Assembly (NCBI GenBank): GCA_938038785.1
Contig: CALHTB010000047.1
Span: 1-64,000, forward strand
DNA length: 64,000 nucleotides
DNA from: an uncultured Acidimicrobiales bacterium
GTDB taxonomy: Bacteria; Actinomycetota; Acidimicrobiia; Acidimicrobiales; SHLQ01
Direction: 5' to 3'
Shown here: piece after piece, positions 1 through 64,000 of the stretch
Position numbering within the stretch: the first letter of the stretch is position 1
How the letters are laid out: each line of letters begins with the position of its first letter
Program-made: the position numbers and the translations under genes
The notes under the pieces: generated by a model
The model's input: only the letters and a program-made list of their open reading frames with translations
What the model was told of the DNA's origin: nothing
Databases searched by the model: none

Positions 1-146
1 TACAAATCGAGTGCCTTGAGTATGCACTCATGACGAATCAGGATGCGGGCATCTGGGGTGGCCTCACCGAAGATGACCGTCGCAAGATTCGTCGTGAGCG
101 CCGCAAGGCCAACCGAGCAGCCCAGGCTGCAGCTGCCACCAAGTAG
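1..146 (+). CDS. WhiB-family transcriptional regulator, C-terminal part only
   Basis: Partial gene cut by the left edge. The visible 47 residues run from an ECLEYAL segment, which holds the last cysteine of the iron-sulfur cluster set, through the G-[IV]-W-G-G turn (GIWGG) to a basic tail rich in Arg and Lys that ends in Ala. This is the standard C-terminal half of WhiB proteins: 4Fe-4S proteins that act with the principal sigma factor to regulate transcription in Actinobacteria. The upstream three cysteines are outside the window, so the subfamily cannot be assigned. The gene ends in TAG and has a strong terminator at 193-222. It is convergent with rsmI. Confidence 0.9.
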   Translation, partial: QIECLEYALMTNQDAGIWGGLTEDDRRKIRRERRKANRAAQAAAATK

Positions 147-171
147 CAGCTCACCGGCGACTACGCCGCGG

Positions 172-1044
172 TTACGACATATCGTCGAGTTGAAGCGCCA
201 GGTCGTAGACCTGGCGCTTTTTCGCGCCCGTCATCGACACGACCGTGTCGACGGCATCACGACGGGTTGCGCCCGCCGAAAGCTCTGCGGTAAGTGCGTC
301 GATCAACGACGCTTCGGTGATTTCGCGAACTGGCGCACCCTCGAGCACAAGTACGTACTCGCCACGTGGTTCGACCGTCGAGGTGTGCTCGACGGCCTCG
401 CCAAGCGTGCCCCGCCAGATCTCCTCGTAGCGCTTGGTCAGTTCCCGTGCGAGCACGATCGACCGCTCGCTGCCGAGGGAATCGGCTAAGTCGGCAACGG
501 TCTTGGCCAACCGGTGCGGCGCTTCGAAGAGCACCGCTGTCCGACGTTCGTCGGCGAGCTCGGCAATTCGCTCGCCTCGCTCTCGGCCCTTACGGGGCAG
601 AAACCCCTCGAAGCAAAATCGATCGGTGACAAGCCCGCTCACAGTGAGGGCAACAAGCACTGCGCTAGCTCCCGGGATGCTCACTACGGTCTGGCCAGCC
701 GCGATGACCGCCTCGACAACCCGCCGACCTGGGTCTGACACCGCTGGCGTGCCCGCGTCGGAGACCAACGCAACCCGTTGACCGCCGGCGATTCGCTTCA
801 CGACTTCGGCTGCCGCAGCCTTCTCGGTGTGCTCGTTGCACACAATGAACGGACCGTGTGCAATACCGAAGTGTGAGAACAGCGAGCCGGTTCGACGAGT
901 GTCTTCACAGGCAACCGAGTCTGCATTGGTAAGCGCCTCGACCGAGCGGGGAGAGAGGTCGCCGAGGTTTCCGATGGGCGTCGCGACCAGAATGAGCCGC
1001 GCCCCCTCCACCAGCCCTTCCTGGCCAAGCGTGGACTCGCTCAC
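172..1044 (-). CDS. rsmI: 16S rRNA (cytidine1402-2'-O)-methyltransferase RsmI
   Basis: 290 residues, the usual RsmI length. RsmI uses S-adenosylmethionine to methylate the ribose of C1402 in the ribosomal decoding centre. Family motifs are present in order: VATPIGNLGDLS at residues 20-31, ACEDTRRT at 45-52 and LVSDAGTPAVSDPG at 93-106, then a helical C-terminal domain. The start is GTG and overlaps the stop of the upstream DUF192 gene as GTGA, so the two are translationally coupled. The last codons contain the terminator of the convergent WhiB gene. Confidence 0.95.
   Translation of the reverse strand: MSESTLGQEGLVEGARLILVATPIGNLGDLSPRSVEALTNADSVACEDTRRTGSLFSHFGIAHGPFIVCNEHTEKAAAAEVVKRIAGGQRVALVSDAGTPAVSDPGRRVVEAVIAAGQTVVSIPGASAVLVALTVSGLVTDRFCFEGFLPRKGRERGERIAELADERRTAVLFEAPHRLAKTVADLADSLGSERSIVLARELTKRYEEIWRGTLGEAVEHTSTVEPRGEYVLVLEGAPVREITEASLIDALTAELSAGATRRDAVDTVVSMTGAKKRQVYDLALQLDDMS
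193..222 (+). terminator. Intrinsic terminator of the WhiB gene, inside the rsmI 3' coding end
   Basis: A perfect 12-bp stem (AAGCGCCAGGTC / GACCTGGCGCTT) with a GTA loop is followed directly by TTTT on the plus strand. It lies 46 bp after the WhiB stop codon, inside the last codons of the convergent rsmI gene, so the same bases serve as terminator and antisense coding sequence. Confidence 0.85.
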
Positions 1045-1397
1045 TCGGAGCAGTTCAGCGATTCGATGTCGCCACGAATCTCGAGTTGATCTCCAGCTTC
1101 AATCTTCCAATGGCGGAACCGGCCAGCGTCGGTTTCGATGGCGCACGCTGCATTGAACTCGATCTTCGATACTCGATGCTTTTGCATGGTCACGATGCGA
1201 AGGACGGTCATGTCCGCGTCGCAGAAGGCCACATCTATCGGAAACTTCATTCCGATCGTGTGGATGCTCTTGGCCTTGTCGATCAGGATCGCACCATCGA
1301 TTTCGTCACGTCCGAGCAGACCCACCGTCCGGGAACGCAGAGACTCAGCACGCTCCAACGATGCGAGCACCGTTCCGTCGTGGACCAACCAAGCCAT
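1041..1397 (-). CDS. DUF192 family protein
   Basis: 118 residues matching the DUF192 fold: an N-terminal basic segment RSRTVGLLGRDEIDGA, the central SIHTIGMKFPIDVAFCD block and a C-terminal AACAIETDAGRF-GDQLEI segment. The family is widespread and its biochemical role is not established. There is no signal peptide, unlike many secreted DUF192 members, so this copy is likely cytoplasmic. It overlaps rsmI by 4 bp and is probably co-transcribed with it; the gene is divergent from ychF, with a shared promoter region at 1398-1537. Confidence 0.85.
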   Translation of the reverse strand: MAWLVHDGTVLASLERAESLRSRTVGLLGRDEIDGAILIDKAKSIHTIGMKFPIDVAFCDADMTVLRIVTMQKHRVSKIEFNAACAIETDAGRFRHWKIEAGDQLEIRGDIESLNCSE

Positions 1398-1537
1398 AGC
1401 GCTCTTAGTCTAGGCGCGGCTGGCCCTTTGCTCGAATGCGCCCCCTCTCCCGTTGGTTGGCTTGCCCGAAGCTCCTGGGCGACCGGTGCCGCTTTCGCAG
1501 CACTGGCAGATGCGAACGGCGATAGCCTGCTGGCCTT

Positions 1538-2611
1538 ATGGAACGCTTTGGGTTTGTTGGACTGCCGAATGCTGGCAAGTCGTCGTTGTTTAATGCGCTG
1601 GCGGGCGGTGGGGCCCTGGCTGCGCCGTATGCGTTTGCTACTACCGACCCGAACGTGGGCGTCGCCAAGGTTTTTGATCCACGCCTTCAGGCGCTGTCGG
1701 ACATGTCTGGCTCGGCCAAGGTCATCCACGCAAGCGTGCAGTTCAACGACATCGGCGGGCTCGTCGAAGGAGCCAGTCAAGGTGAGGGGCTTGGTAACAA
1801 GTTCCTGGCTGGTATCCGCGAGGTCGACGCCATCGTGTTTGTACTCCGAGCATTCCCCGACGACGACGTTCCTGGACCCACCGACCCGCTCGAACATCTA
1901 GGCGTCGTCGAAACCGAACTTGCCCTCGCCGACCTCGATATGGCCGAGAAACAGCTCGAGAAAATCGGCCGAGCTGCTCGGGTCGACAAGTCAAAGGAGG
2001 GAGACACGGCGCTTCTCACCAAGGTCGTCGAGCTCCTCAGCGAAGGCACGCCGCTTTACAAGAGCGACCTCAGCGACGACGAACGCGACGAGCTCAAGCC
2101 ATTCTTCTTTCTCACGAACAAGCCAGTGCTCGCCATGGTCAACATCGGCGACGACCAGCTCGACGAGGGCGACGCGATCGCTGCCCCGGTTAGCGAAGCT
2201 TTGGGCGGCGCCGAAGTCATCGCTACATGCGTGCAGCTCGAAGCCGAAGCAGCCCAACTCGACGACGACGAACGGGCCGAAATGCTCGAAGGTCTTGGCC
2301 TTGGCGAAGGGGCGATGCCTCGGTTTATTCGGGCCGCCTACGAACTCATGGGCCTGCGCACCTACCTCACCACCGGCGAGAAGGAGACCCGTGCATGGAC
2401 GTTCCGTGCCGGCTCCACTGCACCCCAAGCCGCCGGTGTCATCCACACCGACTTCGAACGCGGCTTCATCCGAGCCGAAACCATCAACTGGGAAGAACTC
2501 GTTGCGGCAGGCTCGTGGGCAGCCGCCCGCGACAAAGGCCAAGTCCGGTCCGAAGGCAAGGACTACATCGTCCAAGATGGCGACGTCATGGAATTCCGGT
2601 TTAACGTTTAA
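1538..2611 (+). CDS. ychF: Redox-regulated ATPase YchF (OLA1 family)
   Basis: 357 residues, typical for YchF. It is a TRAFAC-class P-loop NTPase that binds ribosomes and prefers ATP. The P-loop is GLPNAGKSS at residues 8-16. The usual NKxD specificity motif is replaced by NKPVLAMVN at 194-202, the known reason for ATP preference in this family. A coiled-coil insert lies near 120-180, and a C-terminal TGS domain (FRAGSTAPQAAGVIHTDFERGFIRAE) ends in the conserved DGDVMEFRFNV. It is monocistronic and divergent from the DUF192-rsmI pair. Confidence 0.97.
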   Translation: MERFGFVGLPNAGKSSLFNALAGGGALAAPYAFATTDPNVGVAKVFDPRLQALSDMSGSAKVIHASVQFNDIGGLVEGASQGEGLGNKFLAGIREVDAIVFVLRAFPDDDVPGPTDPLEHLGVVETELALADLDMAEKQLEKIGRAARVDKSKEGDTALLTKVVELLSEGTPLYKSDLSDDERDELKPFFFLTNKPVLAMVNIGDDQLDEGDAIAAPVSEALGGAEVIATCVQLEAEAAQLDDDERAEMLEGLGLGEGAMPRFIRAAYELMGLRTYLTTGEKETRAWTFRAGSTAPQAAGVIHTDFERGFIRAETINWEELVAAGSWAAARDKGQVRSEGKDYIVQDGDVMEFRFNV

Positions 2612-2762
2612 TCGCCGACAATCGTCGCCTGCGGCTCCTCTGCGGTTAGCCGGAGGCCCATTTACGTCACTCGTCCCTCCCTCCTAGCGCGGCAAGCATT
2701 CCTTCGTTCGTATACAACCATCGCGGGGAGCCCACACACGAACGATTCGCTAGCGTGGGAGC
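2612..2762. other. Intergenic region, possible remnant of the dispersed mosaic repeat
   Basis: Between ychF and the PHP gene lies GC-rich sequence with an inverted CGGCT/AGCCG pair and a GTATACAACCATCGCGGG stretch that weakly resembles the GTATACATGTTCCCGCG core of the dispersed repeats near 4 kb and 63.5 kb. No ORF or convincing terminator was recognised. Confidence 0.35.
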
Positions 2763-3776
2763 ATGACTCCCGTTGAGGCGCTTGAGCGTGCGATCTATTT
2801 GCTTGACCGCGAACTCGCACCCAGCAACAAGGTCCGAGCGTTCAAGAACGCTCAAGATGCCATTGCCGAACTCGGGCCCGACGAGACCGCAAAGCGAGCC
2901 AAAGCCGGAACCATTACCGAGGTCGACGGCATCGGCAAGAGCACAGGAGCGGTCATTACCGAAGCGATTCACGGCATCGACGATGGGTACTTAGCCAAGC
3001 TCGACGATCGCAGTCAGGTCCCGCTTGGGGTCGGCGGCGAACTCCGGGCCCAGCTCAAAGGCGACTGCCACATGCACAGCACCTGGTCCGACGGTGGAGC
3101 TCCCCTCGAGACCATGGCCCGAACCGCTCAGAAGATCGGCCACGAATACGTCGTCGCCACCGATCACTCAGCCCGCCTCACCATCGCCCACGGGTTGAGC
3201 GAAGAGCGTCTCGTCCAACAACTCGACGAGCTCGAAGCGCTCAACAAGGCGTTCTCGCCGTTCCGAATCCTCGCCGGTATGGAAGTCGACATCTTCGAAG
3301 ACGGCACACTCGACCTCGCCGACGACATGCTCGCCCGACTCGATGTCGTCGTCGCATCGGTCCACAGCAAACTGAAAATGCCCGCCGCCGACATGACCCG
3401 ACGCATGGTCACCGCCGTGGCAAACCCGCACGTCGACATCCTCGGCCACATGACCAACCGCAAAGTGTCAGGCACAGGCCGAGCACCATCGGAATTCAAC
3501 GCTGAAATGGTGTTCGCAGCGTGCAAAAAATTCGACACAGCTGTCGAAATCAACTGCCGCCCCGAACGCCAAGACCCGCCCGAAGAGCTGCTCGAACTCG
3601 CCGTTGGGTGGGATTGCTACATCGCCATCGACACCGACGCGCACGCCCCCGGCCAAATGGAATGGCAGGCATACGGCTGTGACAAAGCCGTGCGATGCGG
3701 CGTTGACCCAGATCGCATCATCAACACCTGGTCAGCTGAAGAACTGCTCGCCTGGACCACTGAAAAATCAACATAA
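2763..3776 (+). CDS. PHP-domain phosphoesterase with N-terminal helix-hairpin-helix (PolX-tail-like)
   Basis: 337 residues. Residues about 1-80 contain a helix-hairpin-helix segment (ITEVDGIGKSTGAVITEAI) like the DNA-binding N-terminus of family X polymerases. From about residue 99 a PHP metallohydrolase domain follows, with GDCHMHSTWSDG (99-110), ATDHSARL, AGMEVDI, ASVHSK, DILGHMTNR and DTDAHAPGQM supplying metal ligands. The nucleotidyltransferase catalytic domain of PolX is absent, so the protein resembles the 8-kDa and PHP parts of PolX joined directly. A role in DNA 3'-end processing is inferred from the family, not shown here. Confidence 0.85.
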   Translation: MTPVEALERAIYLLDRELAPSNKVRAFKNAQDAIAELGPDETAKRAKAGTITEVDGIGKSTGAVITEAIHGIDDGYLAKLDDRSQVPLGVGGELRAQLKGDCHMHSTWSDGGAPLETMARTAQKIGHEYVVATDHSARLTIAHGLSEERLVQQLDELEALNKAFSPFRILAGMEVDIFEDGTLDLADDMLARLDVVVASVHSKLKMPAADMTRRMVTAVANPHVDILGHMTNRKVSGTGRAPSEFNAEMVFAACKKFDTAVEINCRPERQDPPEELLELAVGWDCYIAIDTDAHAPGQMEWQAYGCDKAVRCGVDPDRIINTWSAEELLAWTTEKST

Positions 3777-3780
3777 CGAA

Positions 3781-3882
3781 GAATTTTGTCGAAATCCGCG
3801 ACTTTTGGTGGTGGTTGGCCGTCTCTATATCTGTAAGCGCTGCGCAGGTATCCCGCCACCTGTTCAGCGCTTACGCATTTTT
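3781..3882 (+). repeat. 102-bp hairpin repeat, copy 1
   Basis: This segment is about 80 percent identical to 4140-4241. The shared part starts with GAATTTT, contains an identical stretch reading GCGACTTTTGGTGGTGG and onward to GGCCGTC, then a long hairpin with the loop ATCCCGCC, then a T-rich end. It begins 4 bp after the PHP gene stop codon. No matching transposase or ORF is present. Confidence 0.8.
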
Positions 3883-3887
3883 ATTCT
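3833..3887 (+). terminator. Long hairpin plus T-run after the PHP gene
   Basis: A 17-nt stem GTAAGCGCTGCGCAGGT pairs with ACCTGTTCAGCGCTTAC (one mismatch and one wobble) around the loop ATCCCGCC, and is followed by GCATTTTTATT. This fits an intrinsic terminator for the PHP gene on the plus strand. The same structure recurs in repeat copy 2, so termination may not be its only role. Confidence 0.65.
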
Positions 3888-4122
3888 CGGATTTCCACCG
3901 AGATCCGCGGACACCTACATGGTCGTCCGCTCCGCTCCCTCCCCTCTCGCCCTAGGCGCTTCCTCAATGCGTATACATGTTCCCGCGTTGACTGAAATTC
4001 GCTCTGCCTCTCACTCGGACTTCCGCCGAGATCCGTGATTGCCTACATGGTCGTCCGCTCCGCTCCCTCCCCTTTCGCCTGAGGCGCTTCTTCTGTACGT
4101 ATACATGTTCGACGTTGACTGG
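3888..4122. repeat. Tandem pair of about 120-bp degenerate repeats (dispersed mosaic family)
   Basis: Two adjacent units start with CTCGGATTTCCACCGAGATC and CTCGGACTTCCGCCGAGATC respectively, share a CTACATGGTCGTCCGCTCCG stretch, and end with GTATACATGTT and GTTGACTG. The 34 bases at 3961-3994 are identical to 63479-63512. The units have no credible coding capacity and seem to belong to a repeat family dispersed in intergenic DNA of this genome. Confidence 0.75.
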
Positions 4123-4139
4123 AATCGCGCCCGGCGGAG

Positions 4140-4241
4140 GAATTTTGGAAAGTTCGCGACTTTTGGTGGTGGTTGGCCGTCCTTGTATCTGTAAAGCGTT
4201 GTGCAGGTATCCCGCCACCTGCACAGCGCTTACGTATTTTT
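4140..4241 (+). repeat. 102-bp hairpin repeat, copy 2
   Basis: Second copy of the repeat at 3781-3882. The hairpin is GTAAAGCGTTGTGCAGGT / ACCTGCACAGCGCTTAC with the same ATCCCGCC loop. Several stem positions differ from copy 1 but remain paired, as expected if the structure is under selection. It ends with GTATTTTT, 26 bp before the start of the bL37-like gene, so it lies in that gene's promoter or leader. Confidence 0.8.
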
Positions 4242-4267
4242 GCGCTCGCGCCGTTAGCCTCTTGGGT

Positions 4268-4357
4268 ATGTCGAAGCGTACGCAGAAGAAGAAGTTGAAG
4301 GCCCGCCGCTCGAAGGCGAACCATGGTCGCAAGCCAAACATGGGCCGCAACAGCTGA
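4268..4357 (+). CDS. Small basic ribosomal protein, bL37-like
   Basis: 29 residues: MSKRTQKKKLKARR then SKANHGRKPNMGRNS. The basic N-terminus and the SKANHG-[RK]-PN core match the 24-residue mycobacterial large-subunit protein bL37 as I remember it. The match is by eye and was not searched. The gene stands alone between a repeat hairpin and a terminator-like hairpin at 4383-4407. No strong ribosome binding site is visible before the ATG, so it may be translated from a short leader. Genes of this size are often missed by automatic annotation. Confidence 0.75.
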   Translation: MSKRTQKKKLKARRSKANHGRKPNMGRNS

Positions 4358-4382
4358 TCCCTCAGACCTCTGAACTCCTGAC

Positions 4383-4409
4383 GAAGCGCGCTCGATGAGC
4401 GCGCTTCTT
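4383..4409 (+). terminator. Hairpin downstream of the bL37-like gene
   Basis: A perfect 10-bp stem GAAGCGCGCT / AGCGCGCTTC with loop CGATG is followed by only TT. It is placed 25 bp after the bL37-like stop as a terminator would be. It also covers the ATG of the candidate small membrane ORF at 4395, whose start would be hidden in this structure if both are real. Confidence 0.55.
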
Positions 4410-4559
4410 GGCGTTCTTGCCCTTGGCCTAATGGTCATGGTGCTCATTATCGCTGCGGGGTCACTGATCGTCGCTGCAACAATTCCACTCGGGAAGTGGC
4501 TCGAACGGCGTCGAGATAGCCCCGACACCGGCGAACTCAGCGAACCGCCGGCACCATAG
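4395..4559 (+). CDS. Candidate 54-residue single-span membrane peptide
   Basis: This short reading frame encodes MSALLGVLALGLMVMVLI followed by more hydrophobic residues (about 3-31 in all), then a basic stretch KWLERRR and an acidic, proline-rich tail ending PPAP. That is the layout of a small bitopic membrane protein with a positive-inside cytoplasmic tail. Its codons look like those of neighbouring genes. Doubts are that the start lies within a hairpin that may be a terminator, and that no ribosome binding site is obvious. No family is recognised. Confidence 0.4.
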   Translation: MSALLGVLALGLMVMVLIIAAGSLIVAATIPLGKWLERRRDSPDTGELSEPPAP

Positions 4560-4695
4560 CGCTGCTGTCCGAAGAAAAACAGTGACATCTATTTCTCATC
4601 GCGAGGACGCGCGGCCCCTCTTATTGGCTAACTTGGCTCCTTGACTAGCGGTAACGAGAATTCGTTGCCTGCGCGATTTACAGCCGGAGGGGCAC

Positions 4696-5952
4696 ATGCG
4701 CAAGAAAACCACACTCATCCTGGCGCTGCTTACAGCGCTCAGCCTTTTAGCAGCAGCCTGCGGAAGCACTGTTTCCGACGTTGCTAGCGATGCAGCTGAC
4801 GCAGCCGGCGATGCAGCCGATGCTGCGGGAGACGCGGTCGACGATGCAGCTGACGCGGTCGACGACGCCATGGAAGATGAAGATGAAGCCATGGAAGACG
4901 AAGCCATGGAAGACGAAGCCATGGAAGACGAAGCCATGGAAGATGAAGGCGACGTCGAGGCCAGCGACGCAACCGTCGGGCTCGTATACGACATCGGTGG
5001 CCGTGGCGACCTCTCGTTCAACGACTCTGCTGCCGCTGGCCTCGAGAAGGCCAAGGCTGACCTGGGCGTCGACTTCACCGAAGCGTCACCAAACGACGCC
5101 GGCGATAACCGCGCCGAGCTTCTACAGCTCGCAGCTGACGGCAACCCAATCGTCATCGGCGTTGGCTTCCTGTTCGAGGGCGACGCAGTCGCAACCGCAG
5201 CCGAAAACCCTGACACCAACTTCGCAGTGGTCGACTCATCGATGCTCGACTTCAGCCAGGATCCACCTGCGCCATACGGCGACAACGTTGCGGGCCTCGT
5301 CTTCGCTGAAGAACAAGGCTCATATCTCGTCGGTGTAGCTGCAGCCCTCAAGACCGAGAGCAACAAGCTCGGCTTTATCGGTGGCGTTTGCTGCTTCGGC
5401 CTCATCGAGAAGTTCGAGGCGGGCTTCCGCGCTGGCGCACTCTCGGTAAACCCAGACATCGAGATCGTGTCCGAGTACATCACCGACGCACCTGACTTCG
5501 ACGGCTTCAACCAGCCTGACCGTGCCCAGGTCATCGCAACCACCATGTACGAAGATGGCGCTGACATCATCTACCACGCTGCTGGTGGTGCTGGAAACGG
5601 CATGTTCCAGGCAGCCAAGGAGTTCTCCGAGGACGAAGGCACCAAGGTGTGGGGCATCGGCGTTGACTCCGATCAGTTCAACACCATCGGCGCTGTAGAT
5701 GCGAGCCTCCAGGAGTACGTACTCACCTCGATGCTCAAGCGTGTCGACGTTGCGGTATTCGAGATCCTCAAGGCACAGGCCGATGGCAACTTCGCTGCTG
5801 GCCCGAACGTCTACGACCTCTCGGTTGACGGCGTTGGCTACTCGACCAGCGGTGGATTCGTCGACGACATTGTTGACCAACTCGAAGCCGCAAAGGCCTC
5901 CATCGTTGCCGGTGACGTCGTCGTACCAACCGACCCAACCCAGGTCGGCTAG
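4696..5952 (+). CDS. BMP-family (PnrA-like) substrate-binding lipoprotein of an ABC importer
   Basis: 418 residues. A type II signal peptide ends at the lipobox LAAAC (Cys22), so the protein is anchored on the outer face of the membrane. A highly acidic Ala/Asp/Glu linker with AMEDE repeats (about residues 25-90) precedes a BMP/PnrA-type periplasmic-binding domain that starts VGLVYDIGGRGDLSFNDSA. PnrA-type proteins bind purine nucleosides. A GGAGGGG ribosome site lies before the ATG. It heads the operon with an ATPase and two permeases (6093-9990). Nucleoside import is inferred from family and gene order. Confidence 0.9.
   Translation: MRKKTTLILALLTALSLLAAACGSTVSDVASDAADAAGDAADAAGDAVDDAADAVDDAMEDEDEAMEDEAMEDEAMEDEAMEDEGDVEASDATVGLVYDIGGRGDLSFNDSAAAGLEKAKADLGVDFTEASPNDAGDNRAELLQLAADGNPIVIGVGFLFEGDAVATAAENPDTNFAVVDSSMLDFSQDPPAPYGDNVAGLVFAEEQGSYLVGVAAALKTESNKLGFIGGVCCFGLIEKFEAGFRAGALSVNPDIEIVSEYITDAPDFDGFNQPDRAQVIATTMYEDGADIIYHAAGGAGNGMFQAAKEFSEDEGTKVWGIGVDSDQFNTIGAVDASLQEYVLTSMLKRVDVAVFEILKAQADGNFAAGPNVYDLSVDGVGYSTSGGFVDDIVDQLEAAKASIVAGDVVVPTDPTQVG
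4869..4946 (+). repeat. 15-bp tandem repeat in the BMP lipoprotein linker
   Basis: About five head-to-tail copies of GAAGCCATGGAAGAC encode the AMEDE repeats of the lipoprotein linker. The unit is a multiple of three, so copy-number changes would lengthen or shorten the linker without frameshift. Confidence 0.85.
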
Positions 5953-5965
5953 CGGCAAGTCCATT

Positions 5966-5996
5966 CTGACGTCTGCGGTCTGACCCCGGATGTCAG
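5966..5996. repeat. Degenerate GTCAGACCCC palindrome after the BMP lipoprotein gene
   Basis: CTGAC...GGTCTGACCCC...GTCAG, 14 bp after the BMP gene stop. It is an imperfect relative of the 63667 palindrome (same GGATGTCAG arm, changed bases on the left). It may form a weaker hairpin between the binding-protein and ATPase genes. Confidence 0.6.
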
Positions 5997-6092
5997 AGAA
6001 CTTTTCGAAGCCGGATCCTCCCGCTTTTCTCCCTCGTGGAGCGATCGGGTAGGGTCCGGTTTCGTACGTTTTGCGGGGAGGCATCACATCAC

Positions 6093-7622
6093 ATGACGGC
6101 TGCCATCGAGCTCACCGGCATTACGAAACGATTTCCGGGCGTTATCGCCAACGACAACGTCAACCTGACGGTCAAGAAGGGCGAGATTCACGCCATCTGC
6201 GGCGAGAACGGCGCAGGTAAGTCCACCCTGATGAAGATCCTGTACGGCATGCAATCCGCCGACGAAGGGACGATGAAGGTCTACGGCGACGTCGTCAACT
6301 TCAACACGCCAAACGACGCCATCGACCGTGGCATCGGCATGGTCCACCAGCACTTCATGTTGGCCGACCAGCTCACCGTCCTCGAGAACATCATCCTCGG
6401 GGCCGAGCCCACCTCGGGCGGTGTGATCAAGTTCAAAGAAGCCGAAGCACATCTGGCTCAGGTCGCTGCTGACTATGGCCTCACGATCGACCCCAACGAC
6501 ATGGTCGAAACGCTCGAAGTTGGCGAACGTCAGCGTGTCGAGATCATCAAAGTGCTGTACCGCGGCGCGGACATCCTTATCCTCGACGAGCCAACAGCTG
6601 TGCTCGTACCTCAAGAGGTCGAGGCACTGTTCGACAACATGCGCGAACTCAAAGCTGCAGGGTCGACGATCATCTTTATCGACCACAAGCTCGACGAAGT
6701 ACTCGAGATTTCTGACAGCATCACCGTGCTCCGCCACGGCAAGACGGTTGCCAGCATGGCCAACGATGGTGTCACCGCACACGACCTCGCCGAGCTCATG
6801 GTCGGCAGCGAGCTGCCCACCCCCGACACCGCCGAGTCCACCGTCACCGACACTGTGGCGCTCGAGGTTCAAGGCGTAACAGTGAAAGCCGAGGACGGCC
6901 GGGATGTCGTCGAGAACATCAACTTCTCGATTCACAAGGGCGAAATTCTGGGAATCGCTGGTGTGGAAGGAAACGGCCAGGGCGAGCTGATCGATGCGAT
7001 TATCGGCACTACTGATGTCAGCGCTGGCTCCATTGACCTACATGGGGTGAACATCACCAAGATGTCGGTCCGCAAACGCCGCGAGCTCGGTATTGGCTAT
7101 GTGCCCGAAGATCGCCATCACGAGGGGTTGATGCTCGACTCTCCACTCTGGGAGAACGCAGCACTCGGTCATCAAACCCAGGCCCCATACGGCTCCCGGT
7201 GGTTGATCAACCGCGATGGGGCTCGGAACCAGACCGAGCTCATCAAGGAACAGTTCGACGTTCGCACACCCAACATCGATGTCTCGGCCCACGCCTTGTC
7301 CGGCGGCAATCAGCAGAAGTTGATCATCGGCCGCGAGCTGACGTCGAACCCGTCGTTGCTCATTGCCGCCCACCCCACCCGAGGCATCGACGTGGGAGCC
7401 CAGGCCGCCGTATGGGAGCAGATCCGCACGGCTCGGGCAGAGGGCTTGGCTACGTTGCTCATCTCGGCCGACCTCGACGAGCTCATTGGCTTGTCCGACA
7501 CCATTGTGGTCATGCTTCGTGGTCGGTTGGTCGCTCGCCTCGCCCCCGAAGACGTAACCCCACGCGATCTTGGCGCCTACATGACCGGCGCTGCCACCCA
7601 AAACACCGACGAGGCCGCCTGA
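6093..7622 (+). CDS. Nucleoside-type ABC importer, duplicated ATP-binding subunit
   Basis: 509 residues with two fused ABC ATPase domains, as in sugar and nucleoside (BMP-type) importers. The first has Walker A GENGAGKST (37-45), the typical VHQHFML Q-loop and signature LEVGERQRVEI. The second has a degenerate Walker A (GVEGNGQGE) and a good signature LSGGNQQKLIIGREL. The ATG at 6093 is chosen over upstream in-frame codons because a GGGGAGG ribosome site precedes it and homologues begin here. The stop TGA shares one base with the ATG of the next permease. Confidence 0.93.
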   Translation: MTAAIELTGITKRFPGVIANDNVNLTVKKGEIHAICGENGAGKSTLMKILYGMQSADEGTMKVYGDVVNFNTPNDAIDRGIGMVHQHFMLADQLTVLENIILGAEPTSGGVIKFKEAEAHLAQVAADYGLTIDPNDMVETLEVGERQRVEIIKVLYRGADILILDEPTAVLVPQEVEALFDNMRELKAAGSTIIFIDHKLDEVLEISDSITVLRHGKTVASMANDGVTAHDLAELMVGSELPTPDTAESTVTDTVALEVQGVTVKAEDGRDVVENINFSIHKGEILGIAGVEGNGQGELIDAIIGTTDVSAGSIDLHGVNITKMSVRKRRELGIGYVPEDRHHEGLMLDSPLWENAALGHQTQAPYGSRWLINRDGARNQTELIKEQFDVRTPNIDVSAHALSGGNQQKLIIGRELTSNPSLLIAAHPTRGIDVGAQAAVWEQIRTARAEGLATLLISADLDELIGLSDTIVVMLRGRLVARLAPEDVTPRDLGAYMTGAATQNTDEAA

Positions 7623-8755
7623 TGCGCCGAATGCTCTTTTCTCTTGCAGCGCCCGTCGGTGCGTTTGTGGTGACCATCATCATCTCGTCGATCGCGCTCA
7701 TGCTCTTCGGCTCGAACCCGATCTCGGCGTTTGGGGACATGCTCGGCCACGCGGCCAAGCTCGAAACCCAAGTCGACATCCTCAACCGGGCCACGCCGCT
7801 CTACATCTCGGCAATCGCGGCGGCTATCGGGTTCCGCATGAACCTGTTCAACATCGGCGTCGAAGGCCAGTATCTGTTCGCCTTTCTGATCGCCGCCCAA
7901 GTCGGCAGCCTTGTCGTTCTCCCCCAGGTGTTCCACATACTGCTCATCACTACCGTGGCTGTTGCCGTTGGCGCAGCGTATGCAGGTATCGCTGGCGTTC
8001 TCAAGGTCACCCGCGGCGTCAACGAGGTGATCTCAACGATCATGCTCAACGCAATCGCCATCTCGGGGCTGATCGCGTTCCTGCAGCAACGCTGGCAAGC
8101 CGAGCAAGAGAACTTCACCTCGACCACCCTCGGCACAAACCCAATCGAGGAGTCCGGGCTCATCCCAAACATCAACGGCCTTCTCGAGATCTTTACCCGC
8201 GACATCGGCCAGGGCAAAGAGCTCACGGGCATGTTGATCGTGGCAGGCGTTGTTGGGTTCGGCTACCACTTCCTCCTCACCCGTATGCGCTTTGGCTTTG
8301 ATCTCCGGGCCAGCGGCATGAACCCCTTCGCTGCTCGCGCAGGTGGCGTGCCACCCAAGCAGATGGTCGTCGCTGCAATGGTGTTGTCCGGAGCGGCTGC
8401 CGGGCTGATTGGCTTGGTCGAGCTCAACGAAAAGGCAAAGTTCTCGCCGAACCCGATCAAAGGGCTTGGCTTTGCCGGAATCGCCGTTGCGCTTCTCGGC
8501 AGAAACCATCCGGCAGGCATGATCTTCGCGGCGTTGCTGTTTGCGTTCCTCGACGTCTCTGCGGGCATCTTGCAAAACACCCAGGCAGCCACGAAGGAGA
8601 TCGTCAACATCATGCAGGGCATCGTGTTGCTCGTTGCGGTGATTGCCTACGGCGTTACCGGACGCATCCAAGCACGAGAGGAAGCGCGGGCCACAGCTGA
8701 AGCGCTCCAAGAGACCGAAGGCCGAGTGACAGAAGGCACTGAGGTGGCAGTATGA
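7622..8755 (+). CDS. Nucleoside-type ABC importer permease 1
   Basis: 377 residues, all strongly hydrophobic with about ten membrane spans. It carries the inner-membrane signature of the BPD_transp_2 family (GFRMNLFNIGVEGQY and the GxxxxAARAGGVPPKQ coupling segment). The ATG at 7622 overlaps the stop of the ATPase gene (TGATG), and the 3' end overlaps the second permease by ATGA. The longer frame beginning at 7199 is inside the ATPase gene and is not used. It forms the membrane channel with the 8752-9990 product. Confidence 0.92.
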   Translation: MRRMLFSLAAPVGAFVVTIIISSIALMLFGSNPISAFGDMLGHAAKLETQVDILNRATPLYISAIAAAIGFRMNLFNIGVEGQYLFAFLIAAQVGSLVVLPQVFHILLITTVAVAVGAAYAGIAGVLKVTRGVNEVISTIMLNAIAISGLIAFLQQRWQAEQENFTSTTLGTNPIEESGLIPNINGLLEIFTRDIGQGKELTGMLIVAGVVGFGYHFLLTRMRFGFDLRASGMNPFAARAGGVPPKQMVVAAMVLSGAAAGLIGLVELNEKAKFSPNPIKGLGFAGIAVALLGRNHPAGMIFAALLFAFLDVSAGILQNTQAATKEIVNIMQGIVLLVAVIAYGVTGRIQAREEARATAEALQETEGRVTEGTEVAV

Positions 8756-9990
8756 GCAAGTTCAACGAGCTTCCTGCCTGGCTCCGCTGGCCGATTTACG
8801 CTCTCCTCGGCATTCTGCTGCTGACGCTCGTACAGATCATCAGTGATACCGATCGCCTCACAAGGGTGTCGACCTCGCGCGAGATGCTTCGCTGGGCGGT
8901 GCCGATCTTCCTTGCAGGCCTCGGTGGCCTGTTCAGCGAACGAGCTGGTGTGGTCAACATTGGGCTCGAGGGCATGGTCATTCTTGGCATGTGGTTCGGC
9001 GCGTGGGGTTCGATCACCTACGGGCCGTGGATCGGCTTACTCATCGGCATCTTCGGCGGAGCCCTCGGTGGTTTGTTGCACGCAATCGCCACCGTGACCT
9101 TCAACGTCGACCACATTATTTCCGGGGTGGCGATCAACATCCTGGCGCCCGCGATAACCAGATATTTGTCCGACGAGGTCTGGGCGTCTCCGACTACCTC
9201 GCCCGCAACCTCCACCCCCGATCGCTACGACCTACCGATCCTCGGCGGCGGCACGGTTGGAGGCTGGGAATCGCCCGACATCTTGCAATCGGTTGCTCAA
9301 CGGGAGTGGTTCTTCGTCAGCGAGACCGCCGAGCTCTTACGCGGGTTGACGACCAACTTGCACTTCGTGTCGATCGTTTCGCTTCTGCTCGTGCCGTTCA
9401 CCTCGTGGTTGATCTGGCGAACCCGGTTTGGCCTTCGTCTCCGAATCTCTGGCGAGAACCCAAACGCAGGTGAAGCCCAAGGCATAAACATCGTGTTCTA
9501 CAAGTACGTCGGCGTCATTATCTCCGGCGGTCTCGCGGGCCTCGGCGGCGCCTTTATCTCAACCGAGCTATCGGGCCTCTTCCAAGGAGGCAACAGCGCT
9601 GGCCGTGGCTTTATCGGCCTTGCCGCCTTGATCTTCGGCAACTGGCGACCAGGTGGCGTGCTGTTCGGCGCTCTGCTCTTTGGTTACGTATTCGGGCTCG
9701 ACCTCAAAGACCTCGACGGAACGGCCTCTCACGCGCTATTGCTTGTGAACACCATCGTCCTCGCCGGCGTCGTTGTGTGGGCTCTCGCCCGCAAGCGAAT
9801 CAGCGACGCGGTGCTTGCAGGTCTGTTGGGCCTCGGCGCCTTCTACTGGTGGCTTAGCGCCGAGGCGGTTCCCGGTTGGTGGAGCAACATCTTGCCGTAC
9901 GTGCTTGTCCTTCTCGTCCTGGTCTTCTTTGCACAGCGGCTGCGAATGCCGGTGGCGCTCGGCCAGCCCTACAGAAAGGGCGGCAGGTAA
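8752..9990 (+). CDS. Nucleoside-type ABC importer permease 2
   Basis: 412 residues of the same BPD_transp_2 family as the upstream permease, with the matching motif GLFSERAGVVNIGLEGMV and coupling segment GENPNAGEAQGINIVFYKY. Two distinct permeases plus one duplicated ATPase and a BMP lipoprotein are the complete set for a nucleoside-type importer. The C-terminus carries extra membrane spans after the usual end and a basic tail RKGGR. It starts within the previous gene (ATGA) and is followed after 3 bp by the dioxygenase gene. Confidence 0.92.
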   Translation: MSKFNELPAWLRWPIYALLGILLLTLVQIISDTDRLTRVSTSREMLRWAVPIFLAGLGGLFSERAGVVNIGLEGMVILGMWFGAWGSITYGPWIGLLIGIFGGALGGLLHAIATVTFNVDHIISGVAINILAPAITRYLSDEVWASPTTSPATSTPDRYDLPILGGGTVGGWESPDILQSVAQREWFFVSETAELLRGLTTNLHFVSIVSLLLVPFTSWLIWRTRFGLRLRISGENPNAGEAQGINIVFYKYVGVIISGGLAGLGGAFISTELSGLFQGGNSAGRGFIGLAALIFGNWRPGGVLFGALLFGYVFGLDLKDLDGTASHALLLVNTIVLAGVVVWALARKRISDAVLAGLLGLGAFYWWLSAEAVPGWWSNILPYVLVLLVLVFFAQRLRMPVALGQPYRKGGR

Positions 9991-9993
9991 GCC

Positions 9994-10854
9994 ATGTCCG
10001 CGCTGTTCCCGGCGTCAGACTTCACCACCAACGGTGTTGCGGTGTTCCCCGGCGCCGTCAGCGAGGATGCACTCGTCGGCCTCCGGAAAGAGATCGCTCG
10101 GCTCGTCGACGACTTTGACCCGAGCGGCGTCACCACGGTGTTCTCGACCGACGAGGGTCAGGGCCATGCTCGCGACGACTACTTCCTCACCTCAGGTGAC
10201 AAGACCCGATTCTTCTTTGAAGATGGAGTCCTGTCCGAGACAGGCGACTTGCTCGTCGACAAACACCAGGCGCTGAACAAGATCGGGCACGCCATGCACG
10301 ATCTCGACCCAGCGTTCTCCGACTTCTGCCGGTCGTACCCGTTCGCAAACGCTGCTGCTGAAGTCGGCATGGCCAACCCGCAATTGCTGCAGTCGATGGT
10401 GATCTTTAAGAACCCCGGGATCGGCGGTGAGGTCACCCCACACACCGACCACACGTTCTTGTGGACCGAGCCGCAGAGCGTGATTGGCTTCTGGCTGGCC
10501 GTCGATGAGGCAACCCAGGAGAACGGCTGTCTTTGGGCCCTTCCCGGAGCCCACACCATTCCGGTGAAGTCCCGCTTCGTCCGCAACGCTGATAACACCG
10601 GCACCGTTATGCAGACCCTTGACGCGACTTCGTACCCAGACGAAGGCTGGGTTCCCCTCGAGGCTGCTCCCGGCACGCTGATTGCTCTTCATGGCACGTT
10701 GCCGCACCGCAGCGAGCCGAATACGTCAGCGAAGTCCCGCCTGGCGTTCACGCTTCATTGCATCGAAGCCGAAGCCGAGTGGTCAGACAAAAACTGGCTC
10801 CAACGTCCCGACATGCCCTTCACGGGCTTTTTGGCTAATCCATTCCCAAAATGA
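9994..10854 (+). CDS. Phytanoyl-CoA dioxygenase family protein (PHYHD1-like)
   Basis: 286 residues. An Fe(II)/2-oxoglutarate oxygenase of the PhyH family. The facial triad is visible as H150-x-D152 (TPHTDHTF) and H238 (TLPHRS), with R249 (SRLAF) as probable 2-oxoglutarate anchor. The DYFLTSGDKTRFFFEDGV and LNKIGHAMHDLDP stretches resemble the human PHYHD1 branch rather than fatty-acyl PAHX, by memory. It starts 3 bp after the importer permease, so it is part of the operon. Its substrate may be what the importer brings in or a derivative; this is inference. Confidence 0.88.
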   Translation: MSALFPASDFTTNGVAVFPGAVSEDALVGLRKEIARLVDDFDPSGVTTVFSTDEGQGHARDDYFLTSGDKTRFFFEDGVLSETGDLLVDKHQALNKIGHAMHDLDPAFSDFCRSYPFANAAAEVGMANPQLLQSMVIFKNPGIGGEVTPHTDHTFLWTEPQSVIGFWLAVDEATQENGCLWALPGAHTIPVKSRFVRNADNTGTVMQTLDATSYPDEGWVPLEAAPGTLIALHGTLPHRSEPNTSAKSRLAFTLHCIEAEAEWSDKNWLQRPDMPFTGFLANPFPK

Positions 10855-10950
10855 GCCCGAAGCTGCGAAGCCGGTTCGGGCGGTCGCGGCCTCCGGCTAA
10901 CCGCCGAGCATCAAGGAGCCCCCATGCGACGGCTTGCGACCGCGGCGAAA
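10855..10950. other. Intergenic region with a hairpin and a mosaic-repeat fragment
   Basis: A GCCCGAA...TTCGGGC inverted repeat (10855-10881) follows the dioxygenase stop. Beyond it a GCCTCCGGC...CCGAGCATC...GGAGC stretch resembles the dispersed mosaic repeat at 24.99-25.05 kb. It separates two convergent genes. Confidence 0.45.
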
Positions 10951-11895
10951 TCAGCCAAAGACGGCGTTGATCTGTTCTTGGAGTTGAGATTCGCCGAGGC
11001 TGCCGAACTTCTCGATTGAACCGTCAGCGCGTTGGAGGACGAAGGCCGGTTGGGTGCCGATGCCGTACTCGCGCCAGATGTCACCGTTCTCGTCCATGAT
11101 GTTGGGGAAGATCCCAACACCAGTGCCGTCGACAAAGGCGCTCATGGCGTTCCCTCCGTCGAGGCCACCAACTCCAAGGACCGTTAGGCCCGGGTTGGCT
11201 GTTGCTACCCGTGCGACCGCACCGGCTTCGCTTCGACACGTCGGTCACCAGGGCGCCCAGAACCAAAGCACCGTATCGGTGCCCTCGATGGAGTTCAGAT
11301 CGAACTGACCGCCGCCGACCAAGCTCACTTGGCGGCCTGCGGGCGCCGCTGTCGTGGTGGTAGTCGTCGTGGTTGTCGTGGTCGTTGTTGTCGTTGTTGA
11401 AGTAGTGGTTGTTGTCGTTGTTGTCGGCGCTGCAGTGTTGTTGGTTGGCGCGGTTGTCGTCGTAGTTTCCGGCGCCTCGGTCGTTGTTTCAGGAGCTGCA
11501 GTTGTGGTTTCGGCGGTACCGTCCTCGTCTGCGTCACCGTCGGAGACAGCCTCGGTCGTTTCGGGCGGCTCGGGTGCTGCGGTTGTGGTTTCCGCGGACT
11601 CTGGCTCGGGGCCAGCTTCCTCCTCGTCATCAGCCTCGACCGGGCCAGACGTGGTCGTTACAGCTGCGTCGGCATCGACGACCGGCTCATCGTCAACCGT
11701 TGCTTCGGCTTCGTCCGCCGTGCTCGTCGTGGCAGCGGTGACAGGAACCGTGTCGGATGCGGCTGGCTCGGCGGTGGATGTGTCGGCGGTGGATGTGTCA
11801 GTGGCGACTTCGTCCGCGCCGCCGCACGCCGTAGCAAACAGAGCTACAGACAGGAGGAGGGCGTGCCGGCGACGAGGACGCATGGAGGACACCAT
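10951..11895 (-). CDS. Selenocysteine-containing DsbE/MPT53-like thioredoxin-fold lipoprotein (UPTC active site)
   Basis: 314 codons read as one gene with the in-frame TGA at 11247-11245 decoded as selenocysteine (residue 217 if ATG 11895 is used; ATG 11883 is the alternative). The N-terminus is a lipoprotein signal (RRRH, then LLLSVALFATAC, Cys24). A long Ala/Glu/Thr-rich region including a poly-threonine run precedes a thioredoxin-fold domain: VLWFWAPW-Sec-PTCRSEAG, then the cis-Pro loop GTQPAFVL. The order and spacing match actinobacterial DsbE/MPT53 proteins, where Sec is normally Cys. It is an extracytoplasmic thiol oxidoreductase. DUF72 lies 61 bp upstream on the same strand. Ordinary gene callers would split it into a truncated lipoprotein and an orphan fragment. 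Confidence 0.88.
11209..11225 (-). promoter_or_regulatory. Predicted bacterial SECIS element of the DsbE-like gene
   Basis: Read on the minus strand the segment is CCGGTGCGGTCGCACGG. CC and GTGC pair with GCAC and GG, leaving one bulged G on the 5' side and a GGUC tetraloop. The loop begins 27 nt after the UGA, inside the accepted bacterial spacing range. The E. coli fdhF SECIS has the same GGUC loop and a single 5' bulge (there a U). Confidence 0.75.
11345..11430 (-). repeat. Low-complexity tract encoding the poly-threonine linker
   Basis: A run of ACN codons (read as GTN on the plus strand) encodes more than twenty threonines broken only by single Ser residues. It links the acidic lipoprotein tether to the thioredoxin domain. 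Trinucleotide slippage could vary its length in frame. Confidence 0.85.
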
Positions 11896-11956
11896 AGTTT
11901 TCCATCGTCTGCTGCTCGATACCGCTGAAGCTCCGTTTCGAAGGATGTAAGAAGTG

Positions 11957-12820
11957 TCAGATGTCGAACAATGCAGGATCTTGCACGGGTGGAGCGTTTG
12001 GTTGCGGAGCCAATTCAGGCACCACCTCGCGCACCTCGTCGTAGAACTGTCGGGCAAGGTCGATCGCAGCTGCATTGTCGGGAGTATGGATGAAGACGAT
12101 CGGGGAACGACCGTCCACAAGCCATCGGCGCACCGTATCGACCCATGGCGACCAGAACTCTGGGTTTGCCTCCGGGCTGGTTTGCCCGATGAAGCGAACG
12201 ATAGGCGAGTCGTTCGTGGCTACGGCTCGCACAGGAACCCGAGGTTTATTCTCGAAGGCCTCGTGCTCGGCTGGGGTAACCCTCGGTCCGGCAAAGACCG
12301 CCCTCGAATCGAGAATGATGCGGTCGGCGCCGGCAGCGTAGAGCGTGTCGTTCAGCCGCCGCTCGATTTCGCCGCCGTCGAAGAAGTCGAGATGGCGAAC
12401 CTCGACGGCGTAGCGCACTTCGGTTGGTAGGCCGCCGAGAAACCTTTCGAGCACGCCGAGGTCAGATGGTCCAAACGATGCCGGGAGCTGGATGGCCACC
12501 GGATGCATCTTCGACAAGCACGGCTCGAGCACGTCAAAGAACTCACGAACGAGCTCATCTGTGTGCCGCAACTTACGGTCGTGGGTGACGGTGCGGGGAA
12601 ACTTGAACACGAACCGAAACTCGTCGGGAGTCAAAGACGCCCAACGGCTCGAGGTCTCGAGGCTCGGCAACGCGTAGAAGGTGGTGTTGCCTTCGACCGC
12701 AGACACCAACGACGAATATGCGGCAAGCTCGCCCCCGCTTGGTGTCGAAGCCGGGATGCTCCGTCCTGGCCACGCCGCGTTCGTCCACATTGCGCAGCCA
12801 ACTCGAAGTGTTCCGATCAC
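11957..12820 (-). CDS. DUF72 (YecE-like) TIM-barrel protein
   Basis: 287 residues from GTG 12820 (VIGTLRVGCAMWTNAAWPG). DUF72 hallmarks are GNTTFYALPS, FKFPRTVTHDRKL, a YAVEVRHLDFF segment and VRFIGQT near the C-terminal third. The family has a TIM-barrel fold and no agreed activity. The long open frame up to 13318 is rejected because it runs antisense into the flavoprotein gene and homology begins here. It is divergent from the reductase gene, and the DsbE-like selenoprotein gene follows on the same strand. Confidence 0.85.
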   Translation of the reverse strand: MIGTLRVGCAMWTNAAWPGRSIPASTPSGGELAAYSSLVSAVEGNTTFYALPSLETSSRWASLTPDEFRFVFKFPRTVTHDRKLRHTDELVREFFDVLEPCLSKMHPVAIQLPASFGPSDLGVLERFLGGLPTEVRYAVEVRHLDFFDGGEIERRLNDTLYAAGADRIILDSRAVFAGPRVTPAEHEAFENKPRVPVRAVATNDSPIVRFIGQTSPEANPEFWSPWVDTVRRWLVDGRSPIVFIHTPDNAAAIDLARQFYDEVREVVPELAPQPNAPPVQDPALFDI

Positions 12821-12883
12821 GTGCCCAACGTAACTCCGGCACAGGCAGCGGTTCCATGCGAGGTCGATGGCAAACTTAATGAC

Positions 12884-14107
12884 ATGACCCCAATGTCGGC
12901 TGACGTCCTTGTCATCGGTGCCGGACCTGCAGGAGCTGCTGCAGCGATCCAGGCGGCGCGGGGCGGTGCTTCTGTCGTTGTATTCGACAAAGCGCCGTAC
13001 GGCCGTGACAAGGTGTGCGGCGATGGGTTGACGCCGAGAGCCATCGGCGCACTCAACGACCTGCAGATCCCGATCGATGGCGCGCACCACATCGTTGGGC
13101 TTCGAATGATCGCCAACTCCACCGTGCGCGAGCTCGACTGGCCCGGTGGTGGTCGCTTTCCAAACCATGGAGCTGTTTGGCCCCGACGCCGCCTCGACGC
13201 TGCGCTCATCGATGCAGCAACTGAAGCTGGCGCAGAGGTCATTTGGGAAACCGAAGCCCTCCCGATCCTCGACGGCGACCGCGTCATCGGCGTCGTTGCT
13301 GACGGCAAGACCTGGCACGCGCCAATGACCGTTATCGCCACCGGCGCACCTGGCAAGGTGGCCAAGATGCTGGGTACCGACCGGGTTGAGGACGAGCCGT
13401 TCGGTCTCGCCATCCGGGCCTACGTACCGTCAGATCGTCACGACAGCCAGCACCTCGAAGCGTGTCTTACCCTCAAAGACGAACATGGCACAGCTGTTCC
13501 CGGCTACGGCTGGATGTTCCCCGCTGGTGATGGAACCGTGAACATTGGCGCTGGAGCGCTAAGCACCATGCGCGGGTTCAAGAAGCTCAACCTGAACACA
13601 CTTCTCAGCGACTATCGCAAGCTCGTTCAAGAAGACTGGGGCTTGGGCGAGTTCGTCGAGCGGCCACGGGCCTGGCGCCTACCAATGAGCGCGCAACGCC
13701 GCCATGGCGATGGCTGGGTGGCAATCGGCGATGCAGCGGGTCTCATCAACCCAATGAACGGCGAGGGAATCGACTACGGCCTCGAAAGCGGCATGCTCGC
13801 ATCCGACCTCTTCCTTGAGAACCCGGCCACCGCTGCGGTTCGCTACGACGTCGAGGTAGGCGAACGGTTCGACGCTTTTCTGAGCACCGGCCGGCGGTTT
13901 AGCTTCCTTATCGGCCACCCGTGGATTCTGAAGTCGGGTCTTCGCCTCGCTGTGGGCACCGACGCAATCGCGAAGATCACCCTGCAGGTCATGGGTAACC
14001 TGGTCGATGGCCAAACGCCAGGAGCAGCTGGCCGTATCTTCCGCCTGACCGATAAGGCGCTGCAGACTGCCGATCCGGTCCTGCGCAAAACCCGCGCAGC
14101 GGCGTAG
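12884..14107 (+). CDS. Geranylgeranyl reductase family flavoprotein (MenJ-like)
   Basis: 407 residues from ATG 12884 (MTPMSADV; ATG 12893 is also possible). The N-terminal Rossmann motif VIGAGPAGAAAA binds FAD, followed by the family motif DKVCGDGLTPRAI and a second FAD motif VAIGDAAGLINPMNGEGIDYG. In Actinobacteria this family includes MenJ, which saturates one isoprene unit of the menaquinone tail. A role in menaquinone or isoprenoid reduction is likely, but close relatives act on other polyprenyl lipids. The upstream frame from 12503 overlaps the divergent DUF72 gene and is not used. Confidence 0.85.
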   Translation: MTPMSADVLVIGAGPAGAAAAIQAARGGASVVVFDKAPYGRDKVCGDGLTPRAIGALNDLQIPIDGAHHIVGLRMIANSTVRELDWPGGGRFPNHGAVWPRRRLDAALIDAATEAGAEVIWETEALPILDGDRVIGVVADGKTWHAPMTVIATGAPGKVAKMLGTDRVEDEPFGLAIRAYVPSDRHDSQHLEACLTLKDEHGTAVPGYGWMFPAGDGTVNIGAGALSTMRGFKKLNLNTLLSDYRKLVQEDWGLGEFVERPRAWRLPMSAQRRHGDGWVAIGDAAGLINPMNGEGIDYGLESGMLASDLFLENPATAAVRYDVEVGERFDAFLSTGRRFSFLIGHPWILKSGLRLAVGTDAIAKITLQVMGNLVDGQTPGAAGRIFRLTDKALQTADPVLRKTRAAA

Positions 14108-14156
14108 GAACACAGCGAGTCGGCCGAACATCGCAATTCGTGGCACTCTTACGGGG

Positions 14157-14882
14157 ATGACAACCACGCCAGCTCCCAATGCACCCGTCCAGCTGGTGGT
14201 CTTCGACCTCATGGGCACCCTGATCGCTGATGAGGGTGTAGTTGCCCGAGCGTACGACGCGGCACTTGAACAAGCTGGTATCGCCCCCGCCTCGCCCGAG
14301 TTTGTGGCAGCCCGCAACCGAGTCGACGAACTCCGCGGACGTCCAACCTTGTTGGTGCTTACCGACGTGATCGGCGACCCAGTGCGCGCCGAAGAGGCAA
14401 CCTGGGCCTTCGACGACACGATCCTCGAGGCCGTGCCCGACATGGTGGAAGTTACGGGGGCGGGCAGCGTGCTCGACGCGCTACGTCAGCGCTCGATTCT
14501 CACCTGTGTGACCACGAGCTTCACACCTGAAGTGCGCCGCGCCGCGTTGTCGCACATGGGTTGGACCGAGTCGTTTGCGGCAACCTTGTCCGCTCATGGC
14601 CAACGCCGCGGCCACCCGGCTCCCGACCTACTCCTACAGGCGATCCTCGAGCTTCGCATCGACAGCGTTGGCCAGGTCGTGATTGTGGGAGACAGCCCGA
14701 GTGACTTGGTTGCCGGGAACCGCGCTGGTGCTGGAATGGTCATCGGTGTACGCAGCGGCGGTGCACCTGAAGCCCTTCTCTTGGACTCTCCGCACACACA
14801 CCTGATCGACTCGGTTGGCGACCTGCTATCGGTCCTCGATGCACCCCATGTCGATGGCAGCCGTCGCGCATCTGACCGTTGA
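14157..14882 (+). CDS. HAD-superfamily hydrolase, phosphonatase-like
   Basis: 241 residues. HAD motif I is VVFDLMGTL: the nucleophile Asp is present, but the +2 Asp that acts as general acid/base in phosphatases is Met. This departs from the standard DxDGT and recalls the DxAGT of phosphonoacetaldehyde hydrolases. Motif II is CVTTSF and motif IV is VGDSPSDLVAG. The helical cap follows motif I. A PhnX-like C-P bond hydrolase is possible, but no phosphonate genes adjoin it. It lies 49 bp after the flavoprotein gene. Confidence 0.75.
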   Translation: MTTTPAPNAPVQLVVFDLMGTLIADEGVVARAYDAALEQAGIAPASPEFVAARNRVDELRGRPTLLVLTDVIGDPVRAEEATWAFDDTILEAVPDMVEVTGAGSVLDALRQRSILTCVTTSFTPEVRRAALSHMGWTESFAATLSAHGQRRGHPAPDLLLQAILELRIDSVGQVVIVGDSPSDLVAGNRAGAGMVIGVRSGGAPEALLLDSPHTHLIDSVGDLLSVLDAPHVDGSRRASDR

Positions 14883-14919
14883 TCAGCAAACAACGTGGTG
14901 AGGCGACTACGTTCAAGAG

Positions 14920-15543
14920 ATGAGCGATCCCACAGGACAAAACCCATTTGGCTCTGGCCCTCAAGGCGGCGGCGGTCAGCTCCCTCCCTTTCAACCCCCG
15001 CCTGGACCTCCTGGCGGCCCACCCCATGGGGGTTTCAATGTCCCACCGCAGCCGCCAAAGAAGAAGCGGTGGCCGTGGGTTCTGGCTGGGGTTTTCGTGC
15101 TCTGCTTCCTGCCACTCGGAGCGTGCGCAGCACTGATTGGCTTTGGCTTCAATGCCGTCAACGACCTTGTCGACGAGGTTCAAGCGCCGGTCATAACGAT
15201 GTTCACCGACGCCAGCAACGGAAACTTCGACGCCGCGGGCAGCTTCGCCGAGGCCTCCGGTGGGTGCGTCAACTTTGAGCAACTAACCGAACAGATGCGT
15301 GAACTCGCCCCAACAGGTCCTGCCGTAATCGACGACGTTCTGTTTGTCGACCGTGACGGGGGCAATACTCTCAGCAACGCAGGGTTAGATGAGTCTGACG
15401 AATTCATCGTCGATGGCCGCACCGACGCCGGGGCTGGCGAGGTCACTGGCACCGTCCCGACCGCCGATGGCGTGAAGAATTTTCGGGTTACCCTCGTCGA
15501 CGACATCGTCAGCTGGCGGGTGTGCGAGGTCACAATCTCCTAA
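14920..15543 (+). CDS. Proline/glycine-rich single-span membrane protein, unknown function
   Basis: 207 residues. A disordered Pro/Gly-rich cytoplasmic head (residues 1-47, ending in KKKRW) is followed by one membrane span (about 50-74) and an extracytoplasmic domain of some 130 residues with two cysteines (GGCVNFEQL and WRVCEVTIS) that could form a disulfide. The layout matches many actinobacterial surface proteins with small DUF4878- or lumazine-like sensor domains, but I do not recognise the family. It is followed after 17 bp by adenosine deaminase. Confidence 0.75.
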   Translation: MSDPTGQNPFGSGPQGGGGQLPPFQPPPGPPGGPPHGGFNVPPQPPKKKRWPWVLAGVFVLCFLPLGACAALIGFGFNAVNDLVDEVQAPVITMFTDASNGNFDAAGSFAEASGGCVNFEQLTEQMRELAPTGPAVIDDVLFVDRDGGNTLSNAGLDESDEFIVDGRTDAGAGEVTGTVPTADGVKNFRVTLVDDIVSWRVCEVTIS

Positions 15544-15560
15544 GTAGGCCATACTGAGGT

Positions 15561-16655
15561 ATGTCTGGAACTACACCCACCGCTGAGCAGCTTGTCGCTG
15601 CACCAAAGGTTCTGCTGCATGACCATCTCGACGGGGGTCTTCGCCCAGAAACCGTGATCGAGTTGGCCGACGAGGTCGGGTACGGGGGCCTGCCCACGAC
15701 CGATTCAGCCGAACTTGCCGAGTGGATGAAGCGAGGTGCCGATCGCAAAGACCTCGTGCTCTACCTCGAGACGTTCGCACACACCACCGGGGTCATGCAG
15801 ACGCCCGACGCGCTGTACCGCGTGGCCAAGGAATGTGCTGAGGACCTGATCGCCGACGGCGTGGTCTACGCCGAGATTCGATTCGCGCCCGAGCTCCATG
15901 TCGACAAAGGAATGTCGATGGACGCAGTGCTCGAAGCCGTGACCAGCGGCTTTGCCGATGCCAGCCACAACAGCCCCTTGACGATCCGCACCCTGTGCTC
16001 GGCCATGCGACATATGAAAAACAGCCTCGAAGTCTCGCAGCTTGCCGTGAAGTGGCGTGACCGCGGCGTCGTCGGCTTCGACATCGCCGGACCAGAGAAG
16101 GGCTTCCCGCCAGACGATCACATGCTTGCCTTTCAATACGCCGAGCGCGAGAACTTTCACTTCACCATTCATGCGGGCGAGGCCTACGGGCCGCCATCGA
16201 TCTGGAAAGCGCTGCAATGGTGCGGTGCTGAGCGCCTTGGCCACGGCGTGCGCATCATCGACGACATCGAGGTCAACCCAGACGGAGAGGCCGAGCTTGG
16301 TCGGCTTGCGAACTACATCCGAGACCGACGAATACCCCTTGAGGTGTGCCCGTCTTCGAACTTGCACACCGGGGTTGTCGACGACTTGGCCGATCACCCA
16401 ATCAAGCTGTTCAAAGATCTGAAGTTTCGGGTCACGCTGAACACCGATAACCGGTTGATGAGCGATATCTCCATGACAAAAGAGATGCAGAACATGGTCG
16501 ACAAGTTCGGCTGGGACCTCCTCGACATGCAGTGGCTTACCGTCAATGCCATGAAGAGCGCCTTCTTACCCTTCGACGAGCGCCTGGCGCTCATCAACGA
16601 CGTCATTAAGCCAACGTATGCTGAGCTGCGTGGCGTCGCTCTAGCTCGGCCTTAA
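15561..16655 (+). CDS. add: Adenosine deaminase
   Basis: 364 residues. A zinc amidohydrolase converting adenosine and deoxyadenosine to inosine forms. Zinc ligands H20 and H22 lie in LLHDHLDGG. The catalytic HAGEAYGPPSIW, the GHGVRI motif, CPSSNLHTG and the C-terminal NTDNRLMS are all present, the last with Asn where most family members have a second Asp. With the nucleoside importer, the adenosine kinase-like gene and upp it forms a salvage set in this window. It overlaps the convergent EamA gene by 4 bp. Confidence 0.92.
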   Translation: MSGTTPTAEQLVAAPKVLLHDHLDGGLRPETVIELADEVGYGGLPTTDSAELAEWMKRGADRKDLVLYLETFAHTTGVMQTPDALYRVAKECAEDLIADGVVYAEIRFAPELHVDKGMSMDAVLEAVTSGFADASHNSPLTIRTLCSAMRHMKNSLEVSQLAVKWRDRGVVGFDIAGPEKGFPPDDHMLAFQYAERENFHFTIHAGEAYGPPSIWKALQWCGAERLGHGVRIIDDIEVNPDGEAELGRLANYIRDRRIPLEVCPSSNLHTGVVDDLADHPIKLFKDLKFRVTLNTDNRLMSDISMTKEMQNMVDKFGWDLLDMQWLTVNAMKSAFLPFDERLALINDVIKPTYAELRGVALARP

Positions 16656-17560
16656 GCGGTCGAGGCCACCAATAGCGCCGTGCCGGCAAACGCAATCGCG
16701 GCACCAACCCAGCTCCAAAGGCCCGGGCGCTCTCGAGTGGTGATCCACAGCAGCGGCAACATCATGATTGGCGTTGTAGCCGACAGAATCGTGGCCGGAC
16801 CAACGGGGCCGTTCTTGAACGCGTGCAGCAGCAGTGTCATGCCGATCACCATGGCGATGAGAGCTGAAAGCGTGAGGATGCCCCACAGTCGCAGGGTCAT
16901 CGGCTGGCGTTCAGCGGGCCGGGCCGCTGCGTCCATTGGCTTGGCGAACACCCAAAGAAGTGGGGTGGCAACCAGCACTCGTGCCGCCGCGACCGTCCAC
17001 GTCGAGGCGCCAGCGTCGAGCACCGGAGCAATCATGATGGCTCCAACGGCTTGACCCAAGGCCCCGAGCAAGGCCCAACCAAACGCCACAATTGGGTTGC
17101 CGACGATGCTCTCGAAACGATGGATTTGCCCCGGCCTCGTCCCAAAAAAGACGGCGAGCACAACGCCACCCACGATCAGGCAGGTGCCAAACACGCCCTC
17201 AAGGCTCCACGACTCGTCGAAGACAACGGCGCCGATGATTGCCGCCATGGGGGCGTTCGTTGTGAACACAATCGAGGTTCGCCGAGGCCCAAACCTTGCA
17301 AACGCAGTGAACAAGGCGGCATCGCCAATCAATAGGCCAAGCACCGCTGACCCGAATAGCAACGCAATCGACCTATTGTCGAGCGGAAGACTGCCCCAGT
17401 CCCCCACCACAGACGCAACGATGAACAGCAACACCGATGCCACCACCATGCGAAGTCGCGTGAACCGCGGCCCGCCGAGCTGACGACTCGGGGTCGCAGC
17501 GATCAGCCCGCTCAGCGCCCAGAAGAACGCGGCGCTTAGTGCAGCCAGCTGATAGGGCAT
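16652..17560 (-). CDS. EamA/DMT-family transporter
   Basis: 302 residues with ten predicted membrane spans in two EamA halves. The first holds FFWALSGLIAA and GLLIGDAALFTAF; the second holds VGNPIVAFGWALLGALGQAVGA and ATILSATTPIMMLPLLW. DMT proteins export metabolites or amino acids; the substrate cannot be told from sequence. The 3' end overlaps adenosine deaminase, and the 5' end is divergent from the carboxylase gene with a 41-bp gap. Confidence 0.9.
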   Translation of the reverse strand: MPYQLAALSAAFFWALSGLIAATPSRQLGGPRFTRLRMVVASVLLFIVASVVGDWGSLPLDNRSIALLFGSAVLGLLIGDAALFTAFARFGPRRTSIVFTTNAPMAAIIGAVVFDESWSLEGVFGTCLIVGGVVLAVFFGTRPGQIHRFESIVGNPIVAFGWALLGALGQAVGAIMIAPVLDAGASTWTVAAARVLVATPLLWVFAKPMDAAARPAERQPMTLRLWGILTLSALIAMVIGMTLLLHAFKNGPVGPATILSATTPIMMLPLLWITTRERPGLWSWVGAAIAFAGTALLVASTA

Positions 17561-17601
17561 CCGGCAACGCTACCGGCCAGCGTGGCGATTAGGTTCAAGA
17601 C

Positions 17602-19356
17602 ATGATGGAGCTCACTTCCCCGCTTGTCGGCACCGTGGTTCGAATCGCTGCGGTTGGTGAAACTGTGGCTGCAGGCCAACCGGTGGTGGTCATCGAATCG
17701 ATGAAGATGGAACACGCCGTGAACGCTCCAGAAACGGTCGAGGTGACCGAGCACTCGGTAGCTGTAGGCGACAGCGTGAATGCCGGAGATACCCTCGTCC
17801 GCGGTTCGGCCACCCACGAGACAAACGCAGAGGCAGACACCACCTCGCCGGAGGCTCGACCGGCCTTCGACGAGGTCGTCGAGCGCCATCTTCTTGGCCA
17901 CGATGCTGCCCGTCCAGAGGCCGTGGCAAAGCGGCGTAGCCAAGGGCGTAGGACCGCCCGCGAGAACATCGACGATCTGGTCGATGCGGACAGTTTCGTC
18001 GAATTCGGGCCCCTGGCCATCGCAGCACAGCGACGGCGTAGGGACGTGGACGACCTCATCGCCCGAACGCCAGCAGATGGCCTGGTCGGAGGTGTGGCCA
18101 CCGTAAACGCCGATCTGTTCGGGTCTGAACAAACCGGATGCGTCGTGGCTAGCTACGACTACATGGTCCTCGCTGGCACCCAGGGATGGACAAACCACCG
18201 CAAGAAGGACCGGTTGTTCGAGCTCGCCGAACGCAAGCAGCTGCCCGTGCTCGTCTATACCGAGGGCGGCGGCGGACGACCTGGCGATACCGACATGCCT
18301 GGCGTCAGTTGGCTCGACTGTCTTGCGTTTGCTCTGTTTGGCAGCCTCGCCGGAACGGTGCCGCTCATCGGCATCAACGCCGGCTATTGCTTTGCGGGCA
18401 ACGCTGCGTTGCTTGGCACCTGTGATGTGGTCATCGCCACCGAGGACTCGAACATCGGGATGGCAGGACCCGCAATGATTGAGGGCGGTGGCCTCGGGAC
18501 GGTCGAACCGACCGAGATCGGCCCAATCGACACCCACATCAGCAACGGCGTCGTCGATATTGCGGTTGCCGACGAAGCCGCTGCAACCGAAGCAGCAAAG
18601 CGTTTGTTGGCGATGACGCAAGGAGCCCACAGCCAATGGCAGGCACCAGATCCCGAGGCCGCCCGCCAGGCCGTACCCGCAAATCGCAAGCAGGTCTATG
18701 ACATGCATGATGCGTTAGATGCGATCGTCGATGTCGACTCGATGCTCGAGCTCCGGCCGAGCTGGTACCCGGGCCTTATTACTGCATTTGCTCGGGTAGA
18801 AGGACGGCCACTTGGTGTTATTGCCAACAACCCACTTCATCTCTCCGGAGCGATCGACCACGGCGCGGCCACGAAGAGCGCCGAGTTCATGGAGCTGTGC
18901 GAGCGCTGGCAAGTACCGATCCTCTTCGTCTGTGACACTCCCGGCTTCATGGTGGGGCCCGAGTCCGATGCCGAGGGTCTTCCACGCAGTGCCGGCGCAC
19001 TGTTTCGCATCGGAGCGAACCTCACGGTTCCATTCGCCACGATCATCACCCGCAAGGGGTATGGCCTAGGCGCTCAGGCAATGGCTGGTGGCGGGTTCAA
19101 GGAGCCCCTGTTCACCGTCGGATGGCCAACCGGTGAATTTGGCCCGATGGGGCTCGAGGGCGCAGTTGAGCTCGGCTTTCGCAAAGAACTCGAAGCCGCA
19201 AGTGACGGCCCCGAACGCGATGCGTTGTTCGCAAGCCTTGTCGATGCAATGTACGAGCACGGCAAGGCGGCGAACGTGGCCTCACATTTTGAGATCGATG
19301 ACGCAATCGACCCCGCAGATTCGCGCCGATGGATTTCTAGGCTGCTACTTCAGTAG
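17602..19356 (+). CDS. Biotin carrier domain fused to an acyl-CoA carboxylase carboxyltransferase
   Basis: 584 residues. Residues 1-68 form a biotinyl domain with the biotinylation motif ESMKMEH (Lys35). After a short linker, a full carboxyltransferase of the propionyl/acetyl-CoA carboxylase beta type follows: RTARENIDDLVD, GGGGRPGDTDMPGV, GNAALLGTCDVVIATEDSN, then the C-terminal half with DTPGFMVGPESD and GYGLGAQAMAGGGF. Usually the carrier domain is attached to the biotin carboxylase subunit, so this arrangement is unusual. No biotin carboxylase lies nearby. It would need a separate biotin carboxylase to work. Confidence 0.88.
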   Translation: MMELTSPLVGTVVRIAAVGETVAAGQPVVVIESMKMEHAVNAPETVEVTEHSVAVGDSVNAGDTLVRGSATHETNAEADTTSPEARPAFDEVVERHLLGHDAARPEAVAKRRSQGRRTARENIDDLVDADSFVEFGPLAIAAQRRRRDVDDLIARTPADGLVGGVATVNADLFGSEQTGCVVASYDYMVLAGTQGWTNHRKKDRLFELAERKQLPVLVYTEGGGGRPGDTDMPGVSWLDCLAFALFGSLAGTVPLIGINAGYCFAGNAALLGTCDVVIATEDSNIGMAGPAMIEGGGLGTVEPTEIGPIDTHISNGVVDIAVADEAAATEAAKRLLAMTQGAHSQWQAPDPEAARQAVPANRKQVYDMHDALDAIVDVDSMLELRPSWYPGLITAFARVEGRPLGVIANNPLHLSGAIDHGAATKSAEFMELCERWQVPILFVCDTPGFMVGPESDAEGLPRSAGALFRIGANLTVPFATIITRKGYGLGAQAMAGGGFKEPLFTVGWPTGEFGPMGLEGAVELGFRKELEAASDGPERDALFASLVDAMYEHGKAANVASHFEIDDAIDPADSRRWISRLLLQ

Positions 19357-19570
19357 CGTCAGCACGGGCACCGGCCGTAACGGTTCCGTACATCTCTTTG
19401 ATGGCATCGCTTCCGCTGGTGCAGTGGCGCCACGGCATAACGGCGTGCACCGCACAACACCACGCTGCCCGGAGCAGCTGACGCGACATGCCAGCGGCGA
19501 ACGCCATGTGCTCGAAATACGTCTCGTCGACCGATGCTGGATGCTCGGTGAATTTCCCGCGAATGCTCAT
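19337..19570 (-). CDS. DUF6356 family small protein
   Basis: 77 residues from ATG 19570 (MSIRGKFTEHPASVDETYFEHM). The FTEHP...ETY-EHM and AVHAVMPWRHCTSGSDAIKEMY segments match the DUF6356 family, whose function is unknown. An upstream Met in the same frame is less likely because conservation begins here. Its 3' end overlaps the 3' end of the carboxyltransferase gene by 20 bp. It is divergent from the AsnC regulator. Confidence 0.75.
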   Translation of the reverse strand: MSIRGKFTEHPASVDETYFEHMAFAAGMSRQLLRAAWCCAVHAVMPWRHCTSGSDAIKEMYGTVTAGARADATEVAA

Positions 19571-19684
19571 AAGGGAAACAGTAATCCCATGCGAGTAGGC
19601 TTTGGTCGCAACTTTTTCTTTCCTGAGGCCCATCTAAACGATATTGTTCTACGGAGCAGCATTTCAGCAGAACAGGATTCGATA

Positions 19685-20143
19685 ATGGATGATATCGACA
19701 AACAAATCGTGCAGCTTCTGCAGGTAGATGCCACCCTGCCGGTACGTGACATCGCCGAGACCGTTGGGCTCACCGCAACGCCGTGTTGGCGCCGTATCCA
19801 GAACCTCGAACGATCCGGCATCATCACCGGACGGGTGGCGCTGGTTGACCCTCGGGAGGTCAATCTTGCGTTAACCGCTCTGGTCCTCATCCGCACCAAC
19901 GAGCACAACGCCGAATGGACCGCCCGCTTCTTGGAAACCGTCGAGCGCTTCGACGAGGTTGTCGAGGCCTATCGAACAAGCGGCGAGCTCGACTACCTAC
20001 TCAAGGTGATCGTCCCCGACATGGACGCCTACGACCAGTTCTACCTACGGCTGATTGAATACATTGACCTGTACGACGTACGAAGCACGTTCGTCATGGA
20101 AGAAATGAAGCACACAACCGCCGTCCCACTCAGCTACGTGTGA
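19685..20143 (+). CDS. Lrp/AsnC-family transcriptional regulator
   Basis: 152 residues. An N-terminal winged helix ([41 protein letters not shown], at the start of the protein) is followed by an AsnC ligand-binding RAM domain ([18 protein letters not shown]). These regulators sense amino acids as octamers and often control the divergent gene, here DUF6356. The ATG at 19685 is chosen because homology begins here, although the frame stays open upstream. Confidence 0.9.
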
Positions 20144-20159
20144 TCTGCCGCCTGAGGGA

Positions 20160-20903
20160 TCAGCGCCCGCCGCCATGTGCGAGGGCGGCACCTACGATGC
20201 CGGCCCGGTTGAGGGCTTCGGCGGGCACAACCGGGGTTCGGACGTCATCGAGATGCTCCACGTACTCGTCGAACTCTTTGCTTATTCCACCGCCAAGAAT
20301 GAACAGGTTTGGCCAGAACAGCTTCTCGACTTCTTCGAGGACCTTCTCGAGAGCTTTGCCCCACTGCTTGTAGGAGAGTTCCTTTTCTTCCTTGATGCGC
20401 GAGGATGCTCGCTCCTCGGCAATCTTGCCGTCAAGAACGAGATGCCCGAACTCGGTGTTCCTCACAAGTTGCCCATTGGTGAAGACCGCCGACCCAATGC
20501 CCGTTCCAAGCGTGAGCAAGATCACCGTGCCAGCAACTCCCTCCCCAGCGCCAAAGCGCATCTCGGCAAGTCCTGCGGCATCAGCATCGTTGATCATCAC
20601 AACGTCGCACCCCGATGCCTCGGTGAACAGCGCGTCGCCGTCGACACCAATCCATGACTTGTCGAGGTTGGCTGCGGTCTGAATCACTCCGCTCTGCACC
20701 ACGCCGGGGAATCCAACACCTACCGGCCCGGTCCACGAGAAGTGCTCGGTCAGCTGTCGGACCACGTCGGCCATGGCCTCGGGGGTAGCTGGTTTCGGCG
20801 TCTTGATGCGGAACTTGTCGCTGACCATCTCGCCGGTGTCGGTGTCGACCTCAGCGGCTTTCATGCCTGATCCGCCAATGTCTATTCCGAGTACGCGGGT
20901 CAC
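20160..20903 (-). CDS. ppgK: Polyphosphate glucokinase
   Basis: 247 residues, a ROK-fold kinase. The phosphate-binding motif [10 protein letters not shown] lies at residues 6-15, [12 protein letters not shown] holds the adenosine-side loop, and [11 protein letters not shown] replaces the zinc-binding motif of other ROK kinases, as in PPGK. PPGK phosphorylates glucose with polyphosphate or ATP and is typical of Actinobacteria. The start is GTG. It lies 69 bp downstream of the flotillin gene, after a GC-rich hairpin. Confidence 0.92.
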
Positions 20904-20939
20904 AGTGTCTGTCGTCCTTGTCCTAAAACGGCGAATAGC

Positions 20940-20957
20940 GGGCGGGAAGACCCGCCC
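20940..20957 (-). terminator. GC-rich hairpin between flotillin and ppgK
   Basis: Perfect 7-bp stem GGGCGGG / CCCGCCC with a 4-nt loop. On the minus strand it follows the flotillin stop and is followed by GCTATTCGCCGTTTT, a weak T-run. Confidence 0.5.
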
Positions 20958-20972
20958 ACTACACGATACGAC

Positions 20973-22361
20973 TTATGCGTTCGTTGCCGGTGGAGCCGGA
21001 GGCGCTTGAGGCACTGACGACGGAGCTGCTACGGCTTCTGACTGCTCTGCCTTGATCTGAGGGGCTGCGGTAGCCGATTCGGTTGGAAGGGCGTTCTGCG
21101 CTGATGCACCTTCGACCATCTTCTGGCGAAGCGGCCCCATGATGTCTACACCGGTTGCGGTCTCGATCTGCTCAGCAATGGCGATCACCGATGCCGGGAG
21201 TTGCTTGGCGATGCCCGGCAGTGCCGAGCCGTCGCCGCCATTGTCGATAACGGTCATCTTGTCGATGTCGATGTTGTTTACCGTCGACACGATCTGCTCG
21301 ATCAGGTCGGGCAACATGTTCAGCACGAAGATGTCGTGTGCGTCGTTTCCGGCGGCCTTGTACTGGTTGGTAAGGCGCTCGAAGACCTCCACCTGCGCCG
21401 CGCCTTCCTCGACGATGTGTGCTGCGTCAGCCCGAGCTTGAAGCTGACGAGCTTCGAGGTCTGCCTGGGCAGGAAGGACGACGTCGGCCTGCAGTCGACG
21501 ACGCTCGAGTTCGATGCGCTCAAGCTCGAGCTCCTGCTCGGCGATGGCTTTTGCCTTCTCACCAGCAACACGTGCCTCTTCTTCCGATGCCCGTGCAACA
21601 CCGTCGAGCTCAGCAGTACGAACACGAAGCAGGTTCTGCTCTTCAACGACATTGCGCTCGGCCTGGGCACGAGCAATCTGTGCACGCTGGGTTGACTCGG
21701 CTTCGGCCTGCTCGGCTTCTGCCTTCTTCTCGGCCTCGGTGACACGAGCCGACTTGAGAACATCGGCAGTACGACGACGACCAACGGCATCGAGGTATCC
21801 AACTTCATCGGTGACGTTCTGGATCTTTAGGACGTCGAGCTCGAGGCCAAGCGTCTTGATGTCGTCGTCTGCCTCTTCGATGAGGAACTGAGAGAACTTC
21901 AAACGATCCTCGTTGACCTCTTCAGGCGTCAAGGTTGCAAGCACACCACGAAGGTTTGCCTCGAGTGTTTCCTTGGCGATCTGCGCAATCGACTGGTGAG
22001 GCACGTTCAAGAAACGCTCGACGCTGTTCGAGAGCAACGAGTCGTTGCTCGAGACCTTGACGTTAGCGATGCCCTGAACGTTGAGGGGGATTGCGCCCTT
22101 GGAGTACGCGTTCAACACCGACACCTCGAGTGGGATGTTGTTGAGGTCCATCCATGACACCTGCTCGATGAGCGGGATGCGCAGGGTGCGGCCGCCCTTG
22201 ACGGTGCGGTAGCCAACGGTGCGTCCATCTGCGGTGGTCTTGCTACGACCAGAGATGATGGCCACCCGGTTTGGCGGACAGATGATGATCAGACTCTTCA
22301 CGACGAAGATGACCAACATGATCATGAGAGCAACTGCTGCTCCAAATATTGCAAATGGCAT
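20973..22361 (-). CDS. Flotillin-like SPFH-domain protein
   Basis: 462 residues. One N-terminal membrane anchor (residues 5-28) is followed by an SPFH domain ([11 protein letters not shown] to about 190). A long Ala/Glu-rich coiled coil (about 195-310) has the repeated AEAE pattern of flotillins, and a Pro/Ala-rich tail closes the protein. Flotillins scaffold membrane microdomains and associate with an NfeD-type partner, here the gene 70 bp upstream on the same strand. Confidence 0.92.
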
Positions 22362-22431
22362 TGCTTACCCCTTTCGGCGGGACCCGCCGCTATCTTCACC
22401 CGTCGGTAACGGGCGAAATCTGTTTCGACTG

Positions 22432-23058
22432 TTAGTCGTTGAGCTCTGGATCAACGGACATGACTTGAGCCACTCCGTTGTCGATTGACACGATGACGAC
22501 TTTCTCACCGAGTCCGAATGTTTGGTCGAGTTCGCCCTCAACCGAACCGGCCGTGAGCTGCACTCGCTCTTCGCCAGTGTCGAACCACACGCGGCCTCGC
22601 TTGCCCGCGTCGATCGGGACGCTGACCGTAGCCATACGACCCTCGATTTGGCGATCGGTGAGGGTGCTGTCGGAATCGGTGTTCCGTAGAAAGCTGAACG
22701 CTGCGGTGTTGAGGAACGCTGCAAGCAGACCGAGGGTGACCGCCATGACAAGCGTCGTGACGGAGGCAACGTTGACCCACGTACTTACGACGCCCACTCC
22801 ACCAAAGAACGAGAGAAAGAAGGCATACGAGCTGACGGGGATGCGACGGAAGAGTGCCGTTGCATCGCCGATGCCGCCGCCACTGGAGCTGCCGAAGTCG
22901 GCGTCAGCGCCGACGTCGAGATCCATGCCGCCACCGAGGTCGCCGTCGAGTTCGAAGCCAGCATCGCCGAGTTCGGCATCACCATCGCCTCCGCCAAACG
23001 CGAAGAGGGCGAGCAGAGGGATGCCAAGGCAAGCGCAAAATATGTACAGCGGCATCAT
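22432..23058 (-). CDS. NfeD-like membrane protein, flotillin partner
   Basis: 208 residues. An N-terminal hydrophobic segment, an acidic Gly/Asp-rich loop, two to three membrane spans (about 75-130) and a C-terminal OB-fold domain (EGRMATVSVPIDAGKRGRVWF to VVSIDNGVAQVMSV) correspond to the short NfeD type without protease domain. It stands directly before the flotillin gene, the usual operon for this pair. Confidence 0.8.
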   Translation of the reverse strand: MMPLYIFCACLGIPLLALFAFGGGDGDAELGDAGFELDGDLGGGMDLDVGADADFGSSSGGGIGDATALFRRIPVSSYAFFLSFFGGVGVVSTWVNVASVTTLVMAVTLGLLAAFLNTAAFSFLRNTDSDSTLTDRQIEGRMATVSVPIDAGKRGRVWFDTGEERVQLTAGSVEGELDQTFGLGEKVVIVSIDNGVAQVMSVDPELND

Positions 23059-23191
23059 GGAATAATTGTACTCGGTCGGCCAGTCGCGGGTTTGGGGATT
23101 GCTCCCCGATTACAACTCTGTAACAACGGGAATACGGGCATTTTGTGGCACTACCCAGTGGCGCTGCGTAGGCGGCGAATAGGCTTCACTC

Positions 23192-23887
23192 ATGCGTCCA
23201 CTCATTGGCATCACCGGTCGTCAACTGAAGTACGGCGAGGTCAATGGCTGCCCGGCACTTCTCGCTGATGCCGGGCTCGACATCGTGCTTACCGACTACG
23301 TCGACGCCGTTCTGGCGTCAGGCGGCCTACCGATTCACCTGCCGATGTCGGTTGACCCGGCTGAATTCGTCGGGCGGATCGATGGCCTTGTACTCACCGG
23401 CGGCACCGATGTCGACCCTGCCGAATACGGTGCCGAGCCCGATGCTTCGCTCGAATCCATCGACCCGAATCGTGATGCGTTCGAACTGGCGATGGCGCGC
23501 ATCGCAATCGAGACGGCCCTCCCAACGGTTGGTATCTGCCGCGGCAACCAGGTGCTGAACGTGGCTGCGGGCGGCACGCTCATTCAAGACGAACCCGAAC
23601 ATGCCCGGTACGACTCACCGCCCGACGTTGCTGTGCACCCGGTGACGTTGGAAGTCGGCAGCATCGCCGCAGAGGCCTACGGCACGCAGCGAGAGGTCAA
23701 TAGCTTCCACCATCAGATCATCGACGAGCTCGGCACCGGAATCCGAGTTGTCGGGCGTGCAGGCGACGGCCATATCGAAGCCATCGAGTTCAACGGAAAG
23801 CCAATCGTCGGAATCCAATGGCACCCCGAGATGTACCGCCAACAAGACCCAATCTTTGACTGGCTAGTAACGACCGCGTCCATCTAG
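23192..23887 (+). CDS. Class I glutamine amidotransferase-like hydrolase (peptidase C26)
   Basis: 231 residues. The nucleophile elbow GICRGNQVLNVAAGG carries Cys116, and the catalytic His-Glu pair lies in GIQWHPEMY. The N-terminus RPLIGITGR and the LTGGTDVDPAEYG segment are those of gamma-glutamyl-GABA hydrolase PuuD and relatives. It likely hydrolyses gamma-glutamyl bonds, but the natural substrate is uncertain because no putrescine genes adjoin it. Its 3' end overlaps the convergent membrane protein gene by 24 bp. Confidence 0.88.
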   Translation: MRPLIGITGRQLKYGEVNGCPALLADAGLDIVLTDYVDAVLASGGLPIHLPMSVDPAEFVGRIDGLVLTGGTDVDPAEYGAEPDASLESIDPNRDAFELAMARIAIETALPTVGICRGNQVLNVAAGGTLIQDEPEHARYDSPPDVAVHPVTLEVGSIAAEAYGTQREVNSFHHQIIDELGTGIRVVGRAGDGHIEAIEFNGKPIVGIQWHPEMYRQQDPIFDWLVTTASI

Positions 23888-24718
23888 CAGCCTGGCGGCG
23901 CCGAAGGATCGCTGTACTTGCGCGCTTGGGTTAGGGAAATCCCGGTAGAGGCGGCGCCACTGCTGCAGTGCGCGCTCCTCGCGAGGCCCAATGGGCTCCC
24001 CCATGGCGATCTTTGACTCAACCTTGCGCCAGTGAATTGCTGGTGCAAGCGACCATGTCGACCCGAGAGTTTCGTTTGGTCTCGGTCGGCGGGCACTGAC
24101 AACAGGCCTCGACACCCGTGACGCGCGTTTGTGCGCCCCGGTAACCGGCGACAATTTCACCTCCGCCGGAGATTGGTCAACGGTTTTCGATGGGCGAGGT
24201 CGGTTCTGGTTCAAAGATCGTCTTTCAGTAATACGAGATGGACCTTCTCGCTGCATCGTTCGATGGCCCGACGCAGCGATCGCCGCGAACAACACAAAGA
24301 GGGCGCTGAGGAAGGCAATCGTGGTCGAGTTCCCCGAACGCTCCACCTGAGATGCAAGCCGCGCGTTCTCACGATTCCCGTCGACAACGACGACCTGGAT
24401 GGTGTCAAGCCTGCCGTCTCGGAACAGGTCGTAGTTCGACTTGTACACATCTACTGTGCTGGTGGCTTCGGAGTCTTCGAAGTCAATAGTGCCGATGTAC
24501 CGCGTCGGTGCCGGTGCACCGGGATTCACGCGTTCGACCCATGCCACGGTTGCAGTCTCGGTGACTCCGGACTCTCGGAACGACGCGTGCTGCAGGTGGA
24601 TAACGCTGAGCACCACAATCCAGATCAGGCTCATCGCAGCTGCAAATCCAGCCAGCGCCCATACGTCGAACCACAGACCACCAAGTGTCTCGTCACGATC
24701 TTCGTAAAGCGTTGCCAT
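23864..24718 (-). CDS. Two-span membrane protein, DUF3592-like, unknown function
   Basis: 284 residues. Two membrane helices (about 20-43 and 130-150) enclose an extracytoplasmic segment (TATVAWVERVNPGAPAPTRYIGTIDFED to VVVVDGNRENARL) that resembles DUF3592 beta-domains. A long basic cytoplasmic tail follows (residues 155-284), rich in Arg, Ser and Pro and ending GAARLLDGRGRY. No catalytic motif is visible. It is monocistronic and convergent with the C26 hydrolase. Confidence 0.7.
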   Translation of the reverse strand: MATLYEDRDETLGGLWFDVWALAGFAAAMSLIWIVVLSVIHLQHASFRESGVTETATVAWVERVNPGAPAPTRYIGTIDFEDSEATSTVDVYKSNYDLFRDGRLDTIQVVVVDGNRENARLASQVERSGNSTTIAFLSALFVLFAAIAASGHRTMQREGPSRITERRSLNQNRPRPSKTVDQSPAEVKLSPVTGAHKRASRVSRPVVSARRPRPNETLGSTWSLAPAIHWRKVESKIAMGEPIGPREERALQQWRRLYRDFPNPSAQVQRSFGAARLLDGRGRY

Positions 24719-25068
24719 AACCCATCGTAAAGAAACACTCCGAGCTTGTCACTCGCACCAGGGACGCTCACGCCGCCGGGGCTGGCGGCTCGTACTGTGA
24801 ATGATGGGGTCAGACCCCGGGATACAACGCTTGGGTGAACGATTGTTGACTGTCAACGATGGGGTCAGACCCCAAGATGTACCGCGGTCAACGACTTGCG
24901 ACAGCGGACCCGACTTCAGACCACGCGAGATCCTGTATACGCATCAAGGACTCGCCAGCTCCGGAAGGAGTGAGGGACGAACGACTGGACGCCGCCTCCG
25001 GCGCAGCAGCCGAGCATCGAGGAGCGCAGCGACGGATTGCGACCGCTGGAGCGACGAACGAGCGGGAA
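24719..25068. repeat. Intergenic region with two GGGGTCAGACCCC palindromes and a mosaic repeat
   Basis: There is no gene here. The palindrome GGGGTCAGACCCC occurs at 24806-24818 and 24861-24873. From 24935 a mosaic repeat runs to the end of the ABC ATPase gene. Its 41 bases at 24948-24988 are the exact reverse complement of 63441-63481. This explains apparent protein similarity between antisense frames in both places. Confidence 0.85.
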
Positions 25069-25836
25069 CTACAGAATCTGAGACAAGAACAATTTCGTGC
25101 GGTCTTCGGTGGGGTTGGTGAAGAAGTGCTCGGGGGTTCCGACCTCGACGATTTCGCCGGATTCCATGAAGACGATTCGGTCGGCGACCTCGCGGGCGAA
25201 GCCCATCTCGTGGGTTACGACCATCATGGTCATGCCTCCACGGGCGAGGTCCTTCATGACGTCGAGCACTTCGGAGATCATTTCGGGGTCGAGCGCCGAG
25301 GTTGGCTCGTCGAAGAGCATCACTCGTGGTTCCATTGCCAATGACCGTGCGATGGCAACACGCTGCTGCTGACCACCGGAGAGCTGGCCTGGAAACTTTG
25401 CGGCCTGCTCGGGGATGCCCACTCGTTCGAGTAGTTCCATCGCCCGGTTTTCGGCGTCGGCCTTTGGCTGCTTGCGCACCCAGCGCGGTGCGAGGGTGAT
25501 GTTGTCCATCACGGTGAGGTGTGGGAACAGGTTGAACTGCTGGAACACCATGCCCACTTCGCTGCGGATCTTGTCGATGTTGCGAGTGTCGTTCGTGAGC
25601 TCGATGCCGTCGACCGAGATCGAGCCACCCTGGTGAACTTCGAGGCGGTTGATGCACCGAATCCAGGTGGACTTACCCGAGCCTGATGGTCCGAGCACAA
25701 CGACCACTTCGCGCTCGGCAATAGTGGCGCTGACTCCCTTGAGGGCTTGGAAGTCCCCGTACCACTTGTCGACGCCGTCGGACACAATCATGTCTGGACG
25801 TCCTAGCTCTACTCCTGCGGCTCCGATGGTGCTCAT
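25069..25836 (-). CDS. Polar amino acid ABC importer ATP-binding protein (GlnQ/AapP-like)
   Basis: 255 residues. Walker A is GPSGSGKST at 49-57, signature [16 protein letters not shown], Walker [12 protein letters not shown] and the H-loop [15 protein letters not shown], all typical of the GlnQ/AapP/BztD class. It is the last gene of an operon with two permeases and a binding protein (order on the minus strand: binding protein, permease, permease, ATPase). The mosaic repeat abuts its stop codon. Confidence 0.95.
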
Positions 25837-25882
25837 GAACGGTCTCCTTGTTCAGTGCTGCTAGTGCGGGTGTTTGGCGTAT

Positions 25883-27817
25883 TCATCGTGTTCCGAGCCC
25901 CAGTCGCTTCTCCAAGCGCTGGCTGTACTTCGACATTGCGAATGACACGCCGAAGTAGATGGCGGACACGACCAAAAGGCCTTCCTTCTTCGAGCCGACA
26001 AAGTCGGTCTGTGAAGGGATGGTGTTGTTGGCCACACGAAGCAGGTCGTTCAGGCCAATGATGGCCAAGAGCGAGGTTTCCTTGAAGGTGGCGATCGACT
26101 GGCCGACGAGCGGCGGGATCGACACACGCAGGGCCTGCGGCAACACAATGAATGAGGTGCGCTGGCCACTGGTCAAACCAAGCGCGTCGGCGGCTTCGAA
26201 TTGGCCTCGCCGGATCGACTGGAGGCCACCGCGCACGTTCTCGGCCAAGTAGGCGGCCGAGAACAGTCCATAACCGACCACGACCGCTGCGACCTCGGCA
26301 AGTTCCATGCCCTCTGGCAAGAACAACGGGATGATCACGCTGAAGAAGAACAGGATGGTGATGAGAGGAACGCCGCGGACAGCCTCGATGTAGGTGGTGG
26401 ACAGCAGACGGAAGATCGGCATGTCCGAAGTGCGTGCCAGCGCAAACAGTACGCCGAGCGGGAAGCTGACGAGCAGCGTAAGCCAGGCCACGAAGATCGT
26501 CAGCGTCATGCCGCCGAGGTACGTGTCAGAGGTGATGTCGAGCGTCGATGGAGAGTTCACGGCGGTGACCAACCAGTGGAAGATCGCCATGGAGCCCATC
26601 CAGGCGTACACGTAGTTCATTCGGGTGCGGACATCCCGAGAGAAGTTGCCTGCAATGAGTGCAAAGAGGCCGAGGAACAAGAAGCTCAGGCGAGCCTTTT
26701 GCAACATTGGATAGATGCCGAAGAAGCCTGCGACCCAGTTGAACAGGGCAAACGCCAACAAGATGATGGAGACGATCTTGCCCTTCTCACCGATACCCGC
26801 GTTTGACAACCAGTAGAGAAGCGCCCCGCCGACAAGCATGAACGCAAGCGCCATTGGGATGTCGGTGCTGAACACGTGGTCGTAGTCGAAGTCCGGGTCG
26901 CGCAGAACGATCCAGTTGAGGATGAACGGAGCGAGGAGCCACAGCAGCCCGAGGATCATCTTCGGTGGTCGGGCCGGAATACGGTCTCGTAGCGCTAGAC
27001 CCAGCAGTAGTGCGCCGACGAACGTGGCCCACATGATTGTCCATGGAATTCGGGTCGATGCCGCGACAAGACCAGGTTCGCTGGTCGCCACACCGTTCTC
27101 GAGGAAGTACCGACCGTATGGCACGACCCACAAGCTGAGCACCGCTAGGCCGAAGCCGGCTGCGATGACCCAGCGAGACGCGATTCGCATGGTGCGACGG
27201 CGATCTTCACCGAGGCCGTACCAAAGCGCCAGACCGATGCCCAGCGTTACGAGCGAGACGAGGATCCAGACAATACGGCCACCGATGGCCTCGCCGAACG
27301 AGTCTTGAATGAACGTTGGCAGCTCGCCCTCGACGACTGGAGGAACTTCGGTCTTGGCCCCCGGGGTCAAGATGACGCCGAGCAGACCAAGCACGCCAAG
27401 GTTCATCAGCCACATGGCAATGCGCTTGAGCGTGAAGTAACCCGATGCCCGGAAGAAGGCCATCGACAGGCCCGCCATTGCGAGCAGCGAGCCAAGCGAG
27501 AACCAGATGCGGTTGAACTGATCAAGTGGGTAGCGCTCTACGGCAATGAGGCGGGCGTTGGTCGCTACCGCGTCCCACCGGCGCTCACCGGAGAACATAA
27601 AGCCGAACAGGCCACGCAGCGCCCAGAGCGCAAAGATGGAGAAGATGATTGTGAGGATCGTTGAGCCGACCGACGAGAACAGGTTCTTCTGCATCCACTC
27701 TTTGGGAGCAAGACCAGGTTCTTCGGGCGGCAGGGCCTCGAGGTCAGACTCGGCGGTGAAGTCGACATTGAAGTGATCGGGATCGAGCGCAAGCGGTGCT
27801 GGTTGACTGTTTTCCAT
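25883..27817 (-). CDS. Polar amino acid ABC importer permease (AapM-like), with extended membrane N-terminus
   Basis: 644 residues, far longer than a standard HisM-type permease of about 220-240. The transport domain is at the C-terminus (about 430-640) with the EAA-loop segment AADALGLTSGQRTSFIVLPQALR. Before it lie about ten further hydrophobic segments with no transporter motif. AapM proteins are also longer than HisM, but this extension is larger still. The stop is 46 bp before the ATPase gene, and the start lies 3 bp after the preceding permease stop. Confidence 0.88.
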   Translation of the reverse strand: MENSQPAPLALDPDHFNVDFTAESDLEALPPEEPGLAPKEWMQKNLFSSVGSTILTIIFSIFALWALRGLFGFMFSGERRWDAVATNARLIAVERYPLDQFNRIWFSLGSLLAMAGLSMAFFRASGYFTLKRIAMWLMNLGVLGLLGVILTPGAKTEVPPVVEGELPTFIQDSFGEAIGGRIVWILVSLVTLGIGLALWYGLGEDRRRTMRIASRWVIAAGFGLAVLSLWVVPYGRYFLENGVATSEPGLVAASTRIPWTIMWATFVGALLLGLALRDRIPARPPKMILGLLWLLAPFILNWIVLRDPDFDYDHVFSTDIPMALAFMLVGGALLYWLSNAGIGEKGKIVSIILLAFALFNWVAGFFGIYPMLQKARLSFLFLGLFALIAGNFSRDVRTRMNYVYAWMGSMAIFHWLVTAVNSPSTLDITSDTYLGGMTLTIFVAWLTLLVSFPLGVLFALARTSDMPIFRLLSTTYIEAVRGVPLITILFFFSVIIPLFLPEGMELAEVAAVVVGYGLFSAAYLAENVRGGLQSIRRGQFEAADALGLTSGQRTSFIVLPQALRVSIPPLVGQSIATFKETSLLAIIGLNDLLRVANNTIPSQTDFVGSKKEGLLVVSAIYFGVSFAMSKYSQRLEKRLGLGTR

Positions 27818-27819
27818 CG

Positions 27820-29373
27820 CTATCGCTCCACGATCTTCATGCGGACGTTAAAGAAGTTCACGATCACCGAGATGGTGAGCGAACAGGCTAGGTAGAACGC
27901 CATCCAGATCACGAAGACCGACAGCGCCTTTCCGGACTGAGAGTTGATGGTTCCGCCCACCTGCACGACGTCGGCGAGGCCAACGGCCACCGCCAGCGAC
28001 GTGTTCTTCGTAAGGTTCAAATACTGGTTGCCAATCGGCGGCAGCACGATGCGGAACGCCTGGGGCAAGATGACCTTGCGAAGCGCCTGCATGCGGCTGA
28101 GCCCGAGAGCAGCAGCTGCCTCGGACTGACCCTTAGCGACGGCGAGGATTCCGCCTCGGATGATCTCGGCGATGAAGGCTGCGGTGTAAAACGTGACCGC
28201 AAAGAAGATCGCCGCCCATGCTTGGGACATCTGCAGGCCGCTGTCGCCGTAGTTCGGGAAGTTACCGCGCTGGACAATGTCGGGGCGTTCACCCGCAAAC
28301 GGAGCGCCCGAGCGATCGGCACCGGTCTCAGGGTTCGTGCCGAACTTGTCGGCGAGCACACCGAACAGGTCGCTCGACGAGTTAACGATCCAGTCGGAGA
28401 GCCCCGGCCAAATGATGAGGACGAATACCGAAGCCATGGCGGCTGCGACGAAGGCGAAGATCTGGCGGAACCAGTCGTCGTCGGTGAGGGCGGCCATACC
28501 GGCGGGCGTGCGACGTGAGTCTCGGAAGTTCTTGACGAAGCGTGCAGCGGCCAGGAAGAACAGCGCAACCAGCCCGAGCTGAACAGCGATTTGTGGAATG
28601 CCGTCGAGCACATCGGAGATAGCCCAAAGCGGCGCCTCGAGGAAGCCAATAATCGGGTGGATGAACCAGGCGATCACCCCGATGGCCGCAAGCACTGCAG
28701 CAGCGATTGGAAGCGCAAAAGAGTCGTTACCGGTACGTTCTTGCTCGGCAACTCGGTTCTTGAACACGAAGCGAGCAATGAAGGCGCCGATAACCATCAG
28801 GACGAGCCACTGGTAAAAGCCGTCGGCGATCTTGATGCGAGGAATCGCAACGCCCTTGTTCGAGACGTGGAGCCACCCGTTGATTGGCCCGGTGTCGAGC
28901 GCTACTCGGCTGAGGCCCGACAGGATCGTGAAGTAGAGAAAGATCTGTACCAGAAGCGGAATGTTGCGCAGCGTCTCGACGAACACGGTGGCGACCTTGT
29001 TAACCACCCAGTTGTTCGACAGACGGCCAAGGCCGACAATGATGCCGAGAACGGTGGCGCTCAGGATGCCCGCAATGGCCAACCGCAGCGTGGTGACCAT
29101 GCCGACCCAGAGCGCACGGCCGCCTGTGGCCGGGTTGTCATCGATGCCGTCAGAGACCTGGAACCCTGCCGGCTGAGAAAGGAACTCAAAACCACTCGTA
29201 AGGCCACGAGCTCGAATGTTGTCACCGGCTTCGTTGGCCAAGAACCAGGCAACAAAGATGACCGCTGCAAGAACGGCAAGCTGCACCAACCACTTGACGA
29301 TGGTGACGTCGCGGTAAAACGGCGGTTTAGCCGATACCTCGATTCGAGACGACGGTGTCTCAGTCATTGTCAC
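27820..29373 (-). CDS. Polar amino acid ABC importer permease (AapQ-like)
   Basis: 517 residues. A HisM/AapQ-type permease split by a large insert. The N-terminal scaffold segment VGMVTTLRLAIAGI and VFVETLRNIPLLVQIFLYF is followed by several extra membrane helices, then the EAA loop AAAALGLSRMQALRKVILPQAFR near the C-terminus. AapQ and BztB share this kind of insertion. A GAGGGGGA ribosome site precedes GTG 29373; ATG 29367 is an alternative. The binding-protein gene is 154 bp upstream, past a stable hairpin. Confidence 0.9.
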   Translation of the reverse strand: MTMTETPSSRIEVSAKPPFYRDVTIVKWLVQLAVLAAVIFVAWFLANEAGDNIRARGLTSGFEFLSQPAGFQVSDGIDDNPATGGRALWVGMVTTLRLAIAGILSATVLGIIVGLGRLSNNWVVNKVATVFVETLRNIPLLVQIFLYFTILSGLSRVALDTGPINGWLHVSNKGVAIPRIKIADGFYQWLVLMVIGAFIARFVFKNRVAEQERTGNDSFALPIAAAVLAAIGVIAWFIHPIIGFLEAPLWAISDVLDGIPQIAVQLGLVALFFLAAARFVKNFRDSRRTPAGMAALTDDDWFRQIFAFVAAAMASVFVLIIWPGLSDWIVNSSSDLFGVLADKFGTNPETGADRSGAPFAGERPDIVQRGNFPNYGDSGLQMSQAWAAIFFAVTFYTAAFIAEIIRGGILAVAKGQSEAAAALGLSRMQALRKVILPQAFRIVLPPIGNQYLNLTKNTSLAVAVGLADVVQVGGTINSQSGKALSVFVIWMAFYLACSLTISVIVNFFNVRMKIVER

Positions 29374-29414
29374 GCTTGATTCCCCCTCAGGAATACGACC
29401 TTCGAAAAGTGAAG

Positions 29415-29442
29415 AGGGCCGGGAACCGAAGTTCCCGACCCT
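29415..29442 (-). terminator. Stable hairpin between the amino acid binding-protein and permease genes
   Basis: A 12-bp stem with one mismatch (GGGAAC / GTTCCC core, closed by AGGG / CCCT) lies just after the binding-protein gene. There is no clean T-run, only CTCTTCACTTTT. Such hairpins commonly raise binding-protein mRNA over the distal genes by partial termination or 3'-end protection. Confidence 0.6.
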
Positions 29443-29526
29443 GCGTCACTTCGTGTGGTGACCGTACAACGGCACTACACGTTTATCCCAATTCGGAGCT
29501 TTGAATTAACAAGCCCAACGAGTGAG

Positions 29527-30717
29527 TTAGCGCGCTGGTGGAGCGTAGAGCAGACCACCATCGGTCCACTGGGTGTTTGCGCCTGCGCGCTCTACACCAA
29601 GTGGTGGCAACGACGCGTTGAAGATCTCGCCGTAGTTACCAACCTGACTGATGACCTGGAAGAACGCATCGGCGTTGAGGCCCATGACGGTCTGAAGTTC
29701 ACCTTCGCCACCGAGGAGGCGCTGGATCTCTGCGTCACCGTTGGCGAGCATGTCGTCGACGTTGCCACTGTTTACGCCCTTTTCATCAGCGATGAAGGTT
29801 GCGTAGACGGTCCAGTTAACAACGTCTGCCCAAGCCGAGTCGTTCTGACGGTAGGTCGGGCCGAGTGGCTCCTTGGAGATTGGCTGTCCTGGGAAAATGA
29901 CCCAATCGTTTGGCTCGTTCACTGACTTACGTCCAACGAGTGCGGAACCATCGGTGGTGATGATGTCGCATGCGCCCTGGATGAAGTTGTCGGTAACGAT
30001 GTCGAAGTCTTCGAAGGTGTTGAGCGTGATGGTCACACCAGCAGCTGCAGCTGCGTCCGAGATGTTTTTCTCGGTGGTGGTACCAGCGTTGGTGCAAACA
30101 ACAGCGCCGTCGATATCGGCAACAGTTGATGCGCCAGAGAAGCCGCTAGCGGCCGAAGCCATGAGCTGCTGACCGTCGAAGTAGGTGGTCGGACCGAAGT
30201 CCATGCCTACGTCGGTGTCACGGCTCTGGGTCCAGGTGGTGTTACGCATGAGAACGTCAGCGTCGCCGGTCTGGATTGCGGTGAAGCGCTCAGCTGCGGT
30301 GAGCTCAACGAAGTTAACTGCTTCTGCGTCGCCGAGAACGGCGGCAGCTACTGCACGGCAGTAGTCAGCGTCGAAGCCGACCATGCGGCCGTCAGCGTTG
30401 GTGGTCGAGAAGCCGACACCAGCTCCAGAAACACCACAGTTCAAGGTTCCACGAGCGATGACCTCGTCGAGGAGGCTTCCCTGGGTGAGGTCGACGGTCT
30501 CGTCGCCACCGTCGTCAGAGCCCGAATCATCGGAGCCTGAGTCGTCGGAACCCGAGTCGTCAGACCCGGAATCGTCGGAGCCTGCGTCGTCACTGCCACC
30601 GTCGTCGGTAGCGGCGTTGTCGCCTGCGTTGTCTGCCGCGTCGCTGCCGCAAGCTGCGGCAAAGAGCGAAACGGCAAAGAGTACCGCCAAGAGGCGGAAC
30701 AGCTTTGTGTTCTTCAT
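29527..30717 (-). CDS. Polar amino acid-binding lipoprotein of an ABC importer (AapJ-like)
   Basis: 396 residues. Lipoprotein signal with lipobox LFAAAC (Cys23), then an acidic linker with a run of SDDSG pentapeptide repeats, then a family 3 solute-binding domain (LDEVIARGTLNCGVSGAGVGFS, FDADYCRAVAAAVLG, RNTTWTQSRDTDVGMDF). The RNTTWT region is typical of the AapJ/BztA subgroup that binds several L-amino acids. A GGAGGG ribosome site precedes the ATG, directly after an inverted repeat (30739-30760). Confidence 0.93.
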   Translation of the reverse strand: MKNTKLFRLLAVLFAVSLFAAACGSDAADNAGDNAATDDGGSDDAGSDDSGSDDSGSDDSGSDDSGSDDGGDETVDLTQGSLLDEVIARGTLNCGVSGAGVGFSTTNADGRMVGFDADYCRAVAAAVLGDAEAVNFVELTAAERFTAIQTGDADVLMRNTTWTQSRDTDVGMDFGPTTYFDGQQLMASAASGFSGASTVADIDGAVVCTNAGTTTEKNISDAAAAAGVTITLNTFEDFDIVTDNFIQGACDIITTDGSALVGRKSVNEPNDWVIFPGQPISKEPLGPTYRQNDSAWADVVNWTVYATFIADEKGVNSGNVDDMLANGDAEIQRLLGGEGELQTVMGLNADAFFQVISQVGNYGEIFNASLPPLGVERAGANTQWTDGGLLYAPPAR

Positions 30718-30738
30718 TCGGATGGATCCCTCCGTAAT

Positions 30739-30760
30739 GCATGAACATCTTCGTTCATGC
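30739..30760 (-). promoter_or_regulatory. Inverted repeat in the leader of the amino acid binding-protein gene
   Basis: GCATGAAC and GTTCATGC flank a 6-nt spacer, 22 bp before the start codon and just upstream of the GGAGGG ribosome site. It could be an operator or a leader hairpin controlling access to the ribosome site. Confidence 0.45.
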
Positions 30761-30862
30761 TTTGTGCGGTCGCGACGATAGCGCTACATCCGCCATCTTT
30801 CCCATCGCGCACCAAACTTTGTATTCCGGCGACAGCCCGTTCATCACAGGTACATTGCAGTG

Positions 30863-31486
30863 ATGGCAGCCCATCTCGTCCAGCACTCCCTCGTCAGCGA
30901 ACGTCTGACCAGACTGCGAATGGTCACGACCGAGCGCCCAGACTTCCGACGAATCCTGTCCGAACTCTCGACCTTCGTCTTGTTCGAAGCGCTGCGGGGC
31001 ATCGAGACGACGTCGGTCGACATCGACACCCCAATGGAACCCACCACCGGCGTCACCATCACGTCGCCGCCGCTGCTGATCCCGGTGATGCGAGCTGGCC
31101 TTGGAATGCTCGACGCCGCGCTCGATCTGTTACCTGAGTCTCGAGTCGGCTTCATTGGCCTGAAGCGTGACGAAGAGACACTTCTCCCCCACGCCTACGC
31201 CAACACCGTTCCCGAAGACCTCGAAGGCCGCGACTGCTTAGTGCTCGACCCCATGCTGGCCACCGGCGGCTCGCTGGCTCATACGTGTGACCTTCTCCGG
31301 GCGGCCAACGCAGGCACGATCACGGTCGCATGCATTCTTGCGAGCCCCGAGGGAATCGCACTTATGACCGAGCAGTATCCCGACATCGACATCTGGACCG
31401 CGTCGATCGACGACTCGCTCAACGACATCGGCTTTATTCGACCCGGCCTTGGAGACGCCGGCGATCGCCAGTTTGGACTCTCCTAG
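30863..31486 (+). CDS. upp: Uracil phosphoribosyltransferase
   Basis: 207 residues from ATG 30863 (GTG 30860 directly before it is also possible). The enzyme makes UMP from uracil and PRPP. The PRPP-binding loop is LDPMLATGGSLAHT, the MRAGLGMLDAALDLLPESRVGFIGLKRDEET segment forms the active-site hood, and the C-terminal GFIRPGLGDAGDRQFG binds uracil. It shares its last base with the GTG of the next gene. It is divergent from the amino acid importer. Confidence 0.95.
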   Translation: MAAHLVQHSLVSERLTRLRMVTTERPDFRRILSELSTFVLFEALRGIETTSVDIDTPMEPTTGVTITSPPLLIPVMRAGLGMLDAALDLLPESRVGFIGLKRDEETLLPHAYANTVPEDLEGRDCLVLDPMLATGGSLAHTCDLLRAANAGTITVACILASPEGIALMTEQYPDIDIWTASIDDSLNDIGFIRPGLGDAGDRQFGLS

Positions 31487-32058
31487 TGCTCGACCACGTG
31501 TTTGCCGATGCCATCGGTGCACTTCGAGCCGCCTTCGAACTCGCCATGCTCGAACGCCAAGCGGTCGAAGAGCGCTTCACTACCGATGCCTTGCTTGGCG
31601 ACACCCGTTGGGAAACGTCCTACAGCATTCCCGGTGAGGGCAACCCCCCAAAGGTGCAGGCTGACATAACTCTGCAATGGCCCACCTGGTCCCAGACTGC
31701 GTATCGAAGCTGGTTCCTCACCGGCGAGCTCAACGACGTTCCCGCGATCGAGGCCGAAGTAGTGGTGCGAGCCCAGCGACTCGCCGACCCACCCGACCCA
31801 GCGACGGTGCTCGATGTACTCCCGGAAGCCTCCCCGGTAATGGGACGAAACATGTTGGAGCGTGTAGACGGCGCAACCGTCGAAGCCATCTACGGCGAAG
31901 ACCTCACCCACATCGACTACGCCATGGAAATCTCCTACGCGGGCCAGTTCGACCTCCACACCGACGTCCTCGCCGACGGCAACCTCCTCGACGAGATCTT
32001 CAGCGCCGCCGGAGGCTGGATCTCCAGCACGCTGGTTTTGCTTTCTGACAGCGTTTGA
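31486..32058 (+). CDS. Conserved hypothetical protein translationally coupled to upp
   Basis: 190 residues starting at GTG 31486, which overlaps the TAG stop of upp. It has no signal peptide or membrane span and is acidic and soluble. It contains WETSYSIPGEGNPPKVQADITLQWPTWSQTAYRSW and a late EISYAGQFDLHTDVLADGNLLDEIFSAAGGW segment. I do not recognise a family. The coupling suggests co-regulation with uracil salvage but says nothing of its chemistry. Confidence 0.65.
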   Translation: MLDHVFADAIGALRAAFELAMLERQAVEERFTTDALLGDTRWETSYSIPGEGNPPKVQADITLQWPTWSQTAYRSWFLTGELNDVPAIEAEVVVRAQRLADPPDPATVLDVLPEASPVMGRNMLERVDGATVEAIYGEDLTHIDYAMEISYAGQFDLHTDVLADGNLLDEIFSAAGGWISSTLVLLSDSV

Positions 32059-32136
32059 GTCTTTGTCGAAATTTGATTACTCGCGGGCGGTATCGGCCCA
32101 CCATTCATCACAGATCCCGGGATTTGGCAAAAACGA

Positions 32137-32173
32137 CAGCCCCCTGTGTCCGGGTTCAAGACACAGGGGGCTG
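32137..32173 (-). terminator. Intrinsic terminator of the ammonium transporter gene
   Basis: Perfect 14-bp stem CAGCCCCCTGTGTC / GACACAGGGGGCTG with a 9-nt loop. On the minus strand it is followed by TCGTTTTTGCC, a clear T-run. It lies 38 bp after the amt stop and can also limit read-through from the convergent upp operon. Confidence 0.88.
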
Positions 32174-32180
32174 AGTTTGA

Positions 32181-32204
32181 GCTAGACGGAAGGAGCCGTC
32201 TAGC
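32181..32204. repeat. Second hairpin beside the amt stop
   Basis: Perfect inverted repeat GCTAGACGG / CCGTCTAGC around a 6-nt spacer, 7 bp beyond the amt stop codon. No T-run follows. It may protect the 3' end or act together with the terminator at 32137. Confidence 0.5.
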
Positions 32205-32210
32205 GGTGAC

Positions 32211-33617
32211 TTACTCGGCTGAGACCAGCACGCCTTCGAGTCCGCCGAGGTCGTAACCGGGGGCACCGTGCTCGGAGAGGTCGAGGCCCGCCAGCTCCTC
32301 TTCCTCGTTTACACGGAGGATTCCTGCGCCCTTGAGCGCACCGAAGAGCAGGCCAGAGGCGATCAGCACGAAGGCGGCGATGGCGACGCCACCGATGAGC
32401 TGATCGATGAGCAGGCCAGCGCCACCACCTGCAAACAAGCCCTCGAGCGAGCCGTCGACCGGCGATGACGACGTTGCGAACAACCCCGTTGCGATGAGGC
32501 CCCAGAAACCGGCGACCCCATGAACCGAGAATGCTCCGACCGGGTCGTCGATCTTTGCGCCTTCGACCATGCGGACCGACAAGACCACGATGACACCGGC
32601 AACAGCGCCGGTAATGACCGTTCCCACCGAGGTGAAGTTGCCAATACCCGAGCAAATAGCGACGAGGCCGGCGAGCAGTCCATTGCCCGCCATGCCAACG
32701 TCGGGCTTGCCCATGACGACCCATGAGGTGAGCATTGCGGTCGCCCCACCGGCAGCGCCAGCGAATGCGGTGAGAACTGCGATGTAAGGAACTGCCATGT
32801 CAGCTTGGAGCTGCGAGCCAGGGTTGAAGCCGAACCAGCCGACGAACAAGATAAATACACCGAGCATGGCGAGCGGGAAGCTGTGGCCGTTGATGGTGCG
32901 TGGCTTGCCGTCCGGACCGAACTTGCCAATGCGTGGGCCAAGAACGATCGCGCCCATCAGAGCGGCAAACCCACCGGTCATGTGCACAAGACCCGAACCT
33001 GCGAAGTCGACGAAGCCGAGCTGGTCGAGCCAGCCGCCGCCCCACTTCCAGTTGACGACGATCGGGTAGATGATCGCGGTGATCACGATCGAGTAGGCGA
33101 GGTACCCCTTGAACTGCGTCCGTCCCGCGACCGCACCTGACACGATGGTTGCAGCAGCGGCTGCGAATGCGGCCTGGAAGAGGAAGTCAACCGGAACAGC
33201 GAGCGGGTACTCACCAACGTCAGCAGGGTTGAGCGATGAGAGGCCGTCCACGCCGAAGATCCCCCAAGCGCCGGACGCGAAACCGAAGAAGTCGGCTCCG
33301 CTATACGCGATGTTCCACCCGATGAGGGCGAAGAGCAGGATGCCAACCGAAGCGTCCATCAAGTTCTTCATCATGATGTTTGCGGCGTTTTTCGCCTCGG
33401 TAAACCCTGCTTCAACCATGGCGAACCCGGCCTGCATGAACAGGACCAAGACGGCGGCCACGAAGATGAAGATGTTGTCGAGTACGACCATGTTGAGTAG
33501 ATCGTTGCCGGTTGCGGTGTCCCGGCCAATTTCGTCGATCGACTGTGCGCCGACCGGATCGGCAATGGCGAGAGCGGCCACTGCCAATGCTGCGCCTCCA
33601 ATGAGCTTGCGTTTCAT
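32211..33617 (-). CDS. amt: Ammonium transporter
   Basis: 468 residues from ATG 33617, which has an AGGAG ribosome site; the longer frame to 33749 lies in the leader. A cleavable signal (MKRKLIGGAALAVAALAIAD) precedes eleven membrane spans. Amt signatures are GFAMVEAGFTEAKNAANIMMKNLMD, DFAGSGLVHMTGGFAALMGA and the twin-His region GPRIGKFG...FSVHGVAGFWG. It is followed by a terminator. No glnK lies next to it. Five GAAAC/GTTTC elements lie 150-200 bp upstream. Confidence 0.95.
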   Translation of the reverse strand: MKRKLIGGAALAVAALAIADPVGAQSIDEIGRDTATGNDLLNMVVLDNIFIFVAAVLVLFMQAGFAMVEAGFTEAKNAANIMMKNLMDASVGILLFALIGWNIAYSGADFFGFASGAWGIFGVDGLSSLNPADVGEYPLAVPVDFLFQAAFAAAAATIVSGAVAGRTQFKGYLAYSIVITAIIYPIVVNWKWGGGWLDQLGFVDFAGSGLVHMTGGFAALMGAIVLGPRIGKFGPDGKPRTINGHSFPLAMLGVFILFVGWFGFNPGSQLQADMAVPYIAVLTAFAGAAGGATAMLTSWVVMGKPDVGMAGNGLLAGLVAICSGIGNFTSVGTVITGAVAGVIVVLSVRMVEGAKIDDPVGAFSVHGVAGFWGLIATGLFATSSSPVDGSLEGLFAGGGAGLLIDQLIGGVAIAAFVLIASGLLFGALKGAGILRVNEEEELAGLDLSEHGAPGYDLGGLEGVLVSAE

Positions 33618-33669
33618 TACTGTTTCTCCTCCGAGCGTGGATCTCGTCCGTCGAGATTCCAAATGGGGC

Positions 33670-33691
33670 GGCATCACGGCGCTGTGATGCC
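33670..33691 (-). promoter_or_regulatory. Inverted repeat in the amt leader
   Basis: GGCATCAC and GTGATGCC enclose a 6-nt spacer, 53 bp before the amt start codon. It is positioned as an operator near the promoter or a leader hairpin. Confidence 0.4.
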
Positions 33692-33766
33692 TGAGAAACA
33701 CTGTGGCGACCGGGCGGTGAAACCGTAAGGCCAGCGCGCCGCCGTTCACCGATGCGCAACACTCAC

Positions 33767-33818
33767 GAAACAGCGGAAACAGGCTCGAAACACTGCCGTT
33801 GTTTCGCCGTCACGAAAC
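33767..33818. promoter_or_regulatory. Cluster of GAAAC boxes upstream of amt, possible GlnR operator
   Basis: GAAAC occurs at 33767, 33776, 33787 and 33814, with an inverted GTTTC at 33801. The 33776 and 33787 boxes are 11 bp apart, the spacing of actinobacterial GlnR half-sites, which contain GAAAC. GlnR activates amt under nitrogen limitation in relatives. No glnR is in the window, so this is a candidate only. Confidence 0.4.
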
Positions 33819-33845
33819 ACCGCGACGTACGACAGCGGCAGAGGG

Positions 33846-34676
33846 TTAGAGGCCCCGGTTCACCTCGGGGAGGTCGTCGAACGTTGGCTCGCGTTTGTCC
33901 ATCTGTGCGGCGAACGACTCCATGATGTCGTTCGGCTGGAACATGCCGCTTTGCCACGCGGCCATGTACTGCAACGAGTCCGCTGTTGAGTGATCGCGGG
34001 TGTAGTTGATCATCTCTTTCGTGCCGTGAACTGCAAGCGGCGACTTCGATGCGATGCGCTGTGCGATCTCGAGCACGCCGTCCAACATGGTCTCGTGGTC
34101 GGCGTACACCTCGTTGACCAGACCCACCTCTTTTGCCCGAGCAGCCGACATGCGGTCACCGGTATAGGCCAGTTCCCGGCACACCCCTTCGGGGATCAGC
34201 TTTGGCAAACGCTGCAGCGTGCCCACGTCGGCGGTCATACCGATGTTGATCTCATGGATACAGAACCATGCGTCTTGCGTGGCGTAGCGCATGTCGCAGG
34301 CGGTGACCATGTCAACCGCACCGCCGACGACCCCGCCCTGCATTGCGGCGAGCACTGGCATCCGAGCCCGTTCGAATGCGGTGAAGGTGTCTTGCAGGTG
34401 CAGCACGTTGTAGCGAAAGTTGGAGCGGGCTCGACCCACGCCGCCATCGGCGAGCTCCCCACCGGTGAACACGCTGATGTCCATGCCTGCGCAGAAGTGC
34501 TTGCCGGTGGACGACACGACCATGGCCCGGGCTGCGCCTCGATCACTGATCTCGTCGACGAGCTGAGGCAACTCTCGCCAGAAATCTGGCGTCATCGTGT
34601 TCATCTCGGTCGGACGGTTCAGCACGACATGGGCAATGCCCTCAGATTCGGTGACGTCAAAACACTCGTTGCCCAT
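33846..34676 (-). CDS. Enoyl-CoA hydratase/isomerase family protein
   Basis: 276 residues from ATG 34676 (GAGGAAAA ribosome site; Met five codons upstream is less likely). The crotonase fold is marked by VVLNRPTEMNTM, SSTGKHFCAGMDI (oxyanion-hole loop), MQGGVVGGAVDMVTACDMRYA and PKLIPEGVCRELAYTGD. The position of the first catalytic Glu is Gly-Ala rich here and the second is retained as Glu, so it may act as an isomerase (dienoyl-CoA isomerase-like) rather than a hydratase. It is the last gene of a minus-strand run with the diiron protein. Confidence 0.88.
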   Translation of the reverse strand: MGNECFDVTESEGIAHVVLNRPTEMNTMTPDFWRELPQLVDEISDRGAARAMVVSSTGKHFCAGMDISVFTGGELADGGVGRARSNFRYNVLHLQDTFTAFERARMPVLAAMQGGVVGGAVDMVTACDMRYATQDAWFCIHEINIGMTADVGTLQRLPKLIPEGVCRELAYTGDRMSAARAKEVGLVNEVYADHETMLDGVLEIAQRIASKSPLAVHGTKEMINYTRDHSTADSLQYMAAWQSGMFQPNDIMESFAAQMDKREPTFDDLPEVNRGL

Positions 34677-34762
34677 TGTTTTCCTCGACACTTCCGGTCG
34701 AGATCCGAGTCAACGAACCCCAACACACACGCTTCCTGCACTCACCCAAACTGTAGCTAGCT

Positions 34763-35884
34763 CTAGCTAGCCAATGGCGCGTCATCGCCTTCGACGAGAT
34801 CGAAGCTGACGTACTCCTCGGTCGTGTCTTCGTGGTGCTCGTACTCGATGACACCGATGTCGGTGAACCTGTCGCGCAGCCACCCGTCGCCAGCGTCGAG
34901 CAAACCAAGCTTGCGACAGTTCGGCACGATCTTCGCGAACAGCAGCCGTTGAAATTCCTTCATCTCCCACGGCATGGCGAGCAAGTGACTAACCATGCCC
35001 CGCTGATCAACCCCAACTCGCTCCCACACCTCTTGGCGCATAAGCCGATCACGCATTCGAAGTGCTGCGTCAAAAGCAAACTCTTGACGTTCCCGAATTT
35101 CTGCCGATGACATGCCGTCGTACACCTCTTGCAGGCTGAGCACGCCGAACGCTACGTGGCGGGCTTCATCAGCCATCACATACCGCAGCATCTGCTTGAG
35201 CAGCGGCTCTTGCGTCGTTGAGTGCACGAGCCCGAAGGCAGCAAGGGCCAAACCTTCGACCATGATCTGCATGCCCAGGTAGGTCATGTCCCAGCGACTG
35301 TCATTGATGATGTCATCGAGCAACAAGCGCAGATGGGGGTTGATGGGATACGCCCCACCAAGCTTCTCACTGGTGTACCGACTGAATACCTCGACATGGC
35401 GAGCCTCGTCGACGACCTGGGTGGCGGCGTAGTACTTCGCATCGATCCACGGAACCGTTTCGACAATTTTCGCAGTGCACAGCAGCGCTCCCTGCTCTCC
35501 ATGCATGAACTGGCTGAGGCTCCAGCGGAACGACTCGATGTCGACCTCGTGGCGCTTCTCGTCGCTCATGCCGTAGCAGGGCGAATCGCGGTTTTCGTAG
35601 AAGTACGCCGTCTCAAACGGGTCGGTGAGTGGTTGGTAGTTGTCGAGGTCGACCTCGACGCTCCAGTCAAGATCGGTGCTGCCGTTCCATTGTGAGCGCT
35701 TTGCCTTCTCATAAAGCTTGTCGAGCGCCTCGCGCTGGCCCTTGCCGTAGTCCCAGGTGAAGAGCGCGTCGGCGTTGTCCTTTACGGCGTGGAGCACCTC
35801 GTCGGGGTCAACGTTCGACTTTGCGATCTCGAGGATCCGGTCTGGATCGTTGACGTCGATGGCGTGCGGGTCGGTGACAGTCAT
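34763..35884 (-). CDS. Ferritin-like diiron protein (R2/oxygenase type)
   Basis: 373 residues, helical. Diiron ligands appear as two E-x-x-H sets in four helices: E130 (FMHGEQGA), E160/H163 (VVDEARHVEVF), E210 (MVEGLAL) and E240/H243 (MADEARHVAFG). This is the ligand pattern of R2-like ferritin-superfamily oxidases. It is not a close match to ribonucleotide reductase R2, as no radical Tyr position is clear. A substrate oxygenase or desaturase is likely. The gene starts 8 bp after the TetR stop. Confidence 0.78.
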   Translation of the reverse strand: MTVTDPHAIDVNDPDRILEIAKSNVDPDEVLHAVKDNADALFTWDYGKGQREALDKLYEKAKRSQWNGSTDLDWSVEVDLDNYQPLTDPFETAYFYENRDSPCYGMSDEKRHEVDIESFRWSLSQFMHGEQGALLCTAKIVETVPWIDAKYYAATQVVDEARHVEVFSRYTSEKLGGAYPINPHLRLLLDDIINDSRWDMTYLGMQIMVEGLALAAFGLVHSTTQEPLLKQMLRYVMADEARHVAFGVLSLQEVYDGMSSAEIRERQEFAFDAALRMRDRLMRQEVWERVGVDQRGMVSHLLAMPWEMKEFQRLLFAKIVPNCRKLGLLDAGDGWLRDRFTDIGVIEYEHHEDTTEEYVSFDLVEGDDAPLAS

Positions 35885-35892
35885 GAGTCTCC

Positions 35893-36492
35893 TCAGTCAA
35901 AGTGGGCTGATAGTTCTGGGCTGGCCGAGCCAACGACTCGGGTGATGACGTCGGTCCAGTCATCGGGGTTGGGTTGTTCTCGTCCAATGAGCTGCCCCAT
36001 GCCCATTCCCAAGCCAACCGCCAGCGCAAACTGTGCGATGGCCAGCGTGCTGAGGGATCGGTCAATATGACCGTCGGCTTTGGCTTGCTCGACCGCTTTG
36101 GTGATGCGGCCTTCCTCTTCTTCGAACGAGCGGCGAATCATGTCGGCGAGTTCGGGGTCGCGGCGGGTGGCAACGACGGCTTCTGCGAGTAGCCACGTGG
36201 CTGAGTCAGCTGGATCGAGTAGGTGCTCGCCGAGCGCTGACAACAGTTCGGTTCCGCCAGCAGGAGCCTCGGGCAACGCCCGTTCGAAGCTTGCGGCGAG
36301 GTGGTTGCCGAGCGCATCAGCCATCAGGTCGGCTTTGCCTCGGTAGCGACTGTAAATAGCACCCGTGGTGACGCCAGCACGACGCGCAATGGCAGCGACG
36401 GTGGCGCGGTCATAGCCACATTCAGCAAAGACTTCGACGGCCGCAGCCACAAGTCGATCACCAATATCGCCGTTCGGCGTGTCCGTGGTCAC
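35893..36492 (-). CDS. TetR-family transcriptional regulator
   Basis: 199 residues. The N-terminal helix-turn-helix reads RLVAAAVEVFAECGYDRATVAAIARRAGVTTGAIYSRYRGKADL, in TetR order; the rest is a helical ligand domain. The start is GTG. A palindrome ATAATA-N5-TATTAT lies directly upstream (36499-36515) and may be its own operator. It sits between the exporter genes upstream and the diiron-protein gene 8 bp downstream on the same strand, so either may be its target. Confidence 0.9.
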   Translation of the reverse strand: MTTDTPNGDIGDRLVAAAVEVFAECGYDRATVAAIARRAGVTTGAIYSRYRGKADLMADALGNHLAASFERALPEAPAGGTELLSALGEHLLDPADSATWLLAEAVVATRRDPELADMIRRSFEEEEGRITKAVEQAKADGHIDRSLSTLAIAQFALAVGLGMGMGQLIGREQPNPDDWTDVITRVVGSASPELSAHFD

Positions 36493-36498
36493 ACCCTC

Positions 36499-36515
36499 AT
36501 AATAACGAGTATTAT
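36499..36515. promoter_or_regulatory. Palindromic operator candidate for the TetR gene
   Basis: ATAATAACGAGTATTAT is an inverted repeat of 6 bp with a 5-bp spacer, 7 bp upstream of the TetR start. It is also AT-rich enough to hold a -10 box. Autorepression by binding here is plausible. Confidence 0.5.
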
Positions 36516-36531
36516 CGAGACTGCAAGATCC

Positions 36532-38316
36532 TCACTGGCCGGTCCATGTGGCGAACATTTCGGCATAGGTCCCGCCAGCTGCGACGAGCTCATCGTGCGG
36601 GCCGTGCTCAACGAGCTCGCCGGCGGCAAATACCAGCACAACATCTGCGGCCTCGGCGGTCGACAATCGATGCGCGATCGAAACGATCGTTCGGCCTTCG
36701 GCAAGGCGGTCGAGCGCACGGGTGAGCTGAAGGTCGGTCTGCGGGTCCACCGACGACGTGGCTTCGTCGAGAATGAGCACACCCGGGTCGGCCACCGCCG
36801 CACGGGCGAAACTGACGAGCTGGCGCTCCCCGACGGACAACGACGACCCACGCTCGCCGACGGGAGTATCCAGCCCCTGAGGCAAACCCTCGACCCAGGC
36901 TTCGAGCCCCAAGAGCGAAATGGCATTCTCAATCTCGGCCTGGGTGGCACCGGCACGACCATTCGCGATGTTCTTGCGAATCGACGCGTCAAACAGGAAG
37001 CCGTCTTGCGGCACCATTCGGATCGCGGATTGCCGTGCATCGACATTCACCGAGTCGAGCGCCACTCCCCCGATGAGCACCTGACCATCGATTGGGTCGG
37101 CCAGACGGCAGAGCAACCGGCCGAACGTGCTCTTGCCCGAACCCGTCTCGCCAACGATCGCTATGCGACTTCCCGAATCGAGCGCCACCGACACGTCGCG
37201 AAGAATGGGTATGCCGTCGCCGTAGTCGAAGTTGACCCCGCTGGCCTCAATCGATAGTGGGCCCGACGGCAGGACGGTGCCTTCGGTGGGGTCGAGGTTG
37301 TCGATTGGTTCGTCGAGCAGATCGAGCACCTTGCGCCAGCCCGCAATTGCTTCTTGGGCATTGTTGATCGATTCGCCGAGCTCGGCGATCGGGCTGAAGA
37401 GCAGCGTGATGAGCAACATGATCGCGACCAGCGCACCCGCCGACAGGTCGAATGCCTCGCGTTGGGTGATGCCGACGATGAGCACGATGGCCATCATGAC
37501 GGTGCCGATGAGGTCGCCGACGACAAAAACGCCCGACATATACAAGTTCGCTCGCAGGCCGGTTTCATACCGCCGGCTCGACGCCCGCTCAAGCCGGGCG
37601 AGCGTCCGGTCTTGCGCGTCGTAGGCACGGACAACTTCAGCGCCGGTAAGTGCTTCGTTGAAGGTGCCGAGCAAGTCGCCAATGGCCGACCGACGCTCGT
37701 CGTGGGCCTCGGCCATTCGGGAGCGCACCCACCGGAGAACGAAGTACACCGGAGCAAAGGAGAGCAGGCCGACGAGCGCGAGCTGCCACGAGTAGAACCC
37801 AATGGCCACAAACACGCCAACTACAACGACCGGCTCGACAACCCATGCGAACAAACCCCACTCGACGAATCGAGAAAGCGCGTCCACGTCGCTCGTTACC
37901 CGGCTGATCATGACCCCGGTTGCTTGCTCGTTGTGCACAGCGAGGCTCTGGCGATGCACGTGATCGAACGCCTTCACCCGAAGCTCACGAAGTGCAGCCT
38001 CGGCCCGGCTGATGAGTTGACGACGGGCAATGACCGACAGAACCTGGGTGAGGGCTACCAAGACCACACCGATGATGACCAGTCGGGTTACCTCGTCGAT
38101 GTCGACCTCGCCGGTCGTCAAGCCTCCCCGGTCCAGCGCCAACTGCAAGATGATAGGCACGGCGATCTGGCCGGCTGCGACAGCAACGCCGATGAGCGCT
38201 GTGGCCGCGAGGCCTCGTACTAACCCCGGGGTCGTGCGGATGCCGCGGCGAAGGACATCGAGAGAGCTCGATGTCTGTTGAGGTGCCTGCGGATCCACTG
38301 TCTGTGATTCAGCCAT
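36532..38316 (-). CDS. ABC exporter half-transporter (heterodimer subunit 2)
   Basis: 594 residues from ATG 38316, which has a GAGG site and overlaps the upstream gene by 8 bp. Six membrane helices (about 30-310) are fused to an ATPase domain with Walker A GETGSGKST, signature LSVGERQLVSFARA and Walker B LILDEATSSVD. The signature has LSVGE instead of LSGGQ, so one of the two ATP sites is probably degenerate, as in many heterodimeric multidrug or lipid exporters. The substrate is unknown. TetR follows 40 bp downstream. Confidence 0.9.
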   Translation of the reverse strand: MAESQTVDPQAPQQTSSSLDVLRRGIRTTPGLVRGLAATALIGVAVAAGQIAVPIILQLALDRGGLTTGEVDIDEVTRLVIIGVVLVALTQVLSVIARRQLISRAEAALRELRVKAFDHVHRQSLAVHNEQATGVMISRVTSDVDALSRFVEWGLFAWVVEPVVVVGVFVAIGFYSWQLALVGLLSFAPVYFVLRWVRSRMAEAHDERRSAIGDLLGTFNEALTGAEVVRAYDAQDRTLARLERASSRRYETGLRANLYMSGVFVVGDLIGTVMMAIVLIVGITQREAFDLSAGALVAIMLLITLLFSPIAELGESINNAQEAIAGWRKVLDLLDEPIDNLDPTEGTVLPSGPLSIEASGVNFDYGDGIPILRDVSVALDSGSRIAIVGETGSGKSTFGRLLCRLADPIDGQVLIGGVALDSVNVDARQSAIRMVPQDGFLFDASIRKNIANGRAGATQAEIENAISLLGLEAWVEGLPQGLDTPVGERGSSLSVGERQLVSFARAAVADPGVLILDEATSSVDPQTDLQLTRALDRLAEGRTIVSIAHRLSTAEAADVVLVFAAGELVEHGPHDELVAAGGTYAEMFATWTGQ

Positions 38317-40102
38317 CAGCAACCTCGGCGTAGGCCATCACCAAATTCCGGTAGTCGGGGTCCTCGAGCAACTCGCTGTGCGTGCCGACGCGTGCAATAC
38401 GTCCGTCGACCAAGTGGACCACTCTGTCGGCGAGCTCGATCGTGGCGAGACGGTTAGCCACGATGATCATCGTGGCCTCACTCGCCCCACGCAGATGGGA
38501 CAGAAGCTGTTGCTCGACGACGGTGTCAACCGCCGAGGTGGCGTCGTCGAGAATGATGAGCCCGGCGTCGCGCACCAGAGCGCGCGCCAAGGCGATCCGC
38601 TGGCGTTGGCCTCCCGACACCGTGACCCCCCGTTCGCCCACAACCGTGTCGTACCCGTCGGCCAGCGAGTTGATCCACTCGTCGATCGTGGCGATCTTGG
38701 CCGCCATCGACACTTCCTCGTGCGATCGATCGTTATCGAGGTCGATATTTGCCCGGATTGACTCGGCAAAGAGGAACGCCTCTTGAAACACATATGCGAT
38801 TGCCTTGGCGCGCTGGTCCGGCGAGAGGTCGCTGAGCCGCGCCCCACCGACGTAGACCTGATCGTCGACATCGTCGAGGACACCGCCAATCGCTGCGCAC
38901 AGAGTGCTCTTGCCCGAACCTGTCGACCCGACCACGGCCAACATCTCGCCTGGCTCGACCACAAGAGAAATGTCATCGAGCACCAATTCGCCAGGCGCTG
39001 TGTCGACACTTGGCCACGCGAAGCTCAGGGCATCAATGACCACGCCAAGAGCACCATCTGGCAACGCAACGCCGCTGGGCTGGGCTGGATACGTCGCCTC
39101 GACGACCGGACGTAGACGGTTCCACGCCACCACCGACGGGATGAGACTCTCGAGAAGAAAGCCAAACACGAGCATGGGAATGGTGAGCGCTCCGAATAGC
39201 GCGGCCACCTCGACGATGTTTCCAGGCGACATCTCGCCGGCTTGAATCCGATATGCGCCCATCAGCAGCACCGCGAAGACCGCGAACTGGGTGATCGAGT
39301 CTCGGAAGATGCCCATCCAGGCCTGAATGAAGCCGACGTTCTGTCGATAGGCCCGAAGTTGATCAGCAGCTTCGTCGAATCGGGCCACCTCTGCCTCGCG
39401 CCGTCCGAGTGTCTTGACGATCAGCGCTCCCTCAAAGCTCTCGTGCGCGATGCCAGCCACGGTGGCAACTTGCGCCTGGCTCTTGGCCAGGGGCTTCTCA
39501 ACGATCTTGGAATAGATGCTGTTGATCAGGGTCATGGTCGGAAACAGGATCAGCGCGATAAGCGCGATCTGCGGGTCGATCATGTACAGCCGGGTGCCGC
39601 TAAAGATGGCGAGAAAGAGCACGCCGAAACTGAACGGCAGCGGGTGCAGCGAATGCACCAAGGTGTGCGTGTCGGAATCGACGTGGGCGATAAGTCGGCC
39701 GGTCGAGAACCTGCGCAACCACGACATTGGCTGCGACAGATATTGCTCGGCCAAGTCATCTCGAACGGTGCGCTCGACGAGCTCGGAGGTCATACCGGCG
39801 TAGTAACGCCGCACCACCACTCCAATGGCACGGATGATGGCCAACAGCACAATGGCAAGACCAGCAGTGCCGACCCCGGCGGCAACGGCGCTCTCGTCGA
39901 ACGTGTCGATAATGACCCGGTCGGTTACCCAGCCGAGGATGCTGGCCGACGCAACGGTGCCCGCGGCGAAAACGCCTGCACCAAAAACCGACACGGCAAA
40001 AGGTATCCAGTGAGGCCGAACCAAGTTGTAGACCAGCCGAAACCCCGCCCGCGCCGTAGCCCGAGTGTCATCGATAGCGACCGCGCTGTCGCCCTCGCCC
40101 AT
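38309..40102 (-). CDS. ABC exporter half-transporter (heterodimer subunit 1)
   Basis: 597 residues. Same architecture as its downstream partner: six membrane helices, then an ATPase with Walker A GSTGSGKST, canonical signature [15 protein letters not shown] and Walker B LIILDDATSAVD, where the catalytic Glu is Asp. The non-canonical residues in the two subunits (Asp here, altered signature in the partner) fit an asymmetric heterodimer. It is the first gene of the exporter-TetR-diiron-hydratase run. Confidence 0.9.
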   Translation of the reverse strand: MGEGDSAVAIDDTRATARAGFRLVYNLVRPHWIPFAVSVFGAGVFAAGTVASASILGWVTDRVIIDTFDESAVAAGVGTAGLAIVLLAIIRAIGVVVRRYYAGMTSELVERTVRDDLAEQYLSQPMSWLRRFSTGRLIAHVDSDTHTLVHSLHPLPFSFGVLFLAIFSGTRLYMIDPQIALIALILFPTMTLINSIYSKIVEKPLAKSQAQVATVAGIAHESFEGALIVKTLGRREAEVARFDEAADQLRAYRQNVGFIQAWMGIFRDSITQFAVFAVLLMGAYRIQAGEMSPGNIVEVAALFGALTIPMLVFGFLLESLIPSVVAWNRLRPVVEATYPAQPSGVALPDGALGVVIDALSFAWPSVDTAPGELVLDDISLVVEPGEMLAVVGSTGSGKSTLCAAIGGVLDDVDDQVYVGGARLSDLSPDQRAKAIAYVFQEAFLFAESIRANIDLDNDRSHEEVSMAAKIATIDEWINSLADGYDTVVGERGVTVSGGQRQRIALARALVRDAGLIILDDATSAVDTVVEQQLLSHLRGASEATMIIVANRLATIELADRVVHLVDGRIARVGTHSELLEDPDYRNLVMAYAEVADG

Positions 40103-40183
40103 GTGGTCTCCCGTCCAACTACGCCGAAGGTCAACCTAGCGGTACCCCAGAAGCAATCCATCGCGCCCCAGAGGGCCCAACCA

Positions 40184-40253
40184 GCGCTGCGACCCTTCGG
40201 GGCTACCCCGCGCTGCGACCCTTCGGGGCTACCCCGCGCTGCGACCCTTCGGG
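40184..40253. repeat. 26-bp tandem repeat across the stop codon of the oligopeptide permease gene
   Basis: Almost three copies of a 26-bp unit (GCGCTGCGACCCTTCGGGGC and six more bases) lie at 40184, 40210 and 40236. The last unit encodes the end of the permease (PKGRSAG); the others lie past its TAG. Each unit has a CCC-TTCG-GGG mini-hairpin. Confidence 0.85.
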
Positions 40254-41167
40254 TCCAGTGCATCGCGGAGGCCGTCGCCAATGAAGTTGACGCTAAAGAC
40301 CGTTGCCGACAACAACGCACCTGGACCTACGAGCAGCCAAATGTTCAACGAGATGCGGTTTCGCGCATCGTTGAGCAAGCTGCCCCACGTCGGAACGTCG
40401 ATCGGAAAACCGAGGCCGAGGAACGACACCGCTGATTCGGTGATGATCGCAATGGCGATGCCGAGCGACGCCGCCACGATCACGGGACTTAACACGTTCG
40501 GAAGAACGTGCCGGGTGACAATGCGACGAGGTTTCGTACCCACGCTGCGACTAGCGAGGATGAACTCTTCCTCTTTGACCGATAGCACCTCGCCGCGAAC
40601 GATTCGGGCCGTCGACATCCAGCTCGTTCCACCCACGATCGAGATCATGAGCACGAAGGTGCCCAAACCCAGACCCAGCCGTTCTTGGATCGGGTCTCGG
40701 AACAGCACAATCACAACCAGCAGAACCGGCAGCAGCGGCATCGACAAGAACAGGTCGGTGATCCACATGAGGATCCAGTCGAGCTTCTTGAAGTAACCAG
40801 CAAGTACACCGACGAGCACGCCCAGGACGATCGAAACCGCCATCGCTACAAAGCCGACCAGTAGTGAAATGCGGCCAGCAACGAGCGTGCGGGTGAATGC
40901 ATCCCGGCCAAGGTTGTCGGTGCCCATGATGTGGGGCCATTCGGGGCTCTTGTTGGCGTTCACCACATCGGGTGTGCGGATGTCGAATGGCAACAAGAAC
41001 GGCCCAACGAAGCACGCAAAGGTGATGAGCACGAGGACGATGATTCCGGTCATTGCCCCCTTGTGTTTACGGAATTGGCGCCATACGTCGGACTTGAGCG
41101 AGCGGAACTCGCCCATGTCCTCGAGCGGATCGACCGCATCGTGCGGGCCCTTCGCAACATCAGTCAT
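40229..41167 (-). CDS. Oligopeptide-type ABC importer permease (OppC/DppC-like)
   Basis: 312 residues. Six membrane spans. The DppC-type N-terminal segment (WRQFRKHKGAMTGIIVLVLITF) and HIMGTDNLGRDAFTR precede the EAA loop AIASRSVGTKPRRIVTRHVLPNV-type segment (here LASRSVGTKPRRIVTRHVLP). The normal end DALDP is followed by KGRSAG encoded by the tandem repeat, probably a shifted stop. It overlaps the OppB-like gene by 8 bp. Confidence 0.93.
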   Translation of the reverse strand: MTDVAKGPHDAVDPLEDMGEFRSLKSDVWRQFRKHKGAMTGIIVLVLITFACFVGPFLLPFDIRTPDVVNANKSPEWPHIMGTDNLGRDAFTRTLVAGRISLLVGFVAMAVSIVLGVLVGVLAGYFKKLDWILMWITDLFLSMPLLPVLLVVIVLFRDPIQERLGLGLGTFVLMISIVGGTSWMSTARIVRGEVLSVKEEEFILASRSVGTKPRRIVTRHVLPNVLSPVIVAASLGIAIAIITESAVSFLGLGFPIDVPTWGSLLNDARNRISLNIWLLVGPGALLSATVFSVNFIGDGLRDALDPKGRSAG

Positions 41168-42209
41168 AGCGAATCCTTGGGTCGAGGAAGCCGTACATCA
41201 CGTCGGCGACAATGTTGAAGAACACAACGAGCACCGCAAACACAAAGATGAGCGACTGAACCATCGGGATGTCGCTTTGGCCAATGGACACGAACAGCAG
41301 CTGTCCGAGGCCATTGATGCGGAAGATGTTCTCGGTGATAATTGCACCGCCAAAGATCTGAGGAATGGCCAGGGCAAGCAAGGTGACCACCGGGATCACG
41401 CTGTTGCGAACAACGTGGCGGTTCACCACTAGCCGTTCCTTCAGACCCTTCGAACGGGCGGTTCGCACGTAGGCCTCGTTGAGGTTCTCAAGAACCGAGC
41501 CGCGCATGAAGCGGCCAAATGATGCTGCGTTGAACAGCGTCAGCACACCTACAGGCATAAGTAACTGTTTGATCTGGAACCAGATCGTCGACCACTCGGT
41601 GAGTTTGACGTCATGGGTGGTTTTGTAAAACGTCGGCAGCCAGCCGAGTTTGACCGAGAAGATCCAAATAAAGAGCGGCCCGATGACATAGACGGGAACG
41701 CTGAAACCAAGCATGGTGACAACCGAACCGATGTTGTCGAACCATGAGTATTGCTTGACTGCCTGCAAGGTGCCGATCGGAACTGCGAGCATGAAGCCGA
41801 AGACAAGTGCGAGGCCAAGCACCCACAACGTCTGCGGCATGCGCTCGTAGACGGTGTTCATCGCCGGAGAACGAGACGACCAGGAAATGATGCGGTCGGG
41901 CTCGGCACACACCAGCACGTCATCTGAGTTGAGGACCTCGTCGCCAAAGCAGATGCCGGTCCACTCTTGGAAGATGTGGAGTGGTTCGTTGATGACCATT
42001 AGCCGGAGCCAACTGAGCCATCGAACTAGAAAGGGTTCGTTCAAGCCGAGCGATTCGCGAATGGCCTCGCGAATTTCGGCGGAGATCGTCAGCGGTAGCT
42101 GACTCGTCGGGTCGCCTGGGGCGAGATCCAGAATCGCGAAGAAGATGAGGCTCAACACCAACAACGTTGGTATGGCGAGCAGCACTCTTCGTAGAAAAAA
42201 CTTTGCCAT
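41160..42209 (-). CDS. Oligopeptide-type ABC importer permease (OppB/DppB-like)
   Basis: 349 residues. The N-terminal motif FFLRRVLLAIPTLLVLSLIFF and the C-terminal EAA loop (YVRTARSKGLKERLVVNRHVVRN) are standard for OppB/DppB. An insert after the first helix (about 75-125) includes ICFGDEVLNSDDVLVCAEPDRI with two cysteines, probably on the outer side. It is preceded by a hairpin that separates it from the binding-protein gene. Confidence 0.93.
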   Translation of the reverse strand: MAKFFLRRVLLAIPTLLVLSLIFFAILDLAPGDPTSQLPLTISAEIREAIRESLGLNEPFLVRWLSWLRLMVINEPLHIFQEWTGICFGDEVLNSDDVLVCAEPDRIISWSSRSPAMNTVYERMPQTLWVLGLALVFGFMLAVPIGTLQAVKQYSWFDNIGSVVTMLGFSVPVYVIGPLFIWIFSVKLGWLPTFYKTTHDVKLTEWSTIWFQIKQLLMPVGVLTLFNAASFGRFMRGSVLENLNEAYVRTARSKGLKERLVVNRHVVRNSVIPVVTLLALAIPQIFGGAIITENIFRINGLGQLLFVSIGQSDIPMVQSLIFVFAVLVVFFNIVADVMYGFLDPRIRYD

Positions 42210-42250
42210 TCAGGACTCCCCCAGGCACCCAAGAAATAACGAGAACAGAA

Positions 42251-42276
42251 GGTGGTGGGGCCAACGCCCCACCACC
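42251..42276 (-). terminator. Stable hairpin between the oligopeptide binding-protein and permease genes
   Basis: Perfect 11-bp stem GGTGGTGGGGC / GCCCCACCACC with a 4-nt loop, just after the binding-protein stop on the minus strand, followed by TTCTGTTCTC. It is placed like the hairpin in the amino acid importer operon (29415-29442) and likely sets expression of the binding protein above the permeases. Confidence 0.65.
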
Positions 42277-42307
42277 AACTGTCAGTGAAGTACTTCCGAT
42301 TTGAGGA

Positions 42308-44170
42308 CTAGCCCTCGGTGCGGAACCAGTCTTCGATGTTGTAGTACTCGCTGTCCCAACCGTTGAGCTCGCCGGTGCCGTCGATGGTGTTCGAGAAGGC
42401 GGAAGCGCTAGCACGGTGGATAAGCGGGATGACTGCGGTGTTCGAAACGATGTCGTTCATCTCGACAACGATCTCGGTGAACCGAGGATCATCAAGTGAG
42501 ACCGAACGAAGCTCGAGCTCGAGTGCGTCGTAGTCAGCGTTGTTCAGACGTGGGATGTTGTCTCCGCCCCAGCTCGAAGCTGCGGTTGGGAACTTGTCTG
42601 AGGTGTAACCGTTCAGGTACGTACCTGCGTATGGGGCCGATGCACCGTTGGTGAACATTTGGATGTCGGTGAAGAACTTCCAGATGCAAACGTCGGATGC
42701 GCAGGTGCCGTCGAAGAACAGCGATGCGTCTTCGTTAAGCATGTTGGCCTGGACACCAATTTCTGCCCAGTGAGCTCGGACGAGCTCCTGGTTGCTCTGG
42801 CGCACACCGTTGGTCGAGGTGACGAAGTCGAACTCGAGTGGGACGCCGTCAGCTTCGCGGACGCCATCGCCATCGGTGTCGAGGTAGCCGAGACCGTCGA
42901 GAAGCTCGTTCGCTTCTGCGGTGTTTTGCGTGAGGCACCAGTCGTTGTTGGTGCTCGCCTGAGCGCCTACTGGCCACAGGTTGCAGGTTGGCTTACCAGC
43001 TGGGCCGTAACCGACTGCGTTGAGCTCGTCACGGTTGATCGCGATCGAAAGCGCACGGTGCAGGTCTGGGTTGTCGACGAACAGCGGGTTCGCTGCGCCC
43101 TCAGATGGCGGGGTGCCATTGGGGTCGGTCTGGTTCAGGTTGATGTGCTCGACGTTGGCAGCGAATGCCGACTGGAGACGGCCGATGCCGGCAGATTCCA
43201 TTGGGCCGAGGATTTCTGGTGCAACCTGAAGGTTCCAGGCGTAGTCGGCCTCGCCGACTTCGAGAACCGAACGAGCAGCTGCTTCAGCGTCGCCGCCACC
43301 CTTGATCTCTACCGAACCGAAGAAGGGCTTGCCTTCTGCAGCTCCGCGGTAGTTCTCGTTGAACACTGCGGTGAGCGTGTCTTCTGGACGGAGCTCGGTG
43401 ATCACGAATGGGCCGGTGCCAACTGGAGCGAAGTTCTGGTCTGAACATGCCTTGGCAGCTTCGCCAACGCAGTCAGCGAACTGGGCGCGCTGCAGGATGG
43501 TCGATGCTTGGCCAACGAATGGCTCGAATGGGTATGGAGCTGGCTCGATGAAGTTCACCGTGACCTGCGTGTCGCTGTCGACTACGACCGAATCGATGTT
43601 GCTGATCCAGTTGCCCGAGCAACCGGTTGCCTCGTCGCTGCAGTACTCGAACGTGAAGAGCACGTCGTCGGCGGTGAATGGGGTGCCGTCAGACCAGGTA
43701 ACGCCCTCGAGGAGGGTCCAGGTGACCGAGCTGTTGTCTTCGGCGATGCCGCCGTTGGCCTTGCTCGGAATTTCAGCGGCGAGAGCTGGGGTCAGTTCAC
43801 CGGTTGGGGTGATCCACGCAAGCGGCTCGAGTGCGAGCGAGCCAGCGAGGAGATCCTTGAAGCCCGATGACAAGTGCGAGTTGGCCTGCGAAGGTGCCTG
43901 CCACTGGAGAAGCAGCAAGTTGCCGCCCGCTCCGGCGACCTGTCCTTCAGGTGCTGGCTCAGGCTCAGGAGTCTCTTCCGGCTCCTCTTCCTCCATGGCC
44001 TCACCGTCGTCTTCGCCATCTTCCATGGCGTCGTCTTCGGTGGTATCAGCATCGGTTTCGGTCGTTGTGTCGCCGTCACCTTCCGCTGTTGTGCTGGTAT
44101 CACTACCGCACGCTGCTGCCAACAGCGCGAACACTGCAAGCAGAGCTACTAATAGCTGCTTTGTTTTCAT
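42308..44170 (-). CDS. Oligopeptide-type substrate-binding lipoprotein (family 5)
   Basis: 620 residues. Lipoprotein signal with lipobox LLAAAC (Cys21), an acidic linker (Asp/Glu/Thr then PEPEPAPEG, about 23-75), then a family 5 solute-binding domain: SSVTWTLLEGVTWSDGTPFTADDVLFTFEY, VNFIEPAPYPFEPFV and DLHRALSIAINRDELN. Family 5 proteins bind peptides, nickel or other solutes. The gene lies between the two ATPase genes upstream and the two permeases downstream. Confidence 0.93.
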   Translation of the reverse strand: MKTKQLLVALLAVFALLAAACGSDTSTTAEGDGDTTTETDADTTEDDAMEDGEDDGEAMEEEEPEETPEPEPAPEGQVAGAGGNLLLLQWQAPSQANSHLSSGFKDLLAGSLALEPLAWITPTGELTPALAAEIPSKANGGIAEDNSSVTWTLLEGVTWSDGTPFTADDVLFTFEYCSDEATGCSGNWISNIDSVVVDSDTQVTVNFIEPAPYPFEPFVGQASTILQRAQFADCVGEAAKACSDQNFAPVGTGPFVITELRPEDTLTAVFNENYRGAAEGKPFFGSVEIKGGGDAEAAARSVLEVGEADYAWNLQVAPEILGPMESAGIGRLQSAFAANVEHINLNQTDPNGTPPSEGAANPLFVDNPDLHRALSIAINRDELNAVGYGPAGKPTCNLWPVGAQASTNNDWCLTQNTAEANELLDGLGYLDTDGDGVREADGVPLEFDFVTSTNGVRQSNQELVRAHWAEIGVQANMLNEDASLFFDGTCASDVCIWKFFTDIQMFTNGASAPYAGTYLNGYTSDKFPTAASSWGGDNIPRLNNADYDALELELRSVSLDDPRFTEIVVEMNDIVSNTAVIPLIHRASASAFSNTIDGTGELNGWDSEYYNIEDWFRTEG

Positions 44171-44206
44171 GGTTTCCCTCCTAATGCCAACTGGTGCTGG
44201 CGTATT

Positions 44207-45253
44207 TCAGACAGTAGAGGCCTGATCGTCGATTGTTCCCGCGGGAACGCTGACAGCAGTTTCCTCAATGAAATGGCATGCGGCGAATCGGCCGGGGCGA
44301 ACCTCCCGGAACGCAGGCTCGGATTCGGCGCAAATATCTTCGGCGATTGGGCAGCGGGTTCGGAACCGGCAGCCGCTTGGCGGATTTGATGGGCTTGGTA
44401 TATCGCCCTGCAGAACAACACGTTCGCGGTGGCTCTCATGGAACGGGTCAGGGATTGGAACCGCCGAGTGAAGCGCTTGGGTGTACGGGTGCAGCGGGTC
44501 GTCGTAGAGTTCGTCGACTCCGGCGAGCTCGACGATCTTGCCTAGGTACATCACTGCCACGCGGTCGGCCATGTGTCGAACCATTGAAAGGTCGTGCGAG
44601 ATGAAGAGGTAGGTGAGTTCGAGTTCTTGCTGGAGATCCTCGAGAAGGTTCACGACCTGGGCCTGGATCGACACGTCGAGCGCCGCTATCGGCTCGTCGC
44701 ACACGATGAACTCGGGGTTGAGGGCAATAGCGCGGGCGATGCCGATGCGCTGGCGCTGGCCACCGCTGAACTCGTGTGGATAGCGGTTGGCGTGCGACGG
44801 ATGAAGCCCAACCTGCAACAGCAGCCGCTCGATGGTGGCATTGCGTTCGTCGTGGTTGCCAATGCGGTGTTCGAGGAGCGGTTCGCCCACGATCGAGGCC
44901 ACGGTCATGCGTGGGTTCAACGAGGCATGTGGATCTTGAAAGATCGTTTGCATGCGCGGACGCAGAGACCGGAGCGTGCTCGAATCCATGCCGACGATTT
45001 CGTGGCCGTCGAAGTTGACCGAACCTCCGGTGGCACGGTCGAGTTGCAGGATGACGCGACCAACGGTGGTCTTACCCGAACCGCTCTCGCCTACAAGACC
45101 TAGCGTCTCACCTCGGTAGATGTTGAAGCTCACGTCATCGACCGCTCGCACTGCCCCGACTTGGCGCTTCACGATTCCCTTGGTGATCGGGAAATGGCGT
45201 TGCAGGTTGGTGACTTTGACGAGCACTTCGTTGGTCGGCGAGTTCGATGTCAT
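44207..45253 (-). CDS. Oligopeptide-type ABC importer ATP-binding protein (OppF/DppF-like)
   Basis: 348 residues. Walker [10 protein letters not shown], signature [16 protein letters not shown] and Walker [13 protein letters not shown]. The C-terminal [19 protein letters not shown] segment carries the cysteine cluster that binds a 4Fe-4S cluster in OppD/DppD-type ATPases. It overlaps the OppD-like gene by 4 bp (ATGA). Confidence 0.93.
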
Positions 45254-46281
45254 GCGGTGACCTCGAACTGGGCTTCGCCAACCTCATCACCGAGCCGCAC
45301 CTCGACTTCGTTGGCAACGTCCCAATGGCATGCCACTTTGTGGCGCAGCCCAACGTTGCGAAGTAGGGGCTGTTCCGTCAGGCATCGATCAAATGCATAT
45401 TCGCAACGCGGCGCAAAAGAACAACCGACCGGCTCGTTGAGCATGTTCGGGGGCTGCCCGTCGATCGAGTACAGCTCTTGCCCCTTCTGGTCGAGGCGAG
45501 GAAGCGACTGCAAAAGTCCGTGGGTGTAGGGGTGATTTGCCGAGTTGTAGAGAGCTCCGACGGGCGCTTCTTCAACGATGCGTCCGCCGTACATGACGAT
45601 CACTCGGTCGGCCAGGCCGGCAACAACAGCGAGGTCGTGGGTGATCCAGACAACCGCGGTACCGAGGTCTTCACGGAGGGAGCGGACCTGATCGATGATC
45701 TGGGCCTGGATCGTGACGTCGAGCGCCGTCGTTGGCTCGTCAGCAATGATGACTTCTGGCGTGCACGCAATGGCCATGGCGATCATCACACGCTGACGCA
45801 TACCGCCCGACATCTCGTGGGGGTAGTTCTTGAGGCGTTGTTTTGGGTCGGGGATGCCAACGATGTTGAGCAGGTCTTCGGCCCGAGCCTTGGCTTCAGA
45901 TTTCGACATATCGGTGTGCAGGCCGAGAGACTCGGTGAGCTGCTTGCCGACGGTAATGACCGGGTTCAACGAGGTCATCGGATCTTGGAAGATAAAGCCG
46001 ATCTTTCCACCACGAATCTGGCGAAGGCGATCGTTGTCCATTGCGAGGAGGTCTTCGCCGTGAAAGTTGGCCGTGCCACCCACGATCTCGCCCGGCGGCA
46101 TGGGGATCAGCTGCAGCAGCGACATCATGGTGACGCTCTTACCCGAGCCACTTTCACCGACGACACCGAGGAACTCGCCCTCGTGAAGATCAAAGCTGAT
46201 GCCGTTTACCGCGTGCACAGTCCCGTCCGCAGTGTTGAACTGCGTACGTAGCTGGTCAACGCCAAGCACAACCTTCTTCAC
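45250..46281 (-). CDS. Oligopeptide-type ABC importer ATP-binding protein (OppD/DppD-like)
   Basis: 343 residues, GTG start. First gene of the five-gene importer. Walker [10 protein letters not shown], signature [16 protein letters not shown], Walker [13 protein letters not shown], and a C-terminal cysteine cluster [20 protein letters not shown]. It pairs with the OppF-like subunit downstream. Confidence 0.93.
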
Positions 46282-46435
46282 GTGACGGAACCCCCCTCAG
46301 ACATGTTCCCGCTAAGTAGCGGAACGTTAGCCGCGTGGTATCAGACCGCAAGTCGGCGAAACCCAACCGTCTTCCATCCGCAGCTACACGAAATTTGGCA
46401 GCAGTCGAAATCACGAGGTTGGCTACGAATCAAGG

Positions 46436-47554
46436 CTATGAATCAAGATGTAGCGCGAGGTGCTGGTGGAAGTTGACGATGGCCTTCTCGAAGTGACCGA
46501 AGGTGAAGTGGGAATTCGCCTTGGTCGCCACCGACTCTTGGATGGCACGAGCCGCGGCGCGGTCTTCGTCTTGGCCAAAGTCGTTGACGAAGTCGGCGTC
46601 ACGCCGTGCTTCTTCGACAGGTATTGGTGTCCCGTCCGCATGCTCGTTGAGCAGGCGGTACACAAACCACCGTGTATGCGTCGGACTGATCGGCTCGAGC
46701 ACGACCATGCTCGTGTGTTTCGACAGCACGGCAATGTGCACGTTCGGAAACAGGTGATACACCGACGTCGCTACACCGGCGAGCTTCCGGTCTCCTGGGG
46801 CAGTGTCTCGAATCTTCTCGATGCGACGGAATGGGAAGATGACCCGCGAGTTCGCACCGAACGTCTCGACCAGCGTGGTGTTGTCCAACCCGTACGGGAA
46901 GAACGAGTCCCGGTGTAGCGACTTGATGTGGTAGCCCTCTTGGAACGTTTCGCTCAGCAGCTTCCAGTTCGCCTCGTCGACCAACTCGCTCTCGTCGAAT
47001 ATCTCTTGGCCAGGTGTGAAGTAGTCGAGCGAGCGCTCAAGAAAAGCATCGTCGATCGGCGCATCCTGAGCGACGTACACCATGCCGCCTGACTCGGCTG
47101 CGTGAACCTCAGCCAAGCCATGCTCGCTCGTGTCGAGGTCGGGAAAGCCCGATCGGCCCGGCACTCCCTTGAGCGCCCCTTCCAGGTTGTAGGTCCATGC
47201 GTGATACGGACACGTGAACGCCTTGGCACACCCACTACCTTCAGCCACCTTCATGCCGCGATGTCGACACGCATTGATGAACGCCCGCACAACGCCATCT
47301 GCGCCCCGAACCACAAGTAGCGGCGTGCCCGCAGAAGTTCGCGCAATGTGACTGCCCACCTCGGGCAAGGCAGCGGACGGACAGAACGGAACCGGCAACC
47401 GCCGCAACATTGCGAGCTCGGCCTCGAAGCGGTCGGGTGCGTAGTACTGCTCCACTGGGGCGTGCCAAACGGTGTCGCCAAGGTCGGTCGTCTTGTTGTC
47501 GATGTGGGCAAAGATGCGCTCGATCGCCTGCTCATCGTCTAACAGCTGGTCCAT
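46436..47554 (-). CDS. Rieske-type ring-hydroxylating oxygenase, alpha subunit
   Basis: 372 residues. The Rieske 2Fe-2S motif is complete: C96-R-H98-RG and C115-PY-H118-AW. The mononuclear iron site is visible in FQEGYHIKSLH. These enzymes use reductase-delivered electrons to hydroxylate or demethylate substrates, including aromatic rings and quaternary amines. No reductase or ferredoxin gene adjoins it, and its substrate is unknown. It is divergent from the lipoprotein at 47640. Confidence 0.92.
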   Translation of the reverse strand: MDQLLDDEQAIERIFAHIDNKTTDLGDTVWHAPVEQYYAPDRFEAELAMLRRLPVPFCPSAALPEVGSHIARTSAGTPLLVVRGADGVVRAFINACRHRGMKVAEGSGCAKAFTCPYHAWTYNLEGALKGVPGRSGFPDLDTSEHGLAEVHAAESGGMVYVAQDAPIDDAFLERSLDYFTPGQEIFDESELVDEANWKLLSETFQEGYHIKSLHRDSFFPYGLDNTTLVETFGANSRVIFPFRRIEKIRDTAPGDRKLAGVATSVYHLFPNVHIAVLSKHTSMVVLEPISPTHTRWFVYRLLNEHADGTPIPVEEARRDADFVNDFGQDEDRAAARAIQESVATKANSHFTFGHFEKAIVNFHQHLALHLDS

Positions 47555-47639
47555 GGCTTCGATAGTAATGTTCGAAAGCAGGGAGACGCATAGCTACAAG
47601 GCTCGGGAACTACATCGCAGCTACGGCCGTAACAGACGC

Positions 47640-48086
47640 ATGGAAACAATCAACAACTTCACGAAGATGCTTGCGATCTCCGTCCTCGCCATCCTGCTAG
47701 CGGCCTGCGGCTCCGAGCAGACAGCGGGCGCGGGTGATGATGAGCCGATCGACTCCGTTCCCGCGGCCGATGCTGAAACAGGCCCTGAGGAAGGCTTTAG
47801 ACGGGTGACGTTCACGTTCAGCCCCGAGGACGTCATCGAAGATGTGTACCAAGGTGATCTCACCACCTTCGAGGTTCGATCCGCGTCCGGTTCAGAGACC
47901 GTCGTCGTCGGGTTTCTCGATGACACGGGAACGATCGATATTCCGAACGAGATCGCCCGGGGAACGATCGGGGTAGAGGCAGAGTTCCCTGATGATGAGT
48001 TCTGTTGGTGGAGTGGGTTCCACACCACGAGCAACCCGGCGAGCGTTATAACAATCGACGTCGAACTTGAGGCCGTCTGCGCCTAA
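47640..48086 (+). CDS. Small lipoprotein, unknown function
   Basis: 148 residues from ATG 47640. A lipoprotein signal with lipobox ILLAAC (Cys22) is followed by an acidic linker and a beta-rich domain with FRRVTFTFSPEDVIEDVYQGDLTTFEV, then two cysteines (EFCWWSGFH and LEAVCA at the C-terminus) that may form a disulfide. No family was recognised. It is convergent with the kinase gene. Confidence 0.75.
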   Translation: METINNFTKMLAISVLAILLAACGSEQTAGAGDDEPIDSVPAADAETGPEEGFRRVTFTFSPEDVIEDVYQGDLTTFEVRSASGSETVVVGFLDDTGTIDIPNEIARGTIGVEAEFPDDEFCWWSGFHTTSNPASVITIDVELEAVCA

Positions 48087-48133
48087 GGCAAAGCATCAAC
48101 GACCTGGCCAACCAGACGCAGTGCACGCGTCGG

Positions 48134-49105
48134 CTAGCAGAGGGTCGCGAGCTTTTGAAGGGGGCGTGCGCCGATGTGGCTGATCACTTCGGCTGCGGCG
48201 CAGCTTCCCATTAGGCCAGCGTCGAAGAGGCTCTTGCCCTGGGCCAGGCCAGCAAGAACACCAGAGGCGTAGAGGTCGCCCGCGCCGGTGGTGTCAACTC
48301 GCTTGTCGACTTCAACGACGGGGATCTGCAGCACCTCATCAGCGGTGATGATCATCGAGCCTTCGCGTCCCAGCGTGATGCACGCGGTTTGGGTCATTGC
48401 TCGGAGCTTCGACACGATTTGGTCGTGGTCATCGGTGCCCAACAATGATTCGACCTCATCGCTGTTACCAAAGAGCAGGTCGACCTTGTCGGAGATGAGG
48501 TCGAGCCATTCGTTGCGGTGACGGTCGACGGCGAATGGGTCCGACAGGGTGAGCGATGCGGTCACACCGTTGGCTCGGGCGATGTCCATTGCGCTGCGGA
48601 TGGCGGCCTTGGCCTCTTCGAGGTCCCACAGATACCCCTCGCAATACAAGACCTTCGCGTTGGCCACGAGTTGTTCGTCGATGTCGGCAGTGGTGAGCAT
48701 CGAGCTCGCCCCAAGAAATGTGTTCATGGTGCGTTGTCCGTCGGGGGTGACCTGAATGAGGCAGCGTGCCGTTGCTGGCCCATCGGTGGCTGGCGTGCTG
48801 TCGAAGGCGAGCCCAGCTTTGCGAATGTCATCGATGAAGGCCGCACCAAGCTCGTCGTTACGAACCTTGCCAATGTAGGCGGCACTTGTGCCGAACGAGG
48901 CAACACCAACCATCGTGTTGGCAGCCGACCCGCCCGACTCTTTCAGCCCCTCAGGCATAAGGCCCGTGAGTTCCTCGGCCCGAGGTTCGTCGATAAGTGT
49001 CATCGACCCCCGATTGAGGTTGTGTTCAGAAATGAATTCGTCCCCGACCTGACCAATAACGTCGACGATGGCGTTTCCGACACCGACAACTTCGGCAGTA
49101 CTCAT
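48134..49105 (-). CDS. PfkB-family carbohydrate/nucleoside kinase, adenosine kinase-like
   Basis: 323 residues from ATG 49105 (GAGGAGAG ribosome site), not the longer frame. PfkB signatures are GNAIVDVIGQV at the N-terminus, SGGSAANTMVGVASFG, and the C-terminal catalytic DTTGAGDLYASGVL with the anion hole and Asp base. The GGSAANT form and overall layout match the bacterial adenosine kinase group, making AMP from adenosine, but ribokinase-like specificities cannot be excluded. It fits the salvage theme with add and the importer. Confidence 0.82.
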   Translation of the reverse strand: MSTAEVVGVGNAIVDVIGQVGDEFISEHNLNRGSMTLIDEPRAEELTGLMPEGLKESGGSAANTMVGVASFGTSAAYIGKVRNDELGAAFIDDIRKAGLAFDSTPATDGPATARCLIQVTPDGQRTMNTFLGASSMLTTADIDEQLVANAKVLYCEGYLWDLEEAKAAIRSAMDIARANGVTASLTLSDPFAVDRHRNEWLDLISDKVDLLFGNSDEVESLLGTDDHDQIVSKLRAMTQTACITLGREGSMIITADEVLQIPVVEVDKRVDTTGAGDLYASGVLAGLAQGKSLFDAGLMGSCAAAEVISHIGARPLQKLATLC

Positions 49106-49251
49106 GACTCTCTCCTCGCCGGAATCCGATCCGGCCACGGCCTTCGAAGGTACCATTCGCCACGCGGGGAGCCGTGCTTGGGCTTCACGTATCGCTCAGT
49201 GGTTTCTGCAGCGCTCTACCATCCCGACCCTCCAGCCGATAAGAAGGACTC

Positions 49252-51747
49252 ATGTCGTACCGATTGCCTCGCTCGATTCTTCCGTCCGCATACTCCGTCG
49301 AGATCCAACCCGACCTGTCGGCACACCAATTCTCCGGCTCTGTCACCGTCACCGCCGAGGTCGTCGAACCGACGAGCCAGTTGGTGTGCAACGTTGCCGA
49401 CCTCGACCTGAGCTCGGTCACGATCGATGGCGAAACGGCTCCGTTCACGATCGACGAAGACACCGAACAACTCATCGTCGAACTCGGAGCCGAACGAGCG
49501 CCTGGACCAGTCACCTTCGCCGCAAGCTTCTCTGGTGAACTCAACGACACATTGAAGGGCTTCTATCGTTCGACCTTCGCCGACGACGACGGCGTCGAAC
49601 ACACCATCGCCACCACCCAGTTTCAGTCGACCGATGCTCGCCGTGCGTTTCCGTGTTGGGACGAGCCCGACATGAAGGCCACGTTCGCGATCACTCTGGT
49701 AGTCGACCCACAGTTCACCGCGGTAAGCAACGGCGCCGAGACCGGCCGGTCGGACCGTTCAGACGGCCTCGTCGCTGTCGAGTTCGCCGAAACCATGCCG
49801 ATGTCCACCTATCTGGTCGCCTTCGTCGTTGGACCCCTCGAAATTTCCGATGCGGCGTTCGCTGGCGACGTGCCAGTTCGCATCGTCCATCGCCCAGGCA
49901 AGGGTCATCTCACGGCGTTTGCGCTCGAGGTCGCTGTCGCCGCTCTCGAGTACTTCGAGGAGTACTACGGAATCAAGTACCCGACCGACAAGCTCGACAT
50001 GATCGCCCTCCCAGATTTTGCGATGGGAGCCATGGAGAACCTTGGCTGCGTGACCTACCGAGAGATCCTGCTCTTGGTCGACCCCGACACGGCCACCCAA
50101 CCCGAACTGCAGAACGTGTGCGACGTGATCAACCACGAGCTGGCCCACATGTGGTTCGGCGACTTGGTGACCATGGGTTGGTGGAACGGCATCTGGTTGA
50201 ACGAAGCTTTCGCCACGTTCATGGAGATGAAGGCCACCGACAACTTCCGGCCCGAGTGGCAGCGCTGGACCAGCTTTGGCATCAGTCGAAGCGCAGCATT
50301 CGATATTGACAGCCTCGAGGCCACACGCCCGATCGAGTTTCCGGTGATCTCGCCAGCCGATGCCGAAGGCATGTTCGACCTGCTCACCTACGAGAAGGGT
50401 GCTGCGGTTGTTCGCATGCTCGAACAGTGGCTCGGGGAAGAGACCTTCCGCGATGGCATTCGCCATTACCTCACCAAGCACCTCTACAAGAACACCGAAA
50501 CCCACGATCTGTGGGATGCCCTCGAGCACATTGCTGGCCGGCCGGTCACCGACGCGATGGAAACGTGGATCTTCCAAGGCGGCTATCCGGTTATCGAGAT
50601 CGAGGACGACAACCACATCTGCCAACGTCGCTTCACCTACTCGGGCGAGGGTGACGCTGGCACGTGGTCGGTACCGGTCCAGGTTCGGGCTGACGACGGC
50701 GCAATATCGACCGTCGAGCTCCACGGTGACAAAGTCGAACTTCCCATCCCATCAGCGTCGATCGCCACGTTCAACAACGCCGGCAACGGCTTCTATCGAG
50801 TGAAGTTGCCAAGCTCGAAGCTGGCCGCGCTTGGCCAGAGCGGAGTTGGCGACCTCCAGGCGGTCGAGCGATTCGGGTTAGTCGACGACACCTGGAGCCT
50901 CACGCTCGCAGGCGAGACGAGCATCGCCGACTTCTTGTCGCTCCTCAACGGTTACCGCGACGAAGATGATGTGTCGGTGTGGCAACGTGTTGTGGGCTCG
51001 CTGAGCTTCATTGATCACGTGGCAGCCGATGCCGACCGTGACGGATTGGGGGCGCTGACCGCCGGGCTCATTGCATCGGCCCAAGATCACCTCGGGGCTG
51101 ACCCAACGGCAGGGGAAAGCGACCGAACGAGTCAGCTACGAGGCACGCTCTTTGCAGCATCCGGGACCCTCACCGCAGCGGATTCAACTCAACGGACCGA
51201 AGCGGTTAGCCGAGCTCGAGGCATCTTGGCTGCTGACAACCCCGACCCAGAACTCCGGTCAGCGTCGATGAAGATCATCGCCGCAAACGGCACCGCCGAT
51301 GACTTCGCAGCCTTCCGGGCTGGCTTCGAGAACGCCGAAGATCCACAGTCCGAGATTCGCAACCTGTACGCAATGCCCGGGTTCCCTGGTGCCGAGCAGA
51401 TTCGCGAGCTGACCACGATGGCGTTAGATGGGTCTATCCGTTCCCAGAATGCTCCGTTTGTGCTGGCTCAGGCCATGATGAACCGAGCCAACGGCGCAGA
51501 GACATGGGCAACGATTCGCGACTCATGGGAGTCGATCAACGAACAGTTCCCGGCCAACACCATTGTGCGGATGCTCACCGGTGTCCGTTCGCTCACCACT
51601 CCTGCTGCCGCTGCCGACGTTGCCGCGTTTTTTGCTGACCGACCACTTCCCCAAGGACAAAAGCAGCTCGACCAGCACCTCGAGCGCCTGGCCGTCAACG
51701 CCGAGTTCGCCGCACGAGTGGTCGAAGAACTGTCGGACGCTCTCTAG
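49252..51747 (+). CDS. pepN: M1-family metalloaminopeptidase (PepN type)
   Basis: 831 residues. Zinc site HELAH with downstream Glu in NEAFATFMEMKA, and the substrate-binding GAMEN motif (MGAMENLGCVTYRE). An N-terminal beta-sandwich, the catalytic domain (about 200-445) and a C-terminal helical ERAP1-like domain are in the normal order. It removes N-terminal residues from peptides in the cytoplasm and may process peptides brought in by the oligopeptide importer. Confidence 0.95.
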   Translation: MSYRLPRSILPSAYSVEIQPDLSAHQFSGSVTVTAEVVEPTSQLVCNVADLDLSSVTIDGETAPFTIDEDTEQLIVELGAERAPGPVTFAASFSGELNDTLKGFYRSTFADDDGVEHTIATTQFQSTDARRAFPCWDEPDMKATFAITLVVDPQFTAVSNGAETGRSDRSDGLVAVEFAETMPMSTYLVAFVVGPLEISDAAFAGDVPVRIVHRPGKGHLTAFALEVAVAALEYFEEYYGIKYPTDKLDMIALPDFAMGAMENLGCVTYREILLLVDPDTATQPELQNVCDVINHELAHMWFGDLVTMGWWNGIWLNEAFATFMEMKATDNFRPEWQRWTSFGISRSAAFDIDSLEATRPIEFPVISPADAEGMFDLLTYEKGAAVVRMLEQWLGEETFRDGIRHYLTKHLYKNTETHDLWDALEHIAGRPVTDAMETWIFQGGYPVIEIEDDNHICQRRFTYSGEGDAGTWSVPVQVRADDGAISTVELHGDKVELPIPSASIATFNNAGNGFYRVKLPSSKLAALGQSGVGDLQAVERFGLVDDTWSLTLAGETSIADFLSLLNGYRDEDDVSVWQRVVGSLSFIDHVAADADRDGLGALTAGLIASAQDHLGADPTAGESDRTSQLRGTLFAASGTLTAADSTQRTEAVSRARGILAADNPDPELRSASMKIIAANGTADDFAAFRAGFENAEDPQSEIRNLYAMPGFPGAEQIRELTTMALDGSIRSQNAPFVLAQAMMNRANGAETWATIRDSWESINEQFPANTIVRMLTGVRSLTTPAAAADVAAFFADRPLPQGQKQLDQHLERLAVNAEFAARVVEELSDAL

Positions 51748-51750
51748 CTC

Positions 51751-52905
51751 GTGCCCACTCGTCCAGTGTCTCGAAGCCGCGTCCGCTTCACCGCGCCCTT
51801 TACGGCGCTGGCGGACCAAGAGGTGTTCGCCGTCGACGAACGATCCGCACAACTCATCCTCCGAGCGTCCACCGATTCGGTGTCGGTCGATATTGCGGGC
51901 CAGCACATTGTCGCGGCCACGACTTTGGGCGCCGCGGTCATCGAGGTGGAGGGTTTGTCCGCCGAAACCGAGTACGAAGCGGTGCTCTCCGATGGCGACG
52001 GTCGCAGTCTCGGCGAACTTCACCTGCGAACGGCACCGTCGTTCGGCCCCGTCCTGGCTCGCTTTGCAACGATCTCCGATGTTCACCTCGGCGCAGCGAA
52101 GTTCGGCCCATCACGGTCGATCACCGACGACCACGACGTTCCGTATGCGTTGCGGTGCGGGCGTGCAGCCTTAGCCGAAGCAGCAGCGTGGGGCGCCGAG
52201 GTCATGTTGGTCAAGGGTGACCTGACCGACACCGGCGTCGTCAGTGAATGGGATCTCGCCCAAAAGATGTTTGCCGACACTTCCCTGCCGTACTTGTTTA
52301 CTCCGGGCAATCATGATCAGTGGAAAACCCGCGAACTCGACCCAACCGACGGCGCCAAGTTGCTCGGTGTTCCAAGTGACGCTGTGCAGGTGCACGATCT
52401 CGCCGGAGCACGTCTAATCCTTGGGGACACGAGCAAGCCCGGCCAAGGCAGCGGCGATCTTGCTCGACTACGAGATGAGCTGCTCGACGCCGCCACCATC
52501 GACTCGCTTGTGTTTCTTGGGCTGCACCACAACATTCAGCGCGCGCCACTCCCGTGGTTCTGGCCACCGGGCACGCCATCGACAAACGCAATGCCGGTCG
52601 TGAACGAGCTGGCGAAGGCAAACCGATTGCTCTTCATTAGCTCCGGGCACACCCATCGGAACCGCCGCCACTCGCTTGGCCCTAACGGCGTGACCTTTAC
52701 CGAGGTTGGCTCAACCGCCGACTACCCCGGCGTGTGGGCCGGATACGAGGTGACCGGATCTTCCATTCGCCAGACCGTTCGCCGCATCGCTGCACCCGAG
52801 GCCATCTCGTGGACCGAAGCTACCCGCGCGGCGATTCGAGGGGTGTGGCCCCGATGGTCACAAGGCGCCCTCGACGACCGATGCGTTGACGCGGTGATTT
52901 CATGA
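51751..52905 (+). CDS. Calcineurin-like metallophosphoesterase
   Basis: 384 residues from GTG 51751, 3 bp after pepN. Residues 1-95 form a beta-rich, Fn3-like domain; the phosphoesterase domain then shows ATISDVHLG, KGDLTDTG, TPGNHDQW, LHHN and SGHTHRNR, which are the five metal-ligand motifs. There is no signal peptide. Substrates of this family include nucleotides and phosphodiesters; none can be assigned here. Its stop overlaps the DUF5522 gene by 4 bp. Confidence 0.88.
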   Translation: MPTRPVSRSRVRFTAPFTALADQEVFAVDERSAQLILRASTDSVSVDIAGQHIVAATTLGAAVIEVEGLSAETEYEAVLSDGDGRSLGELHLRTAPSFGPVLARFATISDVHLGAAKFGPSRSITDDHDVPYALRCGRAALAEAAAWGAEVMLVKGDLTDTGVVSEWDLAQKMFADTSLPYLFTPGNHDQWKTRELDPTDGAKLLGVPSDAVQVHDLAGARLILGDTSKPGQGSGDLARLRDELLDAATIDSLVFLGLHHNIQRAPLPWFWPPGTPSTNAMPVVNELAKANRLLFISSGHTHRNRRHSLGPNGVTFTEVGSTADYPGVWAGYEVTGSSIRQTVRRIAAPEAISWTEATRAAIRGVWPRWSQGALDDRCVDAVIS

Positions 52906-53093
52906 GTGACGGATCTGACGACCAGGCTGAAAGGATCGCCCGTCTGCACGACAAGGCGGTCGCCCGTGGCGACGAATACTACATCGACCCGCTCACCGGC
53001 TTTCTCACAATGACCGAGCTACATCACCTAGCTCGCGGGTCATGCTGCGAAAACAACTGCCGCCACTGCCCCTTCGGCTCACAACAGCTTTGA
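52902..53093 (+). CDS. DUF5522 small cysteine-rich protein
   Basis: 63 residues. The YYIDPLTGFLTMTELHHLARG segment and the Cys motif CCENNCRHCPFG match DUF5522, a small family of unknown function with a probable metal-binding cysteine knuckle. It overlaps the phosphoesterase gene by ATGA and is followed 5 bp later by a palindromic hairpin. Confidence 0.8.
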   Translation: MSDGSDDQAERIARLHDKAVARGDEYYIDPLTGFLTMTELHHLARGSCCENNCRHCPFGSQQL

Positions 53094-53097
53094 TGTC

Positions 53098-53122
53098 AAC
53101 GATGGGGTCAGACCCCATCGTT
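53098..53122. terminator. 25-bp perfect palindrome with GGGGTCAGACCCC core, after the DUF5522 gene
   Basis: AACGATGGGGTC and GACCCCATCGTT flank a central A. It starts 5 bp after the DUF5522 stop, so it may stop transcription, but it has no T-run. A second core lies at 53205-53217. Both belong to the palindrome family found at 5.98, 24.8 and 63.68 kb. Confidence 0.6.
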
Positions 53123-53204
53123 CACCGCTCGGGCGAAAACCATTGATTTCTCAGTCCCTGAGCACCGCTTCTTGGGCACCGAACTTTTGTGCTCGGTCAA
53201 TCGT

Positions 53205-53217
53205 GGGGTCAGACCCC
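53205..53217. repeat. GGGGTCAGACCCC palindrome, second copy of the pair
   Basis: Direct match to the 13-bp core 101 bp after the copy at 53104, just before the end of the YeeE-like gene. Paired copies also occur near 24.8 kb. Confidence 0.8.
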
Positions 53218-53232
53218 ATGATCTACCTGGAG

Positions 53233-53703
53233 CTACGAAGACACGCTCACCAGGTTGCGGTGTTCGCCGTCGCCCGCTGACGCGTCGCCTCGTTGCTGGC
53301 GCTCTCGAAGATGCAATCCAAGGAAGATTCCAGGAATTGAGACGAGGCTGAGCAAAGCGCCTGACGAGAGCATTACAAGGGCCGGCGCTGGACATGTGCC
53401 AGCAACCGCCCACCCGATTCCGAACAGCGCGCCGCCCTTGATATGGCGTGCTTCGGGCTTCGACCGAGATAACGACAGTTCACCGCCGAACGGGGTGTTC
53501 ACACCGCGGCGCTCGAGTAGCCAAAGCAGCGGTGCCGAGACCGCAATAGCCGATGCCATAAACCAAAAGACGTCGAGCTCTTCAAACGAGAGCATGTTGT
53601 GGATCGTGTCGTACTCGTGGAGGTTCGAGGCTCCAAGGACGCCGCCGAACAGAATCCCGAACGCCAGACCAATGATGTTGAGGCTGGCCGACTTCGGGTT
53701 CAC
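53233..53703 (-). CDS. YeeE/YedE-family sulfur transporter, half 2
   Basis: 156 residues from GTG 53703, overlapping the stop of half 1 as GTGA. The longer frame to 53811 runs inside half 1 and is rejected. Four membrane spans are predicted. The conserved motif GIGWAVAGTCPAPALV carries the family Cys. YeeE/YedE proteins move thiosulfate or sulfide-derived species. It pairs with half 1 to rebuild the full-length transporter. Confidence 0.88.
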   Translation of the reverse strand: MNPKSASLNIIGLAFGILFGGVLGASNLHEYDTIHNMLSFEELDVFWFMASAIAVSAPLLWLLERRGVNTPFGGELSLSRSKPEARHIKGGALFGIGWAVAGTCPAPALVMLSSGALLSLVSIPGIFLGLHLRERQQRGDASAGDGEHRNLVSVSS

Positions 53704-54179
53704 AGCGCACCCCCGGTGAGCACCCCAAGGGCTGCGGTAGTGATGATCGCTGTGGCCATGAAGGTACCTGTGGTGGCCATGCTCGCCGGTGACCGTTGGG
53801 CGGTTCCGCACATGCCGTGGCCAGAGGTGCAGCCGCCAGCTACCGCAGCGCCATAGCCAAGCAAGATCGAGCCGCCAAGCACCAGCGGGATGGTCACGCC
53901 GAGTGGAAACGCCTCTCGCAGGGCGTCATACCCCGAGCGAAGCCCGGATGCCTCTCGGAAGACCCGGGTGGCAAGAAACCCGCCGACGAACAGCCCAATG
54001 AAATACCACACTCGCCAAACGACGACGTTGTCACGGCCCCGCAGCAGCCCAGATGTCTGCACGTAGGCGCCACTGGCACCGAGTGGCTGGTTGGCCAGAA
54101 CGAAGAGGCCGACGATAAGCAAGCCAAGGATTGGCCCACCGATGAACCAAGGTAAGCGGTCGGGCAGAAGGTCAATCAT
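53700..54179 (-). CDS. YeeE/YedE-family sulfur transporter, half 1
   Basis: 159 residues with four to five membrane spans. The motif GYGAAVAGGCTSGHGMCGTAQ holds the conserved cysteines of the family. Split YeeE pairs (often called PmpA/PmpB-like) commonly neighbour rhodanese and persulfide dioxygenase genes. It starts 8 bp after the dioxygenase-rhodanese gene and overlaps half 2 by 4 bp. Confidence 0.9.
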   Translation of the reverse strand: MIDLLPDRLPWFIGGPILGLLIVGLFVLANQPLGASGAYVQTSGLLRGRDNVVVWRVWYFIGLFVGGFLATRVFREASGLRSGYDALREAFPLGVTIPLVLGGSILLGYGAAVAGGCTSGHGMCGTAQRSPASMATTGTFMATAIITTAALGVLTGGAL

Positions 54180-54187
54180 GGCTGTTC

Positions 54188-55573
54188 CTAAACTGATGCG
54201 TGCGCCTCACACCATGCACCGTACCCGCCGAGAAGGTCGGCAATGTCGGTGAAACCGGCGCCGACCATGGCGCTGACTGCGATTGACGAGCGGAAGCCAC
54301 CAGCGCAGTACACGAGCGTTGGCCGACTTGGGTCGAGCTCACCCAGGCGTTCGTTGAGCCGGGTCAGGGGGATGCAGATGGCGTCTTCGATGATGCCGCC
54401 TTCGGTTTCGCCGGGCTGTCGGACATCGACCACCTGCACGTTCGGTACGGACGCCATCTCTTCGACCATTGCCGCAACGTCAACTCGCCGATTCTGCACC
54501 ACGAGGTCGGCCCGGTCAGCAAGCGAGGTGAGCTCGCCGGGATCGGCTAGAAACCCGACGACGTTGTCGAATCCGATCCGAGCGAGCCGCACCTTTGCTT
54601 CGAGCTCCTTGCCTGGTTCGGCGACGAGCACGATCGGTAATTCCGGTTGGAGAACGCCGCCTGCGAACTCGGCGTACCGGCCCGCAAGACCGATGTTGAT
54701 CGAGTTCGCGAGATGTCCCGTGGCGAATTCGTCGGGTGACCGAGTATCAAGGATGGCTGCACCGCTATCGCGATGGTGGAGTACCTCGTCGACCGAGCAA
54801 GGTGTCGGCGCGGTGAACTCGTCGAGCAACGGGCGCTCCTGGCGGTTGAGCGTCGCGTCGTAGGAGAAGTAGCTCGGCGGAAGAGACTGCCCGTCGGTGA
54901 CTACGGCGATGAACTCGTCGCGGCTCATGTCGGCCAACGCGTAGTTTGTCGCTCGCTGCTTCCCGATCGTGCACGAGGTATCTGACGAGAGGCTCTTGCC
55001 GCACGACGAACCGGCACCATGGCCCGGAAACACCTGGGTCTCGTCGGGAAGAGTCAACAGCTTTGTGTGCAGCGACTCGTACAGCTGTCCGGCGAGTTCT
55101 TCGCTGGTAACGCCCTTTGATGACAAAAGGTCGGGGCGCCCTACGTCCCCGACGAACAAAGTGTCTCCCGACAGAACGCCATAGGGCGCGGCGTTGACGT
55201 TTTCGTACACGACGATGCAGATCGACTCGGGCGTGTGTCCGGGCGTGTGCAGAATTTCAAGTTCAACTTCGCCGAGGTTGATGCGCTCACCGTCTGCGAG
55301 CTTGCGAGAAGCGAAGTCGGTTTCGGCCTCACTGCCGTACGCAATTTCGGCTCCGGTGGCCGCACACATCTCGAGATGGCCAGACAAGAAGTCGGCGTGA
55401 AAGTGCGTCTCGACGATGAGCTCGATCGAGAGACCGTGCTCCTTCGCCGTCTCGAGGTAGGGCGCTATGTCGCGGCGGGGATCAACGACTACCGCCCTAC
55501 CCGAGCTGGTATCTCCAATGAAGTACGACGCTTGCGACAGACAATCCAAGTAGTGCTGTTCAAAGATCATCAT
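54188..55573 (-). CDS. Persulfide dioxygenase (ETHE1-like) fused to two rhodanese domains
   Basis: 461 residues from ATG 55573, in front of the recognisable start MMIFEQHYLDC. An MBL-fold domain (1-about 240) has the iron ligands THFHADFLSGH (H57, H59, D61, H66) and FPGHGAGSSCG of persulfide dioxygenases. Two rhodanese domains follow. The first has Ala in place of the catalytic Cys (LVAEPGKE); the second retains it in VYCAGGFRS. This resembles CstB-type fusions, which oxidise persulfide to thiosulfate. It heads an operon with the two YeeE halves. Confidence 0.92.
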   Translation of the reverse strand: MMIFEQHYLDCLSQASYFIGDTSSGRAVVVDPRRDIAPYLETAKEHGLSIELIVETHFHADFLSGHLEMCAATGAEIAYGSEAETDFASRKLADGERINLGEVELEILHTPGHTPESICIVVYENVNAAPYGVLSGDTLFVGDVGRPDLLSSKGVTSEELAGQLYESLHTKLLTLPDETQVFPGHGAGSSCGKSLSSDTSCTIGKQRATNYALADMSRDEFIAVVTDGQSLPPSYFSYDATLNRQERPLLDEFTAPTPCSVDEVLHHRDSGAAILDTRSPDEFATGHLANSINIGLAGRYAEFAGGVLQPELPIVLVAEPGKELEAKVRLARIGFDNVVGFLADPGELTSLADRADLVVQNRRVDVAAMVEEMASVPNVQVVDVRQPGETEGGIIEDAICIPLTRLNERLGELDPSRPTLVYCAGGFRSSIAVSAMVGAGFTDIADLLGGYGAWCEAHASV

Positions 55574-55661
55574 GATGGGTTCCTCAATTGGAGATCGGAT
55601 GGACGCTTCCGAGTGGCGACAAGGGTTGCCTGCTTTGTGTCTGCCGTCACCCGAATGTCCA

Positions 55662-55675
55662 AATGTACGTACATT
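55662..55675. promoter_or_regulatory. 14-bp palindrome between the sulfur operon and the YceH fusion gene
   Basis: AATGTACGTACATT is a perfect palindrome 89 bp upstream of the persulfide dioxygenase start and 45 bp upstream of the plus-strand gene. It is a likely operator for a dimeric regulator. No ArsR/BigR or CsoR/CstR gene is in the window, so the cognate regulator is unknown. Confidence 0.5.
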
Positions 55676-55719
55676 CAAGTGGAAGACAGCAGATCCGTCA
55701 AGACCACTAGTGTTTGGGC

Positions 55720-56979
55720 ATGGACACCCACCTCGAACTCGACCTCTCGGACAACGAAATTCGAGCGCTCTGCGCCTTGATCGAGAAAGAACACACCACC
55801 CCAGACCAGTACCCGCTCAGCACAAACTCGCTTCGGTCAGCGTGCAACCAAAAGACCAGTCGCGACCCCGTCATGGACCTGTCAGAAACCGATGTTGACG
55901 AAGCGGTGAAGTCGCTTCGCGAACGCGGCTTCGCCCGTAGCCAAAAGCCAACGGGCTCACGGGCGTGGAAGCACCGTCATGTGACCACCGAGGTCCTACC
56001 GCTCTCCCCCGCCGAACTTGCCGTTATCACCGTCCTGGGTTTGCGTGGAGAACAAACATCGGGCGAACTCCGCCAACGAGGCGAACGGCTTCACGAATTC
56101 GAGAACGTCGACGAGGTCGATGCAACCCTCGCAGCACTGGCACAGCGCTCGTCGCCACTGGTCCGCAACGTTGGACGTGACCCGGGCCAGAGCCAAGACC
56201 GTTGGGCCCACTGCCTCGGCGACTCAGCAACACCGGCCTCCCAGAGCACACAACGGGCCATGGCCGCCGAATTCGGCGCACTCCACGAATCTGGCTTCTT
56301 TGCAATGCCCAACCCATGGGACCGCGGATCAGCACGCATGATGCAGGAACTCGGAGCACAAGCGCTCGCCACCACAAGCGCAGGCTTTGGCCGCACGATC
56401 GGCAAGGACGACCAGGAAGTTTCTCGCGACGAACTCGTCGCCCATGTCGCCGACCTCACGGCGTTCATCGCCGTCCCGCTCAACGTCGACAGCGAACGCC
56501 TCTTCCCCGAAGCGCCCGGAGGTATAACCCGGACCGTCGAACTCCTCGCCGAAGCCGGGGCAGCCGGAGTCTCCATCGAGGACTACAACCCGGCGACCTC
56601 GGCCATCGACTCGATGTCACGCGCTACCGAGGCGGTCGCCGAAGCTGTGGCCGCATGCGCCAGATTCGACATCGTGCTCACCGCCCGAGCAGAGAACCAC
56701 CTTTACGGAATCGACGACCTGGACGACTCGATCGCCCGCCTGATCGCGTTCCGCGATGCTGGCGCCGAGTGCCTCTACGCACCGGGGCTGACCGAGCTCG
56801 CCGATATCGAACTTGTCGTTAGCGAAACGGCGAGCGCAGTCAACGTTCTTGCCTACCCACACGGGCCATCCACCGCCGAACTGGCCTCAGCGGGCGTGCG
56901 CCGCGCGTCGATCGGTTCGATTGCGTTCAACGCTGCGGCCAAGGCGGCGAGGGCAGCTACCGCAGACTTCCTCCAGTAG
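55720..56979 (+). CDS. Fusion of YceH (DUF480) and isocitrate lyase/PEP mutase-like domains
   Basis: 419 residues from ATG 55720. Residues 1-about 160 form a YceH domain: IRALCALIEKEHTTPDQYPLSTN and the second winged helix LSPAELAVITVLGLRGEQTSGELRQR. From about 178 a PEP mutase/isocitrate lyase barrel follows: FGALHESGFFAMPNPWDRGSARMM, ALATTSAGFGRTIG, GVSIEDYN, LTARAENHL. Each half is close to full length. There is no stop between them, but ATG 56261 could start the second alone. YceH has no settled function. The Sec-DsbA gene follows 19 bp later. Confidence 0.82.
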   Translation: MDTHLELDLSDNEIRALCALIEKEHTTPDQYPLSTNSLRSACNQKTSRDPVMDLSETDVDEAVKSLRERGFARSQKPTGSRAWKHRHVTTEVLPLSPAELAVITVLGLRGEQTSGELRQRGERLHEFENVDEVDATLAALAQRSSPLVRNVGRDPGQSQDRWAHCLGDSATPASQSTQRAMAAEFGALHESGFFAMPNPWDRGSARMMQELGAQALATTSAGFGRTIGKDDQEVSRDELVAHVADLTAFIAVPLNVDSERLFPEAPGGITRTVELLAEAGAAGVSIEDYNPATSAIDSMSRATEAVAEAVAACARFDIVLTARAENHLYGIDDLDDSIARLIAFRDAGAECLYAPGLTELADIELVVSETASAVNVLAYPHGPSTAELASAGVRRASIGSIAFNAAAKAARAATADFLQ

Positions 56980-56998
56980 TCGGCGCTACGTTGGTTCC

Positions 56999-57661
56999 AT
57001 GACCACGACGAATATCACGAGCGACCCGGTTCACCTCACGGTCTACTCCGACTTCCTTTGACCTTGGTGTTACGTCGCGACCGTGCGTCTCGACCAACTC
57101 GTTGAAGAAGTGGGCGATCAGATCGAGGTCGAATGGAAGACCTTTCTGCTTCGCCCAGAAGCACCCAAGACCACAAACCGCGAGAAGTTTGTCGAGTACA
57201 CGAAGAGCTGGTTGAACCCGGGCGAACAAGAGCCCGAAACCACCTTTAACGTTTGGGCCAGTGATGAGGATCAGCCGTCTTCGAGTGTGCCAGCCCAGGT
57301 CGCCCACAAGGCAGTGGCAGCAATGGCGCCCGAGCGCGCCGACGATTACCACCATCGATTGCTCACCGCGTACTTCACCGAGAATCGCAACATAAGCGAT
57401 GCCGACACCCTCCTCGACCTCGCAGCTGATATTGGCATCGACCGAGACGCCCTCGAGGCTGTGGCTCGAGAGAACCAGCAGAGCTTCACCAAGATGGTCA
57501 TTGACGAGCACAACGCAGCGATCCAAAGCAACGTCACTGCAGTGCCCACTGTCGTGTTCGAGAACTCGTTCGCCGTGCCCGGCGCTCAGCCAGTTGAGAC
57601 CTATCAACGGCTCGTCGAACGAATCGCAGAGAAGAAGGCCGAGCTCGCCTCCGAGCTGTAA
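56999..57661 (+). CDS. Selenocysteine-containing DsbA/FrnE-like oxidoreductase (UPWC active site)
   Basis: 220 residues if the in-frame TGA at 57059-57061 is read as selenocysteine (residue 21). The sequence is LTVYSDFL-Sec-PWCYVATVRLDQL, then a helical insert and the cis-Pro segment VTAVPTVVFENSFAVPGAQP near the C-terminus. FrnE-like DsbA proteins have SDxxCPWCYxG, so Sec sits exactly at the first catalytic Cys. There is no signal peptide, so it is cytoplasmic. Homology starts at ATG 56999, well before the TGA; the GTG at 57083 would lack the active site. It lies 19 bp after the YceH fusion. Confidence 0.87.
57074..57094 (+). promoter_or_regulatory. Candidate SECIS element of the DsbA/FrnE-like gene
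   Basis: Downstream of the UGA, CGC (57076) and GCG (57085) enclose the loop GACCGU, starting 18 nt after the UGA. An alternative fold pairs GTCG (57074) with CGAC (57091). Spacing and loop size fit bacterial SECIS rules, but the stem is short and this assignment is weaker than for the DsbE-like gene. Confidence 0.4.
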
Positions 57662-57775
57662 ATCTAGGCGACCCGGTCGTCGGCAAATTCGACGGCGTCA
57701 CAGAATGCAGCGAGGCTACTGGGACCGACGGCTTCCATTGAGTAGCGTTACCCCGGGCAGGCGGCCCGTTATCCC

Positions 57776-58369
57776 ATGAGCTTCTCTTTCGAACCGCAAC
57801 TAATCAAGCAAGACTCGGCCGTCCCACTGCGGATGATGGTCGGGGGCTGGGTCGTCGGCGTCGCCGCTGTCCTCTTCGTTGGACCGGTGGCCAACACGCT
57901 CATCGCGCTGATGGGCCTCACCCTTGTGGCCGGTGGACTGGTTGCGCTCAGCCTTCGCGGTGAACGCACCTGGCGCATGCTGCTCGGCGCCACCACCGGT
58001 GCCGTCGCCGCCTGGATCGGCTTCCACTTTGCGATCTCGGAACGACTTCTCCCAGGCCGCAACGACCCGTTCGAACTGCTCAGCACCGATCATTTCGCTG
58101 CGGTCGCACTCGGCCTTGGGGTCTTGTCGATCGGGCTTGGCGGAATCCTTGAATCCATCCGAGCCCAAGCTGCGCCCGGCACGTCTCCCGTGGTGGTTCG
58201 GCTACTCCTGATCGTCATCGGCATGTTTATCGCCGGCGGTGCATGTGCGGCGCTTGGGGTGGCGACGAACATCTCGGTCGTGGTCACCCTCGCTACCGCG
58301 GCTGGCCTTGCGGCCATGGCGTGGTTCCGTCGCGAACGCCCGACGACCGACTTTGTGCCTCAGCCATAA
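57776..58369 (+). CDS. Multi-span membrane protein, unknown function
   Basis: 197 residues with about six hydrophobic helices in two sets of three, separated by a short polar loop (ISERLLPGRNDPFELLSTDH). It ends in a basic-then-polar cytoplasmic tail. No transporter or enzyme motif is recognised. It is 3 bp upstream of the first glycosyltransferase gene and may be part of that operon. The 114 bp before it hold no gene that can be supported. Confidence 0.7.
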   Translation: MSFSFEPQLIKQDSAVPLRMMVGGWVVGVAAVLFVGPVANTLIALMGLTLVAGGLVALSLRGERTWRMLLGATTGAVAAWIGFHFAISERLLPGRNDPFELLSTDHFAAVALGLGVLSIGLGGILESIRAQAAPGTSPVVVRLLLIVIGMFIAGGACAALGVATNISVVVTLATAAGLAAMAWFRRERPTTDFVPQP

Positions 58370-58372
58370 CCG

Positions 58373-59542
58373 ATGCGCGTCATCGTTCTCTCCAACGATG
58401 TGATCCCCGGCTTCAACGTTCCGGTGGCAGCACCCGGGCTCCGAGCAGCCGGTATCGCCGAGGGTCTTCGCTCCTATGGCCACGAGGTCACCGTCGCCGT
58501 TCCCGAAGATCTGTTAGCTCAGCTCTTTGGCGCCGACGTTCCACCCGCACCTGTAGGTGCACGGGTAGTCGCGCCGCCTGCGTTCATGGCGTTGATCGAT
58601 GGGATCGAGCCTGATGCCGTTGTCTTCATCAATGCGAACCTCACTCCCCATCTGCATCCACGCGACGGCGTTCACTTCGTTTACGACCTCTTCGCACCTA
58701 AGGTCCTCGAACTCGAGGCAAGCACGGGGTCGCCAGCGGCAGAACTCGAGCGTAAAATCGCGGACCTCACGGCGGTCAAGACCAGAGCCCTGGGGCTTGC
58801 CAACGCGGTGTGGGTGAACGGCGCCCGGAAACTTGACTACGCCCACGAGTGGTTGCACCGCGATGACGTCGCCAAGTGGCGCAGCGAATTCGGCACCGGC
58901 CCCGCCGGAGACGTCGAAGTCACCGTGGTTGACATGCCCGTACCGCTCCCCCACGAAGTAGCGGCGTTGGACAACCCCAAGCCGCTCGATGGTCGGGCGG
59001 TGCGTCTGGGCATTGCCGGGTACGCCCAACAGTGGTCGACGCTCGACGAGGTTCATCCCGGACACCAACGCCTCGTCGACGCCGGGTACGAGCTCCATGC
59101 ACTGTTGCCTGGACATTGGGGCGGGAATTCCGATTCGGTTCCAACGTGTGCGCTGCCCGACGCAGCAGTTCGCCACGCCGGGCCGCTGGGCTTCTCCGAA
59201 TTCGCTGCTTGGGTGCAGTCGATGGACGCCATGGTCGATGTCTTCGCCCCGTCGCCAGAGCGTCGGTTCGCAATGATCACCCGAAGTGCGGTTGCGATGC
59301 GACTCGGCGTGCCCCTTATCCACGCAGTCGATTCCGAGATCAGCGACATCGTGACCGCCAACAACGCTGGCTGGGTGCTCGACCCATCAAATGCCACGCA
59401 GTGGCAACACGTCGTCGACGAACTTGCCGACCCAGTAATCGTGGCTGCCAAAGCCGCCGGAGCACGGCAAGCCTCGCTCACTCGGTTCGCCCCTGATGCC
59501 GCGTTGCGCCATGCGAGCGAGCGATTGAACGAGTTGACATGA
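58373..59542 (+). CDS. Glycosyltransferase (GT-B fold) of a surface polysaccharide cluster
   Basis: 389 residues. It begins MRVIVLSNDVIPGFNVP and shows the GT4-like N-terminal segment GIAEGLRSYGHEVTVAVP and a C-terminal half with LGVPLIHAVDSEISDIVTANNAGWVLDP. The usual nucleotide-sugar ExxxxxE pattern is not fully clear, so the donor is unknown. It overlaps the next glycosyltransferase by ATGA and is the first of five genes with overlapping or near-overlapping ends. Confidence 0.78.
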   Translation: MRVIVLSNDVIPGFNVPVAAPGLRAAGIAEGLRSYGHEVTVAVPEDLLAQLFGADVPPAPVGARVVAPPAFMALIDGIEPDAVVFINANLTPHLHPRDGVHFVYDLFAPKVLELEASTGSPAAELERKIADLTAVKTRALGLANAVWVNGARKLDYAHEWLHRDDVAKWRSEFGTGPAGDVEVTVVDMPVPLPHEVAALDNPKPLDGRAVRLGIAGYAQQWSTLDEVHPGHQRLVDAGYELHALLPGHWGGNSDSVPTCALPDAAVRHAGPLGFSEFAAWVQSMDAMVDVFAPSPERRFAMITRSAVAMRLGVPLIHAVDSEISDIVTANNAGWVLDPSNATQWQHVVDELADPVIVAAKAAGARQASLTRFAPDAALRHASERLNELT

Positions 59543-60540
59543 CCCGGCAAGACCTGCCGGCGAGCATCGAGGTTCTCGTTCCATTCTGGGGACTCGCCGG
59601 AGGCGTTATCAAAGTGCTCGACTACGCCGAACACTGCGCTGTCCTTGGAATAGCAACCACCATCTGGGCGCCGCCACTACCCACCGGCAGCCACGACCCG
59701 GTCACCACGCTTCCCGTCTACCGCCGTCTGCTCGGTCACGACAGGGTCACGATGCGGCTCCTTGACGAGCTCGAAATCAAGGCCGGAGCGACCGTTCTGT
59801 TTACCGAACCAACCCACCATCGCCTGATCGAGCTCGCCCAGCACGAGCCGCTGAGGAACAGATTGATCCACCTTGTGCAAGGCACCCGCCACGCAACTCC
59901 AGCTTGGAATGATGGACTGAACTATCGACTGCTCCACCGCCCGATGACGCGCATCGTCGTATCAAATCAGGTCGCCGACGTGGTGGCGCCGATAGTCAAC
60001 ACCCGCCACGATGTCCATACGATCGTCGAAGGACACGACTGCGACTATTTCGGGGGTCGGCCTGAAGCGGCCTCGGTTAGCGAGCGTCGACTTCGAGTTC
60101 TGTACACCACATGGAAATCCGACCTCGGGGATCGAGTGGCCGAGGCTGCCGGCGACGACCCCACCTTGGCCTTCATCGCCGTTCGAACCGCCCTTGGATG
60201 GCCGAGCTTGCGCAATCGGTACCACGGTGCCGACGTCGTACTTTGCACACCCGGGGTCGAGGAAGGCTTCTACCTTCCCGGGCTCGAGGCCATGGCGGCA
60301 GGTGCGGTTGTGGTGACTGCCCTCGTTGGAGGAAACGAGGCATACGTGCGGGCCGACAAGAATGCTCTTGTCGCCACCTATGACGATGTCGACAGCCACC
60401 TTGGCGCGCTTCGCTCGTTGCGCGACAACGCCGAACTACGGAGCCGACTGCTTGCCGGAGGGGCCGAGACCGTACGCGCCCACACTCTCGAACGCGAACG
60501 TGCTGAGTTCGGTGATGTGCTGCGGTCGATTCAGGCCTAG
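59539..60540 (+). CDS. Glycosyltransferase (GT4-like)
   Basis: 333 residues. Conserved GT-B features are PGVEEGFYLPGLEAMAAGAVVVTA, where the ExxxxxE pair of GT4 enzymes is visible, and LVQGTRHATPAW in the N-terminal domain. The C-terminus has ALVATYDDVDSHLGALRSL. It overlaps the upstream gene by 4 bp. The acceptor is unknown. Confidence 0.82.
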   Translation: MTRQDLPASIEVLVPFWGLAGGVIKVLDYAEHCAVLGIATTIWAPPLPTGSHDPVTTLPVYRRLLGHDRVTMRLLDELEIKAGATVLFTEPTHHRLIELAQHEPLRNRLIHLVQGTRHATPAWNDGLNYRLLHRPMTRIVVSNQVADVVAPIVNTRHDVHTIVEGHDCDYFGGRPEAASVSERRLRVLYTTWKSDLGDRVAEAAGDDPTLAFIAVRTALGWPSLRNRYHGADVVLCTPGVEEGFYLPGLEAMAAGAVVVTALVGGNEAYVRADKNALVATYDDVDSHLGALRSLRDNAELRSRLLAGGAETVRAHTLERERAEFGDVLRSIQA

Positions 60541-60569
60541 CCGCACGCTCGCAAGTACGCTCTGTGTCC

Positions 60570-60860
60570 ATGAACGATCTTGGGCTCACTCCGGTCACCC
60601 CGATAACCGCTGATGAGAAAGCCGAACTCGACTTCCTTCGCCACGAGGCTGGCCATCTTCAACGACGACTCGCCGAAGTTGAAGCCGAACTCGATCTGGC
60701 CGCGATCGAGCGCGACACCATCCGTCACGAACGCAACTTGATGGCGCAGGACTTTTCGTGGACGCTCAACCGCCTATCGTCCTCACCCGCTGGCCCTGCG
60801 CTGCGCCGAACCGAAGGCTTCCGCCGGATGCTCGAGACCTGGGGCGACGCCGCCTCGTGA
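60570..60860 (+). CDS. Small coiled-coil protein in the glycosyltransferase operon
   Basis: 96 residues from ATG 60570 (GTG 60564 is also in frame). Residues about 12-60 have the heptad pattern of a coiled coil (EKAELDFLRHEAGHLQRRLAEVEAELDLAAIE), and the tail is SLSWTLNRLSSSP-like (here FSWTLNRLSSSPAGPALRR). Similar short coiled-coil-plus-tail segments are found at the ends of glycosyltransferases and methyltransferases. Its stop overlaps the next gene as GTGA. Confidence 0.65.
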   Translation: MNDLGLTPVTPITADEKAELDFLRHEAGHLQRRLAEVEAELDLAAIERDTIRHERNLMAQDFSWTLNRLSSSPAGPALRRTEGFRRMLETWGDAAS

Positions 60861-61558
60861 AGGTGCTGCGTTACACCGGACGCCTCGGTGGCTCCACCAT
60901 CGCGCCAGGCGACCATGACGATTCCGCGGCGGGCCCGGCACTGCTCGCGGACATCGAGAAGGCTGACGTAGCGCTCATCGACGACCCGATGTCGTTTCCG
61001 TGGGAGCTCATGGACACCGCTGCGGATACACCGCTGGTGCTCGACATTGGCTCATGTTCGACCGACCAGATCAACGCGTTACGCCCTGCCCTCGTCCACC
61101 TCACCGAACACGACTCGATTGTCGACCGATCCGGCACCAACCAACGCGCCGCCGAATTGCTGAACCGGGCCTTGGGCACCCGTCCGACCGAGCCCTCTCG
61201 AGCAGACATGCCCAAGCTCTGCGTCGCCAAGCGAATCCACATTGCCGAGACGACTATCTTACGGCGCGCACGAGATGACTATCAGCTCCTCGTCACCGAC
61301 CTTGGAGACATCTCGGACCGACACGTCTCCCCTTGGACGGCAGCCGATTGGGTTGATGCAACTGATCCGCGACCGGGAGCCCTGGTCGTGCGCATCCCCG
61401 GTGAGCACATACGCCAGGCCACCAACGGATTTGAGCCCGTCGCCCGCGAGCTCGTGGCTCAGGTGTCAGGCTCCTCCATTCTTGGTATTTGGGGTGTCCG
61501 CTCCGAGCCAGGCGCCCTGCTCACCCATGGCCTCATCGTGATCGGGTTCGACCAGTGA
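60857..61558 (+). CDS. Hypothetical protein of the glycosyltransferase operon
   Basis: 233 residues from GTG 60857. Homology-like features are few: LVLDIGSCSTDQINALRPALVHLTEHDSIVDRSGTNQRAAELL suggests a Rossmann-like alpha/beta fold, but no donor-binding motif is evident. It is soluble, with overlaps of 4 bp at each end, so it is tightly coupled with both neighbours. I do not assign a function. Confidence 0.6.
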   Translation: MKVLRYTGRLGGSTIAPGDHDDSAAGPALLADIEKADVALIDDPMSFPWELMDTAADTPLVLDIGSCSTDQINALRPALVHLTEHDSIVDRSGTNQRAAELLNRALGTRPTEPSRADMPKLCVAKRIHIAETTILRRARDDYQLLVTDLGDISDRHVSPWTAADWVDATDPRPGALVVRIPGEHIRQATNGFEPVARELVAQVSGSSILGIWGVRSEPGALLTHGLIVIGFDQ

Positions 61559-62337
61559 CGGGCAGCTCGATCCTGGTAGCCGGGTTCCATCGCAGCGGCA
61601 CCTCTGCGGTTGCCCAAGTGCTTCAACGCGCTGGCCTCGACCTGGGCAACAACCTGCTCGGTGCCGAGCCGAGCAACCCGTACGGGCATTTTGAAGACCT
61701 CGACGTGATCGCCAGCCACGATGCGGCGTTGGCGGCACACGGACTGACCTGGAAAGACACCACCACCTGCCCGCGACCCGCCGGAAGGCTTGCCGAAGAC
61801 ATCGCAACGTTTGTCGAGCGCCGCAACGCCACAACACCTGTGGGCTCGACCTGGGGTGTGAAGGACCCGAGACTGTGCTTGTTTCTGCCCGAGTGGCTAG
61901 CTGCTACACCCAACGCCCATGTGGTGGTCGTCGTCCGCCAACCCGGTGCAGCGATTACCTCCCTGCACCGGCGCCACGCTCGACGCTACGTCGATACTCG
62001 GCAAGCCGACCCGACCGACCTTGCGTTCTGGCAAGACCCCGACCTCGGCCTACGACTGTGGATCCATTATCACGAGCAACTTCTTACCGCCCTTCCCGAA
62101 AATGCCATCGTTGTTGACTTTGATGACCGCCCGACCATCGAACACCTCCCACAAGTGCTCCACGACCACTGGGACGTCGAGCTTGAAACGTCGACTGAAG
62201 TTGCCCTTGACCCCAACCTCGGAACACGGCAGTCAGAACCGGTCGAAGTGCGAGATGTGGCATTAATACGAGAAGCCGAATCAGTGTGGGGCAAATTACC
62301 CATTCGGCCCGCCCCTCTTAAGAAATCTCCTAGCTGA
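61555..62337 (+). CDS. Sulfotransferase-family protein
   Basis: 260 residues from GTG 61555. The N-terminal P-loop-like GFHRSGTSAVAQVLQRAG is the 5'-phosphosulfate-binding loop of PAPS-dependent sulfotransferases, and WGVKDPRLCLFLPEW with HVVVVVRQPGAAITSL forms the 3'-phosphate site. This predicts a sulfate ester on the glycan or lipid made by the operon. The longer frame from 61489 is rejected because of the GTGA overlap. Confidence 0.82.
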   Translation: MTGSSILVAGFHRSGTSAVAQVLQRAGLDLGNNLLGAEPSNPYGHFEDLDVIASHDAALAAHGLTWKDTTTCPRPAGRLAEDIATFVERRNATTPVGSTWGVKDPRLCLFLPEWLAATPNAHVVVVVRQPGAAITSLHRRHARRYVDTRQADPTDLAFWQDPDLGLRLWIHYHEQLLTALPENAIVVDFDDRPTIEHLPQVLHDHWDVELETSTEVALDPNLGTRQSEPVEVRDVALIREAESVWGKLPIRPAPLKKSPS

Positions 62338-62351
62338 TCCGATAGGCCCAC

Positions 62352-62852
62352 ATGGGAGAAGGTCGGACAGATCGAAGGGCAGATGGCTCTCGCAAGATCG
62401 TGCTTATCGATCTCGAGAACATGCTGTTCGGCACCCACGCTGACGACAATCGCACCGATCGTTCGGCTGAAATCCTCGAACTCGCACAGGCACGTCGCCC
62501 AAACGACATGCTCATCGTCGGCTGCAACCCTCACCTCGCCTTCCTCGCAAACGAGCACTTCCCCGGCGCCAAAATCGTGACCGGCAAAGGCAAAGACGGC
62601 GCAGACCAAGCCCTCATCGAAGCCATCGACGCCTCACATGCCGCCGGCCGCTATAGCGAGATGTGCATCGTCTCGGGCGACCACGCCTTTTGCGATATCG
62701 CTCACGCCGCTCGCAAGGTCGGGCTGACCGTGCGGGTGGTAGCCCCACACGCCGGCCTCAGCACAGCCCTTCGGGTATACGCAGATACTGCGGTCGTACT
62801 TCCCGAAGCCCCCAACCCGGCCGTTGAGGACACAACGGAACTCGCGGCATAG
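62352..62852 (+). CDS. NYN-domain (PIN-like) nuclease
   Basis: 166 residues. The NYN/PIN acidic residues are visible in VLIDLENMLFG, TGKGKDGADQALIEAID and CIVSGDHAFCDIA. Such proteins cut RNA in a metal-dependent way, or serve as regulators. There is no partner antitoxin gene. It lies 14 bp after the sulfotransferase gene. Confidence 0.72.
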   Translation: MGEGRTDRRADGSRKIVLIDLENMLFGTHADDNRTDRSAEILELAQARRPNDMLIVGCNPHLAFLANEHFPGAKIVTGKGKDGADQALIEAIDASHAAGRYSEMCIVSGDHAFCDIAHAARKVGLTVRVVAPHAGLSTALRVYADTAVVLPEAPNPAVEDTTELAA

Positions 62853-62908
62853 CTCGATGTAGATCGAGATCTACTCAAATTTGGGCAGAATCTGCCGATA
62901 CCCGAACT

Positions 62909-63277
62909 ATGAACCGGCGCTTCTTCAACCGGGTGGACGTCAAAGCCAACGGTGAACTTCTCTGGGCAACAAAGTCGCGCCTCGGCCGCGTCAAGAACAT
63001 CCGCGAGTACATCACCACCATCAACGTCTCGATCGACGGAGCAAAAATTCTCATCCCCGGAACCCACGTATTCCCTGTGGGAGCCCGGGCCAGCATCAAG
63101 CTCGGCATTCAGTTCTGTGAGGTCGAAGTCCTCGAAGCAGACATATCAAAGTCGCCGAACTACACGATCGCAAGACTGCTGTTCATCTCACCAGACCCAA
63201 AGTTCGTCGCCGTTGTCGAAAAATACCTGCCGGTATCAACCGACGGGCGCGAAGACTTCCTCAACGCCTGGACGTAG
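62909..63277 (+). CDS. PilZ-domain protein, probable c-di-GMP receptor
   Basis: 122 residues. The RRFFNR segment at the N-terminus supplies the RxxxR motif, and INVSIDGAKILIPG supplies the D/N-x-S-x-x-G motif of PilZ domains, which together clamp cyclic di-GMP. It is a single-domain protein with a short C-terminal helix. It may regulate the polysaccharide or envelope functions encoded upstream; this is inference from position. Confidence 0.7.
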   Translation: MNRRFFNRVDVKANGELLWATKSRLGRVKNIREYITTINVSIDGAKILIPGTHVFPVGARASIKLGIQFCEVEVLEADISKSPNYTIARLLFISPDPKFVAVVEKYLPVSTDGREDFLNAWT

Positions 63278-63666
63278 TTTCCCGCTCGTTCCTCGCTCCC
63301 GGCAATCGCATCCTCGGACACTCTGCGGCTGCGCCCAAGGCGGCGACCGGTCGCTCGTCCCTCATTTCCCGGGCTTCGCCCTCCAGCGGTCGCATCGTCG
63401 CTTCGCTTTGGATGCTCGGCTGCTACGCCTGAGGCGGCGCCCAGTCGTTCGTCCCTCACTCCTTCCGGAGCTGGCGAGTCCTCAATGCGTATACATGTTC
63501 CCGCGTTGACTGGGCTCAGCTCCGCTGTCGCTTTCAATCCGGTCGATGTTTCGAGCCTCCAGGCGAGAAACTCGGTTAGTGAGCGAAGCGAACGGCGCGT
63601 ATACAGGCTCACGCGTTGACTGATCTCCGCTCCGCTGTCGCCTTTTGGGCTTCGCTGCGCTGTTAG
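63278..63666. repeat. Mosaic intergenic repeats between PilZ and endonuclease III genes
   Basis: About 390 bp without a gene. 63441-63481 is the exact reverse complement of 24948-24988. 63479-63512 is identical to 3961-3994. A degenerate GCGTATACA...GCGTTGACTG unit lies at 63595-63622, and an earlier unit at 63280-63340 is a weaker copy of the same family. Confidence 0.8.
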
Positions 63667-63703
63667 AAACTGACATCCGGGGTCAGACCCCGGATGTCAG
63701 TTT
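63667..63703. terminator. 37-bp perfect palindrome, likely terminator of endonuclease III
   Basis: AAACTGACATCCGGGGTC and its reverse complement flank a central A. It lies 9 bp past the endonuclease III stop codon on the minus strand. The inner core GGGGTCAGACCCC is shared with five other sites. The 5' AAA of one strand is the 3' TTT of the other, giving a short T-run in both directions. Confidence 0.7.
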
Positions 63704-63711
63704 GGACAGTC

Positions 63712-64000
63712 CTAGCGCCCTTTCTTTTGGTTCATTTTGGCTTCGGTGTTGATCTGCTTTTTGGTGGCGGCCCAGGAGCAGATTGGGCAGTCGAGTAGAT
63801 CGTGATATCGAGCGGGACAGTACTCGCGGCCAAAGAAGATGATCTGCAGGTGGCGACGGTTCCAGGTGTCTTCAGGGAACACCGCCTTCAGGTCTTTCTC
63901 GGTCCGTTCAACAGTGGTCCCGTTCGAAAGCCCCCAGCGCAGCGCCAGCCGATGAATATGAGTGTCAACCGGGAACGCAGGAACGCCGAAGGCGCCGGCC
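63712..64000 (-). CDS. nth: Endonuclease III, C-terminal half only
   Basis: Partial, cut by the right edge. About 96 residues are visible from GVPAFPVDTHIHRLALRWGL to the end. PVDTH gives the catalytic Asp of the HhH-GPD glycosylases, and EYCPARYHDLLDCPICSW gives three of the cysteines that bind the 4Fe-4S cluster. It removes oxidised pyrimidines from DNA and nicks the strand. The C-terminus is basic (KMNQKKGR). The stop is TAG, followed by the palindrome at 63667-63703. Confidence 0.9.
   Translation of the reverse strand, partial: AGAFGVPAFPVDTHIHRLALRWGLSNGTTVERTEKDLKAVFPEDTWNRRHLQIIFFGREYCPARYHDLLDCPICSWAATKKQINTEAKMNQKKGR

Follow-up and report, generated by a model that had tools for sequence, protein, structure and literature searches.

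Positions 10951 to 11895 of the minus strand of the window, by which we mean the whole 64,000-nucleotide stretch analyzed here, from a bacterium related to uncultured Acidimicrobiales, hold a gene of 314 codons plus stop, in the translation of which a TGA at 11247-11245 is read as selenocysteine (Sec). The first ATG lies at 11895, and an alternative ATG at 11883 falls, in the alignment, in the region where the orthologues start. The predicted product opens with a signal peptide carrying a lipobox around Cys24 (LFATAC-GG; 11824-11895, minus strand), assigned by pattern match, and by the same kind of match the window gene and eight of eight orthologues all have an AC-GG or AC-GS site; the window gene has Ala at lipobox position -3, where another residue is commoner. 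A Thr/Ala/Glu-rich tether of about 160 residues, 35% of them Thr, follows at 11344-11823, and a catalytic domain of the thioredoxin fold (TlpA/ResA/MPT53-like, about 130 residues) occupies 10954-11343. Within it, the UGA at residue 217 (11245-11247) starts the active site WAPW-U-PTC directly after WFWAPW, Cys220 (TGT, 11236-11238) is the second active-site residue, and the gene ends at a further TGA (10951-10953).

A sequence-only reading of this stretch had described a lipoprotein with a poly-threonine tether whose frame is broken by TGA immediately after WFWAPW and which spans 314 residues once read through. Both the frame with its motif and, by comparison (lipobox pattern in nine of nine, window gene and orthologues), the lipoprotein with its Thr-rich tether are borne out. 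That reading also gave 98 open codons after the TGA; the frame does continue to a normal stop at 10953-10951, through PTCRSEAG and GTQPAFVL, but 98 includes the stop codon and the actual number is 97. In the eight orthologues the tether measures 50 to 113 residues, so that the poly-Thr segment is, on sequence comparison, a linker of variable length and loosely conserved composition, and no connection between tether and Sec codon is visible in the window gene and these orthologues.

Directly upstream, on the same strand, an open reading frame (11957-13318) holds a DUF72 gene with its true start inside the frame, an arrangement kept in six of the eight orthologous loci that makes the DUF72 gene a possible operon partner. 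Downstream lies a convergent PhyH-family gene (9994-10854, plus strand), which was found at seven of the eight loci and serves as a synteny marker. The conserved neighbours (DUF72, PhyH and an ABC permease) give no functional hint.

Since the window (G+C 0.607) contains 175 frames in which a TGA is preceded by 60 or more open codons and followed by 40 or more, the length of the open frame alone is weak evidence. What is beyond chance, to judge from the sequences, is that a single thioredoxin fold is encoded across the TGA and that homologues keep TGA at exactly this codon. A domain search of 98 genomes (the window's own and relatives) found the domain in 94, and from about 150 matches listed we took 110 loci, 30 given as loci and 80 fetched; matches outside these 110, mostly weaker, were judged only by the presence of internal stops, which were TGA or none. 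At the first and second active-site positions, 80 of the 110 loci have U,C, 13 have U,U and the other 17 have C,C. The first of these positions is thus a TGA codon in 93 loci and Cys in all the rest, which bears out the Sec position proposed by the sequence-only reading and answers its question of how often that residue is Cys (17 of 110 here, 35 of 80 in the second set described below). Across the aligned domain of these loci there is no TAA or TAG, and TGA is confined to the two active-site cysteine positions, with the exception of one locus (L093) that has a single TGA near the end of the alignment, apparently its own stop.

At genus level, where the counts refer to drafts of 67-96% completeness, nine of eleven genomes, the window's included, match at E 2.2e-43 or better, all of them U,C, and the remaining two hold only more distant members. 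The eight orthologues from other genomes are 56-74% identical to the window protein, and the nine together form one starred nine-row clade in a tree of 145 rows and 130 columns with many open forks, of which we used this clade and the starred UxxU clade discussed below.

A second set, the best 80 of 524 relatives listed from a named collection, contains U,C in 45 loci and C,C in 35; it was drawn through two patterns (LWFWAPW and one other), so that its share of Sec is no census, and it overlaps the first, 18 of its 80 loci having the same stretch as a first-set locus. All 45 of its Sec loci come from metagenome-assembled genomes, 42 titled Acidimicrobiales, Acidimicrobiia or Acidimicrobiaceae and three Actinomycetes or Actinomycetota, and its Cys loci include Streptomyces, Mycobacterium, Pseudonocardiales, Geodermatophilaceae and one Microthrixaceae. 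A plasmid search returned 17 records, all below 60% identity.

Downstream of the UGA, a putative bacterial SECIS (bSECIS) hairpin, GCC-G-GUGC-GGUC-GCAC-G-GGU, occupies 11207-11226 (minus strand), with its GGUC loop (11218-11215) 26 nt after the UGA and seven base pairs around it, arranged as four pairs, a one-by-one mismatch and three pairs. The accessible text of PMC13188914 lists for such elements a loop of 3-9 nt with a G in its first two positions, an upper stem of 4-16 bp, a spacing of 16-37 nt and a minimum free energy of -7.5 or lower, and the window hairpin falls within every one of these published limits (GGUC, 26 nt, -10.3 and -11.3 kcal/mol). GGUC stands exactly 26 nt after the UGA in 75 of 93 Sec loci of the first set and in 45/45 of the second. 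The loop letters alone are not specific, because GGTC is also present at this place in some Cys loci (2/17 and 5/35).

Among 74 distinct sequences, 89.4% of cells are paired as against 77.7 in shuffles, 61 cells are changed on both sides as against 15.0, and covariation reaches 0.423 as against 0.206, none of 500 shuffles being as high in any of the three; sliding the partner strand lowers pairing to 26-59%, and the covariation picture is alike when the whole genus is left out. One measure is weak: a double change is seen in 5 pairs, a count reached by 196 of 500 shuffles with all sequences and by 34 of 500 without the genus. Model R2, built without the genus, gives the window element 38.8 bits, and its next match in the 64 kb has 11.3. 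The full model, which contains these sequences, recovers three sites in the window's own genome at E of 1 or less (150 of 2701 first-look candidates scored), namely that of the window gene and those of two UxxU paralogues. Taken as a whole, the 51 nt of RNA around the UGA are no more stable than shuffled sequences (z +0.92), a value that is uninformative by itself and made the comparative evidence necessary; their minimum-energy fold does contain the hairpin, and the element taken alone has z -2.85 (24 nt) or -1.93 (20 nt). Comparison of the window gene with the eight orthologues, ungapped, gives synonymous differences in only four of 104 codon comparisons over codons +4 to +16, against 94 of 240 upstream and 178 of 632 further downstream (Fisher 2.8e-13 and 2.5e-9, respectively, for comparisons that are not independent); such suppression over the hairpin is as expected for an RNA element that would overlie the coding sequence.

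The remaining 18 Sec loci, together with three whose GGTC we judged incidental, present a second putative SECIS type with an AGUU-like loop, in which bases 31-36 pair with 42-47 (the U of UGA being 0) to give six pairs around a five-base loop. Its AGTT core is present in 18 of these 21 loci (L046, L051, L076, L084, L085, L096, L098, L099, L101, L103, L104, L109, L111, L114-L117, L119, L120, L123 and L124), 121 of 126 cells are paired as against 29-64 when the strand is slid, and it occurs mostly in a WAPHUPTC-like subgroup. Separately, one Cys-type homologue (L034), from a genome (G061) without a selA or tRNA-Sec match, keeps AGGTCGCAGAGG, which closely resembles the 3' half of the SECIS; this locus may reflect a Sec-to-Cys change with a leftover element.

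That the locus could be a pseudogene, a Cys-type gene in which the TGA arose by decay or through faulty sequencing, draws on the incompleteness of the draft and on the 175 chance-like interrupted frames, but the same codon is TGA in eight of eight genus orthologues at 56-74% identity, 96-97 codons lead from it to the stop in all nine, differences from the window gene after the SECIS favour third positions (186, 195 and 328 at positions 1, 2 and 3, ungapped) and the hairpin covaries, all of which makes decay improbable, as the sequence-only reading had held, and in our estimation next to negligible.

In the window's own genome, a tRNA-Sec scores above the Rfam cut-off and is confirmed by ARAGORN with anticodon TCA; selB scores above its cut-off, on a contig of 3.2 kb with the match starting 87 nt from its end; and selD lies at L017 1402-3891 (minus strand), fused in frame behind a Pyr_redox_2 (NADH-dehydrogenase-like) domain to give 829 aa in all, Ndh-SelD fusions being described in the accessible part of PMC2398784. 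The sequence-only reading had proposed a check for all four of selA, selB, selC and selD. The genome has the last three; no selA turned up in its draft assembly, which is 73.5% complete in 134 contigs, and in ten of ten other genus genomes selA sits just upstream of selB. Among the 98 genomes, 65 have tRNA-Sec, 65 have a selA match (62 above cut-off), 70 have either and 60 have both. For the 67 genomes with listed domain matches, to which the co-occurrence count applies (27 other matching genomes, unlisted, lie outside it), each of the 43 for which a TGA member is listed has at least one of tRNA-Sec and selA, 39 of them both, and the 24 listed without a TGA member divide evenly into 12 with either marker and 12 with neither. 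TGA members thus occur in 43 of the 55 listed genomes that have a marker and in none of the 12 that have neither (Fisher 4.5e-7). Read-through of UGA at many loci might also suggest genome-wide reassignment or suppression to some other amino acid, yet TGA also terminates the window gene and several homologues, in-domain TGA is restricted to the two active-site cysteine positions, and tRNA-Sec with a TCA anticodon and SelB are present, so that we give this reading almost no weight.

The DsbE/MPT53-type fold that had been proposed for the protein is upheld by both sequence and structure. Pfam assigns to the read-through protein AhpC-TSA (3.5e-10, residues 194-293) and Redoxin (1.7e-7), the PF00578 domain standing above its gathering score (40.3 bits versus 26) with a UxxC (U-P-T-C) active site, and the nearest solved relatives by sequence are DsbF (E 1.4e-25) and MPT53 (E 3.2e-25) of M. 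tuberculosis. An AlphaFold model built with 35 aligned sequences has a mean pLDDT of 95.5, and its best structural matches are DsbF (3ios, TM 0.91) and MPT53 (1lu4, TM 0.88), followed by ResA. The two mycobacterial proteins have the WFWxPWCPxC motif, with Cys for Sec, and the QPA cis-Pro loop in common with the window protein, as well as 34% (DsbF) and 36% (MPT53/DsbE) identity and, as far as the accessible text of PMC3792642 goes, a signal peptide; they differ in having Cys instead of Sec, and the aligned solved chains are without the long Thr-rich tether. ResA, StoA and TlpA, which are CcdA-dependent extracytoplasmic reductants, likewise have the fold (ResA TM 0.82-0.86), but ResA and StoA have 20-25% identity in the listed chains, a Cys active site and NCBIfam scores far below the cut-offs. 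No NCBIfam family is above its cut-off for the window protein (StoA 45 of 210 bits, ResA 37.6 of 170, DsbE 33.9 of 123.15). On these sequence relationships, it is best described as a putative Sec homologue of the MPT53/DsbF-type TlpA-like oxidoreductases and not as a CxxC member.

Low selenium would be expected to favour termination and so to leave a tethered stub, but the idea that this stub is what functions, with the frame beyond the UGA there by accident, is very hard to sustain when most of the fold, including Cys220, the cis-Pro loop and the first helix of the active site, comes after the UGA and is conserved.

On the comparative evidence, the full-length protein is very probably an exported lipoprotein oxidoreductase with a Sec-decoded active site. 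Anchored through Cys24, the exported lipoprotein would bear its MPT53/DsbF-like thioredoxin domain on a long Thr-rich tether, UGA 217 being decoded by SelB and tRNA-Sec under the guidance of the GGUC-loop hairpin 26 nt downstream. The selenol, which would be a stronger nucleophile than a thiol and already ionised at neutral pH, could then attack a disulfide or oxidised thiol of an extracytoplasmic substrate; Cys220 would resolve the mixed bond to give an Se-S bond, and this would be re-reduced by a membrane electron carrier, for which CcdA is a candidate.

A surface peroxidase of the peroxiredoxin type, its Sec reducing peroxides, is suggested by AhpC-TSA being the top Pfam domain and by the filing of similar proteins as Prx-like in the accessible text of PMC13188914. 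We regard it as improbable, however: the active site is the thioredoxin-like WAPWUxxC and not the TxxU given there for Sec-peroxiredoxins, its WAPWUPTC is likewise not the TxxC/TxxU peroxidatic motif of peroxiredoxins (AhpC/Bcp), and the best structural matches are DsbF, MPT53 and ResA, the first chains named Bcp or peroxiredoxin standing 43rd, 47th and 49th among the 50 listed.

The direction of the redox reaction is less easily assigned. An oxidase role is ascribed to DsbF and MPT53, the nearest solved relatives. On the other hand, the accessible text of PMC3792642 lists the function of both as unknown. That the Sec protein might, like them, act as an extracytoplasmic oxidase and make disulfides in exported proteins is argued for by their being the closest in sequence and fold, with the common WFWxPWCPxC motif (Sec for Cys here) and QPA loop. 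The genus genomes point for the most part elsewhere, since DsbD_TM/CcdA is found in 9/11 and DsbB in only 2/11, and VKOR was found in none of the 11. The two genomes with a DsbB match (G001 and G002) are also the only ones without a DsbD_TM match, which speaks for an oxidase, and both keep the Sec orthologue, so that CcdA cannot be the sole partner unless the drafts miss it; DsbB and DsbD_TM are perhaps alternative membrane partners. With genomic hints thus mixed, we consider an oxidase rather unlikely and an extracytoplasmic reductase or repair enzyme likelier, giving the latter about an even chance.

A second candidate lies elsewhere in the window. A DsbA-family protein (PF01323, 3.5e-29) is encoded at 56999-57661 on the plus strand, with a TGA at 57059-57061 in the context VYSDFL-U-PWCYVA, and is from its sequence a probable second selenoprotein, of the DsbA-like DxxUP type catalogued in the accessible text of PMC13188914. 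The SECIS models gave no match at this TGA, the local fold there is not unusual (z +1.21), and BLASTP detects no relationship between this protein and that of 10951-11895.

Sec in a protein of this kind is less novel than the sequence-only reading had supposed. Prx-like thiol:disulfide oxidoreductases (PF00578), both UxxC and UxxU, and a UxxC selenoprotein of the Redoxin family (PF08534) are already catalogued as predicted selenoproteins in the accessible parts of PMC13188914, PMC9312934 and PMC2398784. Like the window protein, these have the Pfam domain, UxxC (UxxU in some) and a bSECIS just after the UGA; unlike it, they are broad bins whose functions are, in those sources, mostly not known. 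An NCBIfam model (NF041057, Rcas_1661 family) also exists for what is by name a thioredoxin-like (seleno)lipoprotein; it is absent from the 18 NCBIfam matches of the window protein and matched the DsbA-like candidate below cut-off. The window protein would accordingly belong, by its sequence features, with the catalogued UxxC Prx-like selenoproteins, and its novelty is modest. The string 'acidimicrob' has no occurrence in PMC13188914 or PMC5029168, and a search for literature on selenoproteins of the Acidimicrobiia or of this clade, judged mostly from listings and with subscription papers and preprints outside its scope, found no paper.

Less expected is the expansion of paralogues in the Acidimicrobiia, with a single UxxU clade that is perhaps served by one SECIS. 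Five of six matches in the window's own genome comprise the window gene (U,C), two U,U members (C85 and C122), a distant U,C member (C70) and a C,C member (C104), and for another genome of the genus (G007) seven TGA members are listed, of which we examined five at residue level. The 13 U,U sequences (WAPW-U-x-x-U; L048, L049, L060, L063, L066-L068, L070, L072-L074, L077 and L089) make up a single starred clade and each have the GGUC hairpin, and one further two-TGA match beyond the 110 loci occurs in G005. Their UGA codons are nine bases apart and lie 26 and 17 nt from the GGUC loop; the shorter spacing is within the 16-37 range published in the accessible text of PMC13188914, and one hairpin could, by this arrangement, serve both codons. 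Selenoprotein L has a UxxU motif and forms a diselenide. It resembles the 13 paralogues in having two Sec in one thioredoxin-fold motif but belongs to another Prx-like family, likened here by description only and named as a Prx-like protein in the accessible part of PMC2398784.

Given several Sec paralogues per genome, up to seven listed TGA members, and the lipoprotein nature of the genus members examined, it may be postulated that the Acidimicrobiia have turned an MPT53-like oxidoreductase into a Sec-based surface redox network, with a UxxU clade of single origin and one SECIS and possibly extracytoplasmic diselenide cycling, a proposal for and against which we see the balance as equal. Annotation pipelines would probably cut such genes short at UGA or divide them there, and the family may thus be missed in databases of Acidimicrobiia. 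The present results add several predicted selenoproteins per genome in a class that PMC13188914 and PMC5029168 do not mention, and the lineage-specific SECIS consensus (GGUC and the second, AGUU-type loop) can be used to find more. Finally, the U..C, U..U and C..C paralogues constitute a natural set in which to ask what selenium buys an exported thiol enzyme.
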